NCBI RefSeq assembly: GCF_000974685.2
Contig: NZ_AP018738.1
Location: forward strand, 1,488,001-1,552,000
Source: Ferriphaselus amnicola
Lineage (GTDB): Bacteria; Pseudomonadota; Gammaproteobacteria; Burkholderiales; Gallionellaceae
Length of the DNA stretch: 64,000 nucleotides
Reading direction: 5' to 3'
Shown here one piece after another: positions 1 through 64,000 of this stretch (position 1 is its first letter; each line of letters begins with the position of its first letter). A model generated the notes under the pieces. That model saw only the letters and a program-made list of their open reading frames with translations, ran no database searches and was not told the origin of the DNA. A program made the translations under genes and the position numbers.

Positions 1-599
1 GACTGCTAGGCTTTGAGTTGCGTGGTCGCACCATCGGCATCATCGGCACTGGACGGATCGGTCTTGCCACGGCTGAAATTCTGCGCGGCTTCGGCTGTCG
101 TCTGTTAGCACACGACCCCTACCCGAATCCTGAATGCTTAGCACTTGGCGCACGCTATGTGACGCTGGATGAGTTGTACCGCGAAAGTGATCTCATCACC
201 CTGCACTGCCCGCTCAATCAGGAAAGTTTCCACCTCATCAACGCTGCCGCAATTGGCAAGATGAAGCGCGGCGTGACGATCATCAACACCAGTCGTGGAG
301 CCGTCATCGACACGCCCGCCGTTATCGCCGCCCTCAAGTCTGGCCGTATCGGCGGACTTGGCTTGGACGTGTACGAACAGGAAGGCGACCTCTTTTTCCA
401 AGATTTGTCCTGCCAAGTCATTCAGGACGACATGTTCGAACGCTTACTTTCCTTCCCTAATGTGCTCATCACCGGCCATCAGGGATTCTTCACCGCCGAA
501 GCACTGGCCAGCATCGCTCGCACTACGCTCGACAACGTGCGTGTATTCGAGCAAAGCGGGCTATGCCCTAACGAAGTCACTACAGCATTGGTACGTTAA
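1..599 (+). CDS. ldhA: D-lactate dehydrogenase-like 2-hydroxyacid dehydrogenase (5' end missing)
   Basis: The reading frame is open from the first bases of the window, so the N-terminal part (about 130 residues by comparison with E. coli LdhA) lies upstream; 198 residues are visible. The fragment holds the NAD-binding glycine motif GTGRIG, the active-site Arg in NTSRGAVID, a Glu in the YEQEG segment and the catalytic His in GHQGFF. The C-terminal stretch (DLSCQVIQDD, TAEALASIA, CPNEV) is characteristic of fermentative LdhA-type enzymes, which reduce pyruvate to D-lactate with NADH in the cytoplasm. Only 4 bases separate it from the next gene, suggesting co-transcription. The exact substrate is inferred from family resemblance. 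Confidence 0.85.
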   Translation, partial: LLGFELRGRTIGIIGTGRIGLATAEILRGFGCRLLAHDPYPNPECLALGARYVTLDELYRESDLITLHCPLNQESFHLINAAAIGKMKRGVTIINTSRGAVIDTPAVIAALKSGRIGGLGLDVYEQEGDLFFQDLSCQVIQDDMFERLLSFPNVLITGHQGFFTAEALASIARTTLDNVRVFEQSGLCPNEVTTALVR

Positions 600-603
600 A
601 ACT

Positions 604-1821
604 ATGGATCACTCTTTCGATATCGCCATCATTGGCGCAGGCGCCGCTGGCCTGATGTGCGCGCTGACCGCCGCTCAACGCGGACGCTCGGTCGTGCTGC
701 TGGATCACTCCGCCAAACTGGCTGAGAAAATCCGTATTTCCGGCGGCGGGCGCTGCAATTTCACCAACCTCGATGTCAAGCCGGAAAATTTCATTTCCGA
801 CAATCCTCACTTCGCCCGCTCGGCACTGGCACGTTACACGCCGCAACACTTCATCTCATTGCTGGACGAGAATGGCATCAGTTGGAGCGAGAAGGAACTC
901 GGGCAGTTGTTCTGCGATGACAGCTCCGAAGCCATCATCAAGCTACTGAAAGACGAGTGTGAAGCCGCGAACGTGCGCCGTTACATCTCATGCGAAGTGC
1001 ATGAGATCAAGCCGCTGCACAATACGCCTTCGACTAAAAACAAGGCTGGCGAACTCAACAAGGAACGCTTTGTAATCAAAACATCACGCGATACTTTTCA
1101 TGTCAGTTCACTGGTGATCGCCACCGGCGGACTATCTATCCCCAAGACTGGTGCAACCCCCTTCGGCTACAAGATCGCCGAGCAATTCAATCTGCCTATC
1201 GTCAAACTCAGGCCGGGACTGGTGCCGCTCACGTTCCGCCCCGACGAATGGGAGCCTTATGCTGGGTTGTCTGGGCTATCGTTCCCAGCGGAGGTCAGCT
1301 TCGGCAAGCAGAGCTTCCGCAATGAGTTACTGTTCACGCATCGCGGATTGAGCGGGCCAGCGATCTTGCAGATCTCCTCGTACTGGGAACACGGTCAGCC
1401 GCTATCCATCGACCTATTGCCTGGACGCGACCTGAACGCACTATTTGAGGAACACCGTAGCAGTAAGATGCTGATGAGCAATTTCATCGGACAATATCTG
1501 CCCAAACGCTTTGCCGAGGCATGGTTACCGCAATTCGGCGAAAACCTGCCCGTCAACCAGTGGTCACCCAAGAAGTTGCTCGCCATTGCGGAGCAACTCC
1601 ATCACTGGCGCATCACCCCCTCTGGGACTCAGGGCTACACCAAGGCCGAGGTCACTTGTGGCGGTGTGGATACCCGCGCACTTTCGTCCAAGACCATGGA
1701 GGCCAACGAGATACCCGGACTGTTCTTCATCGGCGAAGTCGTCGATGTCACTGGCCAATTGGGCGGCTACAACTTCCAGTGGGCATGGGCTTCGGGCTAT
1801 GCAGCCGGTATGGCAGCTTAA
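604..1821 (+). CDS. NAD(P)/FAD-dependent oxidoreductase, HI0933/YhiN (BaiN-like) family
   Basis: A flavoprotein of 405 residues. The N-terminus carries the dinucleotide-binding motif GAGAAG (about residues 10-15) followed by the family signature GGGRCNFTN, and the C-terminus has the second FAD-contact region FIGEVVDVTGQLGGYNFQ. Family members are cytoplasmic FAD enzymes of poorly defined physiological role; one distant relative, BaiN, acts on bile-acid intermediates. The ATG at 604 was chosen because it gives the expected FAD-binding N-terminus; an open frame continues upstream but overlaps the dehydrogenase gene. It probably shares a transcript with that gene. The substrate cannot be told from the sequence. 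Confidence 0.9.
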   Translation: MDHSFDIAIIGAGAAGLMCALTAAQRGRSVVLLDHSAKLAEKIRISGGGRCNFTNLDVKPENFISDNPHFARSALARYTPQHFISLLDENGISWSEKELGQLFCDDSSEAIIKLLKDECEAANVRRYISCEVHEIKPLHNTPSTKNKAGELNKERFVIKTSRDTFHVSSLVIATGGLSIPKTGATPFGYKIAEQFNLPIVKLRPGLVPLTFRPDEWEPYAGLSGLSFPAEVSFGKQSFRNELLFTHRGLSGPAILQISSYWEHGQPLSIDLLPGRDLNALFEEHRSSKMLMSNFIGQYLPKRFAEAWLPQFGENLPVNQWSPKKLLAIAEQLHHWRITPSGTQGYTKAEVTCGGVDTRALSSKTMEANEIPGLFFIGEVVDVTGQLGGYNFQWAWASGYAAGMAA

Positions 1822-1913
1822 CTAAACATGGCTATAATCAGCTCCAGACGGAACCTCAGACGCCGATGACCGTCATATCGTCTGTTCGTCAACCCGACAT
1901 TGAAAGGAATATC

Positions 1914-2381
1914 ATGAAACTGCTACTCACCACGGCACTGCTCGCCAGCCTGACTACCAGCGTCGCTTACGCCTGCCCCACACCCGATGCCGACCACTGT
2001 GACCCCAAGAAACACGGCAAAATGGAACCGATGAGCTCTCCATGGCAAAAGCTGCATGATGAATTGAAGCTGACACCCGAGCAGGAAGCGTCTTGGAAAG
2101 CCATGCAAGATCACAATCGTGCTCGCATGGAACGACATCACAAGGACATGCAGGAAGCGATGGAGCAAGACAAGAACCTCACCGCTCCGCAGCGTATGGA
2201 ACGCCGCAATGCGATGATGGAGCATCAACAGCAAGAGCGCACCGAAATGACTACCGAGTTCAAGGCCTTCTACGAAAAACTCTCACCCGAACAGCAGAAG
2301 ACACTAAATTCGCATTCGGGAAGGCACGAAGGGATGCACGAGGGTTGCGACCCCAAACGCCTGCCACCGATCAAGAAATAA
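1914..2381 (+). CDS. Spy/CpxP-like periplasmic protein
   Basis: A 155-residue protein with a signal peptide (residues 1-18, cleavage after VAYA) and a helical, highly charged mature part containing two LTxxQ-type motifs (LTPEQ near residue 45, LSPEQQ near 127). These are the signature of the Spy/CpxP family of periplasmic chaperones and envelope-stress sensors. The mature protein is rich in Met and His and carries Cys near both ends (ACPTPDADHC and HEGCDP), as in members linked to metal stress; metal binding is an inference. A GAAAGGA ribosome-binding site lies just upstream of the ATG at 1914. A longer in-frame extension reaches back into the flavoprotein gene but lacks the signal peptide. 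Confidence 0.8.
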   Translation: MKLLLTTALLASLTTSVAYACPTPDADHCDPKKHGKMEPMSSPWQKLHDELKLTPEQEASWKAMQDHNRARMERHHKDMQEAMEQDKNLTAPQRMERRNAMMEHQQQERTEMTTEFKAFYEKLSPEQQKTLNSHSGRHEGMHEGCDPKRLPPIKK

Positions 2382-2449
2382 TTCATTCATCTTATTCGAT
2401 TAAAATCCTAGCGGCTGCATGACAGCCGCTTTCTATACCGGAGACTTGT

Positions 2450-2977
2450 ATGCAAAACCTATATAGCCGCCGCTTGGCCATCATCCATTGGCTCACGTTG
2501 GCTCTATTCATCACCGCCTTCTATTTCGGCCATGAGTTAGACGAGACCGAGCAAGCCGCCGCAAAATTCAGCCTGTATCCGTATCACTTCCTACTCGGTG
2601 ATGCCGTGCTTGTGCTGACCTTGCTACGTGCCTACTTCGTCCGCAAGGATGGTAAACCAGCCCCTGTGGCAGGCGGCAGTCCGTTGGCAAACAAAGTCGC
2701 CGTTGGCATCCACCATTTGCTGTATGTACTATTGATCGCCGTTCCGGCCAGCGGCATGATTATGCTGAATAGCACGGGCCTGCTCGCAGCTTTCCAAGCT
2801 CACGATGTCAGCAAAATGCCTGATCTCGAGGAGTTCGCCATCCATGAGATTCACGCCACACTGATTTTCATCCTGATTGGCACGATTGTTCTGCATGTGG
2901 TCGCGGCGCTGTATCACCAGCTCATCCTCAAGGACAACATCCTCAGCCGAATCTCTTTGTTTGGCAAACGCGATTAA
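2450..2977 (+). CDS. Cytochrome b561 family protein
   Basis: A four-helix inner-membrane protein of 175 residues. It begins with the typical RRLAIIHWLT segment and shows His residues placed for two b-haem ligand pairs: HW near residue 13, YHF near 45, HHLLY near 88, and HEIH and HVVAALYH toward the C-terminus. Members of this family carry electrons between the quinone pool and periplasmic partners, and some oxidise superoxide. A GGAG site precedes the ATG. It follows the Spy-like gene by about 70 bases. Its redox partner is unknown. Confidence 0.88.
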   Translation: MQNLYSRRLAIIHWLTLALFITAFYFGHELDETEQAAAKFSLYPYHFLLGDAVLVLTLLRAYFVRKDGKPAPVAGGSPLANKVAVGIHHLLYVLLIAVPASGMIMLNSTGLLAAFQAHDVSKMPDLEEFAIHEIHATLIFILIGTIVLHVVAALYHQLILKDNILSRISLFGKRD

Positions 2978-2985
2978 CAAAATAC

Positions 2986-3022
2986 TGTCGAGGAAGCGCG
3001 CTCCGAACTCGCCTCCTCGACA
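2986..3022 (+). terminator. Hairpin after the cytochrome b561 gene
   Basis: A 9-base-pair stem (2986-2994 with 3014-3022) lies 9 bases after the stop codon. No clear T-run follows, so it may be a weak or Rho-assisted terminator or an mRNA-stabilising hairpin. Confidence 0.35.
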
Positions 3023-3148
3023 CATTGTCTCCCGTCATTTCCCCCAGAGTAGTGCTATCATTGCGCCCGCAAAAATCATAAAAGATGTGCACGAGTAGCA
3101 TATAAAAACTGGCTACCGCACGATAACTAAAAAGAATCGGGGAGAGAA

Positions 3149-3520
3149 ATGATTCTAGGAAACACAAACTTATCTGGCGCGTCCGAGTTCGTGGTGCAAG
3201 GTATCACCATTGATGGGCAAGTATTCAGCCTTCCCGAAGATTGGGCCTTGCCGGAAGACTGGGTGGATCATCTCTGCGACATGCTTTCTACGACTAACAT
3301 CGATAAACGCACCATCTATTCCGAATTCGTTCGCCCTGCCATCATCGGAGATGTTCGCTCTGTCGTAGTTCAGCTCGAAATCAAGGAAAAGCATCCGGGT
3401 GCGTTCGATCGCATCACTCAGTTCGTCGGCGAGCACAATCTCAAGGTGCGTCTTGGACGCGGCAAAACTGCGACTCCGGTTATCGCGGAGCGTCGTGACC
3501 CGATGCGCAACAACGGCTAA
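3149..3520 (+). CDS. DUF3579 domain protein
   Basis: A 123-residue soluble protein that I match to the DUF3579 family, small proteins conserved in betaproteobacteria. Recognisable parts are the VVQGITIDGQVF opening, a central DWVDHLCDMLS block, and YSEFVRPAIIGDVRSVVV. The biochemical function of the family is unknown. It has a strong purine-rich ribosome-binding site (GGGGAGAGAA) and sits 38 bases upstream of murJ. The acidic duplicated SLPEDWALPEDW segment looks like a small in-frame duplication of a LPEDW unit. Confidence 0.75.
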   Translation: MILGNTNLSGASEFVVQGITIDGQVFSLPEDWALPEDWVDHLCDMLSTTNIDKRTIYSEFVRPAIIGDVRSVVVQLEIKEKHPGAFDRITQFVGEHNLKVRLGRGKTATPVIAERRDPMRNNG

Positions 3521-3558
3521 GCGATTGATCTGCAAATTCTTAGGCCAGTGGTAGCAGC

Positions 3559-5097
3559 ATGAACCTGCTAAAAGCACTGGCTACCATCAGTGCACTAACT
3601 TTTGCCTCACGTATCCTAGCCTTCGCGCGTGATGTGCTGATTGCCCGCATCTTCGGTGCGGGCATGGCGACCGACGCATTCTTCGTCGCCTTCAAACTTC
3701 CCAATCTGCTGCGTCGTTTGTTCGCTGAGGGCGCATTCTCTCAGGCCTTTATCCCCATCTTCGGCGAATACAAGAATCGGCGTGGACAAGAAGAAACCAA
3801 ACTACTGGTTGACCACGTCGTTTCGCTGCTGGCAGTCATCCTATTTGTCGTGACCATCATCGGCATTATTGCCGCCCCGATCTTGGTCTATATCAGTGCA
3901 CCCGGCTTTGTCAAAGAGCCGGAAAAGTTCGACCTCACCGTGCAGTTGCTGCGCATCACCTCGCCTTACATCTTTTTCATCTCGTTGGTAGCCGTGGCCG
4001 CCGGGATACTCAACTCCTACAATAAGTTCTGGGTGCCGGCCTTCGCTCCAGTTTTACTGAACATCTGCTTCATCGGTGCTGCGCTGTGGTTAGCGCCATA
4101 TTGCGATCCGCCTATCATGGCGCTGGGCTGGGCGGTATTCCTTGCTGGTATTGTGCAACTAGCGTTCCAGGTACCATTCCTGAGGAAAATTGGCATGATG
4201 CCGCGCTGGCGCTTGGTATTCAACGACGACGGGGTATGGCGCGTCATTAAGCAGATGGGACCAGCCGTGTTTGGTGTCTCCATCAGCCAGATAAGCCTCA
4301 TTATCAACACCATCTTCGCCTCCTTCCTCGCCGCCGGCAGCGTATCCTGGCTGTATTACGCCGACCGTTTGATGGAATTTCCATCCGGCGTGCTCGGCGT
4401 GGCCATTAGCACCATCTTGCTTCCCTCACTATCCAAGTTGCATGTAGATAGCAATCCTAAAGAGTTCTCAAAGCTATTGGACTGGGGCCTGCGCCTGACC
4501 TGCATGCTTACCCTGCCTTCTGCGCTGGCGCTGGGCTTGATCGCCGTCCCACTGCTCTCTACCTTTTTTCAGCATGGCAACTTCCAGTCGCACGACGTGC
4601 TGATGACACGAGATGCGCTGGTTGGGTACAGCGTTGGCTTGATTGGTATTCTGTCCGTGAAGGTGCTCGCGCCCGGTTTTTATGCACGGCAAGACATCAA
4701 GACGCCAGTAAAGATCGGCCTCATCACCTTGGCCGCCACGCAACTGATGAACCTTGCCTTTATCGGCTGGCTAAATCACGCTGGGTTGGCGCTGGCCATC
4801 GGCCTTGGTGCCTGTGTCAACTCGTCCATCCTGCTCTACCTCTTGCTCAAGCGCGGCATCTATCAGCCTGAACCAGGTTGGGCAGCATTCTCAGCCAAAC
4901 TAGGTGCTGCGCTACTAGCGATGGGGGCGACACTCTGGTTTGTTATGGGGAGCGAACAGCACTGGCTAACAACTAGCGGCTGGACGCGCATTGGCCACCT
5001 CACCTTACTTGTTACCGCAGGTATCGTCGTCTATTTCACCGTATTGGGCGCACTAGGCTTCCGCCCCAAAGATTTTGCCAAGCGTGGCGTAAATTAA
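3559..5097 (+). CDS. murJ: Lipid II flippase MurJ
   Basis: A 512-residue polytopic membrane protein of the MurJ/MviN (MOP superfamily) type, predicted to move lipid II across the inner membrane for peptidoglycan synthesis. The N-terminus (SRILAFARDVLIARIFGAG, then TDAFFVAFKLPNLLRRLFAEGAF) is the conserved MurJ signature with the essential Arg residues, and about 14 hydrophobic segments follow. Length matches the family. It is followed 13 bases later by a thioredoxin-like gene. Confidence 0.97.
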   Translation: MNLLKALATISALTFASRILAFARDVLIARIFGAGMATDAFFVAFKLPNLLRRLFAEGAFSQAFIPIFGEYKNRRGQEETKLLVDHVVSLLAVILFVVTIIGIIAAPILVYISAPGFVKEPEKFDLTVQLLRITSPYIFFISLVAVAAGILNSYNKFWVPAFAPVLLNICFIGAALWLAPYCDPPIMALGWAVFLAGIVQLAFQVPFLRKIGMMPRWRLVFNDDGVWRVIKQMGPAVFGVSISQISLIINTIFASFLAAGSVSWLYYADRLMEFPSGVLGVAISTILLPSLSKLHVDSNPKEFSKLLDWGLRLTCMLTLPSALALGLIAVPLLSTFFQHGNFQSHDVLMTRDALVGYSVGLIGILSVKVLAPGFYARQDIKTPVKIGLITLAATQLMNLAFIGWLNHAGLALAIGLGACVNSSILLYLLLKRGIYQPEPGWAAFSAKLGAALLAMGATLWFVMGSEQHWLTTSGWTRIGHLTLLVTAGIVVYFTVLGALGFRPKDFAKRGVN

Positions 5098-5110
5098 CCG
5101 GAGTACAAAG

Positions 5111-5467
5111 ATGAGTGACTTTTCCTATAACGTAGAAGAAGACAACTTTGATAAGCTTGTTGTGGCGCGCTCCCATGAACTACCCGTGCTCATGGATATC
5201 AGCGCTGAATGGTGCTCCCCTTGCCGCGTACTCGCGCCCCTACTTCACAAGCTGGTGTTCGAATATAACGGCAAGTTCATCCTCGGCATCGTCGATGCCG
5301 ACGAAAATATGAGGATCGCTGGACGCCATAAAGTACGTGGATTCCCCACCGTCATTGCTTACAGCTACGGTATCGAAATCGACCGCTTCCACAGCGCTCA
5401 GACCGAGGGTTATTTGCGTAACTTCATTGACAGCGTACTCGCAAGGCACGAAACACATCAGCACTAA
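5111..5467 (+). CDS. Thioredoxin-like protein with a WCSPC active site
   Basis: A 118-residue thioredoxin fold without a signal peptide. The active-site motif WCSPC differs from the classical WCGPC at one position; FPTVIAY carries the conserved cis-proline. It presumably acts as a cytoplasmic dithiol-disulfide oxidoreductase or chaperone, but may not be the main thioredoxin because of the Gly-to-Ser change and the divergent surroundings. It has a GGAG ribosome-binding site and lies just before a strong terminator, making it the last gene of the murJ transcript. Confidence 0.85.
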   Translation: MSDFSYNVEEDNFDKLVVARSHELPVLMDISAEWCSPCRVLAPLLHKLVFEYNGKFILGIVDADENMRIAGRHKVRGFPTVIAYSYGIEIDRFHSAQTEGYLRNFIDSVLARHETHQH

Positions 5468-5528
5468 ATGACTATTGCAGACTCGAATTTCGCATGTCGG
5501 CCAAGACAACACCTGCACTAAGCGTGAC

Positions 5529-5565
5529 TAATGACAAAGCCCTCTCATCGAGGGCTTTGTCATTA
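5529..5565. terminator. Bidirectional terminator after the thioredoxin-like gene
   Basis: A perfect 16-base-pair stem (5529-5544 with 5550-5565) with a 5-base loop. It ends in TTTGTCATTA on the plus strand, and being symmetrical it would also work on the minus strand. It closes the murJ transcript and backs up the rRNA terminator. Confidence 0.85.
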
Positions 5566-5590
5566 ATGGGCAGGCGAATCTATTGAACCT

Positions 5591-5633
5591 CTAAAAGCAA
5601 GAAGCCCAGTCTAGGCTTTAAAGGAGTCTGACG
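5591..5633 (-). pseudogene. Decayed second copy of the 5S 3' end and rRNA terminator
   Basis: This stretch matches the region 5771-5824 at the end of the 5S gene: AAAAGCAAGAAGCCCAG parallels the terminator arm, followed by a shortened GGCTTT arm, then 13 identical bases AAGGAGTCTGACG, which include the last bases of 5S. The rest of the second 5S copy is absent. It looks like the remnant of a duplicated rrn tail. Confidence 0.6.
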
Positions 5634-5657
5634 CTTGTCCTGAGCTTATCGAAAGGA
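5631..5657 (+). repeat. REP-like short repeat, copy 1
   Basis: The core CTTGTCCTGAGCTTATCGAA resembles a short repeat known from many proteobacterial genomes (consensus near CTTGTCCTGAGCTTGTCGAA). A second copy in the opposite orientation lies at 39997-40021 in this window. Here it directly abuts the 5S remnant. The rest of the gene-free stretch 5468-5816 holds two terminators and nothing else recognisable. Confidence 0.6.
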
Positions 5658-5776
5658 TGACATACTTTGGCTACGACATCACATCGATTAAACGATATGA
5701 GTCTCCACAACTACAACTATATTTTGGTCTTAACTATCAGATAGCTACGAACATTTTCGATTGGTAGCCATAAAAG

Positions 5777-5806
5777 CAAAAAGCCCAGAATGAACTGGGC
5801 TTTTTG
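5777..5806 (-). terminator. Terminator of the rRNA operon
   Basis: A 12-base-pair stem (5777-5788 with 5795-5806) with a 6-base loop; read on the minus strand it ends in a CTTTTTG run just downstream of 5S. Confidence 0.85.
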
Positions 5807-5816
5807 TTTGTAAGGA

Positions 5817-5932
5817 GTCTGACGATGACCTACTTTCACATGGGCAATCCACACTATCATTGGCGCGAAGTCGTTTCACTGTCCTGTTCGGGATGGGAAG
5901 GAGTGGGACCAACTTGCTATGGTCGTCAGACA
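5817..5932 (-). rRNA. rrf: 5S ribosomal RNA
   Basis: Read on the minus strand the gene starts TGTCTGACGACCATAGC and ends GGTCATCGTCAGACT, the two ends pairing as helix I. The internal CCATCCCGAACAGGACAGTG block is typical of 5S. About 116 bases; the exact ends are estimated. Confidence 0.93.
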
Positions 5933-6043
5933 TAACTGTCGGCTGACTGGTGTCTCAGTTGAGAGGCCAGTCGGCCATATTCTGGATGAAGTAAAGAGGT
6001 TTTGATTGTTGCGAGCAACACCTGTTTTGTTACTTAATGTTAT

Positions 6044-8934
<2,891 letters not shown>

Positions 8935-9110
8935 CGTTAAGCCCTCCGAAGAGGTCAACATTACAAGTGTTGTTTGTCTCGCGTTTGTGACCGCATCGAT
9001 ACGACTAGCATCAATACGGCTTGATACAATCAAAACCCATTTAGTTTTTCCACTCACATGCGCACGGTTTCCCGCACCCACGTCAGTGAGAATCACTTTC
9101 TTTACTTCTT

Positions 9111-9130
9111 CCAGATTTTTAAAGAACTAC
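9111..9130 (-). promoter_or_regulatory. boxA antitermination site before 23S
   Basis: On the minus strand the spacer carries GTTCTTTAAAAATCTGGAAG, which matches the rrn boxA element (NusB/S10 binding) normally found between the spacer tRNAs and 23S. Confidence 0.7.
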
Positions 9131-9203
9131 TTGCGCCATTAAGACTCAAGACATAAATCATCATCTCGATAATCATTTATGTCTTGTGACTCGTACCAGG
9201 TAA

Positions 9204-9279
9204 TGGTGGAGGTTGACGGGATCGAACCGACGACCCCCTGCTTGCAAAGCAGGTGCTCTCCCAGCTGAGCTAAACCCCC
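9204..9279 (-). tRNA. tRNA-Ala (anticodon TGC)
   Basis: A 76-base cloverleaf in the 16S-23S spacer with an encoded CCA end. The anticodon loop TTTGCAA gives TGC. The acceptor stem GGGGGTT/AACCTCC contains the G3-U70 wobble pair that marks alanine tRNAs. Confidence 0.97.
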
Positions 9280-9287
9280 TCTTTACT

Positions 9288-9364
9288 TGGTGGGTCTAGT
9301 TGGACTCGAACCAACGACCCCCGCGTTATCAACACGGTGCTCTAACCAGCTGAGCTACAGACCC
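9288..9364 (-). tRNA. tRNA-Ile (anticodon GAT)
   Basis: A 77-base cloverleaf in the 16S-23S spacer with encoded CCA. The anticodon stem-loop CGTGTTGATAACGCG gives GAT. It precedes tRNA-Ala by 8 bases, the usual order in rRNA operons. Confidence 0.97.
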
Positions 9365-9494
9365 AAACGCAGCCGTTAGCAACAACTCATTCGCTGTCAG
9401 TTAAAGCATTCACTGTTTTAACTAACGGCTAACGACTCATAACTAACAACTTCTTAAACAACCGATGAGTGTAGGCACTCGGATCAAGATACTC

Positions 9495-11036
<1,542 letters not shown>

Positions 11037-11202
11037 ATCCTACTTTTGATCAGCTTTCGCCAATCGGTCTCACTCAAAATAAATCGACTTGCGTCTTTTC
11101 ATATATAAGCGAGGTACTTCAGTTTTTTTATAGTATGTGCCAATAGCCTAAACTATCAACACCACTCAACCCAAGCACCTACACTCATCAGTTGTTTCTT
11201 CT

Positions 11203-11217
11203 ATCTTTTAAGGAACT
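11203..11217 (-). promoter_or_regulatory. boxA-like element in the 16S leader
   Basis: On the minus strand the leader contains AGTTCCTTAAAAGATAG, similar to boxA. It lies about 55 bases after the rrn -10 and about 165 bases before 16S. The rest of the leader 11037-11270 shows no gene. Confidence 0.5.
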
Positions 11218-11270
11218 TTCCTGCTCCGCTTTCGCTTCGCATCCACTGCCTCAGCAGCGAAGAGGTGCGC

Positions 11271-11298
11271 ATTATAGGGACTCAAAACTTCTTGTCAA
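11271..11298 (-). promoter_or_regulatory. rRNA operon promoter
   Basis: On the minus strand a perfect TTGACA (11293-11298), a 16-base spacer and a perfect TATAAT (11271-11276). The discriminator GCGCACCTC is GC-rich, as in stringently controlled rrn promoters, and an A-rich stretch upstream of the -35 could be an UP element. It lies between tRNA-fMet and 16S. Confidence 0.88.
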
Positions 11299-11329
11299 CT
11301 CTATTTTTGCTTACCGTTTTTCTTTTGAC

Positions 11330-11406
<77 letters not shown>

Positions 11407-11420
11407 TCAGAAGGAGGCGG

Positions 11421-11449
11421 ACTATAGCAACGAGTCTGGCGACGGTCAA
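11421..11449 (-). promoter_or_regulatory. Promoter of tRNA-fMet
   Basis: On the minus strand TTGACC (11444-11449), a 17-base spacer and TATAGT (11421-11426), ending about 14 bases before the tRNA. Confidence 0.75.
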
Positions 11450-11526
11450 CAAGTATTTCGAAAAATTGCGCGAAACTTGCGTTTGACTCAGTGCGCATTA
11501 CTCACTGCCGGGTAATTCAACGAACC

Positions 11527-12231
11527 CTATCCCGCTAATCCCACATAGACATTCTGCACATCATCATCTTCATCAATGGCACCGAGGAAGGCTTCAACCT
11601 CATCGCGCTCAACATCATTGCTGAGCGTCACGGGATTCTTCGGGCGATACCCTAATTGAGCGGAAACAATGGTAAAGCCATGTCCGGGCAATGCTTTACA
11701 CACAACATCCAGATCGGTGACATCAGTCAGGAACAGACTCGCGCCCTCCTCTGAAGGCTCAAAATCTTGCGCCCCTGCTTCGATAGCAGCGACTTCGGCA
11801 TCGGCATCTTTGGAGTTCGGCGTAGCTTCGATCATCCCAACATAGTTGAAGTCCCATGAGACGGAACCTGGCGCGCCCAGTTGCCCCTTGCGAAACAGCA
11901 CGTTCATGCTGGATTTGGTGCGATTGATGTTATCGGAGAGACATTCGACGATGACAGGCACACGATGCGGAGCAAAGCCTTCATAGACCAGTCGCTCTAG
12001 TTGCGCACCGCCATCGAGCAACCCAGCACCTTTTTTGATAGCGCGATCCAGCGTTTCTTTAGGCATTGAGGCCTTTTTGGCTTGCTCTACGACAAGACGC
12101 AAACGCGAATTGGTATCAGGATCAGCACCGCCTTTAGCTGCCACCATAATTTCCTTGGCAAGCTTGCCGAAAATCTTGCCTTTTGCATTCGCTGCGACTT
12201 CTTTGTGCCTAGCTTTCCACTGTGCGCCCAT
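11527..12231 (-). CDS. yebC: YebC/PmpR family protein
   Basis: A 234-residue member of the YebC/TACO1 family. The start [12 protein letters not shown] is close to the usual MAGHSKWANIKH opening, and the core [13 protein letters not shown] and [12 protein letters not shown] blocks are conserved. The family has been described as transcription regulators (PmpR) and more recently as translation factors that help ribosomes through proline-rich stretches. The start at 12231 was chosen over a 22-codon upstream extension because it fits the family N-terminus and has a GAGAG ribosome-binding site. Confidence 0.94.
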
Positions 12232-12318
12232 GTCTGCTCTCTTGTGTATTGGTTGTACGAAAAATCTGAAGCGTGCATCTTGCCTCAAGTGACGCAAGGG
12301 TTCAATCTCGAATGGCGT

Positions 12319-13608
12319 TCAAAAAGACCAGGTCAGTTGCATGCTGAGGCGGTCGCCCAGTCCATTGGCGATGATGAGCGCGTTGGAACGGGCAGCCCCT
12401 GCTGCGATGGCGGAGAGATTAGAGACTCTCATCGCACGCCACTCGTAATTGAAAATCACACGCGTCGCCGGATCGATGAAGTACTGCAAGCCCAGTGTGG
12501 TGGTGGCGAACTCGCGCTCGTTGGCGGCAGTCTGCGTCATAAAATCGAGGTAGTCGTAACGCAGGTCGGCCTCCCATTGCGGCATGAAACGCCAGCCACC
12601 CTCGACGTACCAGCCCCGGGCTTTTTCGCTCACACCCGCTGCGAATGCCTGCCCCACGAAAGGCGGCGTCTGCCCGCCCACGACCATGCCGTCTGCGCGC
12701 AGATATTCTGCCGAAGCACGGTAGTCTCCTTGCAGATATTTGATACCCACGCCTTCGCGCACCATGCGGAAATATTCCGTGCCGAACAGGCGCGATCCGT
12801 TCTGGCGCCACACGAAGGCGCTGAGGTCTTCACGGTTGGGGCCTTTGCCGCCGAGCAGGTAGGAGGTCTGCAAACGCAGGGTGAGGTCTTTGCGCGCATC
12901 GGTGTCGTTGATGCTCTCGATGGCCGCGCCGTTGGAGACCATCGCGGCATAGGAGTATTCCCACTGCTCCTGCACGAAGGTGTCGTAGACCTGCACGCCC
13001 CAATCGCGGAAGCCGGAGAAGCCGCTGGATAGTTTGGCACTCGACGCACCGCTGGCATTCACCGCACCGTTCGCCTGCACGGGCAAGCCCACCAGCATGT
13101 AGAGCACAGCATTGGAGTTGTACACGTAGGGGTAGGAGGTGTTCACCGCGAGCAGTGCCTCTTCGCTGGTCGGCAACTTGAACAGACCCGCACGGATGCG
13201 CGCACCGGGTATATAGCTGAAGGTGAGCGAGGCATCAGTGAGCATGATGTCGCGGTAATAGTTGACGCCGTTCTGCCCGGCATCGAGAGCTACAAAATAG
13301 TTGATGTCGTCGTTGAGTCTGCCGCGCGCACCTAGCCCAGCACGTATCACTTGAAACTGGTGCGGCTGCTGTAACTCTGGCCAGTTGAGGTTGAGCGTGG
13401 AGTATTGCCCATTGAACACAGCGGCAGTCCCTTGAAGCCCTGACGCTTTCTTCGCATCGATGAAGGTATAGCTAGGCTGGAGGAAACCAAAGGTGCGGAT
13501 GGGTTGCGCATCGGCTGTCTCATTACCCTGAAGTTGTAGCCAGTTACTCGCCTGCACCGCACCAGACAGAAGGCCCATCAACATTGCCACACCGAATCTG
13601 CTGCGCAT
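12319..13608 (-). CDS. Outer-membrane porin, phosphate-selective porin O/P type
   Basis: A 429-residue beta-barrel protein with a signal peptide (about residues 1-20, ending AVQA) and a terminal Phe as expected for BAM recognition (QLTWSF). Alternating aromatic and hydrophobic strands run throughout, resembling the OprO/OprP family. Its start at 13608 has a very strong AAAGGAGG ribosome-binding site that overlaps the end of the upstream sensor gene, 10 bases away, so the two are almost surely co-transcribed. The permeating solute is unknown. Confidence 0.78.
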   Translation of the reverse strand: MRSRFGVAMLMGLLSGAVQASNWLQLQGNETADAQPIRTFGFLQPSYTFIDAKKASGLQGTAAVFNGQYSTLNLNWPELQQPHQFQVIRAGLGARGRLNDDINYFVALDAGQNGVNYYRDIMLTDASLTFSYIPGARIRAGLFKLPTSEEALLAVNTSYPYVYNSNAVLYMLVGLPVQANGAVNASGASSAKLSSGFSGFRDWGVQVYDTFVQEQWEYSYAAMVSNGAAIESINDTDARKDLTLRLQTSYLLGGKGPNREDLSAFVWRQNGSRLFGTEYFRMVREGVGIKYLQGDYRASAEYLRADGMVVGGQTPPFVGQAFAAGVSEKARGWYVEGGWRFMPQWEADLRYDYLDFMTQTAANEREFATTTLGLQYFIDPATRVIFNYEWRAMRVSNLSAIAAGAARSNALIIANGLGDRLSMQLTWSF

Positions 13609-13618
13609 GACGCCTCCT

Positions 13619-16600
13619 TTAGCTGAGCAATTTGACGAACTCCGTCGCAGGAACTGGACGACTGTATAGATACCCCTGAGCCTCGTCGCAACCGTAATTG
13701 CGCAAGAAGGCAAGTTGCGCGTCGGTCTCCACGCCCTCGGCGATTACGGTCAGTTGCAATGTATGACCGAGCTGAATGATGGCGCGCACGATGGCAGCGG
13801 AATCTACATCCTCAGCGAGGTCACGCACGAAAGACTGGTCGATCTTGAGCTTGTTCACCGCCAGCCGTTTCAGATACGAAAGGCTGGAGTATCCTGTGCC
13901 GAAGTCATCGATGGAGAGCTTCACGCCCATGTCTCTCAAACTGCGCAGGGTCTTGATCGCAACATCAATATCTTGCAGTAGGATGGACTCGGTCAGTTCC
14001 AGCTCCAACAACTCCGCCGGCAAACCCGAGCGTTTGAGCGCATGCGAAACCGTCTCCAGCAAGTTGCCGCGCTTGAACTGTAGTGCGGAGAGATTCACCG
14101 CCATCACCAGCGCATGACCTTTATCGCGCCAGACTTGGGCTTGGCGGCATGCCTCACTAAGCACCCAGTCACCCATCGGGATGACAAGACCACTGCGCTC
14201 CGCCAGCGGGATGAATTTTCCTGGCGGGAGCAATCCAAGTTCGGGATGCTGCCAGCGCACCAGCGCTTCCGTGCCGATGAGACGCCCGCTGGCGATATCG
14301 ATCTGCGGCTGATAGTGGAGGATGAATTCCTGATTCTTCACCGCGCTGCGCAATTGTCCTTGTAGTTGCAACTGCTCCTGCGCATCAATGCTCATCTTTT
14401 CAGAGAAGAAACGGTAGGTATCACGTCCACTGTCTTTCGCCTGATACAGCGCGGTATCGGCATTACGAAGCAGCATGTCGAATTCCTTGCCGTCGTCAGG
14501 ATATAAGCTCACCCCGATACTAAATGTGGTATTGATCGAATAGGTGTCGATCTCGAACGGAGTCGTAAACGTCTCGATGATCTGCTGTGCGATGCCGCTG
14601 ATCACGGCAAGGTCGCGCAGATTGGTCAACAGGATGACGAACTCGTCGCCGCCCTGACGACTAATGGTGTCGGCATCGCGCAGACATCCGCGCAGACGCT
14701 CGACCACATGCACCAGCAACTGGTCGCCGTAGTTATGCCCGAGCGTATCGTTAACCTGCTTAAAGTTGTCCAGATCAAGGAACAGCACCGCCACGCCGGA
14801 GTGCATCCGATCCGCCTGCGCGATCGCCTGTTCGTAGCGGTCACGCAACAACAGGCGGTTGGGCAAGCCGGTGAGCATGTCGTGATGCGCAAGGAACTCC
14901 AGTTGCTTTTCAGCCTCTTCGTGTTCGACGCGAGTACGCAAAGTTTCTATGCCATAAGCCAGATCGTTGGCTAGCTCTTCCAGCAGCCTCACCTCCTCCG
15001 CACCGAATGCATCCTCTTCGCCAGAGTAGATCGTGAGCGCACCTAATATATGTGTCCGATTGTTCAATGGCAGAGCGATGCTGGAAAGGTAACCTCTCTC
15101 TAGTGCAGCTTCGCGCCACAGAGCCATGCGTGAATGGGTCCGGAAATCTGGATTGATATCAGTCTGCCCAGTTCTGATCGCCGTACCCGTCGGGCCGCGT
15201 CCTTGCTCAATGTCCGACCACCTTATCCCGACGACACTCAAATACTCGCTCTCATCTCCGCACTGTGCGACCGGACGCACAGACTTCTCTGCATCGTGCT
15301 CTGCATAGCCTACCCATGCCATGCGATAGCCGCCTTCCGCGACGATGAGGCCGCAGATATCCTTCAACAGCGTTGATTCATCCACGGCATGTACCAGCGC
15401 CGTATTGCAATCGCTCAACAGCTTGAGCGCACGATTGAGCCTTACCTGAGTTTGCTCGCTATGTTTGTGTTCAGTAATGTCCTGATTCACCCCGATCAAT
15501 CGAGCGACCTCACCCTGATCGTTCTTTTCAATTCTGAGACGCACCTGCACCCAGCGCATCTCGCCGCTGGGGCATAGGATGCGCGCCTCGACTTGGATCA
15601 GCGCATTCTGATCGTCAGATTTAAGCGCAAGCTGGATCGTTGCACCCACTTGGGATGTCGAATCTGGATGAACCAAGCGCCGGGCAAAATCTGCCGAGCG
15701 CATGCGATAGCCTCCCATTGCCACAGCAGTGGTTTCATGCAGCGAATAGTATTGGTCGTTAAAGATGAATTCGTCGCTGGCCACCTCGTACTCCCAGTGC
15801 CCCATCCTAGCGATTCGCAACGCTTCCGAAAGTTTCGCTTCGCTCGCTCGCAATGCGGCGGTCGCCTTCAAGCGCACATTGAGCATCTCATTGAACTCCT
15901 GCGCCACTTCTCTGATCTCGGGCGGCCCATCTATCTCAGCTCTAGCATCTTCGTGGCCCTGCCTGAGCGCGCGTGAGGCTACCGCCAACGCACCAATGGG
16001 CCGCGATATCTGGCGTGCGATCAACCATGCGACTCCAAAAATAAGCAACAAACTGCTCAACCCCAGCAGCACATTTCTTAGCACCGCTTCACGCAGCTGA
16101 GAATAGACATAACTGGTTGGGATGCCGACATACACCGTCCAACCGGAATCCTCTACTCTATCGACGTGATAGAGCCTCGGCACCGAATCAATGCCTTCCA
16201 TTTCTCCATCTCTTCCGGCGAGGATATTATTGAGCGTCTTGTTGTTTGTATGTTTTTTCCCCACCCACTTCTCGGTATCAAGGTTGCGCCAGACAAATGC
16301 CCCATCTTCCGTCACGATACCGATGGCGGTGGATGGGATCATCGGCACATTGGAGAGATTGGGTTCGTACAAGGCAAGATCGAGCGGCAGCCCAAGGAAG
16401 CCGATTTTTTTGCCGTGGTCATCATGGATAGGGTAGGTCAGCACGGTCACCCATCTACCCGTGATAGGGCCGAAGAACGGGTCGCTCACCACTAACTCAT
16501 CCTGTACGAGAGACCTTTTAAACCACGGGGCCTTGGCGACCGAGACCGGTTTACCGCCCGGCTGGGGGACTGCGGAACAGATCGCCGTACCCTTCATATC

Positions 16601-16912
16601 AATCACGGTCATGTTCGCAGATTTCGGAAATAACCCGCGGAAATCCCACAGCACTTGGTCGCAGTTACGTGCGTCCATCTTGCGGATGAGCGGACGTTTT
16701 GCCATCTGCACCAGAAAATCTCGGTTGGAGGCCAGTACGCGATTGACGTCAGAAGCCGTTGCGGCAGCGAGCATGTGGGCGGTCAATTTAGCCTCGACGA
16801 CGCGCTGTTGGGCGGCGTCGTAGATCGTATAAGCCAGTATGCCGATCATAGGCACAGCAATGGCAGCCACCAAGGCAAACAATTGTGCGCGTATTGTGAG
16901 GGGTGGTTTCAT
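13619..16912 (-). CDS. Membrane sensor with Cache, HAMP, PAS, GAF, GGDEF and EAL domains
   Basis: A 1097-residue c-di-GMP enzyme. It has a first membrane helix at residues 9-30, a periplasmic region of about 250 residues resembling a double Cache domain, a second helix near 285-305, then HAMP, PAS, GAF, GGDEF and EAL. The diguanylate cyclase motif GGDEF is intact at 754-758, with an inhibitory RxxD site (RDAD) five residues before it. The phosphodiesterase part keeps EAL at 882-884, DDFGTGYSS, the catalytic Lys and AEGVET, so both activities are possible. It is the first gene of a two-gene unit with a porin, which suggests that the sensed ligand may enter through that porin (inference). Confidence 0.92.
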   Translation of the reverse strand: MKPPLTIRAQLFALVAAIAVPMIGILAYTIYDAAQQRVVEAKLTAHMLAAATASDVNRVLASNRDFLVQMAKRPLIRKMDARNCDQVLWDFRGLFPKSANMTVIDMKGTAICSAVPQPGGKPVSVAKAPWFKRSLVQDELVVSDPFFGPITGRWVTVLTYPIHDDHGKKIGFLGLPLDLALYEPNLSNVPMIPSTAIGIVTEDGAFVWRNLDTEKWVGKKHTNNKTLNNILAGRDGEMEGIDSVPRLYHVDRVEDSGWTVYVGIPTSYVYSQLREAVLRNVLLGLSSLLLIFGVAWLIARQISRPIGALAVASRALRQGHEDARAEIDGPPEIREVAQEFNEMLNVRLKATAALRASEAKLSEALRIARMGHWEYEVASDEFIFNDQYYSLHETTAVAMGGYRMRSADFARRLVHPDSTSQVGATIQLALKSDDQNALIQVEARILCPSGEMRWVQVRLRIEKNDQGEVARLIGVNQDITEHKHSEQTQVRLNRALKLLSDCNTALVHAVDESTLLKDICGLIVAEGGYRMAWVGYAEHDAEKSVRPVAQCGDESEYLSVVGIRWSDIEQGRGPTGTAIRTGQTDINPDFRTHSRMALWREAALERGYLSSIALPLNNRTHILGALTIYSGEEDAFGAEEVRLLEELANDLAYGIETLRTRVEHEEAEKQLEFLAHHDMLTGLPNRLLLRDRYEQAIAQADRMHSGVAVLFLDLDNFKQVNDTLGHNYGDQLLVHVVERLRGCLRDADTISRQGGDEFVILLTNLRDLAVISGIAQQIIETFTTPFEIDTYSINTTFSIGVSLYPDDGKEFDMLLRNADTALYQAKDSGRDTYRFFSEKMSIDAQEQLQLQGQLRSAVKNQEFILHYQPQIDIASGRLIGTEALVRWQHPELGLLPPGKFIPLAERSGLVIPMGDWVLSEACRQAQVWRDKGHALVMAVNLSALQFKRGNLLETVSHALKRSGLPAELLELELTESILLQDIDVAIKTLRSLRDMGVKLSIDDFGTGYSSLSYLKRLAVNKLKIDQSFVRDLAEDVDSAAIVRAIIQLGHTLQLTVIAEGVETDAQLAFLRNYGCDEAQGYLYSRPVPATEFVKLLS

Positions 16913-17079
16913 CTCAGCAAATGCAAGTAACTCGTATGTTAGGACAGATCACTTTTTAGCATTCCGAACACGCTGAATGGCTGGGCAAATAATAGCCTAG
17001 AATAACCCATCACGTTGAGTGGTAATTTGTCTGCATACTACCGAACCATACCCAACCTATACCAAGCTCCTGCAGCGCC

Positions 17080-18897
17080 CTACTCTGCCACCACCTGCAA
17101 GAACGCGTTGCCGAATTTCGCCAGTTTGGCTTGTCCGACCCCGCTGATACGCCCCATCTCGGCCATCGTTTGTGGTTTGTGGTTGAGAATTTCCAGCAAG
17201 GTACTGTCGTGGAAAATGACGTAAGGTGGCACCCCCTGCTCTTTGGCAAGCTCCATACGTTTGGTTTTTAGCGCCTGCCACAGCGGATCTTCGTGAACAT
17301 GGGCAAAAGCCTCGCGCAAACGCGAGCCGCGCTCAGCCTTGGTATTGCGCCGTTTGGTAGGCTCGGCATCGCGGCGCAGCCATACTTCCTGTTCTCCTCG
17401 CAATACAGGGCGCGCGGTTTCGGCCAAACGCAAGCCACCGTAGGCCTCCATCTCCACAGAGATGAGCCCCGCTGCGACCAGTTGGCGATAGACGCTGCTC
17501 CATTGCTGCTGGGTAAGTCCGTTTCCGATGCCGAAGGTGCTCAGTTGTTGGTGGTTGAACTGCTCGACCTTGGGGGTGGCTTTGCCCAGCAAGACGTCGA
17601 TCAGATGAGCCACACCGAAGCGTTGTCCGGTGCGATATACGCAGGACAACGCCATGCGGGCCGCCTCGGTAGCATCCCAAGTATCCACTGGCGAGAGGCA
17701 GTTGTCGCACTGGCCGCAGTCGCCAGGATGTTGCTCGCCAAAATAGCGCAAGATGGTCTGGTGACGGCAATCGGTGGACTCGCAGAAACCTAGCAGCGCA
17801 TCCAGCTTTTGCAACTCGACACGCTTACGCTCTTCCGGCGCGTCGCCGGACAACAGCATCTGCCGCATGGACACCACATCGCCCAACCCATAGGCCATCC
17901 ACGCATTCGCAGGCAGACCGTCACGGCCGGCACGACCCGTTTCTTGGTAATAACCTTCCATGCTTTTGGGCAGGTCGAGGTGGGCGACGAAGCGCACGTT
18001 GGGCTTGTCGATGCCCATGCCGAAGGCAACAGTAGCGACCATGATGACGCCTTCTTCCCGCAGGAACCTTCTTTGGTTTTGGTTGCGGGTCGCCGCATCG
18101 AGTCCAGCGTGATAGGGTAACGCATCCCAGCCCTGCTCCTGCAACCAAGCGGCTGTCTCTTCGACTTTCTTGCGCGACAAGCAATACACGATGCCAGCAT
18201 CCTCTGGATGTTCCATCTCCAGAAACGATCGCAACTGTTGACGAGCATTGGCTTTCTGCGTAACGCGATAACGGATGTTTGGTCGATCAAAACTGGAAAC
18301 GAACTGCTGCGCCTGCTCCAACGATAAGCGCTCAACGATCTCGCGCCGCGTCGGCGCATCGGCAGTCGCAGTGAGGGCGATGCGCGGCACATCAGGAAAG
18401 TGCTCGTGTAATACGGTAAGTGCGCGGTATTCAGGGCGGAAGTCGTGCCCCCATTGCGAAACGCAATGAGCTTCGTCGATGGCAAAGAGTGCGATGCTGG
18501 ATTCTCGATACATCTCGTCCAGCAAACTCAAGAAGCCCTCCGTCATCAATCGTTCCGGCGCGACATACAGCAGCTTCAATTCACCGCGATGTATCTGTCG
18601 GTACACCTCGCGGGCAGCTTCGGCATCCAAACTGGAGTTAAGGAACGCCGCCGATACGCCCAACTGCTTGAGCGCATCCACTTGATCCTGCATCAAGGCG
18701 ATCAGCGGCGAAACGACGATACCAACCCCGGAACGCAGCAAGGCAGGGATCTGGTAACACAAGGATTTGCCACCGCCGGTGGGCATCAGCACTAGGGCAT
18801 CGCCCCCTGCAACGACATGCTCGACGATACTCTGTTGAGCGCCGCGAAATGCGGCGTAGCCAAAGACTTCTTGAAGAGTTTGCTGCGCTGTCGGCAT
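17080..18897 (-). CDS. recQ: ATP-dependent DNA helicase RecQ
   Basis: A 605-residue RecQ helicase for recombination and repair. Visible parts are the Walker A motif TGGGKS near residue 42, the DEAH box in [16 protein letters not shown], helicase motif VI in ETGRAGRDG, the zinc-binding cysteines (CESTDC, CGQCDNC), a winged-helix region and a C-terminal HRDC domain (about 525-605). Length is standard. It starts 15 bases after ftsB and appears to be the distal gene of the pyrG-kdsA-eno-ftsB unit. Confidence 0.97.
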
Positions 18898-18912
18898 AGA
18901 TGATGCCGACGA

Positions 18913-19241
18913 TCAGTCTCGGCTGGGCAGCGCGGGCGGGGTTTCGACAACCGCCGAAGCGGGAGCGGGCTGATTCTCGGTGAACTGGAAGAACACCTCG
19001 CCCTGCTTGATCATGCTCATTTTGCTGCGGGCATGTTCCTCGATGGCCTCGGTGCCCTGCTTTAAGTCGCGCACTTCGGCATCCATCAGAGCGTTGCGCT
19101 CATGAATCTTCTGGTTAGCTTGTTTCTCGACCTCAAGCTGCTGACCGAACTCGCGTACCTTCATCCAGCCGCCCTTGCCCAACCAAAGCGGATACTGCAA
19201 TAGCAGGATCAGAGCGACCAGAATGATGGTGATGATACGCA

Positions 19242-19242
<1 letters not shown>
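18913..19242 (-). CDS. ftsB: Cell division protein FtsB
   Basis: A 109-residue single-pass membrane protein: an N-terminal helix (residues 3-20), then a coiled coil (about 30-75). FtsB joins FtsL and FtsQ in the divisome. The sequence KGGWMKVREFGQQLEVEKQ fits the FtsB pattern. Its ATG overlaps the eno stop codon by one base (TGATG), indicating translational coupling. A Pro/Ala-rich tail ends the protein. Confidence 0.92.
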
Positions 19243-21390
<2,148 letters not shown>

Positions 21391-21463
21391 CAGTTCAGTA
21401 CCTCACTACAATACTCACTAGCACTCAATGCGCCAGCGATACAAAGCAATTCACATGCCATGA

Positions 21464-23143
<1,680 letters not shown>

Positions 23144-23338
23144 TCAAAATCACACGCAAATATTGTTGCCGAAGCAGCCAGATTCGCATTAAAACCCGCC
23201 TGTAAGAAAGGGTTGATTAGTAAATCGCGCGGCTTAATCGGCACAACGCAGCACGACGAGCTGACAAGCGCTTTCCCAAACCTAACGGAAACGGCTAGAA
23301 TTCGCGCCTCACTAAAAGTACACGAAGGAAGCAGAACC

Positions 23339-24259
23339 ATGTCCATGGCCGACCGCGACGGTTTTATTTGGTATGACGGCAAGCTGGTACCTTGGCGCGA
23401 TGCCACCACCCACGTCCTGACTCACACCCTGCACTACGGCATGGGCGTATTCGAGGGCGTCAGAGCCTACAAGACCACGCAAGGCACTGCCATCTTCCGC
23501 TTGGAAGAGCACACCCAGCGCCTGATGAATTCGGCTTACATCTTCAAGATGAACATGCCGTACGACAAGGAAACCCTGATGGAAGCGCAGAAGGAAGTGG
23601 TGCGCGCCAACAATCTGGAATCCTGCTACTTACGCCCGATCGCCTTTTACGGCTCGGAAGCGATGGGCATCTCTGCCACCAAGGTGAGCACCCATGTCGC
23701 CGTGGCTGCTTGGCCGTGGGGCGCGTATCTGGGTGCTGAAGGCATGGCCAAAGGCATCCGCGTCAAGACATCCAGCTTTACCCGTCACCACGTCAACGTG
23801 AACATGTGCCGTTCCAAGTCGGTCGGCACCTATACCAACTCTATCCTTGCGCATCAGGAAGTTGCTCACGACGGCTACGATGAGGCGCTGCTGCTAGACG
23901 TTGACGGCTACGTGGCCGAAGGCGCGGGCGAGAACATCTTCATCGTGAAAAAAGGCAAGCTGTACACGCCCGACCTGACTTCCTGTCTGGAAGGCATCAC
24001 GCGCGACACCATTCTGACGCTGGCCGCCGACCTAGGTCTGGAAGTGATCCAAAAGCGCATCACCCGCGATGAAGTGTATTGCGCCGAAGAAGCATTCTTC
24101 ACCGGCACAGCGGCTGAAGTGACTCCGATTCGCGAACTGGACAATCGCACCATCGGCGCAGGTTGCCGTGGCCCGATCACCGAAAAGCTGCAATCACTGT
24201 TCTTTGACATCGTCGGCGGGAAAAACGATAAATACGCCAACTGGCTCGCACACGTTTAA
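23339..24259 (+). CDS. ilvE: Branched-chain amino acid aminotransferase
   Basis: A 306-residue fold-type IV PLP enzyme that interconverts branched-chain amino acids and 2-oxo acids. Visible motifs are the THTLHYGMGVFEGVRAY opening, the PLP-binding Lys in RSKSVGTYTNS, the EGAGENIF block and FFTGTAAEVTP. The ATG at 23339 follows AAGGAAG and gives the usual N-terminus; the frame stays open upstream, but that part is not family-like. A possible -10 (TAGAAT) lies at 23296-23301. The next gene, a zinc-finger protein, starts 11 bases downstream. Confidence 0.96.
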   Translation: MSMADRDGFIWYDGKLVPWRDATTHVLTHTLHYGMGVFEGVRAYKTTQGTAIFRLEEHTQRLMNSAYIFKMNMPYDKETLMEAQKEVVRANNLESCYLRPIAFYGSEAMGISATKVSTHVAVAAWPWGAYLGAEGMAKGIRVKTSSFTRHHVNVNMCRSKSVGTYTNSILAHQEVAHDGYDEALLLDVDGYVAEGAGENIFIVKKGKLYTPDLTSCLEGITRDTILTLAADLGLEVIQKRITRDEVYCAEEAFFTGTAAEVTPIRELDNRTIGAGCRGPITEKLQSLFFDIVGGKNDKYANWLAHV

Positions 24260-24270
24260 GGAGAAAACGC

Positions 24271-24459
24271 ATGACCGCTCAATCCGTCGTTGAAGTCACC
24301 GCCGCCGACCTGCCGCTGACCTGCCCCACCCCGTCGGTGTCCTTGTGGAACAACCATCCACGCGTCGCGCTGGCCGTCGAGAAGACTGGCGAAGTACGCT
24401 GCCCGTATTGCGGCACACTGTATAAGTTCGTCGGCGAACTGCCCAAGGGACATCACTAA
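24271..24459 (+). CDS. Small zinc-finger protein, zf-CHCC family
   Basis: A 62-residue protein with one Cys (LTCPTP), a conserved His (NNHPRV) and a CPYCG pair, the C-H-C-C arrangement of the zf-CHCC family related to the complex I subunit NDUFS6. The bacterial role is unknown; in betaproteobacteria it is often found between ilvE and waaF as here. A GGAGAAAACGC site precedes the ATG. Confidence 0.85.
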   Translation: MTAQSVVEVTAADLPLTCPTPSVSLWNNHPRVALAVEKTGEVRCPYCGTLYKFVGELPKGHH

Positions 24460-24461
24460 GC

Positions 24462-24530
24462 CGGTAGCTCGTTGCGAGTAGCCCGTAGCCAATTCGGTTT
24501 TGCTACCCACTATCCGCCTCGAGCTACCCG
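24462..24530. repeat. Inverted-repeat element between the zinc-finger gene and waaF
   Basis: CCGGTAGCTCG (24461-24471) is nearly the reverse complement of CGAGCTACCCG (24520-24530), and nested GTAGCC and GCTACC units lie between, so the 70-base gap can fold into a long hairpin. No T-run follows. It may be a dispersed repeat or an mRNA-processing structure. Confidence 0.45.
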
Positions 24531-24536
24531 CCCCTC

Positions 24537-25550
24537 ATGAGAAAAATCCTCGTCATTGCGCCTAGCTGGGTCGGCGACTGCATGTTGATGCAGCCGATGC
24601 TACAACGGCTCAAGCAACGCCATCCGCAGGTGCGGATCGACATCCTCGCGCCTCCTTGGACGGAAAAGCTGCTGCGACTGATGCCCGAGGTGAACGATGT
24701 CATTGTCAATCCGTTTCCGCACGGCGCGCTGCAACTCTCCCAGCGCCGCACACTTGGGAAATCCCTGCGCGCCGCGCATTATGATCAGGCCATCGTCACG
24801 CCCAACTCGTTGAAGTCCGCACTGGTGCCGTTCTTCGCCAAGATACCGCTACGCACCGGCTTCGTCGGCGAGACCCGCTACGGCCTGCTCAACGATGCTC
24901 GCAAGCTGGACAAGACCGTATTGCCGTTCATGGTGGAACGCTTCGCCTACCTAGCCAAAGCGCGCGGCGACACCCTTCAACGCCCAGTGCCGAATCCACA
25001 TCTGGAAATCAGCGCCGAACAACGCCAGCGTGCACTGCAAAAACTGGGATTGACGCAGGACCAGCCCATCGCCATCTTCTGCCCCGGTGCGGAATACGGC
25101 CCAGCCAAGCGCTGGCCAGAAGCCTATTACGGCGAACTGGCACAAACGCTGCACCAGCGCGGCTATGCCGTCTGGCTGCTAGGTTCCGGCAAGGATCAGC
25201 CAGTGGGCAACGAGATCGTGCGACTGAGCGGCGACACCTGCCGCAACCTGTGTGGCGCGACCGACTTAAGTGATGCAATCGCCCTGCTCGCCTGCGCCGA
25301 TGTTGTGGTCAGCAACGATTCTGGGCTGATGCACCTAGCGGCGGCGCTGGATCGCCCGATGGTCGCTATCTTCGGTTCCAGCAGCCCGCAGTTCACGCCG
25401 CCATTGTCCGCTGCTGCCCAAGTCATCCAGCTCGACCTGCCCTGCATCCCCTGCTTCAAACGCGAGTGCCCGCTGGGACATTTCAACTGCATGAAACAAC
25501 TGCCACCTGACCGCATCCTCCCCTTGCTGCCCATCCGGGCCGACAAGTGA
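24537..25550 (+). CDS. waaF: ADP-heptose:LPS heptosyltransferase II
   Basis: A 337-residue GT9 glycosyltransferase adding the second heptose to the lipopolysaccharide inner core. The start ILVIAPSWVGDCMLMQPM, the PGAEYGPAKRWP nucleotide-sugar region and VVSNDSGLMHLAAAL are diagnostic of WaaF. Length is standard. Its stop codon shares one base with the start of the next gene. Confidence 0.95.
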   Translation: MRKILVIAPSWVGDCMLMQPMLQRLKQRHPQVRIDILAPPWTEKLLRLMPEVNDVIVNPFPHGALQLSQRRTLGKSLRAAHYDQAIVTPNSLKSALVPFFAKIPLRTGFVGETRYGLLNDARKLDKTVLPFMVERFAYLAKARGDTLQRPVPNPHLEISAEQRQRALQKLGLTQDQPIAIFCPGAEYGPAKRWPEAYYGELAQTLHQRGYAVWLLGSGKDQPVGNEIVRLSGDTCRNLCGATDLSDAIALLACADVVVSNDSGLMHLAAALDRPMVAIFGSSSPQFTPPLSAAAQVIQLDLPCIPCFKRECPLGHFNCMKQLPPDRILPLLPIRADK

Positions 25551-26929
25551 TGACCATCAGCCTGCCGCGCGAGATCTTCAAGGCCTACGACATACGCGGC
25601 ATTGTCGGCAAGACGCTGACTTCTGGGATCGTAGAACTGATCGGTCACGCCCTAGGTTCGGAAGCCGTGGCACGCGGCCAGCACAGTATCGTGATCGGTC
25701 GCGATGGCCGCTTGTCTGGGCCGGAGTTCTCCGAAGCGCTGGCGCGCGGCATCCGGCAAAGCGGCATAGCCGTGATCGACATCGGCCAGGTCGCCACGCC
25801 CATGTCCTATTTCGCCGCCTACCAGCTCGGCACGCACTGCGCGGCGATGATCACCGGCAGCCACAATCCGCCGGAGTACAACGGCATCAAAATGGTGCTG
25901 GCGGACGAGACCTTGTCGGGCGAGGCCATCCAGCAGTTGCGCCTGCGCATAGAGCGCGGCGACCTCACCCACGGCAACGGTAGCTACGCGCGGCATGACA
26001 TCGCGGCGGAATACTACGCTCGCATCGTCGGCGACATCCGGCTGGTGCGCCCGATGAAGGTGACCGTGGATTGCGGCAACGGCGTGGCTGGGGCGTTCGT
26101 CGCCGAGCTGTACCGGCAACTGGGCTGTGAAGTCACTGAATTATTCTGCGAGGTGGACGGCCACTTCCCCAACCATCACCCCGACCCATCCGAACCGCAC
26201 AATCTGCAAGACCTGATCGCCGCACTCAAGCGCAACGACAGCGAGATCGGCCTCGCTTTCGACGGCGACGGCGACCGCCTCGGCGTGGTCACCAAGGACG
26301 GCAAGATCATCTACCCGGATCGGCAGTTGATGCTATTCGCCGCCGATGTGCTGAATCGCAATCCCGGTGCGGAGATCATCTACGACGTGAAATCCACCCG
26401 CCACCTTGCAGGCTGGATACGCCAGCACGGCGGCCAACCCACCTTGTGGAAGACTGGCCATTCGCTGATGAAAGCCAAGATGCGCGAGACCGGCGCGCTG
26501 CTGGCGGGTGAACTGAGCGGCCATGTGTTCTTCAAGGAGCGCTGGTACGGCTTCGACGACGCGCTCTACACCGGCGCACGCCTGCTGGAGATCCTGAGCA
26601 AAGTCGCCGACCCGAGCGCCACACTGAACAGCCTGCCTGATGCGATGAGCACACCGGAGCTGCACCTCAAACTCAGGGAAGGCGAAAATTTCGCTCTGAT
26701 CGAGCACATGAAGCAGCACGCAAAATTCACCGATGCGATAGAAATCATCACTCTCGACGGGCTGCGCGTGGAGTACGACGATGGCTTCGGATTGATGCGC
26801 TCATCCAACACCACACCGGTCATCACGCTCCGTTTCGAGGCAGATAATGCTGTTTCCTTACAGCGCGTTAAGAATGACTTCCGTCGCGCTCTATTAAGTG
26901 TCAATCCGGCGTTGAATCTGCCGTTCTAA
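25550..26929 (+). CDS. Phosphomannomutase/phosphoglucomutase
   Basis: An alpha-D-phosphohexomutase of 459 residues, related to AlgC/ManB, that interconverts hexose 1- and 6-phosphates for sugar-nucleotide synthesis. It shows FKAYDIRGIVG at the N-terminus, the phosphoserine loop TGSHNPPEYNG, the metal loop DGDGDR and GELSGHVFFKERW. The ATG at 25550 overlaps the waaF stop by one base; a GTG one codon earlier is an alternative. The waaF linkage fits a role in envelope polysaccharide. Confidence 0.93.
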   Translation: MTISLPREIFKAYDIRGIVGKTLTSGIVELIGHALGSEAVARGQHSIVIGRDGRLSGPEFSEALARGIRQSGIAVIDIGQVATPMSYFAAYQLGTHCAAMITGSHNPPEYNGIKMVLADETLSGEAIQQLRLRIERGDLTHGNGSYARHDIAAEYYARIVGDIRLVRPMKVTVDCGNGVAGAFVAELYRQLGCEVTELFCEVDGHFPNHHPDPSEPHNLQDLIAALKRNDSEIGLAFDGDGDRLGVVTKDGKIIYPDRQLMLFAADVLNRNPGAEIIYDVKSTRHLAGWIRQHGGQPTLWKTGHSLMKAKMRETGALLAGELSGHVFFKERWYGFDDALYTGARLLEILSKVADPSATLNSLPDAMSTPELHLKLREGENFALIEHMKQHAKFTDAIEIITLDGLRVEYDDGFGLMRSSNTTPVITLRFEADNAVSLQRVKNDFRRALLSVNPALNLPF

Positions 26930-26987
26930 GCCATTACACTGCACCCCCTTACAACTATAACCACCTTCGATCTTCAGAGGAGTCCAC

Positions 26988-28964
26988 ATGTCCGAGTCAA
27001 ACAGCATCGAATCCGTCTTGCACGAAACCCGCGTCTTCCCGCCTTCTGCCGAATTTGCGACGCGGGCCAATGTCTCCGGCATGGAGTCATACAAGGCGAT
27101 GGTGGCAGCATCCGAGGCTGATTATTCCGGTTACTGGGCAGACCTCGCGCGCAAGAACATCGACTGGAAGCAACCATTCACCAAGGTGCTGGACGAGAGC
27201 AACGCGCCGTTCTACAAGTGGTTCGAAGACGGCCTGCTGAACGTCTCCTACAACTGTCTGGATCGCCACCTCGCCACTCAGAGCGAAAAGACCGCAATCA
27301 TCTTCGAGGGCGACGACGGTAAAGTGACCCGTGTGAGCTACCGTGAGTTGCATGGCCGTGTCTGCCAGTTCGCCAACGGCCTAAAATCTCGCGGCATCAA
27401 GAAGGGCGACCGAGTCATCATCTACATGCCAATGAGCGTGGAAGCAGTAGTGGCGATGCAAGCCTGCGCGCGTATCGGCGCGATCCACTCAGTCGTATTC
27501 GGCGGCTTCTCTTCGAAAAGCCTACATGAGCGCATCACAGATGCGCAAGCCGTCGCCATCATCACTGCTGACGGCCAGTTCCGAGGCGGTCGTGCCATGC
27601 CACTAAAGCCCGCGGTTGATGAGGCTCTGACCATGGATGGATGCGAAAGCGTGCACAGTGTGATCGTCTATCGCCGCATTGGCGCAAGTATCGAGCTTGA
27701 TGATGACCGCGATATCTGGTGGCACGACTTGTTCAACAGCCAGTCCTCCGTGTGCGAGCCGGAATGGGTCAGCGCTGAACATCCGCTGTTCATCCTCTAC
27801 ACCTCCGGCTCGACGGGCACACCGAAGGGCGTACAACATTCTTCCGGCGGCTATCTGCTGGGTGCGATGACTTCCATCCAGTGGGTGTTCGACTACAAGC
27901 CGACCGACGTGTTCTGGTGCACCGCCGACGTGGGCTGGATCACTGGACACAGCTATGTCGCCTACGGCCCACTGGCGCTGGGCGCGACCCAAGTCGTGTT
28001 CGAAGGCGTACCGACCTACCCGGACGCAGGCCGCTTCTGGAAGATGATCCAAGACCACAAGGTCACCACCTTCTACACCGCACCGACCGCCATCCGTTCA
28101 CTGATCAAGCTGGGCGGCGACCTGCCCAAGCAATACGACCTGTCCAGCCTGCGCCTGCTGGGCTCGGTCGGCGAGCCGATCAACCCAGAAGCATGGATGT
28201 GGTATTACAACGTGGTCGGCCAAGGCCGTTGCCCCATCGTGGACACGTGGTGGCAGACCGAGACCGGCAGCCACATGATCTCGCCGCTGCCCGGCGCGAC
28301 CCCGATCAAGCCCGGCTCCTGCACCCTGCCCCTGCCCGGCATCCAGGCCGCCATCGTCAACGAGGCGGGCGATGAGGTACACGATCAACACGGCGGTTTC
28401 TTGGTCATCAAGAAGCCGTTTCCCTCGCAGATCCGCACCATTTGGGGCGACCCCGAGCGTTACAAGAAGAGCTATTTCCCTGAAGAGATGAAGGGCGCGT
28501 ATCTGGCGGGCGACTCGGCGCACCGCGATGCCGACGGCTATTTCTGGATCATGGGACGTATCGACGACGTGCTGAACGTCTCTGGTCACCGCTTGGGCAC
28601 GATGGAGATCGAGTCCGCGCTGGTCGCCAATCCGTTGGTCGCTGAAGCCGCTGTGGTCGGCAAACCGCACGACATCAAGGGCGAGGCCGTGGTCGCCTTC
28701 GTGGTGCTCAAGGGTGCACGGCCGGCTGATGCTGCTGCCGTCAAGAAACTGGCGGAAGAGCTGCGCAACTGGGTGGGCAAGGAGATCGGCCCGATCGCCA
28801 AACCGGACGAGATCCGTTTCGGCGAGAATCTGCCCAAGACCCGCTCCGGCAAGATCATGCGCCGCCTGCTGCGTGCCATCGCCAAGGGCGAAGAGATCAC
28901 GCAGGACACTTCGACGCTAGAGAACCCGGCCATTCTCGAACAGTTGAAGGAAGTCGTTCGCTGA
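26988..28964 (+). CDS. acs: Acetyl-CoA synthetase
   Basis: A 658-residue AMP-forming acetate-CoA ligase. The adenylation core [18 protein letters not shown], the acetate-pocket region around [16 protein letters not shown], the WWQTETG motif, and the C-terminal [11 protein letters not shown] with the regulatory Lys acetylation site are all present. It has an AGGAG ribosome-binding site. The hairpin that follows (28980-29018) has no T-run. Confidence 0.97.
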
Positions 28965-28979
28965 CCGGCAGGGTTTGAC

Positions 28980-29018
28980 CACAGGCTAATGCTCGCTTTG
29001 CGGACACTAGCCTGTGGC
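28980..29018. other. Inverted repeat after acs
   Basis: CCACAGGCTA (28980-28989) pairs perfectly with TAGCCTGTGG (29009-29018) across a 19-base loop. No T-run follows on either strand, so terminator activity is uncertain. The remaining gap to 29164 shows nothing else. Confidence 0.4.
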
Positions 29019-29164
29019 ACTTACCTGCAATTTTCAACCTCAACTCCCGCGCAACCGTCGGCATCACCGAACGGCCCATACCGCCTCGATCATGAATACA
29101 GCATTGCGCCATTGGCTCAAGACTCATTTTTCGGTGCACTTATCCCCGTAGAAAATTGGAACAA

Positions 29165-29572
29165 ATGGAATCAAACATTGTTGCTGAAGCTGCCCACGCA
29201 ACCCTTAATGGAAGCATTCCTTTTCCAGAGGTTGTTCGTAGGTTAGTAGAAACGGGCGTTGAGTATTACCACGTCGATTATGTGGCGCTGCAAATGACCT
29301 ATTACAGCGCCTCATGCGGGGTTTTAAAGACCCCGATCAACTATGAGGGACTGCCTTCGGTAGCAAGTGAGTTCGATCTTGTTGGACTTCGCGCTGCGAT
29401 TCTCGACAGCCAACAAAATGGTCAGCATTTCCGCGATTTCACCCAGCGAGCGATTAACGCCGGTGTTCAAGGTTACATTGCATTTCTAGTTGACCAGCGT
29501 GTCACGTATTGGGGACGCGGCGGCAACCAGCACACTGAATGGTTTCCAGGTGCGCAGCCTGGTAAAGCGTAA
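29165..29572 (+). CDS. DUF1398 family protein
   Basis: A 135-residue soluble protein that I match to DUF1398 by the pattern GSIPFPEVVRRLVETGVEYYHVDY followed by a tyrosine-rich strand. Members such as E. coli YbcV are of unknown function. The start is uncertain: a TTG three codons earlier (29156) is also possible, and the ribosome-binding site is weak. It stands alone after acs. Confidence 0.6.
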   Translation: MESNIVAEAAHATLNGSIPFPEVVRRLVETGVEYYHVDYVALQMTYYSASCGVLKTPINYEGLPSVASEFDLVGLRAAILDSQQNGQHFRDFTQRAINAGVQGYIAFLVDQRVTYWGRGGNQHTEWFPGAQPGKA

Positions 29573-29634
29573 ATAACACCCAACACGCGCTCATAATAGG
29601 GTTTCAACTTCCACCCGAAGAGGTTTAGTGAAGA

Positions 29635-29967
29635 ATGTTCTACGTCAACGGCACTCTGCTGACTGAGTGGTTACCAGCCACGTTGTCGGCGCACTTCAAT
29701 CGCGAGGGGCTTGCTTCGGAAGTTAGAGACTCCCAACACTACGAAACTGGGCAGTATGTCCGCATATGGCACGCTGATGCGCACATAACCCTTGAACGTG
29801 CTGGAGCAGCGGAATACCTCGTTCGTGCTGACAGCGAGACGTATCCCACCCTGACTGATGTGTGCATCCATCTTTCGCATCACTTCTCAAAAGCGGGCTT
29901 GCGCTACAAACTGGAAATATACGATGAGGACGATCAGTTGCTCAACGAGTATCCCGTGGCACGGTGA
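29635..29967 (+). CDS. Hypothetical protein
   Basis: A 110-residue protein that I do not recognise. It is soluble, acidic toward the C-terminus (YDEDDQ) and rich in His and Tyr, with no signal peptide or membrane helix. The start is ATG at 29635 behind a modest purine run. It follows the DUF1398 gene by 62 bases on the same strand and precedes the zinc cluster. It may be a small domain of a larger family; coding is supported only by length and codon pattern. Confidence 0.5.
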   Translation: MFYVNGTLLTEWLPATLSAHFNREGLASEVRDSQHYETGQYVRIWHADAHITLERAGAAEYLVRADSETYPTLTDVCIHLSHHFSKAGLRYKLEIYDEDDQLLNEYPVAR

Positions 29968-30136
29968 CTCGAAAGTAGTTAAGTTTTTTGATCGATAGAT
30001 TACAAACCTTCAAGAGCCCCACCCCAGCGGTCGAGGCATTGGCTTCGTGACTGAGGAAAAATAAGCACTACGCCCAGAGCAAGGGGCGGTGTCGCCACAT
30101 TGCCAGAACCTAGATACTTTGTTATGGTGCTCCGCC

Positions 30137-30442
30137 ATGAAACGTATCCGCCTGATCCTGCTGCTCGCTTTCGCCCTGCTGTTCGTACAGCAAGGCGGCT
30201 TGGCGCATGGCATCGCGCATACGCTGGCGGAGCAGCAGCAATCGTTGCCGCACGATGCACCGTGCGAGCTGTGCGCGGCTTACGCGCAACTTGGCAGCGC
30301 ACCGATCAGCGTGCCGTCTCTGCCGCCGATACTGGCGCTGCGCGAAGCAGTCGCCCCCGCGCCGCACGTTGAATTCCGTTCCATCTCTGTACTTGCCGCC
30401 TCTGCGCGCGCACCGCCCGCCTCGCCCCTGATGTCCATCTGA
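30137..30442 (+). CDS. Small exported protein with a CxxC motif, zinc-cluster associated
   Basis: A 101-residue protein with an N-terminal hydrophobic signal (residues 4-20). It is followed by a HGIAH segment and CELC, a His/Cys pattern that could bind a metal, then a Pro/Ala-rich tail. Small proteins of this DUF2946-like kind often accompany metal-uptake genes. It precedes an outer-membrane protein gene by 47 bases and heads the cluster. The function is inferred from context only. Confidence 0.55.
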   Translation: MKRIRLILLLAFALLFVQQGGLAHGIAHTLAEQQQSLPHDAPCELCAAYAQLGSAPISVPSLPPILALREAVAPAPHVEFRSISVLAASARAPPASPLMSI

Positions 30443-30489
30443 ACCGCGTCCCTGCTGGGGCACATCGTTTCATTTTTTCGGGGAATATC

Positions 30490-31830
30490 ATGAAGCATTA
30501 CCTATTGCTAGGCTTGGCCCTGTGCGCGCCACTCAATGCCGTCGCCGCCAGCGACGAAGAACTGCGCACCTTGCGCGATGAGTTAAAACAACTGAAAGAA
30601 AATTACCAGCAACGGCTGGAGCAACTTGAGTCGCGCTTGCAACAGGCCGAACAGCGAGCAGCCGAAATGCCCGTAGCCGCACCTGTGGCGCAGGTTCGCA
30701 GCGAGCCAGCGGCCAGCGCCTACAACCCCGCCATTTCGCTGATTCTGGCGGGAACCTACGGCAATCTGCAACTCGATCCCGCGATACCGCCCACCGGATT
30801 TGCCATGTCTGCGCACTCTCCTGCTTCGCAAGGATTCAATCTGGGTGAGTCCGAGTTGGGCTTCAGCGCCAGCATCGACCCACGCTTTCGCGGTGTCGCC
30901 ACGCTGGCATTGGGCGCGGCAGGTGGCGTGTCGGTGGAGAACGCCTTTATTGACACCACGGCGCTGGGCAACGGGGTGAAGCTGCGCTTCGGCCGCTTCT
31001 TCTCCGGCTTGGGCTATTTGAATGAGGTTCACGCTCATGCTTGGGATTTCGTCGATCAACCGCTAGTCTATCGCTCTCTGTGGAACAACCAACTAGGCGA
31101 AGATGGCATCCAGCTCAAATGGCTGGCACCCACCGACACGTTTGTTGAACTGGGTGCCGAACTGGCGCGCGGTCGTGGTTTTCCCGGCTCGGATCGAACC
31201 AAGAACGGCTCCGGCGCGGGCGTGCTGTTCGCCCATGTCGGCGGCGATGTGGGCGCGAGTCACAACTGGCGCGTGGGGGCGTCGCTGCACCAGACGCAAC
31301 AGAGTGACTGGCAAAGCGCGGGCGTGCCCGATCTGCTCGGCACACCGGGCGGCGTGACCGATGCGTTCACCGGTGACGTGCGCACTGGCGGCGTGGACTT
31401 CGTATGGAAGTACGCGCCCGACGGCAACAGTTCCAGCACCAGCCTCAAGCTGCAAGGCGAATATTTCCGCCGCCAGCAAAGCGGCTTGCTAAGTTACAAC
31501 CTCGCCACCACTGACAGCTACGCCGTGACGCAAAGCGGCTGGTATCTGCAAGGCGTGTACAAGTTCATGCCGGAATGGCGCGTCGGTGTGCGCTACGACC
31601 AGCTCGATCCGGGTACGGCGACGGTGGGCGCGCTCAACGCCGCCAACGTCATCAGCAGTTACGGCTACACCCCGCGCCGCACCAGCGTGATGTTCGACTA
31701 CAGCCCCAGTGAATTCTCGCGCCTGCGTCTGCAATTCGCTCGCGACCAGTCACGACTAGCGCTGCCGGACAACCAGATGTTCCTGCAATATTTAATGAGC
31801 TTGGGCGCACACGGCGCGCACGGCTACTAG
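30490..31830 (+). CDS. Outer-membrane beta-barrel protein of the zinc cluster
   Basis: A 446-residue protein with a signal peptide (ends AVAA, about residue 20), a coiled coil (about 22-60) like those that trimerise some porins, and a beta-barrel with many short aromatic strands. It ends in a His-containing tail (AHGAHGY). It lies 9 bases upstream of an ABC metal-binding protein gene, so it may let zinc or a related metal cross the outer membrane. That role is inferred from context; no close family with known function is recognised. Confidence 0.65.
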   Translation: MKHYLLLGLALCAPLNAVAASDEELRTLRDELKQLKENYQQRLEQLESRLQQAEQRAAEMPVAAPVAQVRSEPAASAYNPAISLILAGTYGNLQLDPAIPPTGFAMSAHSPASQGFNLGESELGFSASIDPRFRGVATLALGAAGGVSVENAFIDTTALGNGVKLRFGRFFSGLGYLNEVHAHAWDFVDQPLVYRSLWNNQLGEDGIQLKWLAPTDTFVELGAELARGRGFPGSDRTKNGSGAGVLFAHVGGDVGASHNWRVGASLHQTQQSDWQSAGVPDLLGTPGGVTDAFTGDVRTGGVDFVWKYAPDGNSSSTSLKLQGEYFRRQQSGLLSYNLATTDSYAVTQSGWYLQGVYKFMPEWRVGVRYDQLDPGTATVGALNAANVISSYGYTPRRTSVMFDYSPSEFSRLRLQFARDQSRLALPDNQMFLQYLMSLGAHGAHGY

Positions 31831-31839
31831 GAGCCCAAC

Positions 31840-32733
31840 ATGAAAAGACTCTCTTTACTGCTTCTGGCGTGGGCATTGGCCCTGCCTGCCCAGGCGCTCA
31901 ATATCTTCGCTTGCGAACCAGAGTGGGCGGCGCTGGCGCAGGAACTGGCGGGCGACAAGACCAGCATCTACAGCGCCACGGTCGGCACACAAGATCCGCA
32001 TCGCGTCGAGGCCCGCCCTAGCCTGATCGCCAAAGCACGGCGTGCCGACCTGCGCATCTGCACCGGCGCGGAACTGGAAGTCGGCTGGTTGCCGGTGGTA
32101 TTGCGTGAATCGGCCAATCCCGCCATCCAGCCCGGACAACTCGGCGCATTCGAGGCAGCGGCTTACGTCACCATGATGGATGTGCCGACCCGACTCGATC
32201 GTTCAGAAGGTGATGTCCATCCCGGTGGCAATCCGCACATCCAGCTCGACCCGCGCAACTATCTGCCCATCGCACAGGCGTTGGCGCAACGACTGGCGCA
32301 GCTCGACCCCGTTAATGCAGCGAGCTACCAACAGCGTCACGCCAGCTTCCATCAGAACTGGTTAGCCGCTATCGCCCGCTGGGAAAAACAGGCTGCACCA
32401 CTGAAAGGCCAGCCCATCGCCGTGCAGCACAAAGGCTTTCCCTATCTGGAAAACTGGCTGGGGATGAAAGAAATCGTCGCTCTGGAACCCAAGCCCGGCA
32501 TGGAGCCCAGCGCCGCACATCTCGCCACGGTACTGGGAAAATTGCAGACCCAGCCGGTGCGTATGGTGCTGCGCGCCGCCTACCAAAGCCCGCGTCCGTC
32601 CGAATGGCTGGCCGAACGCGCGCACATTCCATCGGTGGAATTGCCATTCACCGTGGGTGGTGATGGCGTGGCCAAGGACTTGTACGGGCTGTTCGACGAT
32701 ACGCTGACGCGCTTGCTGGCGGGGCTGAAATGA
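31840..32733 (+). CDS. Metal ABC transporter substrate-binding protein, ZnuA/TroA type
   Basis: A 297-residue periplasmic binding protein with a signal peptide (about 1-19). The putative metal-ligand histidines are His54 (TQDPHRV), His133 (GNPHIQLDP) and His197 (VQHKGF), matching cluster A-1 (TroA) zinc or manganese binding proteins. It has no His-rich loop like that of ZnuA proper. It overlaps the permease gene by 4 bases (ATGA). Confidence 0.82.
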   Translation: MKRLSLLLLAWALALPAQALNIFACEPEWAALAQELAGDKTSIYSATVGTQDPHRVEARPSLIAKARRADLRICTGAELEVGWLPVVLRESANPAIQPGQLGAFEAAAYVTMMDVPTRLDRSEGDVHPGGNPHIQLDPRNYLPIAQALAQRLAQLDPVNAASYQQRHASFHQNWLAAIARWEKQAAPLKGQPIAVQHKGFPYLENWLGMKEIVALEPKPGMEPSAAHLATVLGKLQTQPVRMVLRAAYQSPRPSEWLAERAHIPSVELPFTVGGDGVAKDLYGLFDDTLTRLLAGLK

Positions 32734-33488
32734 CGCTCGACGACTGGAGCCTACTCTACCCCGCCCTGCTCGCCGGGCTGCTGGTGCTGACCACGCACAT
32801 TCCGCTGGGGATGCGCGTACTGCAACGTGGCGTGATCTTTGCCGACCTCGCCATCGCCCAGATGGCTGGGCTGGGCGTGATCGCGGCGGGATTGTTCGAG
32901 TTGGAGCATTCACCTCTAGCGCTGCAACTGTGCGCCGTCGCCAGCGCCTTGCTGGGTGCTGCACTGTTAGCAGCACTGGAACGCTGGCCACTGGCCGCGC
33001 GCGAGGCGGGCATCGGCCTGCTGTTCGTGCTCGCCGCCAGCGGTGGCATCCTGCTGATGAGCCGCGACGTACACGCAGGCGAACATCTCAAGGACTTGCT
33101 GGTCGGGCAGATTCTTTGGGTCAACCACGGCCAGCTCACCGCCGTCGCTGTGCTTTCTGCCGTCGTCCTCGCCGCCTTGCGCACTTTTGGCGAGCGACTG
33201 GGACATTTCGGTTTCTACGCCCTGTTCGCCCTCGCCGTCACTGCCTCGGTGCAACTGGTCGGCGTGTATCTGGTATTCGCCAGCCTGATCGTCCCCGCAC
33301 TGGCAACCCGCACTTTGATGCGAAACCGCCTAGTGATCGCCTTCGCCATCGGCAGCATCGGCTATGTGCTGGGCTTGTGGCTTTCGGTCTGGCAAGACCT
33401 ACCGACGGGCGCGACCATCGTGTGGACGATGGCGCTGACCGGCGGTCTGGCTGCAATCCGCTATAATCCGCGCCATTCACCCGACTGA
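32730..33488 (+). CDS. Metal ABC transporter permease, ZnuB type
   Basis: A 252-residue inner-membrane permease of the ABC-3 family with about eight hydrophobic segments. The family pattern includes RGVIFADLAIAQMAGLG near the N-terminus and FALAVTASVQLVGVYLVFASLIVPA in the second half. It partners the upstream binding protein. No ATPase gene is present in the cluster, so the energising subunit must be encoded elsewhere. Confidence 0.85.
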   Translation: MTLDDWSLLYPALLAGLLVLTTHIPLGMRVLQRGVIFADLAIAQMAGLGVIAAGLFELEHSPLALQLCAVASALLGAALLAALERWPLAAREAGIGLLFVLAASGGILLMSRDVHAGEHLKDLLVGQILWVNHGQLTAVAVLSAVVLAALRTFGERLGHFGFYALFALAVTASVQLVGVYLVFASLIVPALATRTLMRNRLVIAFAIGSIGYVLGLWLSVWQDLPTGATIVWTMALTGGLAAIRYNPRHSPD

Positions 33489-33496
33489 TACGCACC

Positions 33497-34312
33497 ATGA
33501 CTGACCGTTACGCCGTGATCGGCCACCCCATCTCGCACAGCAAATCGCCGTTGATCCATAAGATGTTCGCCGAACAGACCGGTCAGGACATCAGCTACGA
33601 AGCCATCGAAGCCCCGCTGGACGGCTTCGCCGCGACCATCGAACGACTGCGTGCGGAGGGTTACAAAGGCTGCAATGTCACGGTGCCGTTCAAGTTTGAG
33701 GCATATCGTCTGGTCAGCTCGCAACAGCGAGCTAGGATCGAGGCCGAACTGGCAAAAGCAGTAAATACCTTGTCCTTTCTTGACGATAGTCAGATTTTTG
33801 GCGACAACACCGATGGCATCGGACTAGTACAGGACATCCAGCAGAATCTCAAGGTGGTGCTGAGTGGGAAGCGCGTATTACTGATGGGGGCAGGCGGCGC
33901 CGCTTACGGAGTTGCGCTCCCGCTACTGAATGCAGAAGCAAAGCTTGTGGTTGCCAATCGCACTGAAGACAAAGCTTTTGAGCTGGCATCGAGGTTTAAC
34001 GCTGACCGCATCACGGGTTGCGGTTATGAAGCCCTGTCCGGTCAGCAATTCGATGTGGTCATTAACGCCACCTCCAGCGGTTTGTCCGACGAGTTGCCGC
34101 CGCTGCCCCCCGGCATTTTCGCCCCCGGCGCCTTGGCCTACGACATGATGTATGGCCGCGAGACGCCGTTCATGCGCTTCGCTCGCGAGCAAGGAGCTGC
34201 GCAGGTCGCCGACGGACTAGGAATGCTGGTCGAACAAGCCGCCGAGGCCTTCTACATCTGGTGCGGCGTGCGCCCTGACACTGTGCCGGTGCTGGCGGCG
34301 CTGCGGGGCTGA
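33497..34312 (+). CDS. aroE: Shikimate dehydrogenase (NADP)
   Basis: A 271-residue enzyme of the shikimate pathway reducing 3-dehydroshikimate. Key parts are SHSKSPLIHKMF (substrate serines), NVTVPFK with the catalytic Lys, NTDGIG with the catalytic Asp, and the NADP-binding GAGGAAYG. Eight bases separate it from the permease gene, and the next gene follows one base after its stop codon. Confidence 0.96.
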   Translation: MTDRYAVIGHPISHSKSPLIHKMFAEQTGQDISYEAIEAPLDGFAATIERLRAEGYKGCNVTVPFKFEAYRLVSSQQRARIEAELAKAVNTLSFLDDSQIFGDNTDGIGLVQDIQQNLKVVLSGKRVLLMGAGGAAYGVALPLLNAEAKLVVANRTEDKAFELASRFNADRITGCGYEALSGQQFDVVINATSSGLSDELPPLPPGIFAPGALAYDMMYGRETPFMRFAREQGAAQVADGLGMLVEQAAEAFYIWCGVRPDTVPVLAALRG

Positions 34313-34313
34313 G

Positions 34314-35006
34314 ATGCGTATTTGGTACTGGGTCTGGCGCCTCTTCGCGCTGCTGTTCCTGCTGTTGCTGGTCTATCAGTTGTGGATCTTCGCCCACGTC
34401 TGGTGGTGGCGCGACCACAATCCGTCCACCAGCGCCTTCATGGAAGACCGGCTGGAGATCATGCAGAACAAGAATCCCGACGCCGAACTGAAACACCAGT
34501 GGGTGCCTTATGCCAAGATATCCAACAATCTCAAGCGCGCGCTGATCGTTTCCGAGGATGCCAAGTTCGTGGATCACGAGGGCTTCGACTGGGACGGCAT
34601 CGAGAAGGCCTACGAGAAGAATCTGAAGAAGGGCAAGATCGTCGCGGGCGGCTCGACCATCAGCCAGCAACTCGCCAAGAACCTGTTTCTGTCTGGGGCA
34701 CGGTCACCCTTTCGCAAGCTGGAAGAGGCGGCGATCACGCTGATGCTGGAAAATATGATGAGCAAGCGGCGCATCTTGGAAATCTATTTGAACGTGATCG
34801 AATGGGGCAACGGCGTGTTCGGAGCGGAAGCGGCGGCGCGGCATTACTACCGCAGTAGCGCAGCCCAACTCGGCCCTGAACAGGCCGCTAGGCTCGCTGC
34901 GATGGTGCCGAACCCGCGCTATTACGACAAGCACCGCGAAGCAAAAGGATTGATGAAAAAGACCGGCATCATCCTCTCACGCATGCATCAGGCAGAGATT
35001 CCTTAG
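34314..35006 (+). CDS. mtgA: Monofunctional peptidoglycan glycosyltransferase
   Basis: A 230-residue GT51 enzyme with one N-terminal membrane helix (about residues 8-28). The catalytic Glu lies in VSEDAKFVDHEGFDW, and GGSTISQQLAKNLFLS and KRRILEIYLNVIEWG are conserved motifs. It polymerises lipid II into glycan strands. It follows aroE by one base, a common betaproteobacterial pairing. Confidence 0.96.
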   Translation: MRIWYWVWRLFALLFLLLLVYQLWIFAHVWWWRDHNPSTSAFMEDRLEIMQNKNPDAELKHQWVPYAKISNNLKRALIVSEDAKFVDHEGFDWDGIEKAYEKNLKKGKIVAGGSTISQQLAKNLFLSGARSPFRKLEEAAITLMLENMMSKRRILEIYLNVIEWGNGVFGAEAAARHYYRSSAAQLGPEQAARLAAMVPNPRYYDKHREAKGLMKKTGIILSRMHQAEIP

Positions 35007-35032
35007 CACTCAGCACTCAAACAGCTTGAAGC

Positions 35033-35494
35033 CTACTTACCGATTCCTTCACCCTTGGAGGCTTGCGACATTGCGCCGGCTTCCATGACCAAAGTCACCA
35101 TCACGGCGAGCAGGGTGGGCAGAATGGCGATGCGTGTCAGCGCTGTCCACAGGATGTGTTGCATCGATGCCTGCGTTGTCAGGCTGACCAACCAAGCTAG
35201 GAATATCAAGGTCGCCGACACTGCGTAGCCCGCCATCAACCACAGGCAGCGACGGAACGCCAATTGCCAATGCGCTGCGGCGTACGCTGAGTGAGTAGAT
35301 GCTCGGCTACGCTTGTAGATATATGCGACAACGGACAAAGACAAGGTCAACGGCAGTAGTAATCCATACATGCCGATGTTGATAGCGATAGCCGCTGGGG
35401 TCATCAGCAGATCGAACATGAACACACTACTAATAAAGAGATTATGCGGCGCCTGCGCTAGCTTCTTTTCGGCATCATTCGCGGGATGAATCAT
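35033..35494 (-). CDS. Membrane protein of unknown function
   Basis: A 153-residue inner-membrane protein with about four hydrophobic helices (roughly 18-40, 43-62, 85-108 and 118-140). I do not recognise the family; the layout resembles DUF4870-like small membrane proteins. The start at 35494 has an excellent AGGAGG ribosome-binding site and was preferred over one 12 codons upstream. It is convergent with mtgA and stands alone. Confidence 0.6.
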   Translation of the reverse strand: MIHPANDAEKKLAQAPHNLFISSVFMFDLLMTPAAIAINIGMYGLLLPLTLSLSVVAYIYKRSRASTHSAYAAAHWQLAFRRCLWLMAGYAVSATLIFLAWLVSLTTQASMQHILWTALTRIAILPTLLAVMVTLVMEAGAMSQASKGEGIGK

Positions 35495-35553
35495 ACGACC
35501 TCCTGATCTGGTAATAGCTCTTCGGCGCACTATTTCGCCGCTCGCGCAGTATA

Positions 35554-36645
35554 TCAGGATTTACTAATACTCATTTCCAACTGCCGGGCGAGGTACTCGG
35601 CTGCCTCATGGATGCCCGTGGGCTGCGCCACCCCAATCAGGGATGACGACCACAGCGTATGAAGTTGATCGGTCAGCGCGCCATTTTGCAAATGAGCATG
35701 CTCCACTTCCAGACACGGCACATGGCGTTCCAGCCACTCCACCAAATAGGGCGACTCTGGCCAATCTCGTCTAGCGGCATAAAGCACGGGAACACCCACG
35801 CAAGCGGCTTCGGCGAACGTACCGTAACCGGGCTTGGTCAGCACAGCATCGCATGAAGCCAGCAAGTCACTGAAGGACATCTCCAAAGTATCGAACGCGA
35901 TGGTGTCGCTACGCTCGACACCCCAAGCAGCCGGTACTAGCCAGCGAACTCCACTCAGTCTAGGCCAGCGCTCCATCGGCAGACGAAACTCCATGCCCCC
36001 CATTGCCACGAGGACGCAGCGCTCCCCCCGTTCAAGTTGCAGTCTCTGCGCCAACTCTGCCCGCAGAGCTCGACCCGGCGTGGCGATGCAAGCAACGCTA
36101 TGCAGATTGGGCAGATCGCTCATCGGCATCGCCGGCTGAATTCGCAAAAACGCCTCAGCTTGACCATAGGCATCGAGCATCTGGCGATGGATAACGTCAC
36201 TACCCACCAGCCCGCGACAATAGTGGCGATAGATGTCAGCCCAATTCAGTGAGCACATCGCAACGGCGCGCACCCCTGCCACCTTGGCCGCCGCCAAAGA
36301 CAGATACGGAACATTTGCGAGCAACAAATCGGGACTCAGTTCACGCATCGCCCGCGCCTCATGCGCCACTCGATCATCCCAGCCGGTGTGCCACGCTTTA
36401 TAAGCCGCATGACTCGCCTCGACCTGAACCTCGATGGCACTGACCATCTTCATGCCAAAATCGAGCGTTAGTGGGATGTGCAGGAACTCGCACTGAAAAC
36501 GCTGCGCCAGCAACGTAGGCGGAGCGCCGGTGCGCAGCGTGACTTTCAGATCGGGAATACGCCGCGCCAGCTCGTTGACTACCGGCGCGGTCTGACTGAC
36601 ATGACCGTAACCATGTGAGGAAATATCGACCAGAAGATGGGGCAT
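35554..36645 (-). CDS. Predicted glycosyltransferase, MurG-like GT-B fold
   Basis: A 363-residue cytoplasmic protein. The N-terminus (DISSHGYGHVSQTAPVVNEL) is the glycine/histidine loop of GT-B transferases, and the C-terminal LTKPGYGTFAEAACVGVPVLY is the nucleotide-sugar site seen in MurG and related enzymes. Donor and acceptor are unknown. It lies 24 bases downstream of a diguanylate cyclase gene's... neighbouring strand-mate (36670-38367 transcribes toward it), so the two probably share a transcript, and a c-di-GMP-linked polysaccharide is conceivable but unproven. Confidence 0.7.
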   Translation of the reverse strand: MPHLLVDISSHGYGHVSQTAPVVNELARRIPDLKVTLRTGAPPTLLAQRFQCEFLHIPLTLDFGMKMVSAIEVQVEASHAAYKAWHTGWDDRVAHEARAMRELSPDLLLANVPYLSLAAAKVAGVRAVAMCSLNWADIYRHYCRGLVGSDVIHRQMLDAYGQAEAFLRIQPAMPMSDLPNLHSVACIATPGRALRAELAQRLQLERGERCVLVAMGGMEFRLPMERWPRLSGVRWLVPAAWGVERSDTIAFDTLEMSFSDLLASCDAVLTKPGYGTFAEAACVGVPVLYAARRDWPESPYLVEWLERHVPCLEVEHAHLQNGALTDQLHTLWSSSLIGVAQPTGIHEAAEYLARQLEMSISKS

Positions 36646-36669
36646 ATCGTCAGAAACAGCGGCGTGCTG

Positions 36670-38367
36670 TCACTGGTAAAACTTATAGTTGTTTCGCCCA
36701 GACTCTTTAGCCATATATAGCGCGGCATCAGCATGCTTAATCATTTCTTCGCCATCCTGCCCATGGTCGGGATAGAGGCTGATGCCGATACTGAACGTGA
36801 CGATCAGTTCGCTCCCGCTGACTAGATGAGGCTCCGACATGGCCGTAATAATTTTATGCGCCACCCGCGCCACATCCTCTGCAGCCTCCACCTCCGTCAG
36901 CAGGACCAGGAACTCATCCCCACCTTGACGACAAACGGTATCCGTTTGACGGATGCAGGATAACAAGCGCTGCGCGACAGATTGGAGTAACTGGTCGCCC
37001 GCAAGATGCCCCATGGTGTCGTTGATAGTTTTGAATTTGTCTAGATCAAGGAACATCAAAGCGGCTCGTTTCCCACTACGTTGAGCGGCACGTAACTCTT
37101 GCCCTAAACGATCGGCAAATAACGCCCTATTAGGTAGCTTGGTCAATGAGTCGTAATGCGCAAGGAACTCGATCCTCTGTTCAGCTTCCTTGCGTTTGGT
37201 AATGTCTGAGAACAAGGCGATATAGTTGAGCACCTCACCCTTATGATTCTTCACCACGCCAATTGCCAACCACTGGGGATAGACCACCCCACTCTTCTTC
37301 CGATTCCATATTTCTCCGTGCCACTGCCCAGTGGTATCGATACTTGACCACATCTCACGGTAAAACGCGGCGGACTGCGTACCCGAACGTAGCAGCTTGG
37401 GATTGTTACCGATCGCCTCTTCTGCGGTATAGCCGGTGATGTCAGTAAACGCTGGATTGACCGCGACGATCCTACGATGCTCATCGGTGATCAAAATGCC
37501 CTCACCGCTACTGTGGAACATTCTACCGAATAGATCCAAGCGGGCATTCGCCTGCTGCAAGCTCTCCAGCAGCGCATTAAAGCTGCGCGCCATCTCGCCG
37601 ATGTCTGCATTTCGCTCGTCCACATCCGCACGCCTAGAAAGGTCTTGCTCTCGCTGAATCTCCGCCATCGCCAACTGCAACTTTCGAACCGGCTGAGCGA
37701 TATTCTTCACGATCAACACTCGCACAAACAACGAGATGATGATGGAAAGCACGATCTGGATAACAATGTGACCTAACCACAACCACTGCTTAATATTCTC
37801 CAGCTCAGCCTCTTCCCGCGACAAATCCACGATAACGCTGGCAGCACCGTTCACGCTACCCTCGGTCGTGTTATGGCAAGAAAGACAGTTGGTTCCCTTG
37901 AAGTTGGTGAGTGCGATGAAGGGCACGACCACGCGCAGCCGAGGTAAACCGCCATCGGCGTCCAAGCGTTTGAACTGCACTTTGCCCGTTCGCAGCACCT
38001 CACGATCCATCTCATCGACCGCCCGCTCTTCAGGCAACCCCGGCCCAAATTGCTCAACGACACTTTTACCACGAATGATGCGTAGCTCTTGAATGCCCTC
38101 CGATTGCTGCATCTTGCTTAACAACAACTGGCGATTCGCTGGATCCGATATCCCACCGGTCAGCATCAATAGGTTCATACCATTGATCAGCCCATCGGCG
38201 GTCTCATCGGCTCGCGCTTCTGCTGTTCGTGCAATTTCCGCCTCAAAGCGGGCGATCACCCACTCCATCGAAACCAGAAAAATAATGATCAGAGTACCCT
38301 GAATCAAAATGTGCAGCTTGGTCTGCACACCCAGAGAATTCCATCGCTTAATTGCAAGACCCAGCAT
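36670..38367 (-). CDS. Diguanylate cyclase with a periplasmic CxxCH haem site, HAMP and PAS
   Basis: A 565-residue membrane sensor. Two hydrophobic helices (about 18-38 and 192-215) flank a periplasmic domain that ends with a c-type haem motif, Cys161-Cys164-His165 (NCLSCHN). HAMP, PAS (about 290-400) and GGDEF follow. The GGDEF motif is intact at 482-486, with an RxxD inhibitory site (RQTD) five residues before. The architecture recalls haem-containing sensor domains of Geobacter, which report redox potential or gases. It should make c-di-GMP in response to a periplasmic haem signal. Confidence 0.88.
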   Translation of the reverse strand: MLGLAIKRWNSLGVQTKLHILIQGTLIIIFLVSMEWVIARFEAEIARTAEARADETADGLINGMNLLMLTGGISDPANRQLLLSKMQQSEGIQELRIIRGKSVVEQFGPGLPEERAVDEMDREVLRTGKVQFKRLDADGGLPRLRVVVPFIALTNFKGTNCLSCHNTTEGSVNGAASVIVDLSREEAELENIKQWLWLGHIVIQIVLSIIISLFVRVLIVKNIAQPVRKLQLAMAEIQREQDLSRRADVDERNADIGEMARSFNALLESLQQANARLDLFGRMFHSSGEGILITDEHRRIVAVNPAFTDITGYTAEEAIGNNPKLLRSGTQSAAFYREMWSSIDTTGQWHGEIWNRKKSGVVYPQWLAIGVVKNHKGEVLNYIALFSDITKRKEAEQRIEFLAHYDSLTKLPNRALFADRLGQELRAAQRSGKRAALMFLDLDKFKTINDTMGHLAGDQLLQSVAQRLLSCIRQTDTVCRQGGDEFLVLLTEVEAAEDVARVAHKIITAMSEPHLVSGSELIVTFSIGISLYPDHGQDGEEMIKHADAALYMAKESGRNNYKFYQ

Positions 38368-38409
38368 ATTTACCCCTTAAGCTGACATCCGAACATCGAA
38401 TGAGAACCA

Positions 38410-38955
38410 CTAAAGCTTGATGAAATGCTCACGGTAATGCTTCATTTCGTTGATAGATTCGTAAATGTCGGCCAACGCCTCGTGCTTGCCGTGTTTTTTC
38501 AATCCTTGTGCCACTTCCGGCTTCCAGCGACGGGCTAGTTCTTTGAGTGTGCTGACGTCGAGATTGCGATAGTGGAAATAGTCTTCTAATGCAGGCATCC
38601 AACGCGCCATGAAACGGCGATCTTGGCAAATGGAGTTGCCGCACATCGGCGAAGTCCGCGCGGGCACATACTCTTTAAGGAACGCCAGCATCTGCACTTC
38701 GACCTCAGCCTCGCTCAACGCGGAAGCCTTCACCTTATCGATCAGGCCTGATTTTCCGTGAGTGGACTTGTTCCAGTTATCCATACCATCCAGCACCGCG
38801 TCCGACTGATGCACTACCAGCACCGGCGCTTCGGCGACTGTTTCCAGATTGCCGTCAGTGATCACCATGGCGATCTCGATGATGCGGTCGTTTTCTGGGG
38901 AAAGACCGGTCATTTCCATATCCAGCCATATTAGATGATTCTGATTCTGTGCCAT
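38410..38955 (-). CDS. orn: Oligoribonuclease
   Basis: A 181-residue DEDDh 3'-5' exoribonuclease that degrades RNA dinucleotides, including pGpG from c-di-GMP breakdown. Motifs are WLDMEMTGL (Exo I), [11 protein letters not shown] (Exo II) and the [11 protein letters not shown] region (Exo III). The start at 38955 gives the family N-terminus [12 protein letters not shown]; a 22-codon extension is not family-like. It is divergent from the M48 protease gene, 74 bases away. Confidence 0.96.
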
Positions 38956-39029
38956 AATCTGCCGCCCTGAGTAAAAAATGTTCGGCGCGTATTGTGGCAT
39001 AAGCCCATCCGCCGCGACCACGGAATTCC

Positions 39030-40310
39030 ATGACTGCCTCCCAATTCTCGCTATTGTTTGTCATTGCCCTGCTGCTCACGACTGGCGCAAAACTATGGCT
39101 AGCACGCCGTCATCTGGCGCATGTCACCCGTAACCGCGCTGCGGTGCCCGTTGTTTTTCAGGAACGTATCACACTGGACGCCCACCAAAAGGCGGCCGAC
39201 TACACCGCAGCCAAGACCCAACTTGCCCTGTTCGCCAGCAGTTTCGATGGTTTAGTGCTGCTCGCCTTCACCTTGGGCGGCGGCATCCAGTTCATTGCTG
39301 ATTTCTGGCAAAGTCGATTCGACTCGCCCATCGCACTGGGCATGGCCATCATCGTTTCCGTGATGATGCTGACCTCTCTGTTGGAAATGCCGTTCGGTCT
39401 GTATCGCACCTTCGTCATCGAATCCCACTTCGGCTTCAACAAAATGACATTCGCGCTGTACTTGGTCGATGCCCTCAAAGGGACGCTGATCGGCGCTGTG
39501 CTCGGCCTGCCGCTGCTCTACGGCGTATTGTGGCTGATGGATCGCATGGGCGAAGACTGGTGGCTGTACGTATGGACGGTGTGGGTGACCTTTAACCTTT
39601 TGATCTTGTTCATCTACCCCAGCTTCATCGCACCACTGTTCAACAAGTTTCAGCCCATGCAGGACGAGGTGCTGAAATCACGCATCGAGGCGCTGCTAGC
39701 CAAGTGTGGATTCACCAGCAGCGGGCTATTCGTGATGGACGGCTCGCGCCGCAGCTCGCACGGCAACGCCTATTTCACCGGCTTCGGAAAAACCAAGCGC
39801 ATCGTGTTCTTCGACACCTTGCTGCAACGCCTGTCGCCGTCCGAGATCGAGGCCGTTCTGGCACATGAACTCGGTCACTTCAAGCGCCGCCATGTGGTAC
39901 AACGTATCGTGCTGACGTTCGCACTCAGCCTCGTCTTTTTGTGGGTATTGGCGCAACTGATGCACTCGGATTGGTTCTATCTGGGCTTGGGTGTCACCCC
40001 TTCGTCAAGCTCAGGACAGGCAGCCTCCACGGCGCTGGCATTGCTGCTGTTCTTCATGGTGATGCCGATGTTCAGCTTCTTGCTACACCCACTGTCTTCG
40101 GCTTTTTCACGCCGCCACGAGTTCCAGGCCGATGCTTACGCTGCTGCCCAGACTAATGCACGAGACCTCAGCAGCGCACTGGTCAAACTGTATCAGGACA
40201 ACGCAGCCACGCTGACCCCCGACCCGCTCTACTCCACGTTCTACGATTCGCACCCGCCCGCGCTGGCACGCATCGCCCATCTACAAACCTTACAAGGAGA
40301 ATCGATATGA
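39030..40310 (+). CDS. M48 family (Ste24-like) membrane metalloprotease
   Basis: A 426-residue zinc protease of the CAAX-prenyl-protease/Ste24 type, with several membrane helices, the zinc motif HELGH at 279-283, and the third ligand region in [11 protein letters not shown]. It is expected to cleave membrane proteins as quality control. Codons for about residues 323-331 (SSSSGQ) lie in a short REP-like repeat inserted in frame. It overlaps the next gene by 4 bases (ATGA). Confidence 0.92.
39997..40021 (-). repeat. REP-like short repeat, copy 2, inside the M48 protease gene
   Basis: CCCTTCGTCAAGCTCAGGAC is nearly the reverse complement of copy 1 at 5631-5657. It is read in frame as PSSSSGQ within a loop of the protease. 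Confidence 0.65.
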
Positions 40311-40612
40311 GACTGCTCACCGCTTTGATGTTCATGGCTCTGGCAAGCACAGCAATAGCCAACCCCTTCCCCAATGGCAATGCCGACACCGGCAAAAAAC
40401 TGTTCGACAAGAACAAGTGCTCCAGTTGCCACGTCGCCATGCTGGGCGGTGATGGCAGCGCGATCTTTACCCGTCCGAATCGCAAGGTCGGCACAGCGCA
40501 GCAGATGCTGACGCAGATGGAGGCCTGCTCTGCCGCTGCTGGCATCACGCTGTCGGCAGACGATAAGCAGCACCTCGGCGCTTACCTCAACCGTTATTAC
40601 AACTTCAAGTGA
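40307..40612 (+). CDS. Small periplasmic c-type cytochrome
   Basis: A 101-residue monohaem cytochrome c with a signal peptide (about 1-18) and the haem motif Cys38-Ser-Ser-Cys41-His42 after NADTGKKLFDKNK. The C-terminal segment ADDKQHLGAYLNRYY is typical of class I cytochromes. Its ATG overlaps the protease stop (ATGA), and its stop overlaps the rsgA start (GTGA). An electron-transfer role is inferred; the partner is unknown. Confidence 0.88.
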   Translation: MRLLTALMFMALASTAIANPFPNGNADTGKKLFDKNKCSSCHVAMLGGDGSAIFTRPNRKVGTAQQMLTQMEACSAAAGITLSADDKQHLGAYLNRYYNFK

Positions 40613-41505
40613 GTCAGCCCATCCTCGGCCAGATCGTCGCCGCTTTCGGTCGCCAATATCTGGTCAAACTGCCGGATGGCGAAGCGATCGCCTGTGTGCC
40701 GCGCGGAAAAAAAAGTGAGGCCGTATGTGGCGATCAGGTCGAGATCCAGCGCACGGCGGCAGCCACGTCCGATCAATCCACCGGCTCGCAAGGGGTGATC
40801 GACCGCATCTTGCCTCGTACAAGTCTGCTGCATCGCTCCGATGCCTTCCGTGAAAAATTGATTGCCGCCAACGTGACGCAAATCGTCATCGTCGTCGCCA
40901 GCGAGCCCTCATTCAGCGACGAACTGCTAACGCGCTGCCTAATCGCCGCACAAGATCAAGACCTGAATGTACTGATCGTGCTCAACAAGTGTGACCTGGC
41001 CGAAGCAGCTGCAGCCGCTCGCGTCCGACTGGAGCCGTATCGCGCCATCGGCTATCGCATCGTGGAACTGACTGCGCTCGAAAACGCTGCACCGCTGCTA
41101 CCGCTACTGCAAGGTCATCAAAGCGTACTAGTCGGTCAGTCCGGCATGGGAAAATCCACTCTTATCAACGCCCTGCTGCCGGATGCTCAAGCCGCCACTC
41201 GCGAGATCTCGACAGCGCTAGATTCCGGCAAGCACACAACCACCCACGCAAAGCTATACCGGCTGGATGCGCAGAGTAGCTTAATCGACTGTCCCGGCGT
41301 ACAAGCGTTCGGCCTGCATCACTTGGACAAAACCGACATCGCGGCTGGATTCGTGGAGTTTTCGCCCTATCGTGGACAGTGCCGCTTCTATAACTGCCGT
41401 CATCAGACGGAACCGGGCTGTGCGCTGACCGAGGCGGTCAAGCAAGGAAAGATAGACGCGCGCCGCTTGCAGTTGTTTCAGAGCATCAGCGGCGCGCAGA
41501 GATAA
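40609..41505 (+). CDS. rsgA: Ribosome small-subunit GTPase RsgA
   Basis: A 298-residue circularly permuted GTPase that helps mature the 30S subunit. Motif order is G4 (NKCD), G1 (GQSGMGKST), G3 (DCPGVQ), with an N-terminal OB fold and a C-terminal zinc-finger (CRFYNCRH and a later Cys). It starts with GTG, overlapping the cytochrome stop by 4 bases, so translation is coupled. Its stop codon directly abuts the stop of the opposite gene. Confidence 0.95.
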   Translation: MSQPILGQIVAAFGRQYLVKLPDGEAIACVPRGKKSEAVCGDQVEIQRTAAATSDQSTGSQGVIDRILPRTSLLHRSDAFREKLIAANVTQIVIVVASEPSFSDELLTRCLIAAQDQDLNVLIVLNKCDLAEAAAAARVRLEPYRAIGYRIVELTALENAAPLLPLLQGHQSVLVGQSGMGKSTLINALLPDAQAATREISTALDSGKHTTTHAKLYRLDAQSSLIDCPGVQAFGLHHLDKTDIAAGFVEFSPYRGQCRFYNCRHQTEPGCALTEAVKQGKIDARRLQLFQSISGAQR

Positions 41506-41970
41506 TCAGGACATGTAGCGCGCGTAAAGTTTCGCTAGCGCACTGGTGACGTGCATCGATGCACGCGAATATTCGCCCGTAGTCAGCATAATGCGAGCCT
41601 GTTCCTTATCGCCAGTGAGCGCCTCTCTCAACACATTGGCCGCACAGCGATGGAAGGTTGCGTGATCATCTCGCAATTTCAAGAACAACATACTGTCCTC
41701 ATAGTTGCGGCCGCCTTCACCGTGGATCCACTTGCCCAACACGCACTGGTCGTCGCGCCCGATGACATCAGGATCTAGCTGTTCGGTGCTGGTACCGTCA
41801 ATCACGGCTGACAAGCGCATCTTCCACTTCATGTGAGCATCGATCGCCGTCTTGAAGTTCAGGCCTCCGAACTCTTCCTTACCAGCATCGAACACCAACT
41901 CACCCGACATGTCAGAGCTTGCTGGATTCCCGCCACCGCCAAGTTTCTTCAACCAATCAAAAATACGCAT
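41506..41970 (-). CDS. Stand-alone CZB (chemoreceptor zinc-binding) domain protein
   Basis: A 154-residue soluble protein consisting mainly of a CZB domain. The expected zinc ligands are His46 (AHMKWK), Cys76 (in DDQCVLGKWIHGEG), His103 and His107 (DDHATFH). CZB domains regulate chemoreceptors and diguanylate cyclases such as E. coli DgcZ by sensing zinc; here the domain has no effector attached. A short Gly-rich N-terminal region (LKKLGGGGNP) precedes it. The start at 41970 has a purine-rich ribosome-binding site. Confidence 0.9.
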   Translation of the reverse strand: MRIFDWLKKLGGGGNPASSDMSGELVFDAGKEEFGGLNFKTAIDAHMKWKMRLSAVIDGTSTEQLDPDVIGRDDQCVLGKWIHGEGGRNYEDSMLFLKLRDDHATFHRCAANVLREALTGDKEQARIMLTTGEYSRASMHVTSALAKLYARYMS

Positions 41971-42114
41971 CGCTATCCCCTCACCTCGTTGACCTCCGGC
42001 TCCTGAAGTTATCATTCAGGATTACTCCTAGTGAGTGTAAAGGTGAAGATTCCAGCGGTCAATCGTAATAGAGCGCGCACCCAGCCCCTCGCTATCGCGT
42101 AAAATCGCCAACCT

Positions 42115-44070
42115 TTGCTGCCGACGACGCTCACCTTGATTTCGCCTGAAAAACTTTCTAGCTTGTTCGACCCAGAGGGTGCGCTGGCAGCACACATCAG
42201 CGGCTTCCGCCCACGTGCGCAACAGCTCGAATTGGCGCAAGCCATCTTGTCTGCGATCCAGAGCAACGGTCAACTCATCGCCGAGGCAGGTACGGGTACT
42301 GGCAAGACTTTTGCCTACCTCGTCCCCGCATTATTGGCAGGCGGCAAGGTCATCATTTCCACCGGCACCAAGAACCTGCAAGACCAGCTATTCCAGAAAG
42401 ACTTGCCCACAGTGCGCGATGCACTGCAAGCGCCGGTATCCGTGGCGCTGCTCAAAGGGCGATCCAACTACGTCTGCCATTACCATCTGGCGCGTGCCCA
42501 GTCGGATGGCCGATTCGCTACGCGCGAGGACGTGCGCCATCTGGGTAAGATCGCACAGTATGCGAAGATCACCCAATCCGGCGACAAGAGCGGATTGGCC
42601 GACGTGCCGGAGAACGCGCCAGTGTGGATGCAAGTCACCTCGACGCGCGATAACTGCCTAGGTCAGGAGTGCCCGCAGCATGAGGATTGTTTCGTGCTCA
42701 AGGCGCGCAAAGAAGCGATGAAGGCCGACGTGGTGGTGGTCAACCATCACCTATTCTTTGCCGATGTGATGCTACGCGACGAAGGCGTGGCGGAACTCCT
42801 GCCCGCCTGCAACACCGTCATCTTCGATGAGGCGCACCAGCTACCGGAAACCGCAAGTCTGTTCTTCGGTGAAAGCATCTCAACCTCGCAACTGATGGAC
42901 TTGGCACGCGATGCTCGGCTGGAAGCCGCAACCTCAGCCAAGGACTTTTTACCGTTGCCGCTGGCCGCCGACGCACTGGACAAAGCCGCGCGCGATTTGC
43001 GACTGGTATTCAAAAAAGAAGGTCGTCTAGCCGCCATCGCCACGGAAAGTTTCAAGGACTTTTCGCCCGCACTGAAAACACTGAACGAAAAACTGAACCA
43101 TCTCGCCGGACTGCTGGAAAAACAAGCCGAGCGCAGCGAAGGTCTGGAGAGTTGCTGGCAACGCGCACAAGCTTTGGCGCAGCAACTGAAGCAATGGCAA
43201 GACGGCGACGTGCCTGACAAGGTGCGCTGGCTGGAGATCTTCCACCACTCCATGCAGCTCAACACTACGCCGCTTTCGATCGCCGAAATCTTCGCCAAGC
43301 AGATCGATGGCCATCCGCGCGCGTGGATCTTCACCTCGGCCACACTGGCGGTGAAGCAGGATTTCGGTCATTACCAAGCCGAGATGGGTTTGCTGGAAGC
43401 GCGTACCGAGTGCTGGGACAGCCCGTTCAATTATCAGGAACAAGCGCTGCTCTACGTACCGCCAGCCCTGCCGGAGCCGAACAGCGAAGGCTACACCGAG
43501 GCGGTGGTACAAGCCGCCCTGCCCTTGATCGAAGCCAGCAAGGGACGTGCATTCCTGCTATTCACTAGCCTGCGTGCCATGCAGCGCGCCTACGAAATCT
43601 TGGTCGCCGAGTTTGACCGCAAAAATCTGAAATACCCACTGATGATGCAAGGAGATGGCTCGCGCAACGAGCTGTTGTCGCGCTTCCGCGAGCATGGCAA
43701 TGCGGTGCTGCTGGGCAGCCAATCGTTCTGGGAGGGCGTAGATGTGCGCGGCGAAGCGCTGTCACTGGTGGTGATCGACAAGCTGCCGTTCGCGCCGCCG
43801 GACGATCCGGTATTGGCAGCGCGCATCGCGGAGCTGAACAAGCAAGGTCGCAACGCCTTCATGGAGTACCAGTTGCCGCGCACCGTGATCAACCTCAAGC
43901 AAGGTGCTGGGCGCTTGATCCGCGACGAAACGGATCGCGGCGTACTGATGATCTGCGACCCGCGCTTGATCTCAAAACACTACGGCAAGCGCATCTGGCA
44001 AAGCCTGCCACCTTTCAAGCGCACGCGAGAAGAAGCCGTGGCTGTGGCATTTTTTGATGTACCGAATTGA
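42115..44070 (+). CDS. DinG/YoaA-like ATP-dependent DNA helicase
   Basis: A 651-residue XPD-like superfamily 2 helicase. The Walker A motif is EAGTGTGKT, the DEAH box is FDEAHQLPET, and cysteines that ligate the 4Fe-4S cluster are visible (NYVCHYH, CLGQECPQHEDC). Motif VI is QGAGRLIRDETDRG. It acts in replication-linked DNA repair. The start is a TTG with no ATG nearby, so the exact N-terminus is uncertain. It ends two bases from the opposite-strand regulator. Confidence 0.9.
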   Translation: MLPTTLTLISPEKLSSLFDPEGALAAHISGFRPRAQQLELAQAILSAIQSNGQLIAEAGTGTGKTFAYLVPALLAGGKVIISTGTKNLQDQLFQKDLPTVRDALQAPVSVALLKGRSNYVCHYHLARAQSDGRFATREDVRHLGKIAQYAKITQSGDKSGLADVPENAPVWMQVTSTRDNCLGQECPQHEDCFVLKARKEAMKADVVVVNHHLFFADVMLRDEGVAELLPACNTVIFDEAHQLPETASLFFGESISTSQLMDLARDARLEAATSAKDFLPLPLAADALDKAARDLRLVFKKEGRLAAIATESFKDFSPALKTLNEKLNHLAGLLEKQAERSEGLESCWQRAQALAQQLKQWQDGDVPDKVRWLEIFHHSMQLNTTPLSIAEIFAKQIDGHPRAWIFTSATLAVKQDFGHYQAEMGLLEARTECWDSPFNYQEQALLYVPPALPEPNSEGYTEAVVQAALPLIEASKGRAFLLFTSLRAMQRAYEILVAEFDRKNLKYPLMMQGDGSRNELLSRFREHGNAVLLGSQSFWEGVDVRGEALSLVVIDKLPFAPPDDPVLAARIAELNKQGRNAFMEYQLPRTVINLKQGAGRLIRDETDRGVLMICDPRLISKHYGKRIWQSLPPFKRTREEAVAVAFFDVPN

Positions 44071-44072
44071 GA

Positions 44073-45794
44073 TCAGGCAATGTTGCCGTGCTCGCTCTGC
44101 CAGACCCTAATCCAGTCCAACACCTGCTCGCCCGGCATGGGTCGGGCGATGCCGAACCCTTGAGCAAAATCACAGCCTAGTTCCAACAGCTTGGCGGCGT
44201 GTTCCGCCGTTTCCACCCCTTCGGCTACCACCTTGCGTCTAAACACCTTGGCCAATTGTATGATGCCACCGATGATGGCTTGGTCTTCGCTATCGTGCAG
44301 CATATCGCGTACAAAACTTTGATCGACCTTGAGCGTGCTCACCGGTAGTTTCTTTAGATAAGCCAAGGATGAGTAACCCGTACCAAAGTCATCGAGCGCA
44401 AACGTAATGCCCAAACTATCCACTGTGTTGCGAATAATCTGAGCACCCCGAATGATCTCCAATGCTGCGGTTTCCAATATCTCCATTTCGATGGAGATCG
44501 CTGGCACATCAGGATAGCGTGCCAGTATCTCGCGGATATGCTCGACGAACTCGGCTTGCTGCATCTGCCGGGCCGCCACATTGACACTCACTGGAATGGT
44601 AAATCCAGCGAGCTGCCATTGCCTAATCTGCGCCAGAGCGTGATCCAGCACCCACTCTCCGACTTCGACGATCAGATCTGTCGATTCAACCAAGGGTAAG
44701 AATTCATAAGGTCCGACTAGGCCACGCTCTGGATGTTGCCAGCGCAATAGTGCTTCCATACCAATCACTTCGCCGCTGCGCAGACTAACTTTGGGTTGGT
44801 AGTACAAACAGAATTCCTGATTATGAAGCGCCTCTTTGACTCGCTCCTGCTCACGGTAACGTTGCTGAATCTGATGATCCAGCTTATTGTCATAAAGGTG
44901 GAAGCGATTACGACCGCGCTGTTTGGCTTCATACATCGCCGCGTCTGCGTGACGCAACAAAGCATCACCATCGGCCTCGTCCAATGGAAAAACGGTCAGA
45001 CCGATACTGGCCGACACCGTCAGCTCCAGATTCTGCACCGTGAAAGGTAAGGCCACCGCCTTCAGGATACGATCCACTGCTGGCTCGACCTCGTTCAGGT
45101 CGCGCAAACTTGAAAGCAAAATGATGAACTCGTCGCCACCTATGCGTGCCACCGTATCACCCGCCCGCACCGCCTCACCCAATCTACCCGCCATCGCCAC
45201 CAGCAGATCATCCCCTACGTTATGGCCATAACGATCATTGATCGGCTTAAAATCATCCAGATCCATAAAGCAGACCGCCAACAAACTGTCATTCCGCCTA
45301 ACCTGCGCCATGCCCTGTTGTAAGCGATCAAGCATCAACGAACGGTTGGGTAGGTGAGTGAGCACATCGAAGTTAGCCAGATTCACCAATCGCTCCTCGG
45401 CCCGCTTCAAATTGACGTGAATCGCAACGCGGGCGCAAACGATGGGGAGGCTGAACGGCTTGGTGATGTAGTCCACTGCGCCAACCTGGAACCCCAACTC
45501 CTGATCGCGATTGGAAGTCTTGGCGGTGACGAAGATCACTGGAATGTGACTACTGAGTGGATTCTCCTTGATTCTCCGGCACACTTCATAACCATTCATG
45601 TCAGGCATCATCACATCCAGCAGAATGATATCCGGAGGCATTTTTTCGATCAGTGCCAGCGCTTCACTGCCCGAGGTAGCAAACTGAACGTCGAAATCAC
45701 GCTCCAATGCCTCACTCAGAATTTCAATGTTAAGCGGCAGATCGTCAACCACCAACACTCGCGCCCGCACGGTTACCAAGTTTTCCACGCTCAC
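44073..45794 (-). CDS. Response regulator with REC, GGDEF and EAL domains
   Basis: A 573-residue cytoplasmic c-di-GMP enzyme. The receiver has the phospho-acceptor Asp60 in [16 protein letters not shown] is intact at 219-223 with an RxxD site (RAGD) five residues before, and EAL (347-349), DDFGTGYSS and AEGVET are intact. Its start overlaps the stop of the hybrid kinase (ATGA), so the kinase is the likely phosphodonor. Net cyclase or phosphodiesterase output cannot be predicted. Confidence 0.94.
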
Positions 45795-48700
45795 TCACCG
45801 CCCATCTGTCTTAGCAGGGCATCGAGTTTGAACGATGCTTCACGGAACTTCAACTGTCTCGCCAACCCTGCAATTTCGGCCAACGGTGCAGCCTGTGGCG
45901 CTCCTGCCAATTGGCCAGCCAGCGTTTCAGCTAACGGCCTCGCCTTGACCCGATTTTGCGCCAACAAGCTTTCCAGTTCACGCAACTGAGGCAACAGCAT
46001 GTCCAGTGCCACGGCCTGAGATGCAGGCATACCAGCCGAGTTTCTAGCCTCGCTCTGCGTAAAGGCATTGATAGCGCGCGACACAACTGTCAGTTCATGC
46101 TCAAACTCCGCACGCGAATCCGTTTGATCCGCATCCAGCTCAGCTTCAAACAGTGTACAAATACGCTGAAGTTTCTTCGCGCCTATGGTTCCGGCCAAGC
46201 CCTTGAGCGTGTGAATCAGCCGCATGGCCGCACTAAAGTCTTCCGCATGAAGTAGCTGTTCGAGCTTGGTATGAGCACCCGAAAAGTCTTCGTGGCAACT
46301 GAGCAAGACGGTACGCATGAGCGCCCAACCACCGCCCATTTGTTCGACCGCACTCGCTAGCTCCAGCGGTGACAACTCAAACGGGCGCTCTGATAGATCC
46401 GCATGTGCCTCAACCGAGGCCACTGCCCTAACCTCGGGGGTGATCCACTTCACTAGGACGTGCACAAGTTTGGCGAAATCAATAGGCTTGGCAATGTGAT
46501 CATTCATCCCTGCCGCAATCGTGGCATCTTTATCATGCGTCATCGCGGCCGCCGTCATTGCCAGAATCGGCAGATCACGATTTTTCACTTCGGCTCGAAT
46601 TTGTCGCGTAGCCTCAAAACCATCCATCAATGGCATCTGCAAATCCATCAATACCGCGCTGTAATGCCCACCTAACGCAATCATATCGACCGCTTCCTGA
46701 CCATTATTGGCAATATCCAGCGTCACGCCTAACCGTTCCAAAAACCCACGCGCAACCAGTTGATTAGTTAGATTATCCTCTACCAATAAAACATGCGCGC
46801 CGCGAATCGGCGCGGCCTGTTCTATCGGCCATAGATTACTCTGGCGCCGCTCATGAGCGAGATGGCTAGCTGCCTGAGCTCGCGCGCCGACCACGGCCTC
46901 GAACAAGCGCGAAGGAGTCACCGGCTTGTCCAAAATGGCATCCGTCTGCACTTCAGATGCCATCTCAACCATATCCTCGTGATCGTGTGCCGTCACCATA
47001 ATGACGATGGGCGCGTGAATGATGTCGCCGCGTGCCACCTGCTGCTGGACACACCGGATCATCTCAAGGCCATCCATCCCCGGCATCTTCCAGTCCACCA
47101 GCAGCAAATTGAACGGCGTCACCGCATGAGCCAGCTCTCGCAAGCCTTCTTCGGCCCCATGAGCAACCGACACCAGCGCCCCCCAAGACTCCAAAATATG
47201 ACTGAGCGAAACTAGCGCAGCATCACAGTCATCGACCACCAAGGCCTTCATTCCAGCGAAATCTGCTGGAATCCGGCGGCGCGGATTGGCTTCTACAAGC
47301 CTGACCGACACCGAGAAATTGAACGTACTCCCCTGCCCCAGCGCACTGATCACGCTGATCTCTCCGCCCATCAGGGCAACCAACCGCCGGCAGATCGTCA
47401 ACCCCAGCCCACTACCGCCGTATTGCCGGGTGATCGAGCTGTCTGCCTGAGTGAACGCATGGAACAAACGAGACAGTTGCTCTTCACTCATGCCGATACC
47501 AGTGTCACGCACCGAAAAATGTAACCGCATCCGCTGCCCATCCTGCCGCTCACCTCGAATGCCGACCTGAATCTCTCCGTGCTCAGTGAATTTAAGGGCG
47601 TTGCCCACCAGATTGCTGAGCACTTGCGATAAACGTAGCGAGTCGCCAATGTATGTCGTCGGCAGATCGGTTGCCTCGTCAAACACTAACTCGATCCCCT
47701 TCTGCTCGGCGCGCAAGGCAAATAGGTTCGCCGTGGTATCTAGCAATTCATCCAGATCAAACATTACTTGCTCGATTTCAAGCTTTCCCGCCTCGATGCG
47801 AGAAAAATCCAAAATGTCATTGATGATGCCGAGCAAACCTTGTGATGAGCTCTGAATCTTGCCTAAGTAGTCGCGCTGCTTGGCGCTCAGCTCCATATCA
47901 AGCAACAACTGACTCAGACCAATGACAGCATTCATCGGCGTACGGATCTCATGGCTCATATTGGCGAGGAACTCGCTCTTGGCTCGGCTGGCCGCTTCCG
48001 CCGCCAGAGTCGCAGCTTTCAATGCTTCGGTGCGCTCCTCTACTTTGCTCTCCAGCAAGATCGCCTCTTGTCGGAGTTGATCGGTAATGCGGAAACGATC
48101 TTGATTGACAATCAGGGCAAGCAGAGAGGTAACCACTAGCACCGAGGTGAACAGTTGGAGCAACACCAACGACTCCGTAGCCGAAGAAGATGCGAACGGT
48201 CCATGGCCGTGGGTCGTTCCCCAGATCACCGCTGCCATCATCGCCGCATTGAGAAAACTGCAACTAGCGGGACCGAATCTGAATGCCCCCCACAATAGGA
48301 ATGGCAGCAGCAAGAATGTCAAAGATGATTGAGGTAAGGTGAACCAACCGTTGAAAACGGCCCAAGTCAAACCAATGGCAGAAATGAACAGCAATGTAAA
48401 CTCGACCCATCTCGATGCGCGCCACTGTTGCCAATCCGGTCGATACCAACTCAGTAGCAAAGGAGCGACGATTAAGGTTCCCCCTAGGTCACCCACGCTC
48501 CAGTTGAGCATGACATCACCGAATACGTCCAAAGGGATCAGACCAGACAACCACAAAGCAAGCACGCCTAGAAAAGCGTTATGCAGACTACCTACTGCCG
48601 CCGCCGCAAAAAAGGCGAAGAGGTTACGTACTGAGCTGAACAGATCATCGGAGGTCATCCAGCGTGGCGCCAAATAGCACACGGCCGCACCTTCCAGTAC

Positions 48701-48964
48701 ATTGCCACTGGCAATCATCAGGTGCTTCCACAGCTCACCCGGCATGAAGAAATAGCCAAGCAGCAACTCACCTAGAAAGATACCGGGTAGCGCACCGTAG
48801 CCCAGTCGCAGCGATAATGCCATCACTAGACCGGCAGGCAACCAGAACGGAGAAGCAGTCCCTCCAATGGTACCTAAACCGATACATATTTTCCCCAGCA
48901 CTACGTAGGCCAGCGCTGTCGCCAACCAAACCAGCCATCGCCGAGTACCTTCTGGTCTCACCAT
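45791..48964 (-). CDS. Hybrid sensor histidine kinase with MASE1, two REC and an HPt domain
   Basis: A 1057-residue inner-membrane kinase. An N-terminal MASE1 sensor (about 1-300) with many helices is followed by a coiled linker, HisKA with His338 in [10 protein letters not shown], HATPase, a receiver with Asp624, a second receiver with Asp774, and an HPt domain with His918 (LIHTLKG). The phosphorelay His338, Asp, His918 likely ends on the downstream REC-GGDEF-EAL protein. It lies 18 bases downstream of a Tsx-like channel gene. The MASE1 ligand is unknown. Confidence 0.93.
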
Positions 48965-48982
48965 GCTTAAACCATCCTGAGT

Positions 48983-49819
48983 CTATAGGTGGAATTCGAC
49001 ATTCATCATTGGAGTAGATGCCCGAGTACCGACACCCGGCTGATTACCAAACTTATTGTGCCAATACTCATATCCGGGGCCGATCCACAGCGTGTTCTTG
49101 CTACCGAACCACGAACTGACATCCGCCATCACAAACACTCGCATCAGTAACTCATCACGGGTATCACTACCGAAACCATCTTTACCTTTAGGGCCACTGT
49201 AATCAAGAAATCCTTTGAATTCCAGCGGCAATGCAGATTCGTCGAATTTGATATTCCAAACCGCCCCTAAGAGCGGTGCAGCAGCGAAACTCACGTCCTT
49301 GCCCATGATACCGTTGTGATTCCACTCTTGTTGAAGATATACGCCGACATCAAGGAAACCCGGCACAGCGAAACTGAGTGTCGGGCCGACTCTCAGCTTG
49401 TGAGGACGTGCAGCAAAAGTATCATCTTTGCTGCCCCAGTCTGCCCCCAGCGTCAATCCGACATCGCGCAAGGCACCGATGGCAAAGCTCCGGCCACTTA
49501 TCGCAGAAAGACTCAGCTTATGGCGATAAACGCCATAGAACTCCGTCGCCCCACGTGAACTATTCGCAGCAGGATCATTCAAGTCTGACCGCAACACGTC
49601 CACGCTCAGGAAGTTACTACCATACGTGTAGCCACTGGCATGGGTGTACGAGAAGATATGTTTAGAAATTGCCGGGGTGAGCGTCGGCTCAGAGAATGCG
49701 GAGCCATAACGGTAGCCCAGATAGTTATCGTTCCAAGTCAACGCCTGCACCGAGCTTGTACAACACACTCCGCCAAGCAGCAGCCATTGAATCAGCCCCC
49801 GTTTAGCCACTTTTCGCAT
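48983..49819 (-). CDS. Outer-membrane channel, Tsx-like family
   Basis: A 278-residue beta-barrel protein with a signal peptide (about 1-26). The opening TWNDNYLGYRYGSAFSEP, repeated aromatic strands and the closing EFHL resemble the nucleoside-specific channel Tsx family, though substrate specificity cannot be inferred. The start at 49819 follows GGAGAGGGG and was preferred over an upstream in-frame ATG. It is the first gene of a unit with the hybrid kinase and the c-di-GMP regulator. Confidence 0.75.
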   Translation of the reverse strand: MRKVAKRGLIQWLLLGGVCCTSSVQALTWNDNYLGYRYGSAFSEPTLTPAISKHIFSYTHASGYTYGSNFLSVDVLRSDLNDPAANSSRGATEFYGVYRHKLSLSAISGRSFAIGALRDVGLTLGADWGSKDDTFAARPHKLRVGPTLSFAVPGFLDVGVYLQQEWNHNGIMGKDVSFAAAPLLGAVWNIKFDESALPLEFKGFLDYSGPKGKDGFGSDTRDELLMRVFVMADVSSWFGSKNTLWIGPGYEYWHNKFGNQPGVGTRASTPMMNVEFHL

Positions 49820-49946
49820 GTCCCCTCTCCTGTTCGCATTGGTTGGCATAAAGCTATCGGAGCAACAGGAACAATCTTAAGAGTTAATCTTGCATTATGC
49901 GTCGTGATATATTCAAATACGTCACACCCGTCACCAAGGCGAAGTC

Positions 49947-50834
49947 ATGAACGAGAAGATTCTGCAACTACTGGATGGCCGCGAGGAGCATTATCCGCAC
50001 GTGCTGGAACAAGAGTACCCCCGCATCCTAGCCAAGATACTCGAGCTTTGGGACTCTAATGATGCAGAAGCCTACTTCAATGAACTACTTATCGATGATC
50101 GTGGTGACCGCGCAGGGTTTCCACCCAAGGCAGCGTCGGAGATCATCCACCTCAGCCTAATCCACTCTAGGCAGCTCACGCCGACTCAACCGAGGATCGA
50201 CCCGTGGGAAAGTGCTGCCCCCATCAGCAAAGCCGTGGTCGAACGCAACGGCAATCTCTTCGCAAACCAGACCTTGCTGGATGCCGCAGAGTCCGGCGAC
50301 TTAGATGTCATGCACCATCTATTGCAAGACGGTAAAGAAAATCTGAACTCGACAGATTCGCGCCATTGGACGCCATTGATAGTCGCCGCGTTCAATGGGC
50401 ATGATTTGGTCACGCGGATGCTGCTGGAATTCGGCGCAGATCCTGCGGCACAAGATAAGTCAGGCTATACCGCCCTGCACTGGGCTGCGTACAACGGTCA
50501 ATCACGCACAGTGAAACTGCTGCTACATGAAAATGCCGACATCAACGCACGTAGCCTGTCAGGCTGGACACCGTTAATGCAAGCAGCCACGCGCGGGCAT
50601 CTGGGCGTGGCCATTCTGCTAGTGGATCGTGGTGCGGATGTAAACCTGAGCAGTCAGGACGGATCTACCGCCTTACTCAAGGCAGCAGCTAACGGCCACA
50701 TTGACATCGTTAAGCTCCTGCTCGACAAGGGCGCCGACACAACAATCCAACTCAAGGACGGTAGCACCGCCTTATCGCTAGCCAGCAAGAATGGGCACCA
50801 CGGGATCGCGGCTCTACTTCAATCCTTATCATAA
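49947..50834 (+). CDS. Ankyrin-repeat protein
   Basis: A 295-residue cytoplasmic protein. The first roughly 105 residues form a helical region of unknown family, and the rest is about six ankyrin repeats (for example GYTALHWAAYNGQ and GWTPLMQAATRGH). Such repeats mediate protein binding. No signal peptide. It is divergent from the Tsx-like gene and convergent with the P-ATPase gene; its partner is unknown. Confidence 0.9.
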   Translation: MNEKILQLLDGREEHYPHVLEQEYPRILAKILELWDSNDAEAYFNELLIDDRGDRAGFPPKAASEIIHLSLIHSRQLTPTQPRIDPWESAAPISKAVVERNGNLFANQTLLDAAESGDLDVMHHLLQDGKENLNSTDSRHWTPLIVAAFNGHDLVTRMLLEFGADPAAQDKSGYTALHWAAYNGQSRTVKLLLHENADINARSLSGWTPLMQAATRGHLGVAILLVDRGADVNLSSQDGSTALLKAAANGHIDIVKLLLDKGADTTIQLKDGSTALSLASKNGHHGIAALLQSLS

Positions 50835-50909
50835 TCAGGAGTTCGTAGCCTCGTACCAGCCACGACTACGATTCACTAGATAGACCACTGATCGCATCAC
50901 CGGCATATG

Positions 50910-53615
50910 TCAGTTGTGACTTCGTCGAGATATGCGATGCCGATCCCAACGTCGCATCCCCGCCTTTTCCATCTCGACCGCACCGAACACCAGCCCCCCA
51001 AACAGCAGAATGCGCCACCAAGCGGCAGACTCAATGGCCGCGGTACCGAACAGATGCTGCATCAGCGGCGCGTAGGTGAACAATAATTGCAACAATACGA
51101 CGATAACAATAGACAGCACAACCGGTCTGGATTGAGTAAAGCTAATCACACCGAACGATGACTCAAACAAGTGGCGGCAATTGAACAGATAGAATATCTC
51201 GCCCATGACCAATGCATTAACTGCTACGGTACGCGCCTCCTCAAGGCTGGCTCCACGCCCCAACTCCCAAAGAAAGAAACCCACGCCGCCCAACACCATC
51301 AGCGCAGACACCAGTACGATCCGCCAAAGCAAGAAGTGATCAAGCAACGGCGCACGCGGATCCTGCGGAGCACGGCACATCACACCACGTTCTGAAGACT
51401 CAAAGGCCAGCGCAAGCGACAAAGTAATCGCGGTCACCATGTTTACCCACAGAATCTGTACCGGAGTAATCGGCAAGGTCAACCCCATGAGAATGGCCGC
51501 GACAATGACCGCCGCCTCTCCGCCGCTAGTGGGCAAGATGAATACGATGGACTTCTTAAGGTTGTCATAAATAGTGCGCCCCTCCTCCACGGCCGCCGCA
51601 ATGGAGGCGAAATTATCGTCGGCCAGCACCATTTCGGCAGCTTCCTTGGCTGCTTCGGTGCCTTTCCCACCCATCGCCACCCCGACATCGGCACGCTTGA
51701 GCGCAGGAGCATCGTTCACGCCGTCGCCGGTCATCGCCACCACTTCGCCGTTAGCCTGCATAGCTGTCACCAGACGCAACTTGTGTTCGGGGCTGGACCG
51801 TGCGAACACATCCACATCGCGTACGGCTTGGCGCAACGCCTCATCGTCCATCGCATCGAGTTCGACACCGGTCAATGCCAGACCGTTGCCGATGCCTAGT
51901 TGGGCGGCGATGGCGCGCGCAGTGTCGGCATGGTCGCCGGTGATCATCTTCACGCGGATACCCGCAGCCTTGCAGTCGCGCACGGCTGAGATCGCCTCCT
52001 CGCGCGGCGGGTCACTGATGCCAACCATGCCCAACAACGTGAATCCCCCTTCCACATCAGCGAACCGCAATTCACGCTGGTCAACTTCTACAGATTTCAT
52101 CGCCAAGGCCAGCACGCGCTGTCCGCGTGCGCCGGTCTCGGCCATCTGCGCATGCCAGTAGGGCAAGTCCAGTGTCACATCTTCGCCGCTGCCGCGCTGC
52201 TGGTTGCACATCGCCAGCACTTGCTCCACCGCCCCCTTCACGAAAATAAAAGCGTGTCCGCTATGGTCGTGGTGCAGGGTAGCCATGAAGCGGTGCTCTG
52301 ACTCGAAGGGGATGTGGTCGGTACGCGGAAGCTCTTCATGTTCGAGAGCAGCATCCAATCCGGCTTTCAAAGCCAGCGGGATGAGTGCACCTTCGGTCGG
52401 ATCTCCCGCGATGTGCCAATGCCCTTCACCTTCGTTCAGGGCGGCATCATTGCAGAGCAGTCCTGCACGGAATAGGTCCAGCGTATCGGGATGTTCGGTG
52501 AAATCGGTCTCTTTTCCATCAATAGCAAAGCCACCATGTGGTGCATAACCGATACCGCTCACTTCAAATATGCTTGAAGCCGTGATCACGCGCTGCACGG
52601 TCATTTCGTTCTTGGTCAACGTACCGGTCTTGTCGCTACAGATGGTCGTCACCGCACCCAAGGATTCCACCGCAGGTAAACGCCTGACGATCGCACTGCG
52701 TTTTGCCATGCGCTGCACGCCGAGCGCAAGCGTGATGGTCAGCACGGCGGGAAGTCCTTCTGGGATCGCGGCCACCGCTAGACCGACCGCGGCAAAGAAC
52801 ATATCGGACCAGTTGTAGCCATGCACCCAAACGCCGAAAGCAAACGTCAATCCCGCCAGCAGTAAGATGGTGGTCGTGAGTTGTTTGCCGAAATGCGTCA
52901 TCTGCCGCAATAACGGGGTTTCCAGCACACCCACCCCGGCGATCAGGCTGCTGATGTGACCAATCTCGGTGGCAGTACCAATGGCGACGACTACACCGCG
53001 CGCTTGGCCATACACTACTAGTGTGCCGGAATACGCCATGCATGCCCGTTCACCCAGCACCGTCTGCGGATCCACAGCGGCAACTCCCTTCTCCACCGGT
53101 TCGGACTCACCGGTGAGTGTAGCCTCCTCAATCCGCAACTGACGCACCTCGACCAAGCGCAGATCGGCAGGCACCTTGTCACCGGAAGCCAGCAACACGA
53201 TGTCGCCCGTCACCAACTGGTGCGCCGGAACCTCCTGACGCCGCCCGCCGCGCAGCACCGTTGCATTCAGCGACAACATGTTGCGGATCGCGTCCAGTGC
53301 TCGCTCGGCACGCCCCTCCTGAATGACCCCGATGAGGGCATTGATGAACACTACGCTGACGATCACCCCACAATCGACCCAGTGGTCGAGCAAGGCGGTG
53401 ATCGTTGCGGCCCCAAGTAGCAGGTAGATCAGCACATTGTGGAATTGCCGAGAGAAGCGCCGTAGCCAGCCATCGCGCGAGGCTACCGGCAAGCGGTTGT
53501 GGCCAAAACGCTCTAATCGACGCGTAGCCTCGTCCGGCTCCAGGCCGGTGTGTGTCGAGGACAACGACGCAATTGTCTCGGCAGCTGAGCGAGCGTGCCA
53601 ATCATTGTTCGTCAT
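50910..53615 (-). CDS. P-type cation ATPase, Ca2+-transporting type
   Basis: A roughly 901-residue P2-type ATPase with an N-terminal cation-ATPase domain, the TGESEPV actuator motif, the phosphorylation motif DKTGT with Asp328, the PEGLPA sequence in membrane helix 4 that is typical of calcium pumps, and GDGVNDAPAL. It probably exports Ca2+ or a similar cation. The start at 53615 leaves 37 bases after the upstream antiporter; an ATG at 53660 would overlap that gene and is an alternative. Confidence 0.9.
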   Translation of the reverse strand: MTNNDWHARSAAETIASLSSTHTGLEPDEATRRLERFGHNRLPVASRDGWLRRFSRQFHNVLIYLLLGAATITALLDHWVDCGVIVSVVFINALIGVIQEGRAERALDAIRNMLSLNATVLRGGRRQEVPAHQLVTGDIVLLASGDKVPADLRLVEVRQLRIEEATLTGESEPVEKGVAAVDPQTVLGERACMAYSGTLVVYGQARGVVVAIGTATEIGHISSLIAGVGVLETPLLRQMTHFGKQLTTTILLLAGLTFAFGVWVHGYNWSDMFFAAVGLAVAAIPEGLPAVLTITLALGVQRMAKRSAIVRRLPAVESLGAVTTICSDKTGTLTKNEMTVQRVITASSIFEVSGIGYAPHGGFAIDGKETDFTEHPDTLDLFRAGLLCNDAALNEGEGHWHIAGDPTEGALIPLALKAGLDAALEHEELPRTDHIPFESEHRFMATLHHDHSGHAFIFVKGAVEQVLAMCNQQRGSGEDVTLDLPYWHAQMAETGARGQRVLALAMKSVEVDQRELRFADVEGGFTLLGMVGISDPPREEAISAVRDCKAAGIRVKMITGDHADTARAIAAQLGIGNGLALTGVELDAMDDEALRQAVRDVDVFARSSPEHKLRLVTAMQANGEVVAMTGDGVNDAPALKRADVGVAMGGKGTEAAKEAAEMVLADDNFASIAAAVEEGRTIYDNLKKSIVFILPTSGGEAAVIVAAILMGLTLPITPVQILWVNMVTAITLSLALAFESSERGVMCRAPQDPRAPLLDHFLLWRIVLVSALMVLGGVGFFLWELGRGASLEEARTVAVNALVMGEIFYLFNCRHLFESSFGVISFTQSRPVVLSIVIVVLLQLLFTYAPLMQHLFGTAAIESAAWWRILLFGGLVFGAVEMEKAGMRRWDRHRISRRSHN

Positions 53616-53652
53616 AATAGGTGCGCCATACTCAACACTATTCTTCCGGTAT

Positions 53653-54870
53653 TTAAGCATTGCGGCTTCGCCCGTAGAACCATTTGAGCATAAAGGGCGG
53701 GGAAACAGTGGTGAGTGCAATTACGATGAGTAATGCCGCATATAGCTCACCGCTCAAAATAGCCTGACTGAATCCTAGTTGCGCAAAAATCAACCCAACT
53801 TCACCTCTCGGGATCATCGACAGTCCGATGGCAATTTGGTGCTGACGAGATTCGCGAATGAAAAAACCTGAAGCAAACTTTCCAAGCAAGGCAACCATCA
53901 ACAATAGCCCAGCCAATTGCCAGATGAATGCCTCCCCCCAATCCACCGTACTCAGGTTGAGCGACACACCAACCATCACAAAAAATAACGGTGAAAACGT
54001 ATGGATTAGAGGACGCATCTGTTCCTCAAGGCGATGTGCCAATTTCGGGCTGGGCTTGAATTCAATCATCTGACCTTTGCCCATCCACAGCCTGAAGCCA
54101 AAATGCTGACTGAATGCCAATCCAGCCGCAAATCCTCCCATGATTTCTGGCGCACCAACCGCATGCGCCAACCAAGAAAATAGCAAAATCAGTGACAGCG
54201 CCATAGTCAGTAACAACCCTGGCGTAGCGGCGCGCTGATCAAAGTGGTCAATCACCATCGAGGCCAGCTTCGCCACCAACGGTGCCAGCAGCATGAACAG
54301 CAAAATGTAGAGCCCAACCTCACCTATCGCCTGAATCGATACCTGCTTTTCCACTGCAAACTGGTACAACATTGCAAGTGCAAGCACGCCCAGAATATCA
54401 TCCAGCACTGCCGCGCCAATCACGATCTGCGCCTCGTCTGACTGGCGCTTACCGAGATCATCCAGCACGCGTACCGTGATACCGATGCTGGTGGCCGTCA
54501 ACGTTCCACCAATGAACAGCGCAGTCAACTCGGGCAGTCCGAACAGTAAAGCGCTTACCCCATACCCCAGCACAAACGGCAGTATAAATCCGAGTAGCGC
54601 CACCACCACCGGCTTGCTTCCAGATCGCGCCAATCGTGATAGGTCGGTATCCATCCCCACTTCGAATAAAAGCAGGATGATGCCGATCTCGGCCAGTAAT
54701 TTCATGGTGGTGTCGGGTGCCACCCAACCGAGCAGCGAAGGGCCGATTAGCAAGCCAGCTAGCAGCTCTCCGATCACCGATGGAATACCGAAGCGCGCAA
54801 CAGTCTCGGACAGCAGGCGCGCAGCGATTAAAATGATTGCAAGAAAGAGAAAGAATTGATGCAGCTCCAT
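53653..54870 (-). CDS. Cation:proton antiporter, CPA2 family
   Basis: A 405-residue membrane protein with about 12 helices of the monovalent cation:proton antiporter-2 (Kef-like) family, without a C-terminal RCK domain. The motifs GIPSVIGELLAGLLIGPSLLG and GFILPFVLGY are characteristic. Na+/H+ or K+/H+ exchange is likely. It lies 28 bases downstream of the SulP gene and is followed by the P-ATPase gene. Confidence 0.88.
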   Translation of the reverse strand: MELHQFFLFLAIILIAARLLSETVARFGIPSVIGELLAGLLIGPSLLGWVAPDTTMKLLAEIGIILLLFEVGMDTDLSRLARSGSKPVVVALLGFILPFVLGYGVSALLFGLPELTALFIGGTLTATSIGITVRVLDDLGKRQSDEAQIVIGAAVLDDILGVLALAMLYQFAVEKQVSIQAIGEVGLYILLFMLLAPLVAKLASMVIDHFDQRAATPGLLLTMALSLILLFSWLAHAVGAPEIMGGFAAGLAFSQHFGFRLWMGKGQMIEFKPSPKLAHRLEEQMRPLIHTFSPLFFVMVGVSLNLSTVDWGEAFIWQLAGLLLMVALLGKFASGFFIRESRQHQIAIGLSMIPRGEVGLIFAQLGFSQAILSGELYAALLIVIALTTVSPPFMLKWFYGRSRNA

Positions 54871-54897
54871 GGCGATACTCCCAGAGAATGATGGCGA

Positions 54898-56406
54898 TCA
54901 GCCCAAGCGGTTATCCGCAGGATGGTAGTGCGGGTCTTCCAGCACGTTCACTTCCACCATGCCACGGGCTTTGCCGAGTAGCTCCAAACAATCTGGACTT
55001 AGGTGGCGCAGGTGAAGTTTCTTGCCTTGTTGAGTATAGCGCTCGGCCAATTGATCAATAGCTTCCAGTCCGGAATGGTCTTTAACGCGCGCGTGCCTGA
55101 AATCAATCACCACGTCTTCCGGGTCATCCTTCGGCGTGAACAGGTTCAGGAAATTCTGCGACGAGGCGAAGAATAGCGAACCGTGCAAATCGTACACCTT
55201 CCAGCCGTGCTCCTCGGTGGTCACGTGCACCTCCATGCTCTTGGCGTGTTCCCAGGCGAAGGCCAGCGCCGAAATGATGATGCCGACGATGACCGCGATG
55301 GCGAGATCGGTCAGTACAGTGACCACGGCGACGGTGATGCCCACCACGATGTCGGTGCGCGGCACCTTGCCGAACAGGTTGAAGCTGCCCCACTCGAAGG
55401 TCTTCTCCGACACCACGAACATCAGGCCGATCAGCGCGGCCAGCGGGATCATCTCGATCCAGCTCGATGCGAACAAAATGAAGCTCAGCAGGAACAGCGC
55501 GGCAGCGATGCCGGACAAATTTTTCACCGCGCCGTTGGTGACGTTGATCATGCTCTGTCCGATCATCGCGCAGCCACCCATGCCGCCGAAGAAGCCGGTG
55601 ACCACGTTGGCCACACCCTGGCCGATGCTGGCACGGTTGGGTTTGCCGCGCGTGTCGGTCATGGTGTCGATCAGGTTCAGCGTCAGCAGCGATTCGATCA
55701 GGCCGATGGCGGCGAGGATCACGCTGTAGGGGAAGATGATCGTGAGCGTCTCCCAGTTCAGCGGCACCTCGGGGAGGTGGAATTGCGGCAGGCCGCCCGC
55801 GATGGAGGCCATGTCGCCCACGGTCTTGGTGTCGATGCCGGCGAAGATCACCAGCGCCGAGGTGGCGACGATGGCGGCCAGCGTGGACGGCAATACTTTG
55901 GTGAAACGCGGCAGGATGTAGATGATCGCCATGGTCAGCGCGATCAGGCCCAGCATGGTGTAGAGCGGCGCGCCTTGCATCCAGTCGCCGTCGGGCGTTT
56001 TGAAGTGGCTCAACTGCGCCAGAAAGATCACGATGGCCAGTCCGTTGACGAAGCCCAGCATCACCGGGTGCGGCACCATGCGGATGAACTTGCCGAGCTT
56101 GCCCAGCCCGAAGCCGATCTGCAACACGCCCATCAGCACCACGGTGGCGAACAGATATTCCACGCCGTGCGTCACCACCAGCGCCACCATCACCACCGCA
56201 AGCGCGCCGGTCGCGCCCGAGATCATGCCGGGGCGGCCGCCGATCAGCGAAGTGATGAGACCCACCATAAAGGCAGCGTACAGACCGACCAGCGGATGCA
56301 CCTGCGCCACCAACGCGAAGGCGATGGCTTCGGGCACGAGGGCGAGCGCGACGGTGAGGCCGCTAAGGAGATTCGTTTTGGTTTCGGAGAAATTGCGGAT
56401 GCTCAT
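54898..56406 (-). CDS. SulP family anion transporter with STAS domain
   Basis: A 502-residue inner-membrane transporter. About 12 helices carry the SulP signatures (ALALVPEAIAFALVAQVHPLVGLYAAF, QSMINVTNGA), followed by a C-terminal STAS domain (about 415-490). SulP proteins carry sulfate, bicarbonate or other anions; which one applies here is not clear. The start at 56406 has a GGGAG site; a longer frame extends upstream into the leader. Its leader holds several hairpins (see 56419-56522). Confidence 0.9.
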   Translation of the reverse strand: MSIRNFSETKTNLLSGLTVALALVPEAIAFALVAQVHPLVGLYAAFMVGLITSLIGGRPGMISGATGALAVVMVALVVTHGVEYLFATVVLMGVLQIGFGLGKLGKFIRMVPHPVMLGFVNGLAIVIFLAQLSHFKTPDGDWMQGAPLYTMLGLIALTMAIIYILPRFTKVLPSTLAAIVATSALVIFAGIDTKTVGDMASIAGGLPQFHLPEVPLNWETLTIIFPYSVILAAIGLIESLLTLNLIDTMTDTRGKPNRASIGQGVANVVTGFFGGMGGCAMIGQSMINVTNGAVKNLSGIAAALFLLSFILFASSWIEMIPLAALIGLMFVVSEKTFEWGSFNLFGKVPRTDIVVGITVAVVTVLTDLAIAVIVGIIISALAFAWEHAKSMEVHVTTEEHGWKVYDLHGSLFFASSQNFLNLFTPKDDPEDVVIDFRHARVKDHSGLEAIDQLAERYTQQGKKLHLRHLSPDCLELLGKARGMVEVNVLEDPHYHPADNRLG

Positions 56407-56418
56407 TGAGGTGCTCCC

Positions 56419-56522
56419 AAAAAAAAACGGCCCTGCTCGCAGATGAGTGGCGAGCATGCGAATTCATACTGAGAATGTTGTCGGCCACCGAGCGGCCGGC
56501 AACTAAGTAACTTTGAAGTTAC
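56419..56522 (-). promoter_or_regulatory. Structured leader of the SulP gene
   Basis: In the minus-strand leader three hairpins follow one another: stems 56507-56512/56517-56522, 56477-56486/56494-56503 (one mismatch) and 56434-56440/56450-56456. The last is followed, 6 bases on, by nine T residues (56419-56427) just before the ribosome-binding site. This could be an attenuator or riboswitch-like element. Confidence 0.4.
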
Positions 56523-56566
56523 ATCGGAAGAGACAAGGACGGATGAATCGTGGCGGGAATTATAGC

Positions 56567-57457
56567 CTAAGGCCACACCCGCGCTGGGAACTCGGATACC
56601 AGCAACGAGCGCTGGGCGATTTTTACGCGGCCCTCGCTCTGCTCAAACTCAACCAGAATCGCAGAAAACAACTTATCCTTGGTAGCCAAACGCATGCGGT
56701 AGTCAACGACATATCGCAGCGTAAGCTCTATCCAGTTTGCATCGAAACTCAGCGTGACCACAACATCGAGACTGGAGTCCTCTGCGCGGTGATGACGCAC
56801 AAACGAAGCCCACAATTCACGCGCGGTAGCCATTGTATCGGACTGCACCCTTGCACCAACCTCGTACACAATGCTTCGCGCCAGACGGTGGTCGCAATCG
56901 GTGCGTACCGGCACCACGATCTCGTCCCATAGAAAGGGGAAATCTACACTGTAGTTCTGCACCTGTTCGCGCAGCACGATGTTGTTGGGGAGGTACACCA
57001 CTCGGCCGTTGTACAGGTCGGATTTCACCCAGTCGCCGCATTCCATCACGGTGGTGGTGAGTGGGCTGATATCCATCACGTCGCCCATCACGCCGCCAAG
57101 CTTGATGCGGTCGCCCGGCTTGTACAGATTTCCGAAGGTGACCACCAGCCAGCCGAATAGGCTCTGAATTAGCTCGCGCAGGGCGAAACCGACACCGACA
57201 CCGAGCAGGCCAATCAGCACAGGCAGATTGGATAGCTGATTGCTGAAGATGGCAATGGCGGCTAGCAGGCCCAGCACATAACCAGCAAGACTGAGCGCCT
57301 TGCGCGTCTTGTACCGCAGTTCCTTGTTCTTGATGTTGTTGTTGGCGAACATCTGTACGAACCTCACCAGCAGCAGGATGAAGAGCAAACTAAGCATCAG
57401 CCCCAGCAGTTTGCCGAACATAGGATGCGCAGTCAGATCATGGAGTATCTCGGTCAT
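56567..57457 (-). CDS. MscS family mechanosensitive channel
   Basis: A 296-residue small-conductance mechanosensitive channel. Three hydrophobic segments are followed by the pore/beta domain, with GVGVGFALRELIQSLFGWLV (TM3) and KPGDRIKLGGVMGDVMDISPLTTTV. It would release solutes on hypo-osmotic shock. It lies 18 bases downstream of a CPA1 antiporter gene on the same strand. Confidence 0.92.
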   Translation of the reverse strand: MTEILHDLTAHPMFGKLLGLMLSLLFILLLVRFVQMFANNNIKNKELRYKTRKALSLAGYVLGLLAAIAIFSNQLSNLPVLIGLLGVGVGFALRELIQSLFGWLVVTFGNLYKPGDRIKLGGVMGDVMDISPLTTTVMECGDWVKSDLYNGRVVYLPNNIVLREQVQNYSVDFPFLWDEIVVPVRTDCDHRLARSIVYEVGARVQSDTMATARELWASFVRHHRAEDSSLDVVVTLSFDANWIELTLRYVVDYRMRLATKDKLFSAILVEFEQSEGRVKIAQRSLLVSEFPARVWP

Positions 57458-57475
57458 GGTTGAGTCGGCCTGTGA

Positions 57476-58864
57476 TTAGTGGTGGCCATGCTCGGCCAGC
57501 TTCTCATCGCGAAAGATTTCCTTGTTTCGTCCAATGATGAGCAGTAGCGCGCTAGAGTAGGAAAAGGTAGACAGCATGATAACGCCGATGACCACCGCTT
57601 TGAACATTTCCAGATGCGGGTAGTTGGCGGGGATCATGGTGATCATCACGATGGACAGCCCCCCCTTGATGCCCGCGAAAGTCAGCACGCTCCACCAGAG
57701 CAGGTTGATGTCGACCATCTTCACGGTGCGATTTGCGATGGCGGCGAATAATCCCATCATCACACCCCGTATCACCGTGGTGGCGAGGAACATTACTAAT
57801 ATCTCCGTCCTGTACTGCCAGAGCAGTTTGAGATCGATCATCTCCGCCATGGCAATGAACAGGATGGTATTGGCAACTAGGGCCAGCAACTGGATGTCTT
57901 CCTTAGTGCGAAGATGGCGATCACGTTCGGCGAGGGTGGCGCGCAATCGGTCCAGCGTCTTGCCAATCAGGTTGGAGGAAGAGTTCTTGCTCATGGCCTC
58001 GCGCTGCAAAGCGGCTTCATCATGCTCGATGCGGCGCTCTTCCTCGTCGACCGCCTTCATCATCACGTGGTTAACCGTGATCACGGCGAAGATCACGGCG
58101 AGGATGCCGGACAGGTGCAGATGCGAATGCCCGCCCAGCAGATTGAGGAACACATAGAAATGCTCGGCAATCTCGAATGCGCCGTAACCGGCGATGATCA
58201 ACACCATCATCTCGGCAAAGCGGTTGTGCGTGGATTTCATCAGCACCAGCCCGAGGAAGCCGACTAGCATGCCGACCGCGACCGAGCTCAGGATCACTTC
58301 CGCGCTAATGCCCAGCACATAAGCGGCGGTGATCTCGTTGCCGCCCAGCGCATACAGGCCGACGAACACAAAAGCGATCAGCGCCGTGGCATCGTTCAGC
58401 AGGCTCTCGCCCTCGGCTAGGATCTTCAGGCGATGCGGCAGTTCGAATTTGGAGAAGATGCTCACCACCGACACTGGGTCAGTCGCCAGCACCATGGCGA
58501 ACAACACGATCACTGCGGCAGTCGACAGATGATAGTCGCCGAACAGCCAGTCCGAGATAGCCAGCGCGGTCAGCACCGACAGGATGATCGAGACAACCGC
58601 CAAATACAGCAGGCTCCACGCATGCTCCTTCAGGTCGGCAACCTTGAGCTCCAGCGAGTCAGAAATCAGCAACACCGGCAGAAGGAAGATGACTAAGGTG
58701 GCGAATTGCTCAGCATCGCCAGTAAGCACCGGTATCTGACTGAACACATAGTGAGCGACAAAAGAAAGCAGAATCAATCCCAACGGAGAAGGCACGCGTA
58801 GCTTTTCCTCCAACTGCAACGCTAGGAAAAGAATGGTCGCTATCGTCAGAAGTGAAGTAATCAT
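57476..58864 (-). CDS. Cation:proton antiporter, CPA1 (NhaP-like) family
   Basis: A 462-residue membrane antiporter with about 12 helices, showing the CPA1 pattern ATDPVSVVSIFSKF and GESLLNDATALIAFVFVG, which holds the ion-binding Asp pair. A charged cytoplasmic loop lies near residues 270-320. Na+ or K+/H+ exchange is expected. It precedes an MscS gene by 18 bases. Confidence 0.93.
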   Translation of the reverse strand: MITSLLTIATILFLALQLEEKLRVPSPLGLILLSFVAHYVFSQIPVLTGDAEQFATLVIFLLPVLLISDSLELKVADLKEHAWSLLYLAVVSIILSVLTALAISDWLFGDYHLSTAAVIVLFAMVLATDPVSVVSIFSKFELPHRLKILAEGESLLNDATALIAFVFVGLYALGGNEITAAYVLGISAEVILSSVAVGMLVGFLGLVLMKSTHNRFAEMMVLIIAGYGAFEIAEHFYVFLNLLGGHSHLHLSGILAVIFAVITVNHVMMKAVDEEERRIEHDEAALQREAMSKNSSSNLIGKTLDRLRATLAERDRHLRTKEDIQLLALVANTILFIAMAEMIDLKLLWQYRTEILVMFLATTVIRGVMMGLFAAIANRTVKMVDINLLWWSVLTFAGIKGGLSIVMITMIPANYPHLEMFKAVVIGVIMLSTFSYSSALLLIIGRNKEIFRDEKLAEHGHH

Positions 58865-58916
58865 GCTTGCTTTCTAGAAAATAAGTTCATGGTATCACCC
58901 TACATCCGCCGCCAGT

Positions 58917-60185
58917 TCATGACTCTGGCGGCGGAACAAAATCAGGTGCCTTCATGGTTTCGCCCAGTGGCTTACCTAGTACGCGCGAGTAGAAGTTTCG
59001 CACAGTAGAGATGGGGTAGGCCATCACCAGCAGCGCAGTGAACGTAATGCTGATCAGTACGACCATGTAAGTGACATCGCGTATCGTTTCCCCGCCAGCC
59101 ACTCCGTATTGCAAGGGCAATGATGCCAGCACGGCAGCAGCCAATCCTTTGGGAGCCATCATCGAGATAATTGCTGCATCCCTCAGGTCATAGTTCGGGT
59201 CACGAAATATATAGCGAGTCAGAATCAGTCTCATTGCGAACACCAGCAACACCATCAGCCCCGCAGTAATTGCAAGATGTACCGCACCGAAGTGAATGGA
59301 AATGCCCAGATACACGAAAAAATAGGTCTTCAACAGGAACACCGCTTCGCGGTAAAAAGTAATGTCCATCTCGTTCAATGGCTCTATCTTCCGATCTAGT
59401 CGCTGAATGCGGTGCAGACCAAGCTTCTCGAAATTATTCAGCGTGATGCCCAGCGCCAGCGCCGCGATCGCCCCAGAGAAACCCAGCAATTCGGTCAACC
59501 CATAAACGATGAAAACATAGGCCAGCGTGGACGAGATTGTGTTGGAAAAATCGCGCACTCGCCCCAACACTAGCAACCAGCCTACCCCACCAAGCACACC
59601 GATGACTGCCGCGAAAATCAGTGCGGAAAGCACACTGCCGATCAGACGGCCTGGCTCTACACCACCTTGCGTAGATATTTGCAACAGAGCGAACACCCCT
59701 ACGATGCACAGTACGTCAGTCAGAGCTGACTCCAGCACCAGCACAATCGCGGGCCTCTCCCCTATACTCAGTGCTGCTACCATGGGGATGACAACTGCCG
59801 AAGAGGTACCTCCCAGCGTAACCCCCAACATGGTAGATGGAAGCAGGGATAGGCCCAGCGTAAAGTAGGCGATCAGTATAACGATGAGCGTCGTCAACCC
59901 GAAGCATACCAAGCTCAATTTCCCTGTGGATGCAAGAGACTTGCCTAGCACGCCTAAATTCAGCGAGGTTCCACTCTCAAACAGAATCACCACCAGCGCG
60001 ATAGTCGCGATGAGGGAACCGATCTTGCCAAAATCTGCTGGCGTAACAACACCCATCAGAGGTCCGATCACGATGCCAATCAGCATCAAGACCAGCACAT
60101 CTGGTATGTTTGTCCGACGAAACTGCAATGAAAGGAAATGGGCAAAGAAGACCATCAGGCCAATGACCAGAATAGTGGTGGACAT
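58917..60185 (-). CDS. Cation:proton antiporter, CPA2 type, second copy
   Basis: A 422-residue membrane protein with about 12 helices, with FRRTNIPDVLVLMLIGIVIGP and VILFESGTSLNLGVLGKSL at the N-terminal half, GGTSSAVVIPM in the middle and no RCK domain. It differs clearly from the antiporter at 53653-54870. It is the upstream gene of a run of five minus-strand transport genes. Confidence 0.9.
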   Translation of the reverse strand: MSTTILVIGLMVFFAHFLSLQFRRTNIPDVLVLMLIGIVIGPLMGVVTPADFGKIGSLIATIALVVILFESGTSLNLGVLGKSLASTGKLSLVCFGLTTLIVILIAYFTLGLSLLPSTMLGVTLGGTSSAVVIPMVAALSIGERPAIVLVLESALTDVLCIVGVFALLQISTQGGVEPGRLIGSVLSALIFAAVIGVLGGVGWLLVLGRVRDFSNTISSTLAYVFIVYGLTELLGFSGAIAALALGITLNNFEKLGLHRIQRLDRKIEPLNEMDITFYREAVFLLKTYFFVYLGISIHFGAVHLAITAGLMVLLVFAMRLILTRYIFRDPNYDLRDAAIISMMAPKGLAAAVLASLPLQYGVAGGETIRDVTYMVVLISITFTALLVMAYPISTVRNFYSRVLGKPLGETMKAPDFVPPPES

Positions 60186-60261
60186 GATTTCTCCTGTTCT
60201 ATCTTCGTCGGATTATACATGCCAGCAATTTTGCGCCAGACCTTTGGAACACCCTACGTAG

Positions 60262-60497
60262 GGCCCCTTCGTTTAGAGTTGCGCTGAATCACGCGCCGTT
60301 CGGTGAGTGACAAATCGCATGCGCACCCCGGCACTACCATTCACATCCTCGGCACCGAGCACATCTCATACATGCAGTTTTTCGATCAAACTCCTTTGGA
60401 TACTCTTCTTCACCACAAAGGCAATATGATAGGCAAACGCGACATCATGCTGATCAGCGATCATCTCAGCCTATTCCGAGGAGGATTTGGCGCCTGA
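60262..60497 (+). pseudogene. Decayed partial copy of the dihydrodipicolinate-reductase-like gene
   Basis: This stretch aligns with codons about 29-105 of the intact gene at 61571. The parallels are clear: RRS at the start, HPGT, then FDQTPLDTL against FEQAPVDAL, and KRDIMLIS against KRGIMLVS. Relative to the intact copy it has a TGG-to-TGA nonsense change (ELR-stop-ITRRS against DLRWIARRS), a 24-base deletion after TTCACCACAAAG, and a one-base insertion that shifts the frame before TATTCCGAGGAGGATTTG. It cannot make the protein. The first 28 codons and the second half are missing. Confidence 0.85.
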
Positions 60498-60658
60498 AAG
60501 GTGTCAACAATTAGACACCACTCTTTAAATCCATCCTACCAATTAGCAATATCCTATTGAATCTGTTTAGGATAACTAGAACTAGCACAAAGCGCGCTAG
60601 GAGCGAACCTTCCCGATTCTGCAGCTTGATGAGTTAGAATTCCCCCAATGCACCGAAA

Positions 60659-61540
60659 ATGAGCAATACCATGATCTCAAACTTTCTCCACACTCCTAAA
60701 GAGTTACTACATGTTGGCATCATCCTGCTCCTGGCTTGGTTGCTGATGCAAGTGGGATTGCGCTTGGTTCAGTTATTTCGTAGTTACATGTACACACGAG
60801 CAGACTCCGCCGAAGACAAGCGCCGAATCGAAACCTTAGCCCGAGTTTTCCACCACATCATCACCGTTATCATCACTCTGGTCGCAGGCATGCTCGCGCT
60901 CAGTGAACTTGGCATCTCGATTGCCCCCATTCTGGGTGCAGCAGGTGTCGTCGGTATTGCTGTCGGCTTTGGTGCACAAAGCCTGATCAAGGACTATTTC
61001 AATGGTTTTTTCATCCTGATTGAGAATCAAATCCGACAGGGTGATGTTGTCGAGGTGGGAGGAAAAACTGGCGTTGTGGAGGACATTACGCTCCGCTACG
61101 TCAGTCTGCGTGATTACGAAGGTAGCGTCCACTACATTCCAAACGGTCTGATTACTACAGTCACTAACAAGTCACGCGGCTTTGCTTACGCTGTTATTGA
61201 TGTCAGCGTTGCTTACCGCGAAAGCATTGAAGAGGTCTATGACGTTATACGTGAGGTTTCAGCGCGATTACGTGTTGATTCGTTGATAGGCGAGAAAATT
61301 CTGGAAGATATCGAGATTGCTGGGGTACAAGACTGGGCGGATTCGGCCATTGTGCTACGTTGTCGCTTCAAGACGGTTGCTCTTGAGCAATGGTGCGTGC
61401 GTCGTGAGTTTCTCAAGTGCCTCAAGATTGCTTTCGACGTGCATGGCATCGAAATACCTTATCCCCACCTCACCCTCTACGCTGGCACGGACAAGCAAGG
61501 GAACACCAGCCCATTCCGTATAGTTCGACAGGATAGATAG
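60659..61540 (+). CDS. MscS family mechanosensitive channel, second copy
   Basis: A 293-residue channel with the complete MscS pattern: ITLVAGMLALSELGISIAPILGAAGVVGIAVGFGAQSLIKDYFNG forms the pore helix region, then RQGDVVEVGGKTGVVEDITLRYVSLRDYEG. It is more like larger MscS/YbiO-type proteins than the copy at 56567. It lies 30 bases upstream of the DapB-like gene. The start is ATG at 60659; a second ATG lies four codons later. Confidence 0.92.
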   Translation: MSNTMISNFLHTPKELLHVGIILLLAWLLMQVGLRLVQLFRSYMYTRADSAEDKRRIETLARVFHHIITVIITLVAGMLALSELGISIAPILGAAGVVGIAVGFGAQSLIKDYFNGFFILIENQIRQGDVVEVGGKTGVVEDITLRYVSLRDYEGSVHYIPNGLITTVTNKSRGFAYAVIDVSVAYRESIEEVYDVIREVSARLRVDSLIGEKILEDIEIAGVQDWADSAIVLRCRFKTVALEQWCVRREFLKCLKIAFDVHGIEIPYPHLTLYAGTDKQGNTSPFRIVRQDR

Positions 61541-61570
61541 ACAAGCATCGACATTAAGGAGAAACATATT

Positions 61571-62326
61571 ATGCCGCCACAAATATCCATTGGTCTCATC
61601 GGTTACGGCAAAGCAGGACAAGCAGTAGCTAACGTTCTGAGCCAAGACCCCCGATTTGACCTGCGCTGGATCGCACGTCGCTCAACCATGGACCATGAAA
61701 GTCATCATCCCGGAACAGCCGTACCTATTGTCGGCATTGAGCAAACTCCATACCCGCAGCTGTTCGAGCAAGCCCCTGTGGATGCTCTGGTTGACTTCTC
61801 TTCACCACAAAGCATTCATAAGTACGGCGATGAGATAAGCAAGCGCGGCATCATGCTGGTCAGCGCTATCTCCGCCTACTCCGAAGACGATTTGACCTAT
61901 GCTCGGGAACTGGGTCAGCGAACACGTGTATTGTGCTCACCCAATATCACTCTGGGCATTAATTTCCTGATTCTGGCTGCAAAACTTCTACACAAGATCG
62001 CCCCATTTGCCGATGTAGAGATCGTAGAGCAACATTTCAGGGAAAAGCCAGAGGTCTCAGGCACAGCACGCAAGATTGCCGAAACGCTAGAAGTCGATGG
62101 CGAATGCATCACCTCGTTGCGACTAGGAGGCATCGTCGGGCATCACGAAGTGATTTTTGGTTTCCCTCATCAGACGGTACGCCTCACGCATGACTCCATC
62201 CGACGCGAGGCATTCGGCACGGGAGCTGCCTTTGCACTTGAACAACTATCACAGCTAGGGAATGGCTACTATTGCTTTGATGACATTTTATTTAAGTTGA
62301 TGCGTACCCAATTATTAAAAGGCTGA
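61571..62326 (+). CDS. Dihydrodipicolinate-reductase-like protein (DapB family, altered active site)
   Basis: A 251-residue Rossmann protein. The NAD(P)-binding motif is GYGKAGQA, and the C-terminal domain keeps HHEVIFGFPHQTVRLTHDS as in DapB. In true DapB the catalytic loop is HHxxKxDAPSGTA; here the same place reads His155-Phe156-Arg-Glu-Lys159, then VSGTA, so the second His is Phe and the DAP triplet is reduced. It may use another substrate or serve as a nucleotide sensor. It lies between an MscS gene and an NhaD gene, not in a lysine context. Confidence 0.78.
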   Translation: MPPQISIGLIGYGKAGQAVANVLSQDPRFDLRWIARRSTMDHESHHPGTAVPIVGIEQTPYPQLFEQAPVDALVDFSSPQSIHKYGDEISKRGIMLVSAISAYSEDDLTYARELGQRTRVLCSPNITLGINFLILAAKLLHKIAPFADVEIVEQHFREKPEVSGTARKIAETLEVDGECITSLRLGGIVGHHEVIFGFPHQTVRLTHDSIRREAFGTGAAFALEQLSQLGNGYYCFDDILFKLMRTQLLKG

Positions 62327-62934
62327 GCCCCCAATTACCGTCCAAAAGGTCTATAACTTAGCATTGCGCCAGCCCTGAATACGACGAATGAAAAGCTCGT
62401 CGCACCACTCCAACCAATTTGGCCTGTGTATCTTTCTGCTCGGCTAGAGTCTGTCGGGAATGCGTCCACTACCCTAGAAATATGCCCATTGTTCAAAACG
62501 CTTCTCGGAGATTTTCAGCGTATCCCCTATCCCATGCGGCAGCCACAGCCACTGGCAGCTTTGAGATTTGGTTGCCCCCTGAGTCTGCCGCACCACGGAT
62601 TGCGAGTCAAAGTCACTCCCGACCTTCATGTCGGGTAAACCACACTCAGTCAGCATATCGCCTAGGGGTAACGTTGCTGCATAGTTGGACATCACTTCCA
62701 TCACTGCTCCCTGGCCCAATTTCCGCGTATCCGAAGTGATAAGCAATCCCTTTTTGCTACGCAAGGCACACTATTTGCTCCTCACCTTTGCACAGACTGC
62801 GAGCGACTAATTCCCTGTGTTAGCATACCGACCAACGTTTCGTTTAGATACAGTGATGTCCAGCCCAACAATCCACGCCTCACTCACGCATATCCTTTCC
62901 GCTTCAACCTCTAGCTCACCCATGGATCAATGAC
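62327..62934. other. Gap of 608 bases without an assignable gene
   Basis: The stretch between the DapB-like gene and nhaD holds no recognised gene. A 96-codon frame on the minus strand (62474-62764) is open but I cannot match it to a family. A small CCCGAC/GTCGGG hairpin near 62617 is the only other visible structure. It may be decayed sequence, as the pseudogene at 60262 shows that this locus has lost genes. Confidence 0.5.
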
Positions 62935-64000
62935 ATGCTTATTTCTCTGATTGTCATATTTATCATCGCTTATGTAGCCATCGCACTTGAACACCCACTA
63001 AAAATCAACAAAGCCGCTCCAGCTCTGATCGGTGCTGGATTGTTGTGGACGATTTATGCCTTATCGGTCAGCGATGCTCATCTGGTTGGCGAGCAACTAG
63101 GCGAGTCAGTCATGGCGACCGCACAAATCGTGTTTTTTCTGATGGGTGCGATGACCATTGTCGAGGTCGTCGATGCTCATAATGGCTTCGATATCATTAC
63201 TCGTCGCATCGCAACGACCCGACTGTCCAGTCTGATGTGGCTGGTAGGGTTTGTGACATTTTCCCTTAGTGCGATACTCGACAATCTGACTACAACCATT
63301 GTGATGATTTCGCTCATGCGCAAACTGCTGGGCAAACATGAAGACCGACTGTTCTTTGCCGGCATTATCGTTATTGCGGCGAATTCTGGTGGCGCTTGGT
63401 CCCCCATCGGTGATGTCACTACCACTATGTTGTGGATTGGCGGCCAGATCACCAGTATCGCCATCATTAAGGGCGTGCTACTGCCCTCGCTTGCCAGCCT
63501 GATAGTACCTTTGGCCATCACCGCCTATCTTCTGCGTGGGCGACCAGTAATTGCCCCCGGACATGTCCACGGTGAAACCCAGTCACACGCTTCCATGTTC
63601 GCGCGCAACTTAGTGTTTTTCACAGGCTTGGGCATTCTGGTGGCTGTACCGGCCTTCAAGACGGTAACGCATCTCCCCCCTTTCATGGGCATCCTGTTCG
63701 GCTTAGGCATCTTGTGGCTAGTGGCTGATCTGGTGCACCGAAATCGGGACAATGACTCAAAGACTCACCTAACTCTGGTTCATGCCCTCAGCAAAATCGA
63801 CATGGGATCGCTGGTATTCTTTATTGGGATTTTGCTGTCGGTGGCGACCTTAGAACATACCAACATTCTTACTTCACTAGCACAGTGGTTAGATCACAGT
63901 CTTGGCAGGCAAGACCTGATTGTGATGCTGATCGGAATCGCTAGTGCCGTGGTGGACAATGTACCTCTGGTTGCCGCTTCAATGGGCATGTATAGCTTGG
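62935..64000 (+). CDS. nhaD: NhaD-type Na+/H+ antiporter (3' end beyond the window)
   Basis: The frame starts at ATG 62935 and runs open to the window edge, so at least 355 residues are encoded and the end is missing. The first helix is LISLIVIFIIAYVAIALEHP, followed by FFLMGAMTIVEVVDAH, AILDNLTTTIVMISL, AANSGGAWSPIGDVTT and ASAVVDNVPLVAAS, the repeated Asp/Asn-containing motifs of NhaD. NhaD exchanges Na+ or Li+ for protons. It extends the antiporter group of this island. No terminator or promoter was identified in the preceding gap. Confidence 0.93.
   Translation, partial: MLISLIVIFIIAYVAIALEHPLKINKAAPALIGAGLLWTIYALSVSDAHLVGEQLGESVMATAQIVFFLMGAMTIVEVVDAHNGFDIITRRIATTRLSSLMWLVGFVTFSLSAILDNLTTTIVMISLMRKLLGKHEDRLFFAGIIVIAANSGGAWSPIGDVTTTMLWIGGQITSIAIIKGVLLPSLASLIVPLAITAYLLRGRPVIAPGHVHGETQSHASMFARNLVFFTGLGILVAVPAFKTVTHLPPFMGILFGLGILWLVADLVHRNRDNDSKTHLTLVHALSKIDMGSLVFFIGILLSVATLEHTNILTSLAQWLDHSLGRQDLIVMLIGIASAVVDNVPLVAASMGMYSL

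Follow-up and report, generated by a model that had tools for sequence, protein, structure and literature searches.

A DapB-like gene at the end of a run of ion-transport genes

The window, a 64,000-nucleotide stretch of the Ferriphaselus amnicola genome, carries near its right end a gene (61571–62326, + strand) for a DapB-like reductase of 251 amino acids with the active-site loop EQHFREKPEV-SGT, as judged from Pfam, NCBIfam and alignments. Its reading frame starts with ATG and is preceded by AAGGAG. Only 30 bp upstream on the same strand lies a gene for an MscS-type mechanosensitive channel (60659–61540, +; Pfam), and this short gap and common orientation suggest that the two genes are probably co-transcribed. 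The MscS protein belongs to a cluster (c5) whose members also adjoin the DapB-like gene in relatives.

Further upstream, a Na+/H+ exchanger-family gene (58917–60185, −; PF00999) encodes a 422-residue protein whose homologs are divergent neighbours of the DapB-like gene in many Gallionellaceae loci. It is followed by a second Na+/H+ exchanger gene (57476–58864, −; PF00999), whose best NCBIfam match, a_cpa1, is below its cut-off, a second MscS-type channel gene (56567–57457, −; Pfam), a gene for a SulP-family anion transporter with a STAS domain (54898–56457, −; Pfam), a CPA2-like cation:proton antiporter gene (53653–54870, −; PF00999, by Pfam and NCBIfam) and a P-type cation-transporting ATPase gene (50910–53720, −; Pfam). 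Thus, the run of ion transporters noted in the preliminary description indeed extends from 50910 to 61540, and the next annotated gene to the right encodes a CitMHS-family transporter (62935–64000, +), which is cut by the window end and has 427 residues in L052. Over 60000–64000, including the MscS, DapB-like and CitMHS genes, the G+C content is about 0.49–0.52 per kb, compared to a window mean of 0.554, and a recent acquisition of this segment is possible.

A dead copy of the gene, also noted previously, was found between the exchanger and MscS genes (60270–60458, +). This fragment matches residues 28–98 at 44% identity and, in another comparison, residues 28–99 at 48% with one TGA. Because it lies where many Gallionellaceae have an intact DapB-like gene divergent from the exchanger, its decay suggests that an older exchanger-linked copy was lost in the window while the MscS-linked copy persists.

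The protein has a DapB fold with a conserved, altered active-site loop

The DapB fold assigned earlier was confirmed by Pfam, with DapB_C (74.3 bits) and DapB_N (40.5 bits) both above cut-off. These were the sole Pfam matches, and the flavodoxin-like fold of KefF-type quinone reductases was not found among them. The score against the dapB equivalog model TIGR00036 was 96.3 bits, below its cut-off of 122. The best matches among solved structures are dihydrodipicolinate reductases, the closest by sequence being that of Thermotoga maritima (1VM6), which shares the DapB_N/DapB_C two-domain architecture. The window protein keeps the catalytic His and Lys, the SGT loop, the APN/SPN motif and the VGxH motif of DapB. 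In the alignment, the family has lost an excursion of about 20 residues relative to canonical DapBs, and the long C-terminal excursion is absent from both the window protein and 1VM6. Such proteins are currently labelled in databases as dihydrodipicolinate reductase C-terminal domain protein, and Pfam alone would assign the family to lysine synthesis.

The loop differs from that of the canonical DapB encoded in the same genome, EAHHRHKVDAPSGT, in that HH is replaced by HF and the DAP stretch is shorter by one residue, in agreement with the preliminary description. A scan of genome contigs yielded 459 relatives. Among the best 80 of them, all 80 loci encode the HF loop and retain the catalytic residues His and Lys, with the consensus E-Q-H-F-[RK]-x-K-x-[ED]-[VIM]-S-G-T; thus, HFxxKx[ED][VIM]-SGT takes the place of the canonical HHxxKxDAPSGT throughout this set. 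A wider alignment of 36 rows, reaching down to 45% identity, has H155, F156, K159, S163, G164 and T165 in every row. As the same loop with its Phe recurs in all of these loci and rows, the alteration is not a chance change, and the invariance of these residues indicates that selection keeps an active site. Compared to canonical DapBs, the family also shows GxGKAG instead of GxxGRMG and SAISAY or TAVSxY instead of GTTGF, with HFREKPEV-SGT replacing HHRHKVDAPSGT.

In E. coli DapB numbering, we take H159 and K163 to be the catalytic residues, which are retained in the family as H155 and K159, and H160, presumably a carboxylate ligand, is a Phe in the DapB-like family. In the cofactor region, the family has IARR and canonical DapBs have ALEH or ALER. 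In the family, no acidic residue follows the second strand, which suggests that NADPH may be the preferred cofactor. The loop change by itself is no proof of a new substrate, since Arabidopsis dihydrodipicolinate reductases (DHDPRs), in which one of the five 2,6-PDC ligands of the E. coli enzyme is not conserved, are still DHDPR enzymes, as assayed together with DHDPS (PMC10203105).

The family occurs in addition to a canonical dapB

As the preliminary description had proposed to check, a canonical dapB was looked for elsewhere in the 2.72-Mb, single-contig genome containing the window, and one carrying HHRHKVDAPSGT was found at C1:2353815–2354615. Among 42 genomes carrying the DapB-like gene, 41 encode a canonical DapB elsewhere (144–162 bits). 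In the one exception (G007), the gene next to dapB, which from its sequence we take to be bamE-like, is missing as well, and three other tested genomes have both genes; as the neighbour is also absent, an assembly gap is likely, and a true loss of canonical DapB in G007 was rejected. With the canonical enzyme encoded elsewhere in 41 of 42 genomes, the DapB-like gene is not the housekeeping gene for lysine and diaminopimelate synthesis.

The DapB-like gene was found in 16 of 100 genomes (its own included) at 49–100% identity, in one of these (G016) as two pieces on two contigs, and three further genomes (G050, G024 and G057) contain short or broken pieces only. The best 80 of the 459 relatives come from Gallionellaceae, Comamonadaceae (Rhodoferax, Malikia and others), Aquabacterium, Azonexus, Nitrotoga and Methylobacter, among others. 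Outside its own genome, even sampling at E ≤ 1e-40 detected the gene in none of 368 genomes of the class and in one of 397 genomes of the phylum, and in the family of genome G079 it occurs in 9 of 199 genomes, that central genome included. A second subgroup, with a Thiothrix plasmid copy among its members, consists of more distant relatives sharing 45–49% identity with the window protein. In a quick tree of 97 rows, in which 36 of 94 inner branches are poorly supported, the family is monophyletic and separate from seven canonical DapBs.

Two possible vehicles were considered. A viral origin was rejected, as the nine pattern matches in a scan of viral contigs included no relative of the DapB-like protein. 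Plasmid carriage was likewise rejected: of 20 matching plasmid records, only the Thiothrix one (44.5% identical) was seen to carry the family loop, and the other 19 score 24–30% identity, a range also found for canonical DapBs.

Ion-transport genes adjoin the gene in most loci tabulated, with changing partners

Gene neighbourhoods were tabulated for 81 loci, comprising the best 80 of the 459 relatives and the window. Calls based on the longest open reading frame recovered the target gene in 58 of 83 loci plus the window and missed it in many high-G+C loci, so they were replaced by codon-usage gene calls with the target gene forced. An ion gene was defined as a member of a CLC, Na+/H+ exchanger, MscS, Na/Ca exchanger, PF07399 antiporter or P-type ATPase cluster.

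By this definition, an ion gene is directly adjacent in 62 of the 81 loci and within two genes in 66; after dereplication, the figures are 46 and 48 of 61 loci. The neighbours of homologs with the altered loop, whose tabulation the preliminary description had suggested, are therefore not random. Ion genes account for 63 of 238 genes within two places of the target, compared to 8 of 339 genes 6–10.5 kb away (odds ratio 14.9; Fisher p 9e-19), although the loci share ancestry and the p value ignores shared descent, so that the odds ratio does not amount to a corrected probability. After 20 near-duplicate loci among the 81 and one 96-residue reading frame (62477–62764 of the window) were left out, Pfam identified among 121 immediate neighbours 27 CLC, 26 MarR, 12 exchanger, 10 MscS, 3 E1-E2 ATPase and 3 DUF389 proteins. 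Among 94 far genes, there were two CLC and two E1-E2 ATPase genes, and exchanger and MscS were not among the 25 families listed. At least one of the near E1-E2 ATPases, at L130, is of the heavy-metal type. Fluoride-type CLC was rejected as an identity for the CLC-cluster proteins, 36 of 39 of which contain GREGP and 37 of 39 GSGIP. No recognised dap gene was found among the neighbours scanned against Pfam.

The partners alternate among CLC, three Na+/H+ exchanger families, MscS and P-type ATPase. On a tree of 90 rows, at least 12 changes are needed for the CLC link, at least 11 for the exchanger link and at least 12 for the MscS link, and in 19 rows none of the genes up to two places away carries an ion label; the labels of some distant rows come from separate inspection of their neighbours, that of L148 being assigned by likeness to L147. 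At L046 and, in the same order, at the closely related L145, the gene is flanked by a CitMHS-like gene (below cut-off) and a Na+/H+ exchanger gene; it lies beside a PF07399 antiporter and Usp at L146, and beside Usp and MscS at L147 and, in the same order, L148. Four of nine distant members (L144, L149, L150 and L151) show no ion gene, and L144 and L149 end near a contig edge. The Thiothrix plasmid member, 45% identical, lies between genes for Usp and a P-type ATPase, with SulP, a Ca/Na antiporter, NhaD and a cation:proton antiporter within 6 kb. In seven loci, six from Gallionellaceae or beta/gamma MAGs and one from Methylobacter, a sucrose-phosphate-synthase-like gene (cluster c12) is found less than 10 kb away. 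In Azonexaceae, a protein of about 430–450 residues without a Pfam match at E 0.001 (cluster c83; L118:6752–8047 and L131:10875–12233) is encoded beside the gene.

In Burkholderiales, a MarR gene and a palindromic operator suggest a link to osmotic functions

In many Burkholderiales loci, such as L078, L098 and L105, the DapB-like gene is paired with a MarR regulator gene and lies downstream of the palindrome TACATTTGnnCAAATGTA, which often occurs in tandem. An exact TACATT-N6-AATGTA, again often in tandem, precedes the gene in 20 of the 81 loci (best 80 of 459 plus the window), compared to a maximum of 2 in ten shuffles, and allowing up to two mismatches raises the number to 37. Across the same set, a MarR gene lies within two genes of the target in 33 of the 37 loci with the operator but in only 13 of the 44 without it. 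With at most one mismatch, 40 sites fall within 300 bp upstream of the gene and 11 in the remaining 1.41 Mb of sequence. The linked MarR protein is predicted to bind the palindrome. At L098, L100 and L088, more operator-like sites are present 1.6–2.1 kb from the gene, beyond the CLC gene, near the 3' end of CLC or CLC-Usp, with no obvious promoter.

Whole-genome searches of 18 genomes revealed 20 exact sites, 17 of them in front of a DapB-like gene, and 44 sites matching TACATTTGnnCAAATGTA with up to two mismatches, compared to 2 for a reversed control. Of the 44 sites, 28 are within 2.2 kb of a DapB-like gene. All 16 off-locus sites were inspected, and Pfam support was obtained for the genes named here. 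Five precede genes for MscS and compatible-solute synthesis, for Usp and a P-type ATPase, or for a second MarR. At L182 and L186, the operator lies between divergent MscS and sucrose-phosphate synthase genes; at L153/L173, it precedes an orthologous MscS gene followed by a trehalose-phosphate-synthase-like gene (PDB match at 1e-89). The MscS proteins encoded at these loci are 64–74% identical. At L188, the operator is located between the genes for Usp and a P-type cation ATPase, and at L189 immediately upstream of a second gene from this MarR family. Three of the 16 sites (L172, L193 and L157, the last ahead of a sigma factor gene) are intergenic but adjoin neither ion nor osmotic genes, and six lie inside genes.

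At L181 and L183, the operator lies inside an amine-oxidase operon of DAO, 2Fe-2S and FAD oxidoreductase genes, between its first two genes; at L181, where the gene finder missed the Fer2 gene, the location of the operator was deduced from the genes on either side. DAO/2Fe-2S/FAD genes are also found directly downstream of the DapB-like and MarR genes at L076 and L102.

The window differs in this respect. The best operator-like site before its DapB-like gene has five mismatches, the closest protein in the genome to the linked MarR is 26% identical (E 1.5e-4), and the search for sucrose-phosphate synthase in this genome returned glycosyltransferase-like pieces only. As this genome has neither the linked MarR nor the operator, the regulon, whose evidence comes from other families, reaches the window copy by inference only.

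Proposed function of the DapB-like protein

These comparisons lead us to consider, at a probability of roughly 55%, that the DapB-like protein is an active, stress-regulated NAD(P)H reductase other than the housekeeping DapB, with a remodelled substrate pocket and a role in the osmotic and ion-stress response. This reading is the most likely because the catalytic residues are invariant, a separate DapB is present, control is common with osmotic genes, and the partners are too varied for a subunit. In the proposed mechanism, a soluble DapB-fold enzyme, probably with a changed substrate, would be produced as part of the osmotic and ion-stress response. As candidate substrate we propose a small carboxylated imine that differs from the DapB substrate or goes beyond it, and the enzyme may help to make, recycle or signal a stress metabolite and would not gate a channel by itself. 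The window copy beside MscS would have the same role.

Among more specific forms of such chemistry, a tentative one, to which we give a rather low probability, is that the protein may have evolved from DapB into an NADPH-dependent imine reductase for the formation or removal of a compatible solute, e.g., a proline- or pipecolate-type imino acid, or of the small-molecule signal read by the linked MarR. A substrate with one carboxylate would fit the loss of one carboxylate-binding His, and amine–imine chemistry would fit the operator in the DAO/2Fe-2S/FAD operon and the occurrence of such genes after the DapB-like and MarR genes. If true, it would couple the redox state of the cell to one regulon that combines Cl−/H+ and Na+/H+ exchange with pressure-release channels and the synthesis of sucrose- or trehalose-type solutes.

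The preliminary description had interpreted the protein as a redox-coupling accessory of ion transport, comparable to KefF with KefC, or else as a different reductase. Its fold, its conserved altered loop, the second dapB and the non-random link to ion transporters all stand, but a dedicated redox subunit of one antiporter is no longer the leading interpretation; the different reductase is the better fit, with an invariant catalytic His and Lys and switching partners. A KefF-like accessory would sense a nicotinamide nucleotide and bind and gate the neighbouring channel or antiporter, as the single transporters directly adjacent in 62 of the 81 loci might suggest. Moreover, for the 422-residue window exchanger, Pfam detects the membrane domain PF00999 (residues 13–386) alone and no cytoplasmic nucleotide-binding domain. 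However, the partner changes many times among unrelated membrane proteins, which disfavours a dedicated subunit; a docking domain common to the partners was not seen, the active site is invariant, and shared transcriptional control accounts for the adjacency without contact. We therefore regard such an accessory as quite unlikely.

Another reading, that of a stress-inducible DapB isozyme which still reduces the lysine-pathway intermediate and so supplies more lysine or diaminopimelate under salt stress, is one we hold improbable, if a little less so. It accords with the retained catalytic His, Lys and SGT loop and with the Arabidopsis DHDPRs discussed above (PMC10203105), and some dapB genes are under Na+ riboswitches, which the authors explain by osmotic stress (PMC9337991). 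Against it are the canonical dapB in 41 of 42 genomes, the TIGR00036 score below cut-off, the change of the second His to Phe with a shorter loop in all 80 loci (best 80 of 459), and the lack of recognised dap genes among the Pfam-scanned neighbours. Least probable of all, in our view very unlikely, is that the gene is a passenger of mobile ion-transport islands, co-inherited without a common function. The patchy distribution (0 of 368 class and 1 of 397 phylum genomes beyond its own), the decayed copy at 60270–60458 with the broken pieces in three other genomes, and the plasmid-borne Thiothrix member would be expected of a passenger, but not the conserved active site, the operator shared with unlinked osmotic genes or the falling off of ion genes within 6 kb.

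Taken together, the genomic evidence points the family to salt, osmotic and ion homeostasis and away from lysine synthesis. If the stress-regulated reductase reading is true, a metabolic enzyme joins the channels, exchangers and compatible-solute synthesis of a stress regulon, which would offer a route to its substrate, and the Burkholderiales loci provide a testable MarR operator and gene set.

Comparison with known systems

Among the top-ranked matches listed in the literature searches, no title or abstract concerned the DapB-like family or its ion-channel link, which is no proof of absence. The nearest published case is the Na+ riboswitch on some dapB genes, in which a DapB-type gene is likewise under ion-stress control (PMC9337991). 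There, the gene product is described as dihydrodipicolinate reductase and the switch is RNA, whereas here a paralogue is concerned, in relatives with a palindromic DNA operator and a MarR regulator. Riboswitch control of the DapB-like gene was rejected: the six Rfam matches in the window are rRNA and tRNA at 5.8–11.4 kb, and a glycine riboswitch, far from the gene, was the sole match in the loci of five relatives.

KefF is a flavodoxin-fold quinone reductase with a fixed partner, KefC, and partner antiporters of this type carry a KTN domain. The DapB-like protein resembles it in being a soluble oxidoreductase that depends on a nucleotide and has an ion-transporter gene beside its own, but differs in its DapB fold and its changing partners, and the window exchanger matches PF00999 alone, with no KTN domain matched. 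Different from canonical DapB, the family occurs in addition to a canonical dapB. In plants, CRR1 is reportedly a DapB-like protein of the chloroplast NDH complex and would be another DapB paralogue with a role outside lysine synthesis. CRR1 is, however, a plant chloroplast protein tied to NDH, whereas the DapB-like family described here is linked by gene neighbourhood to ion channels.
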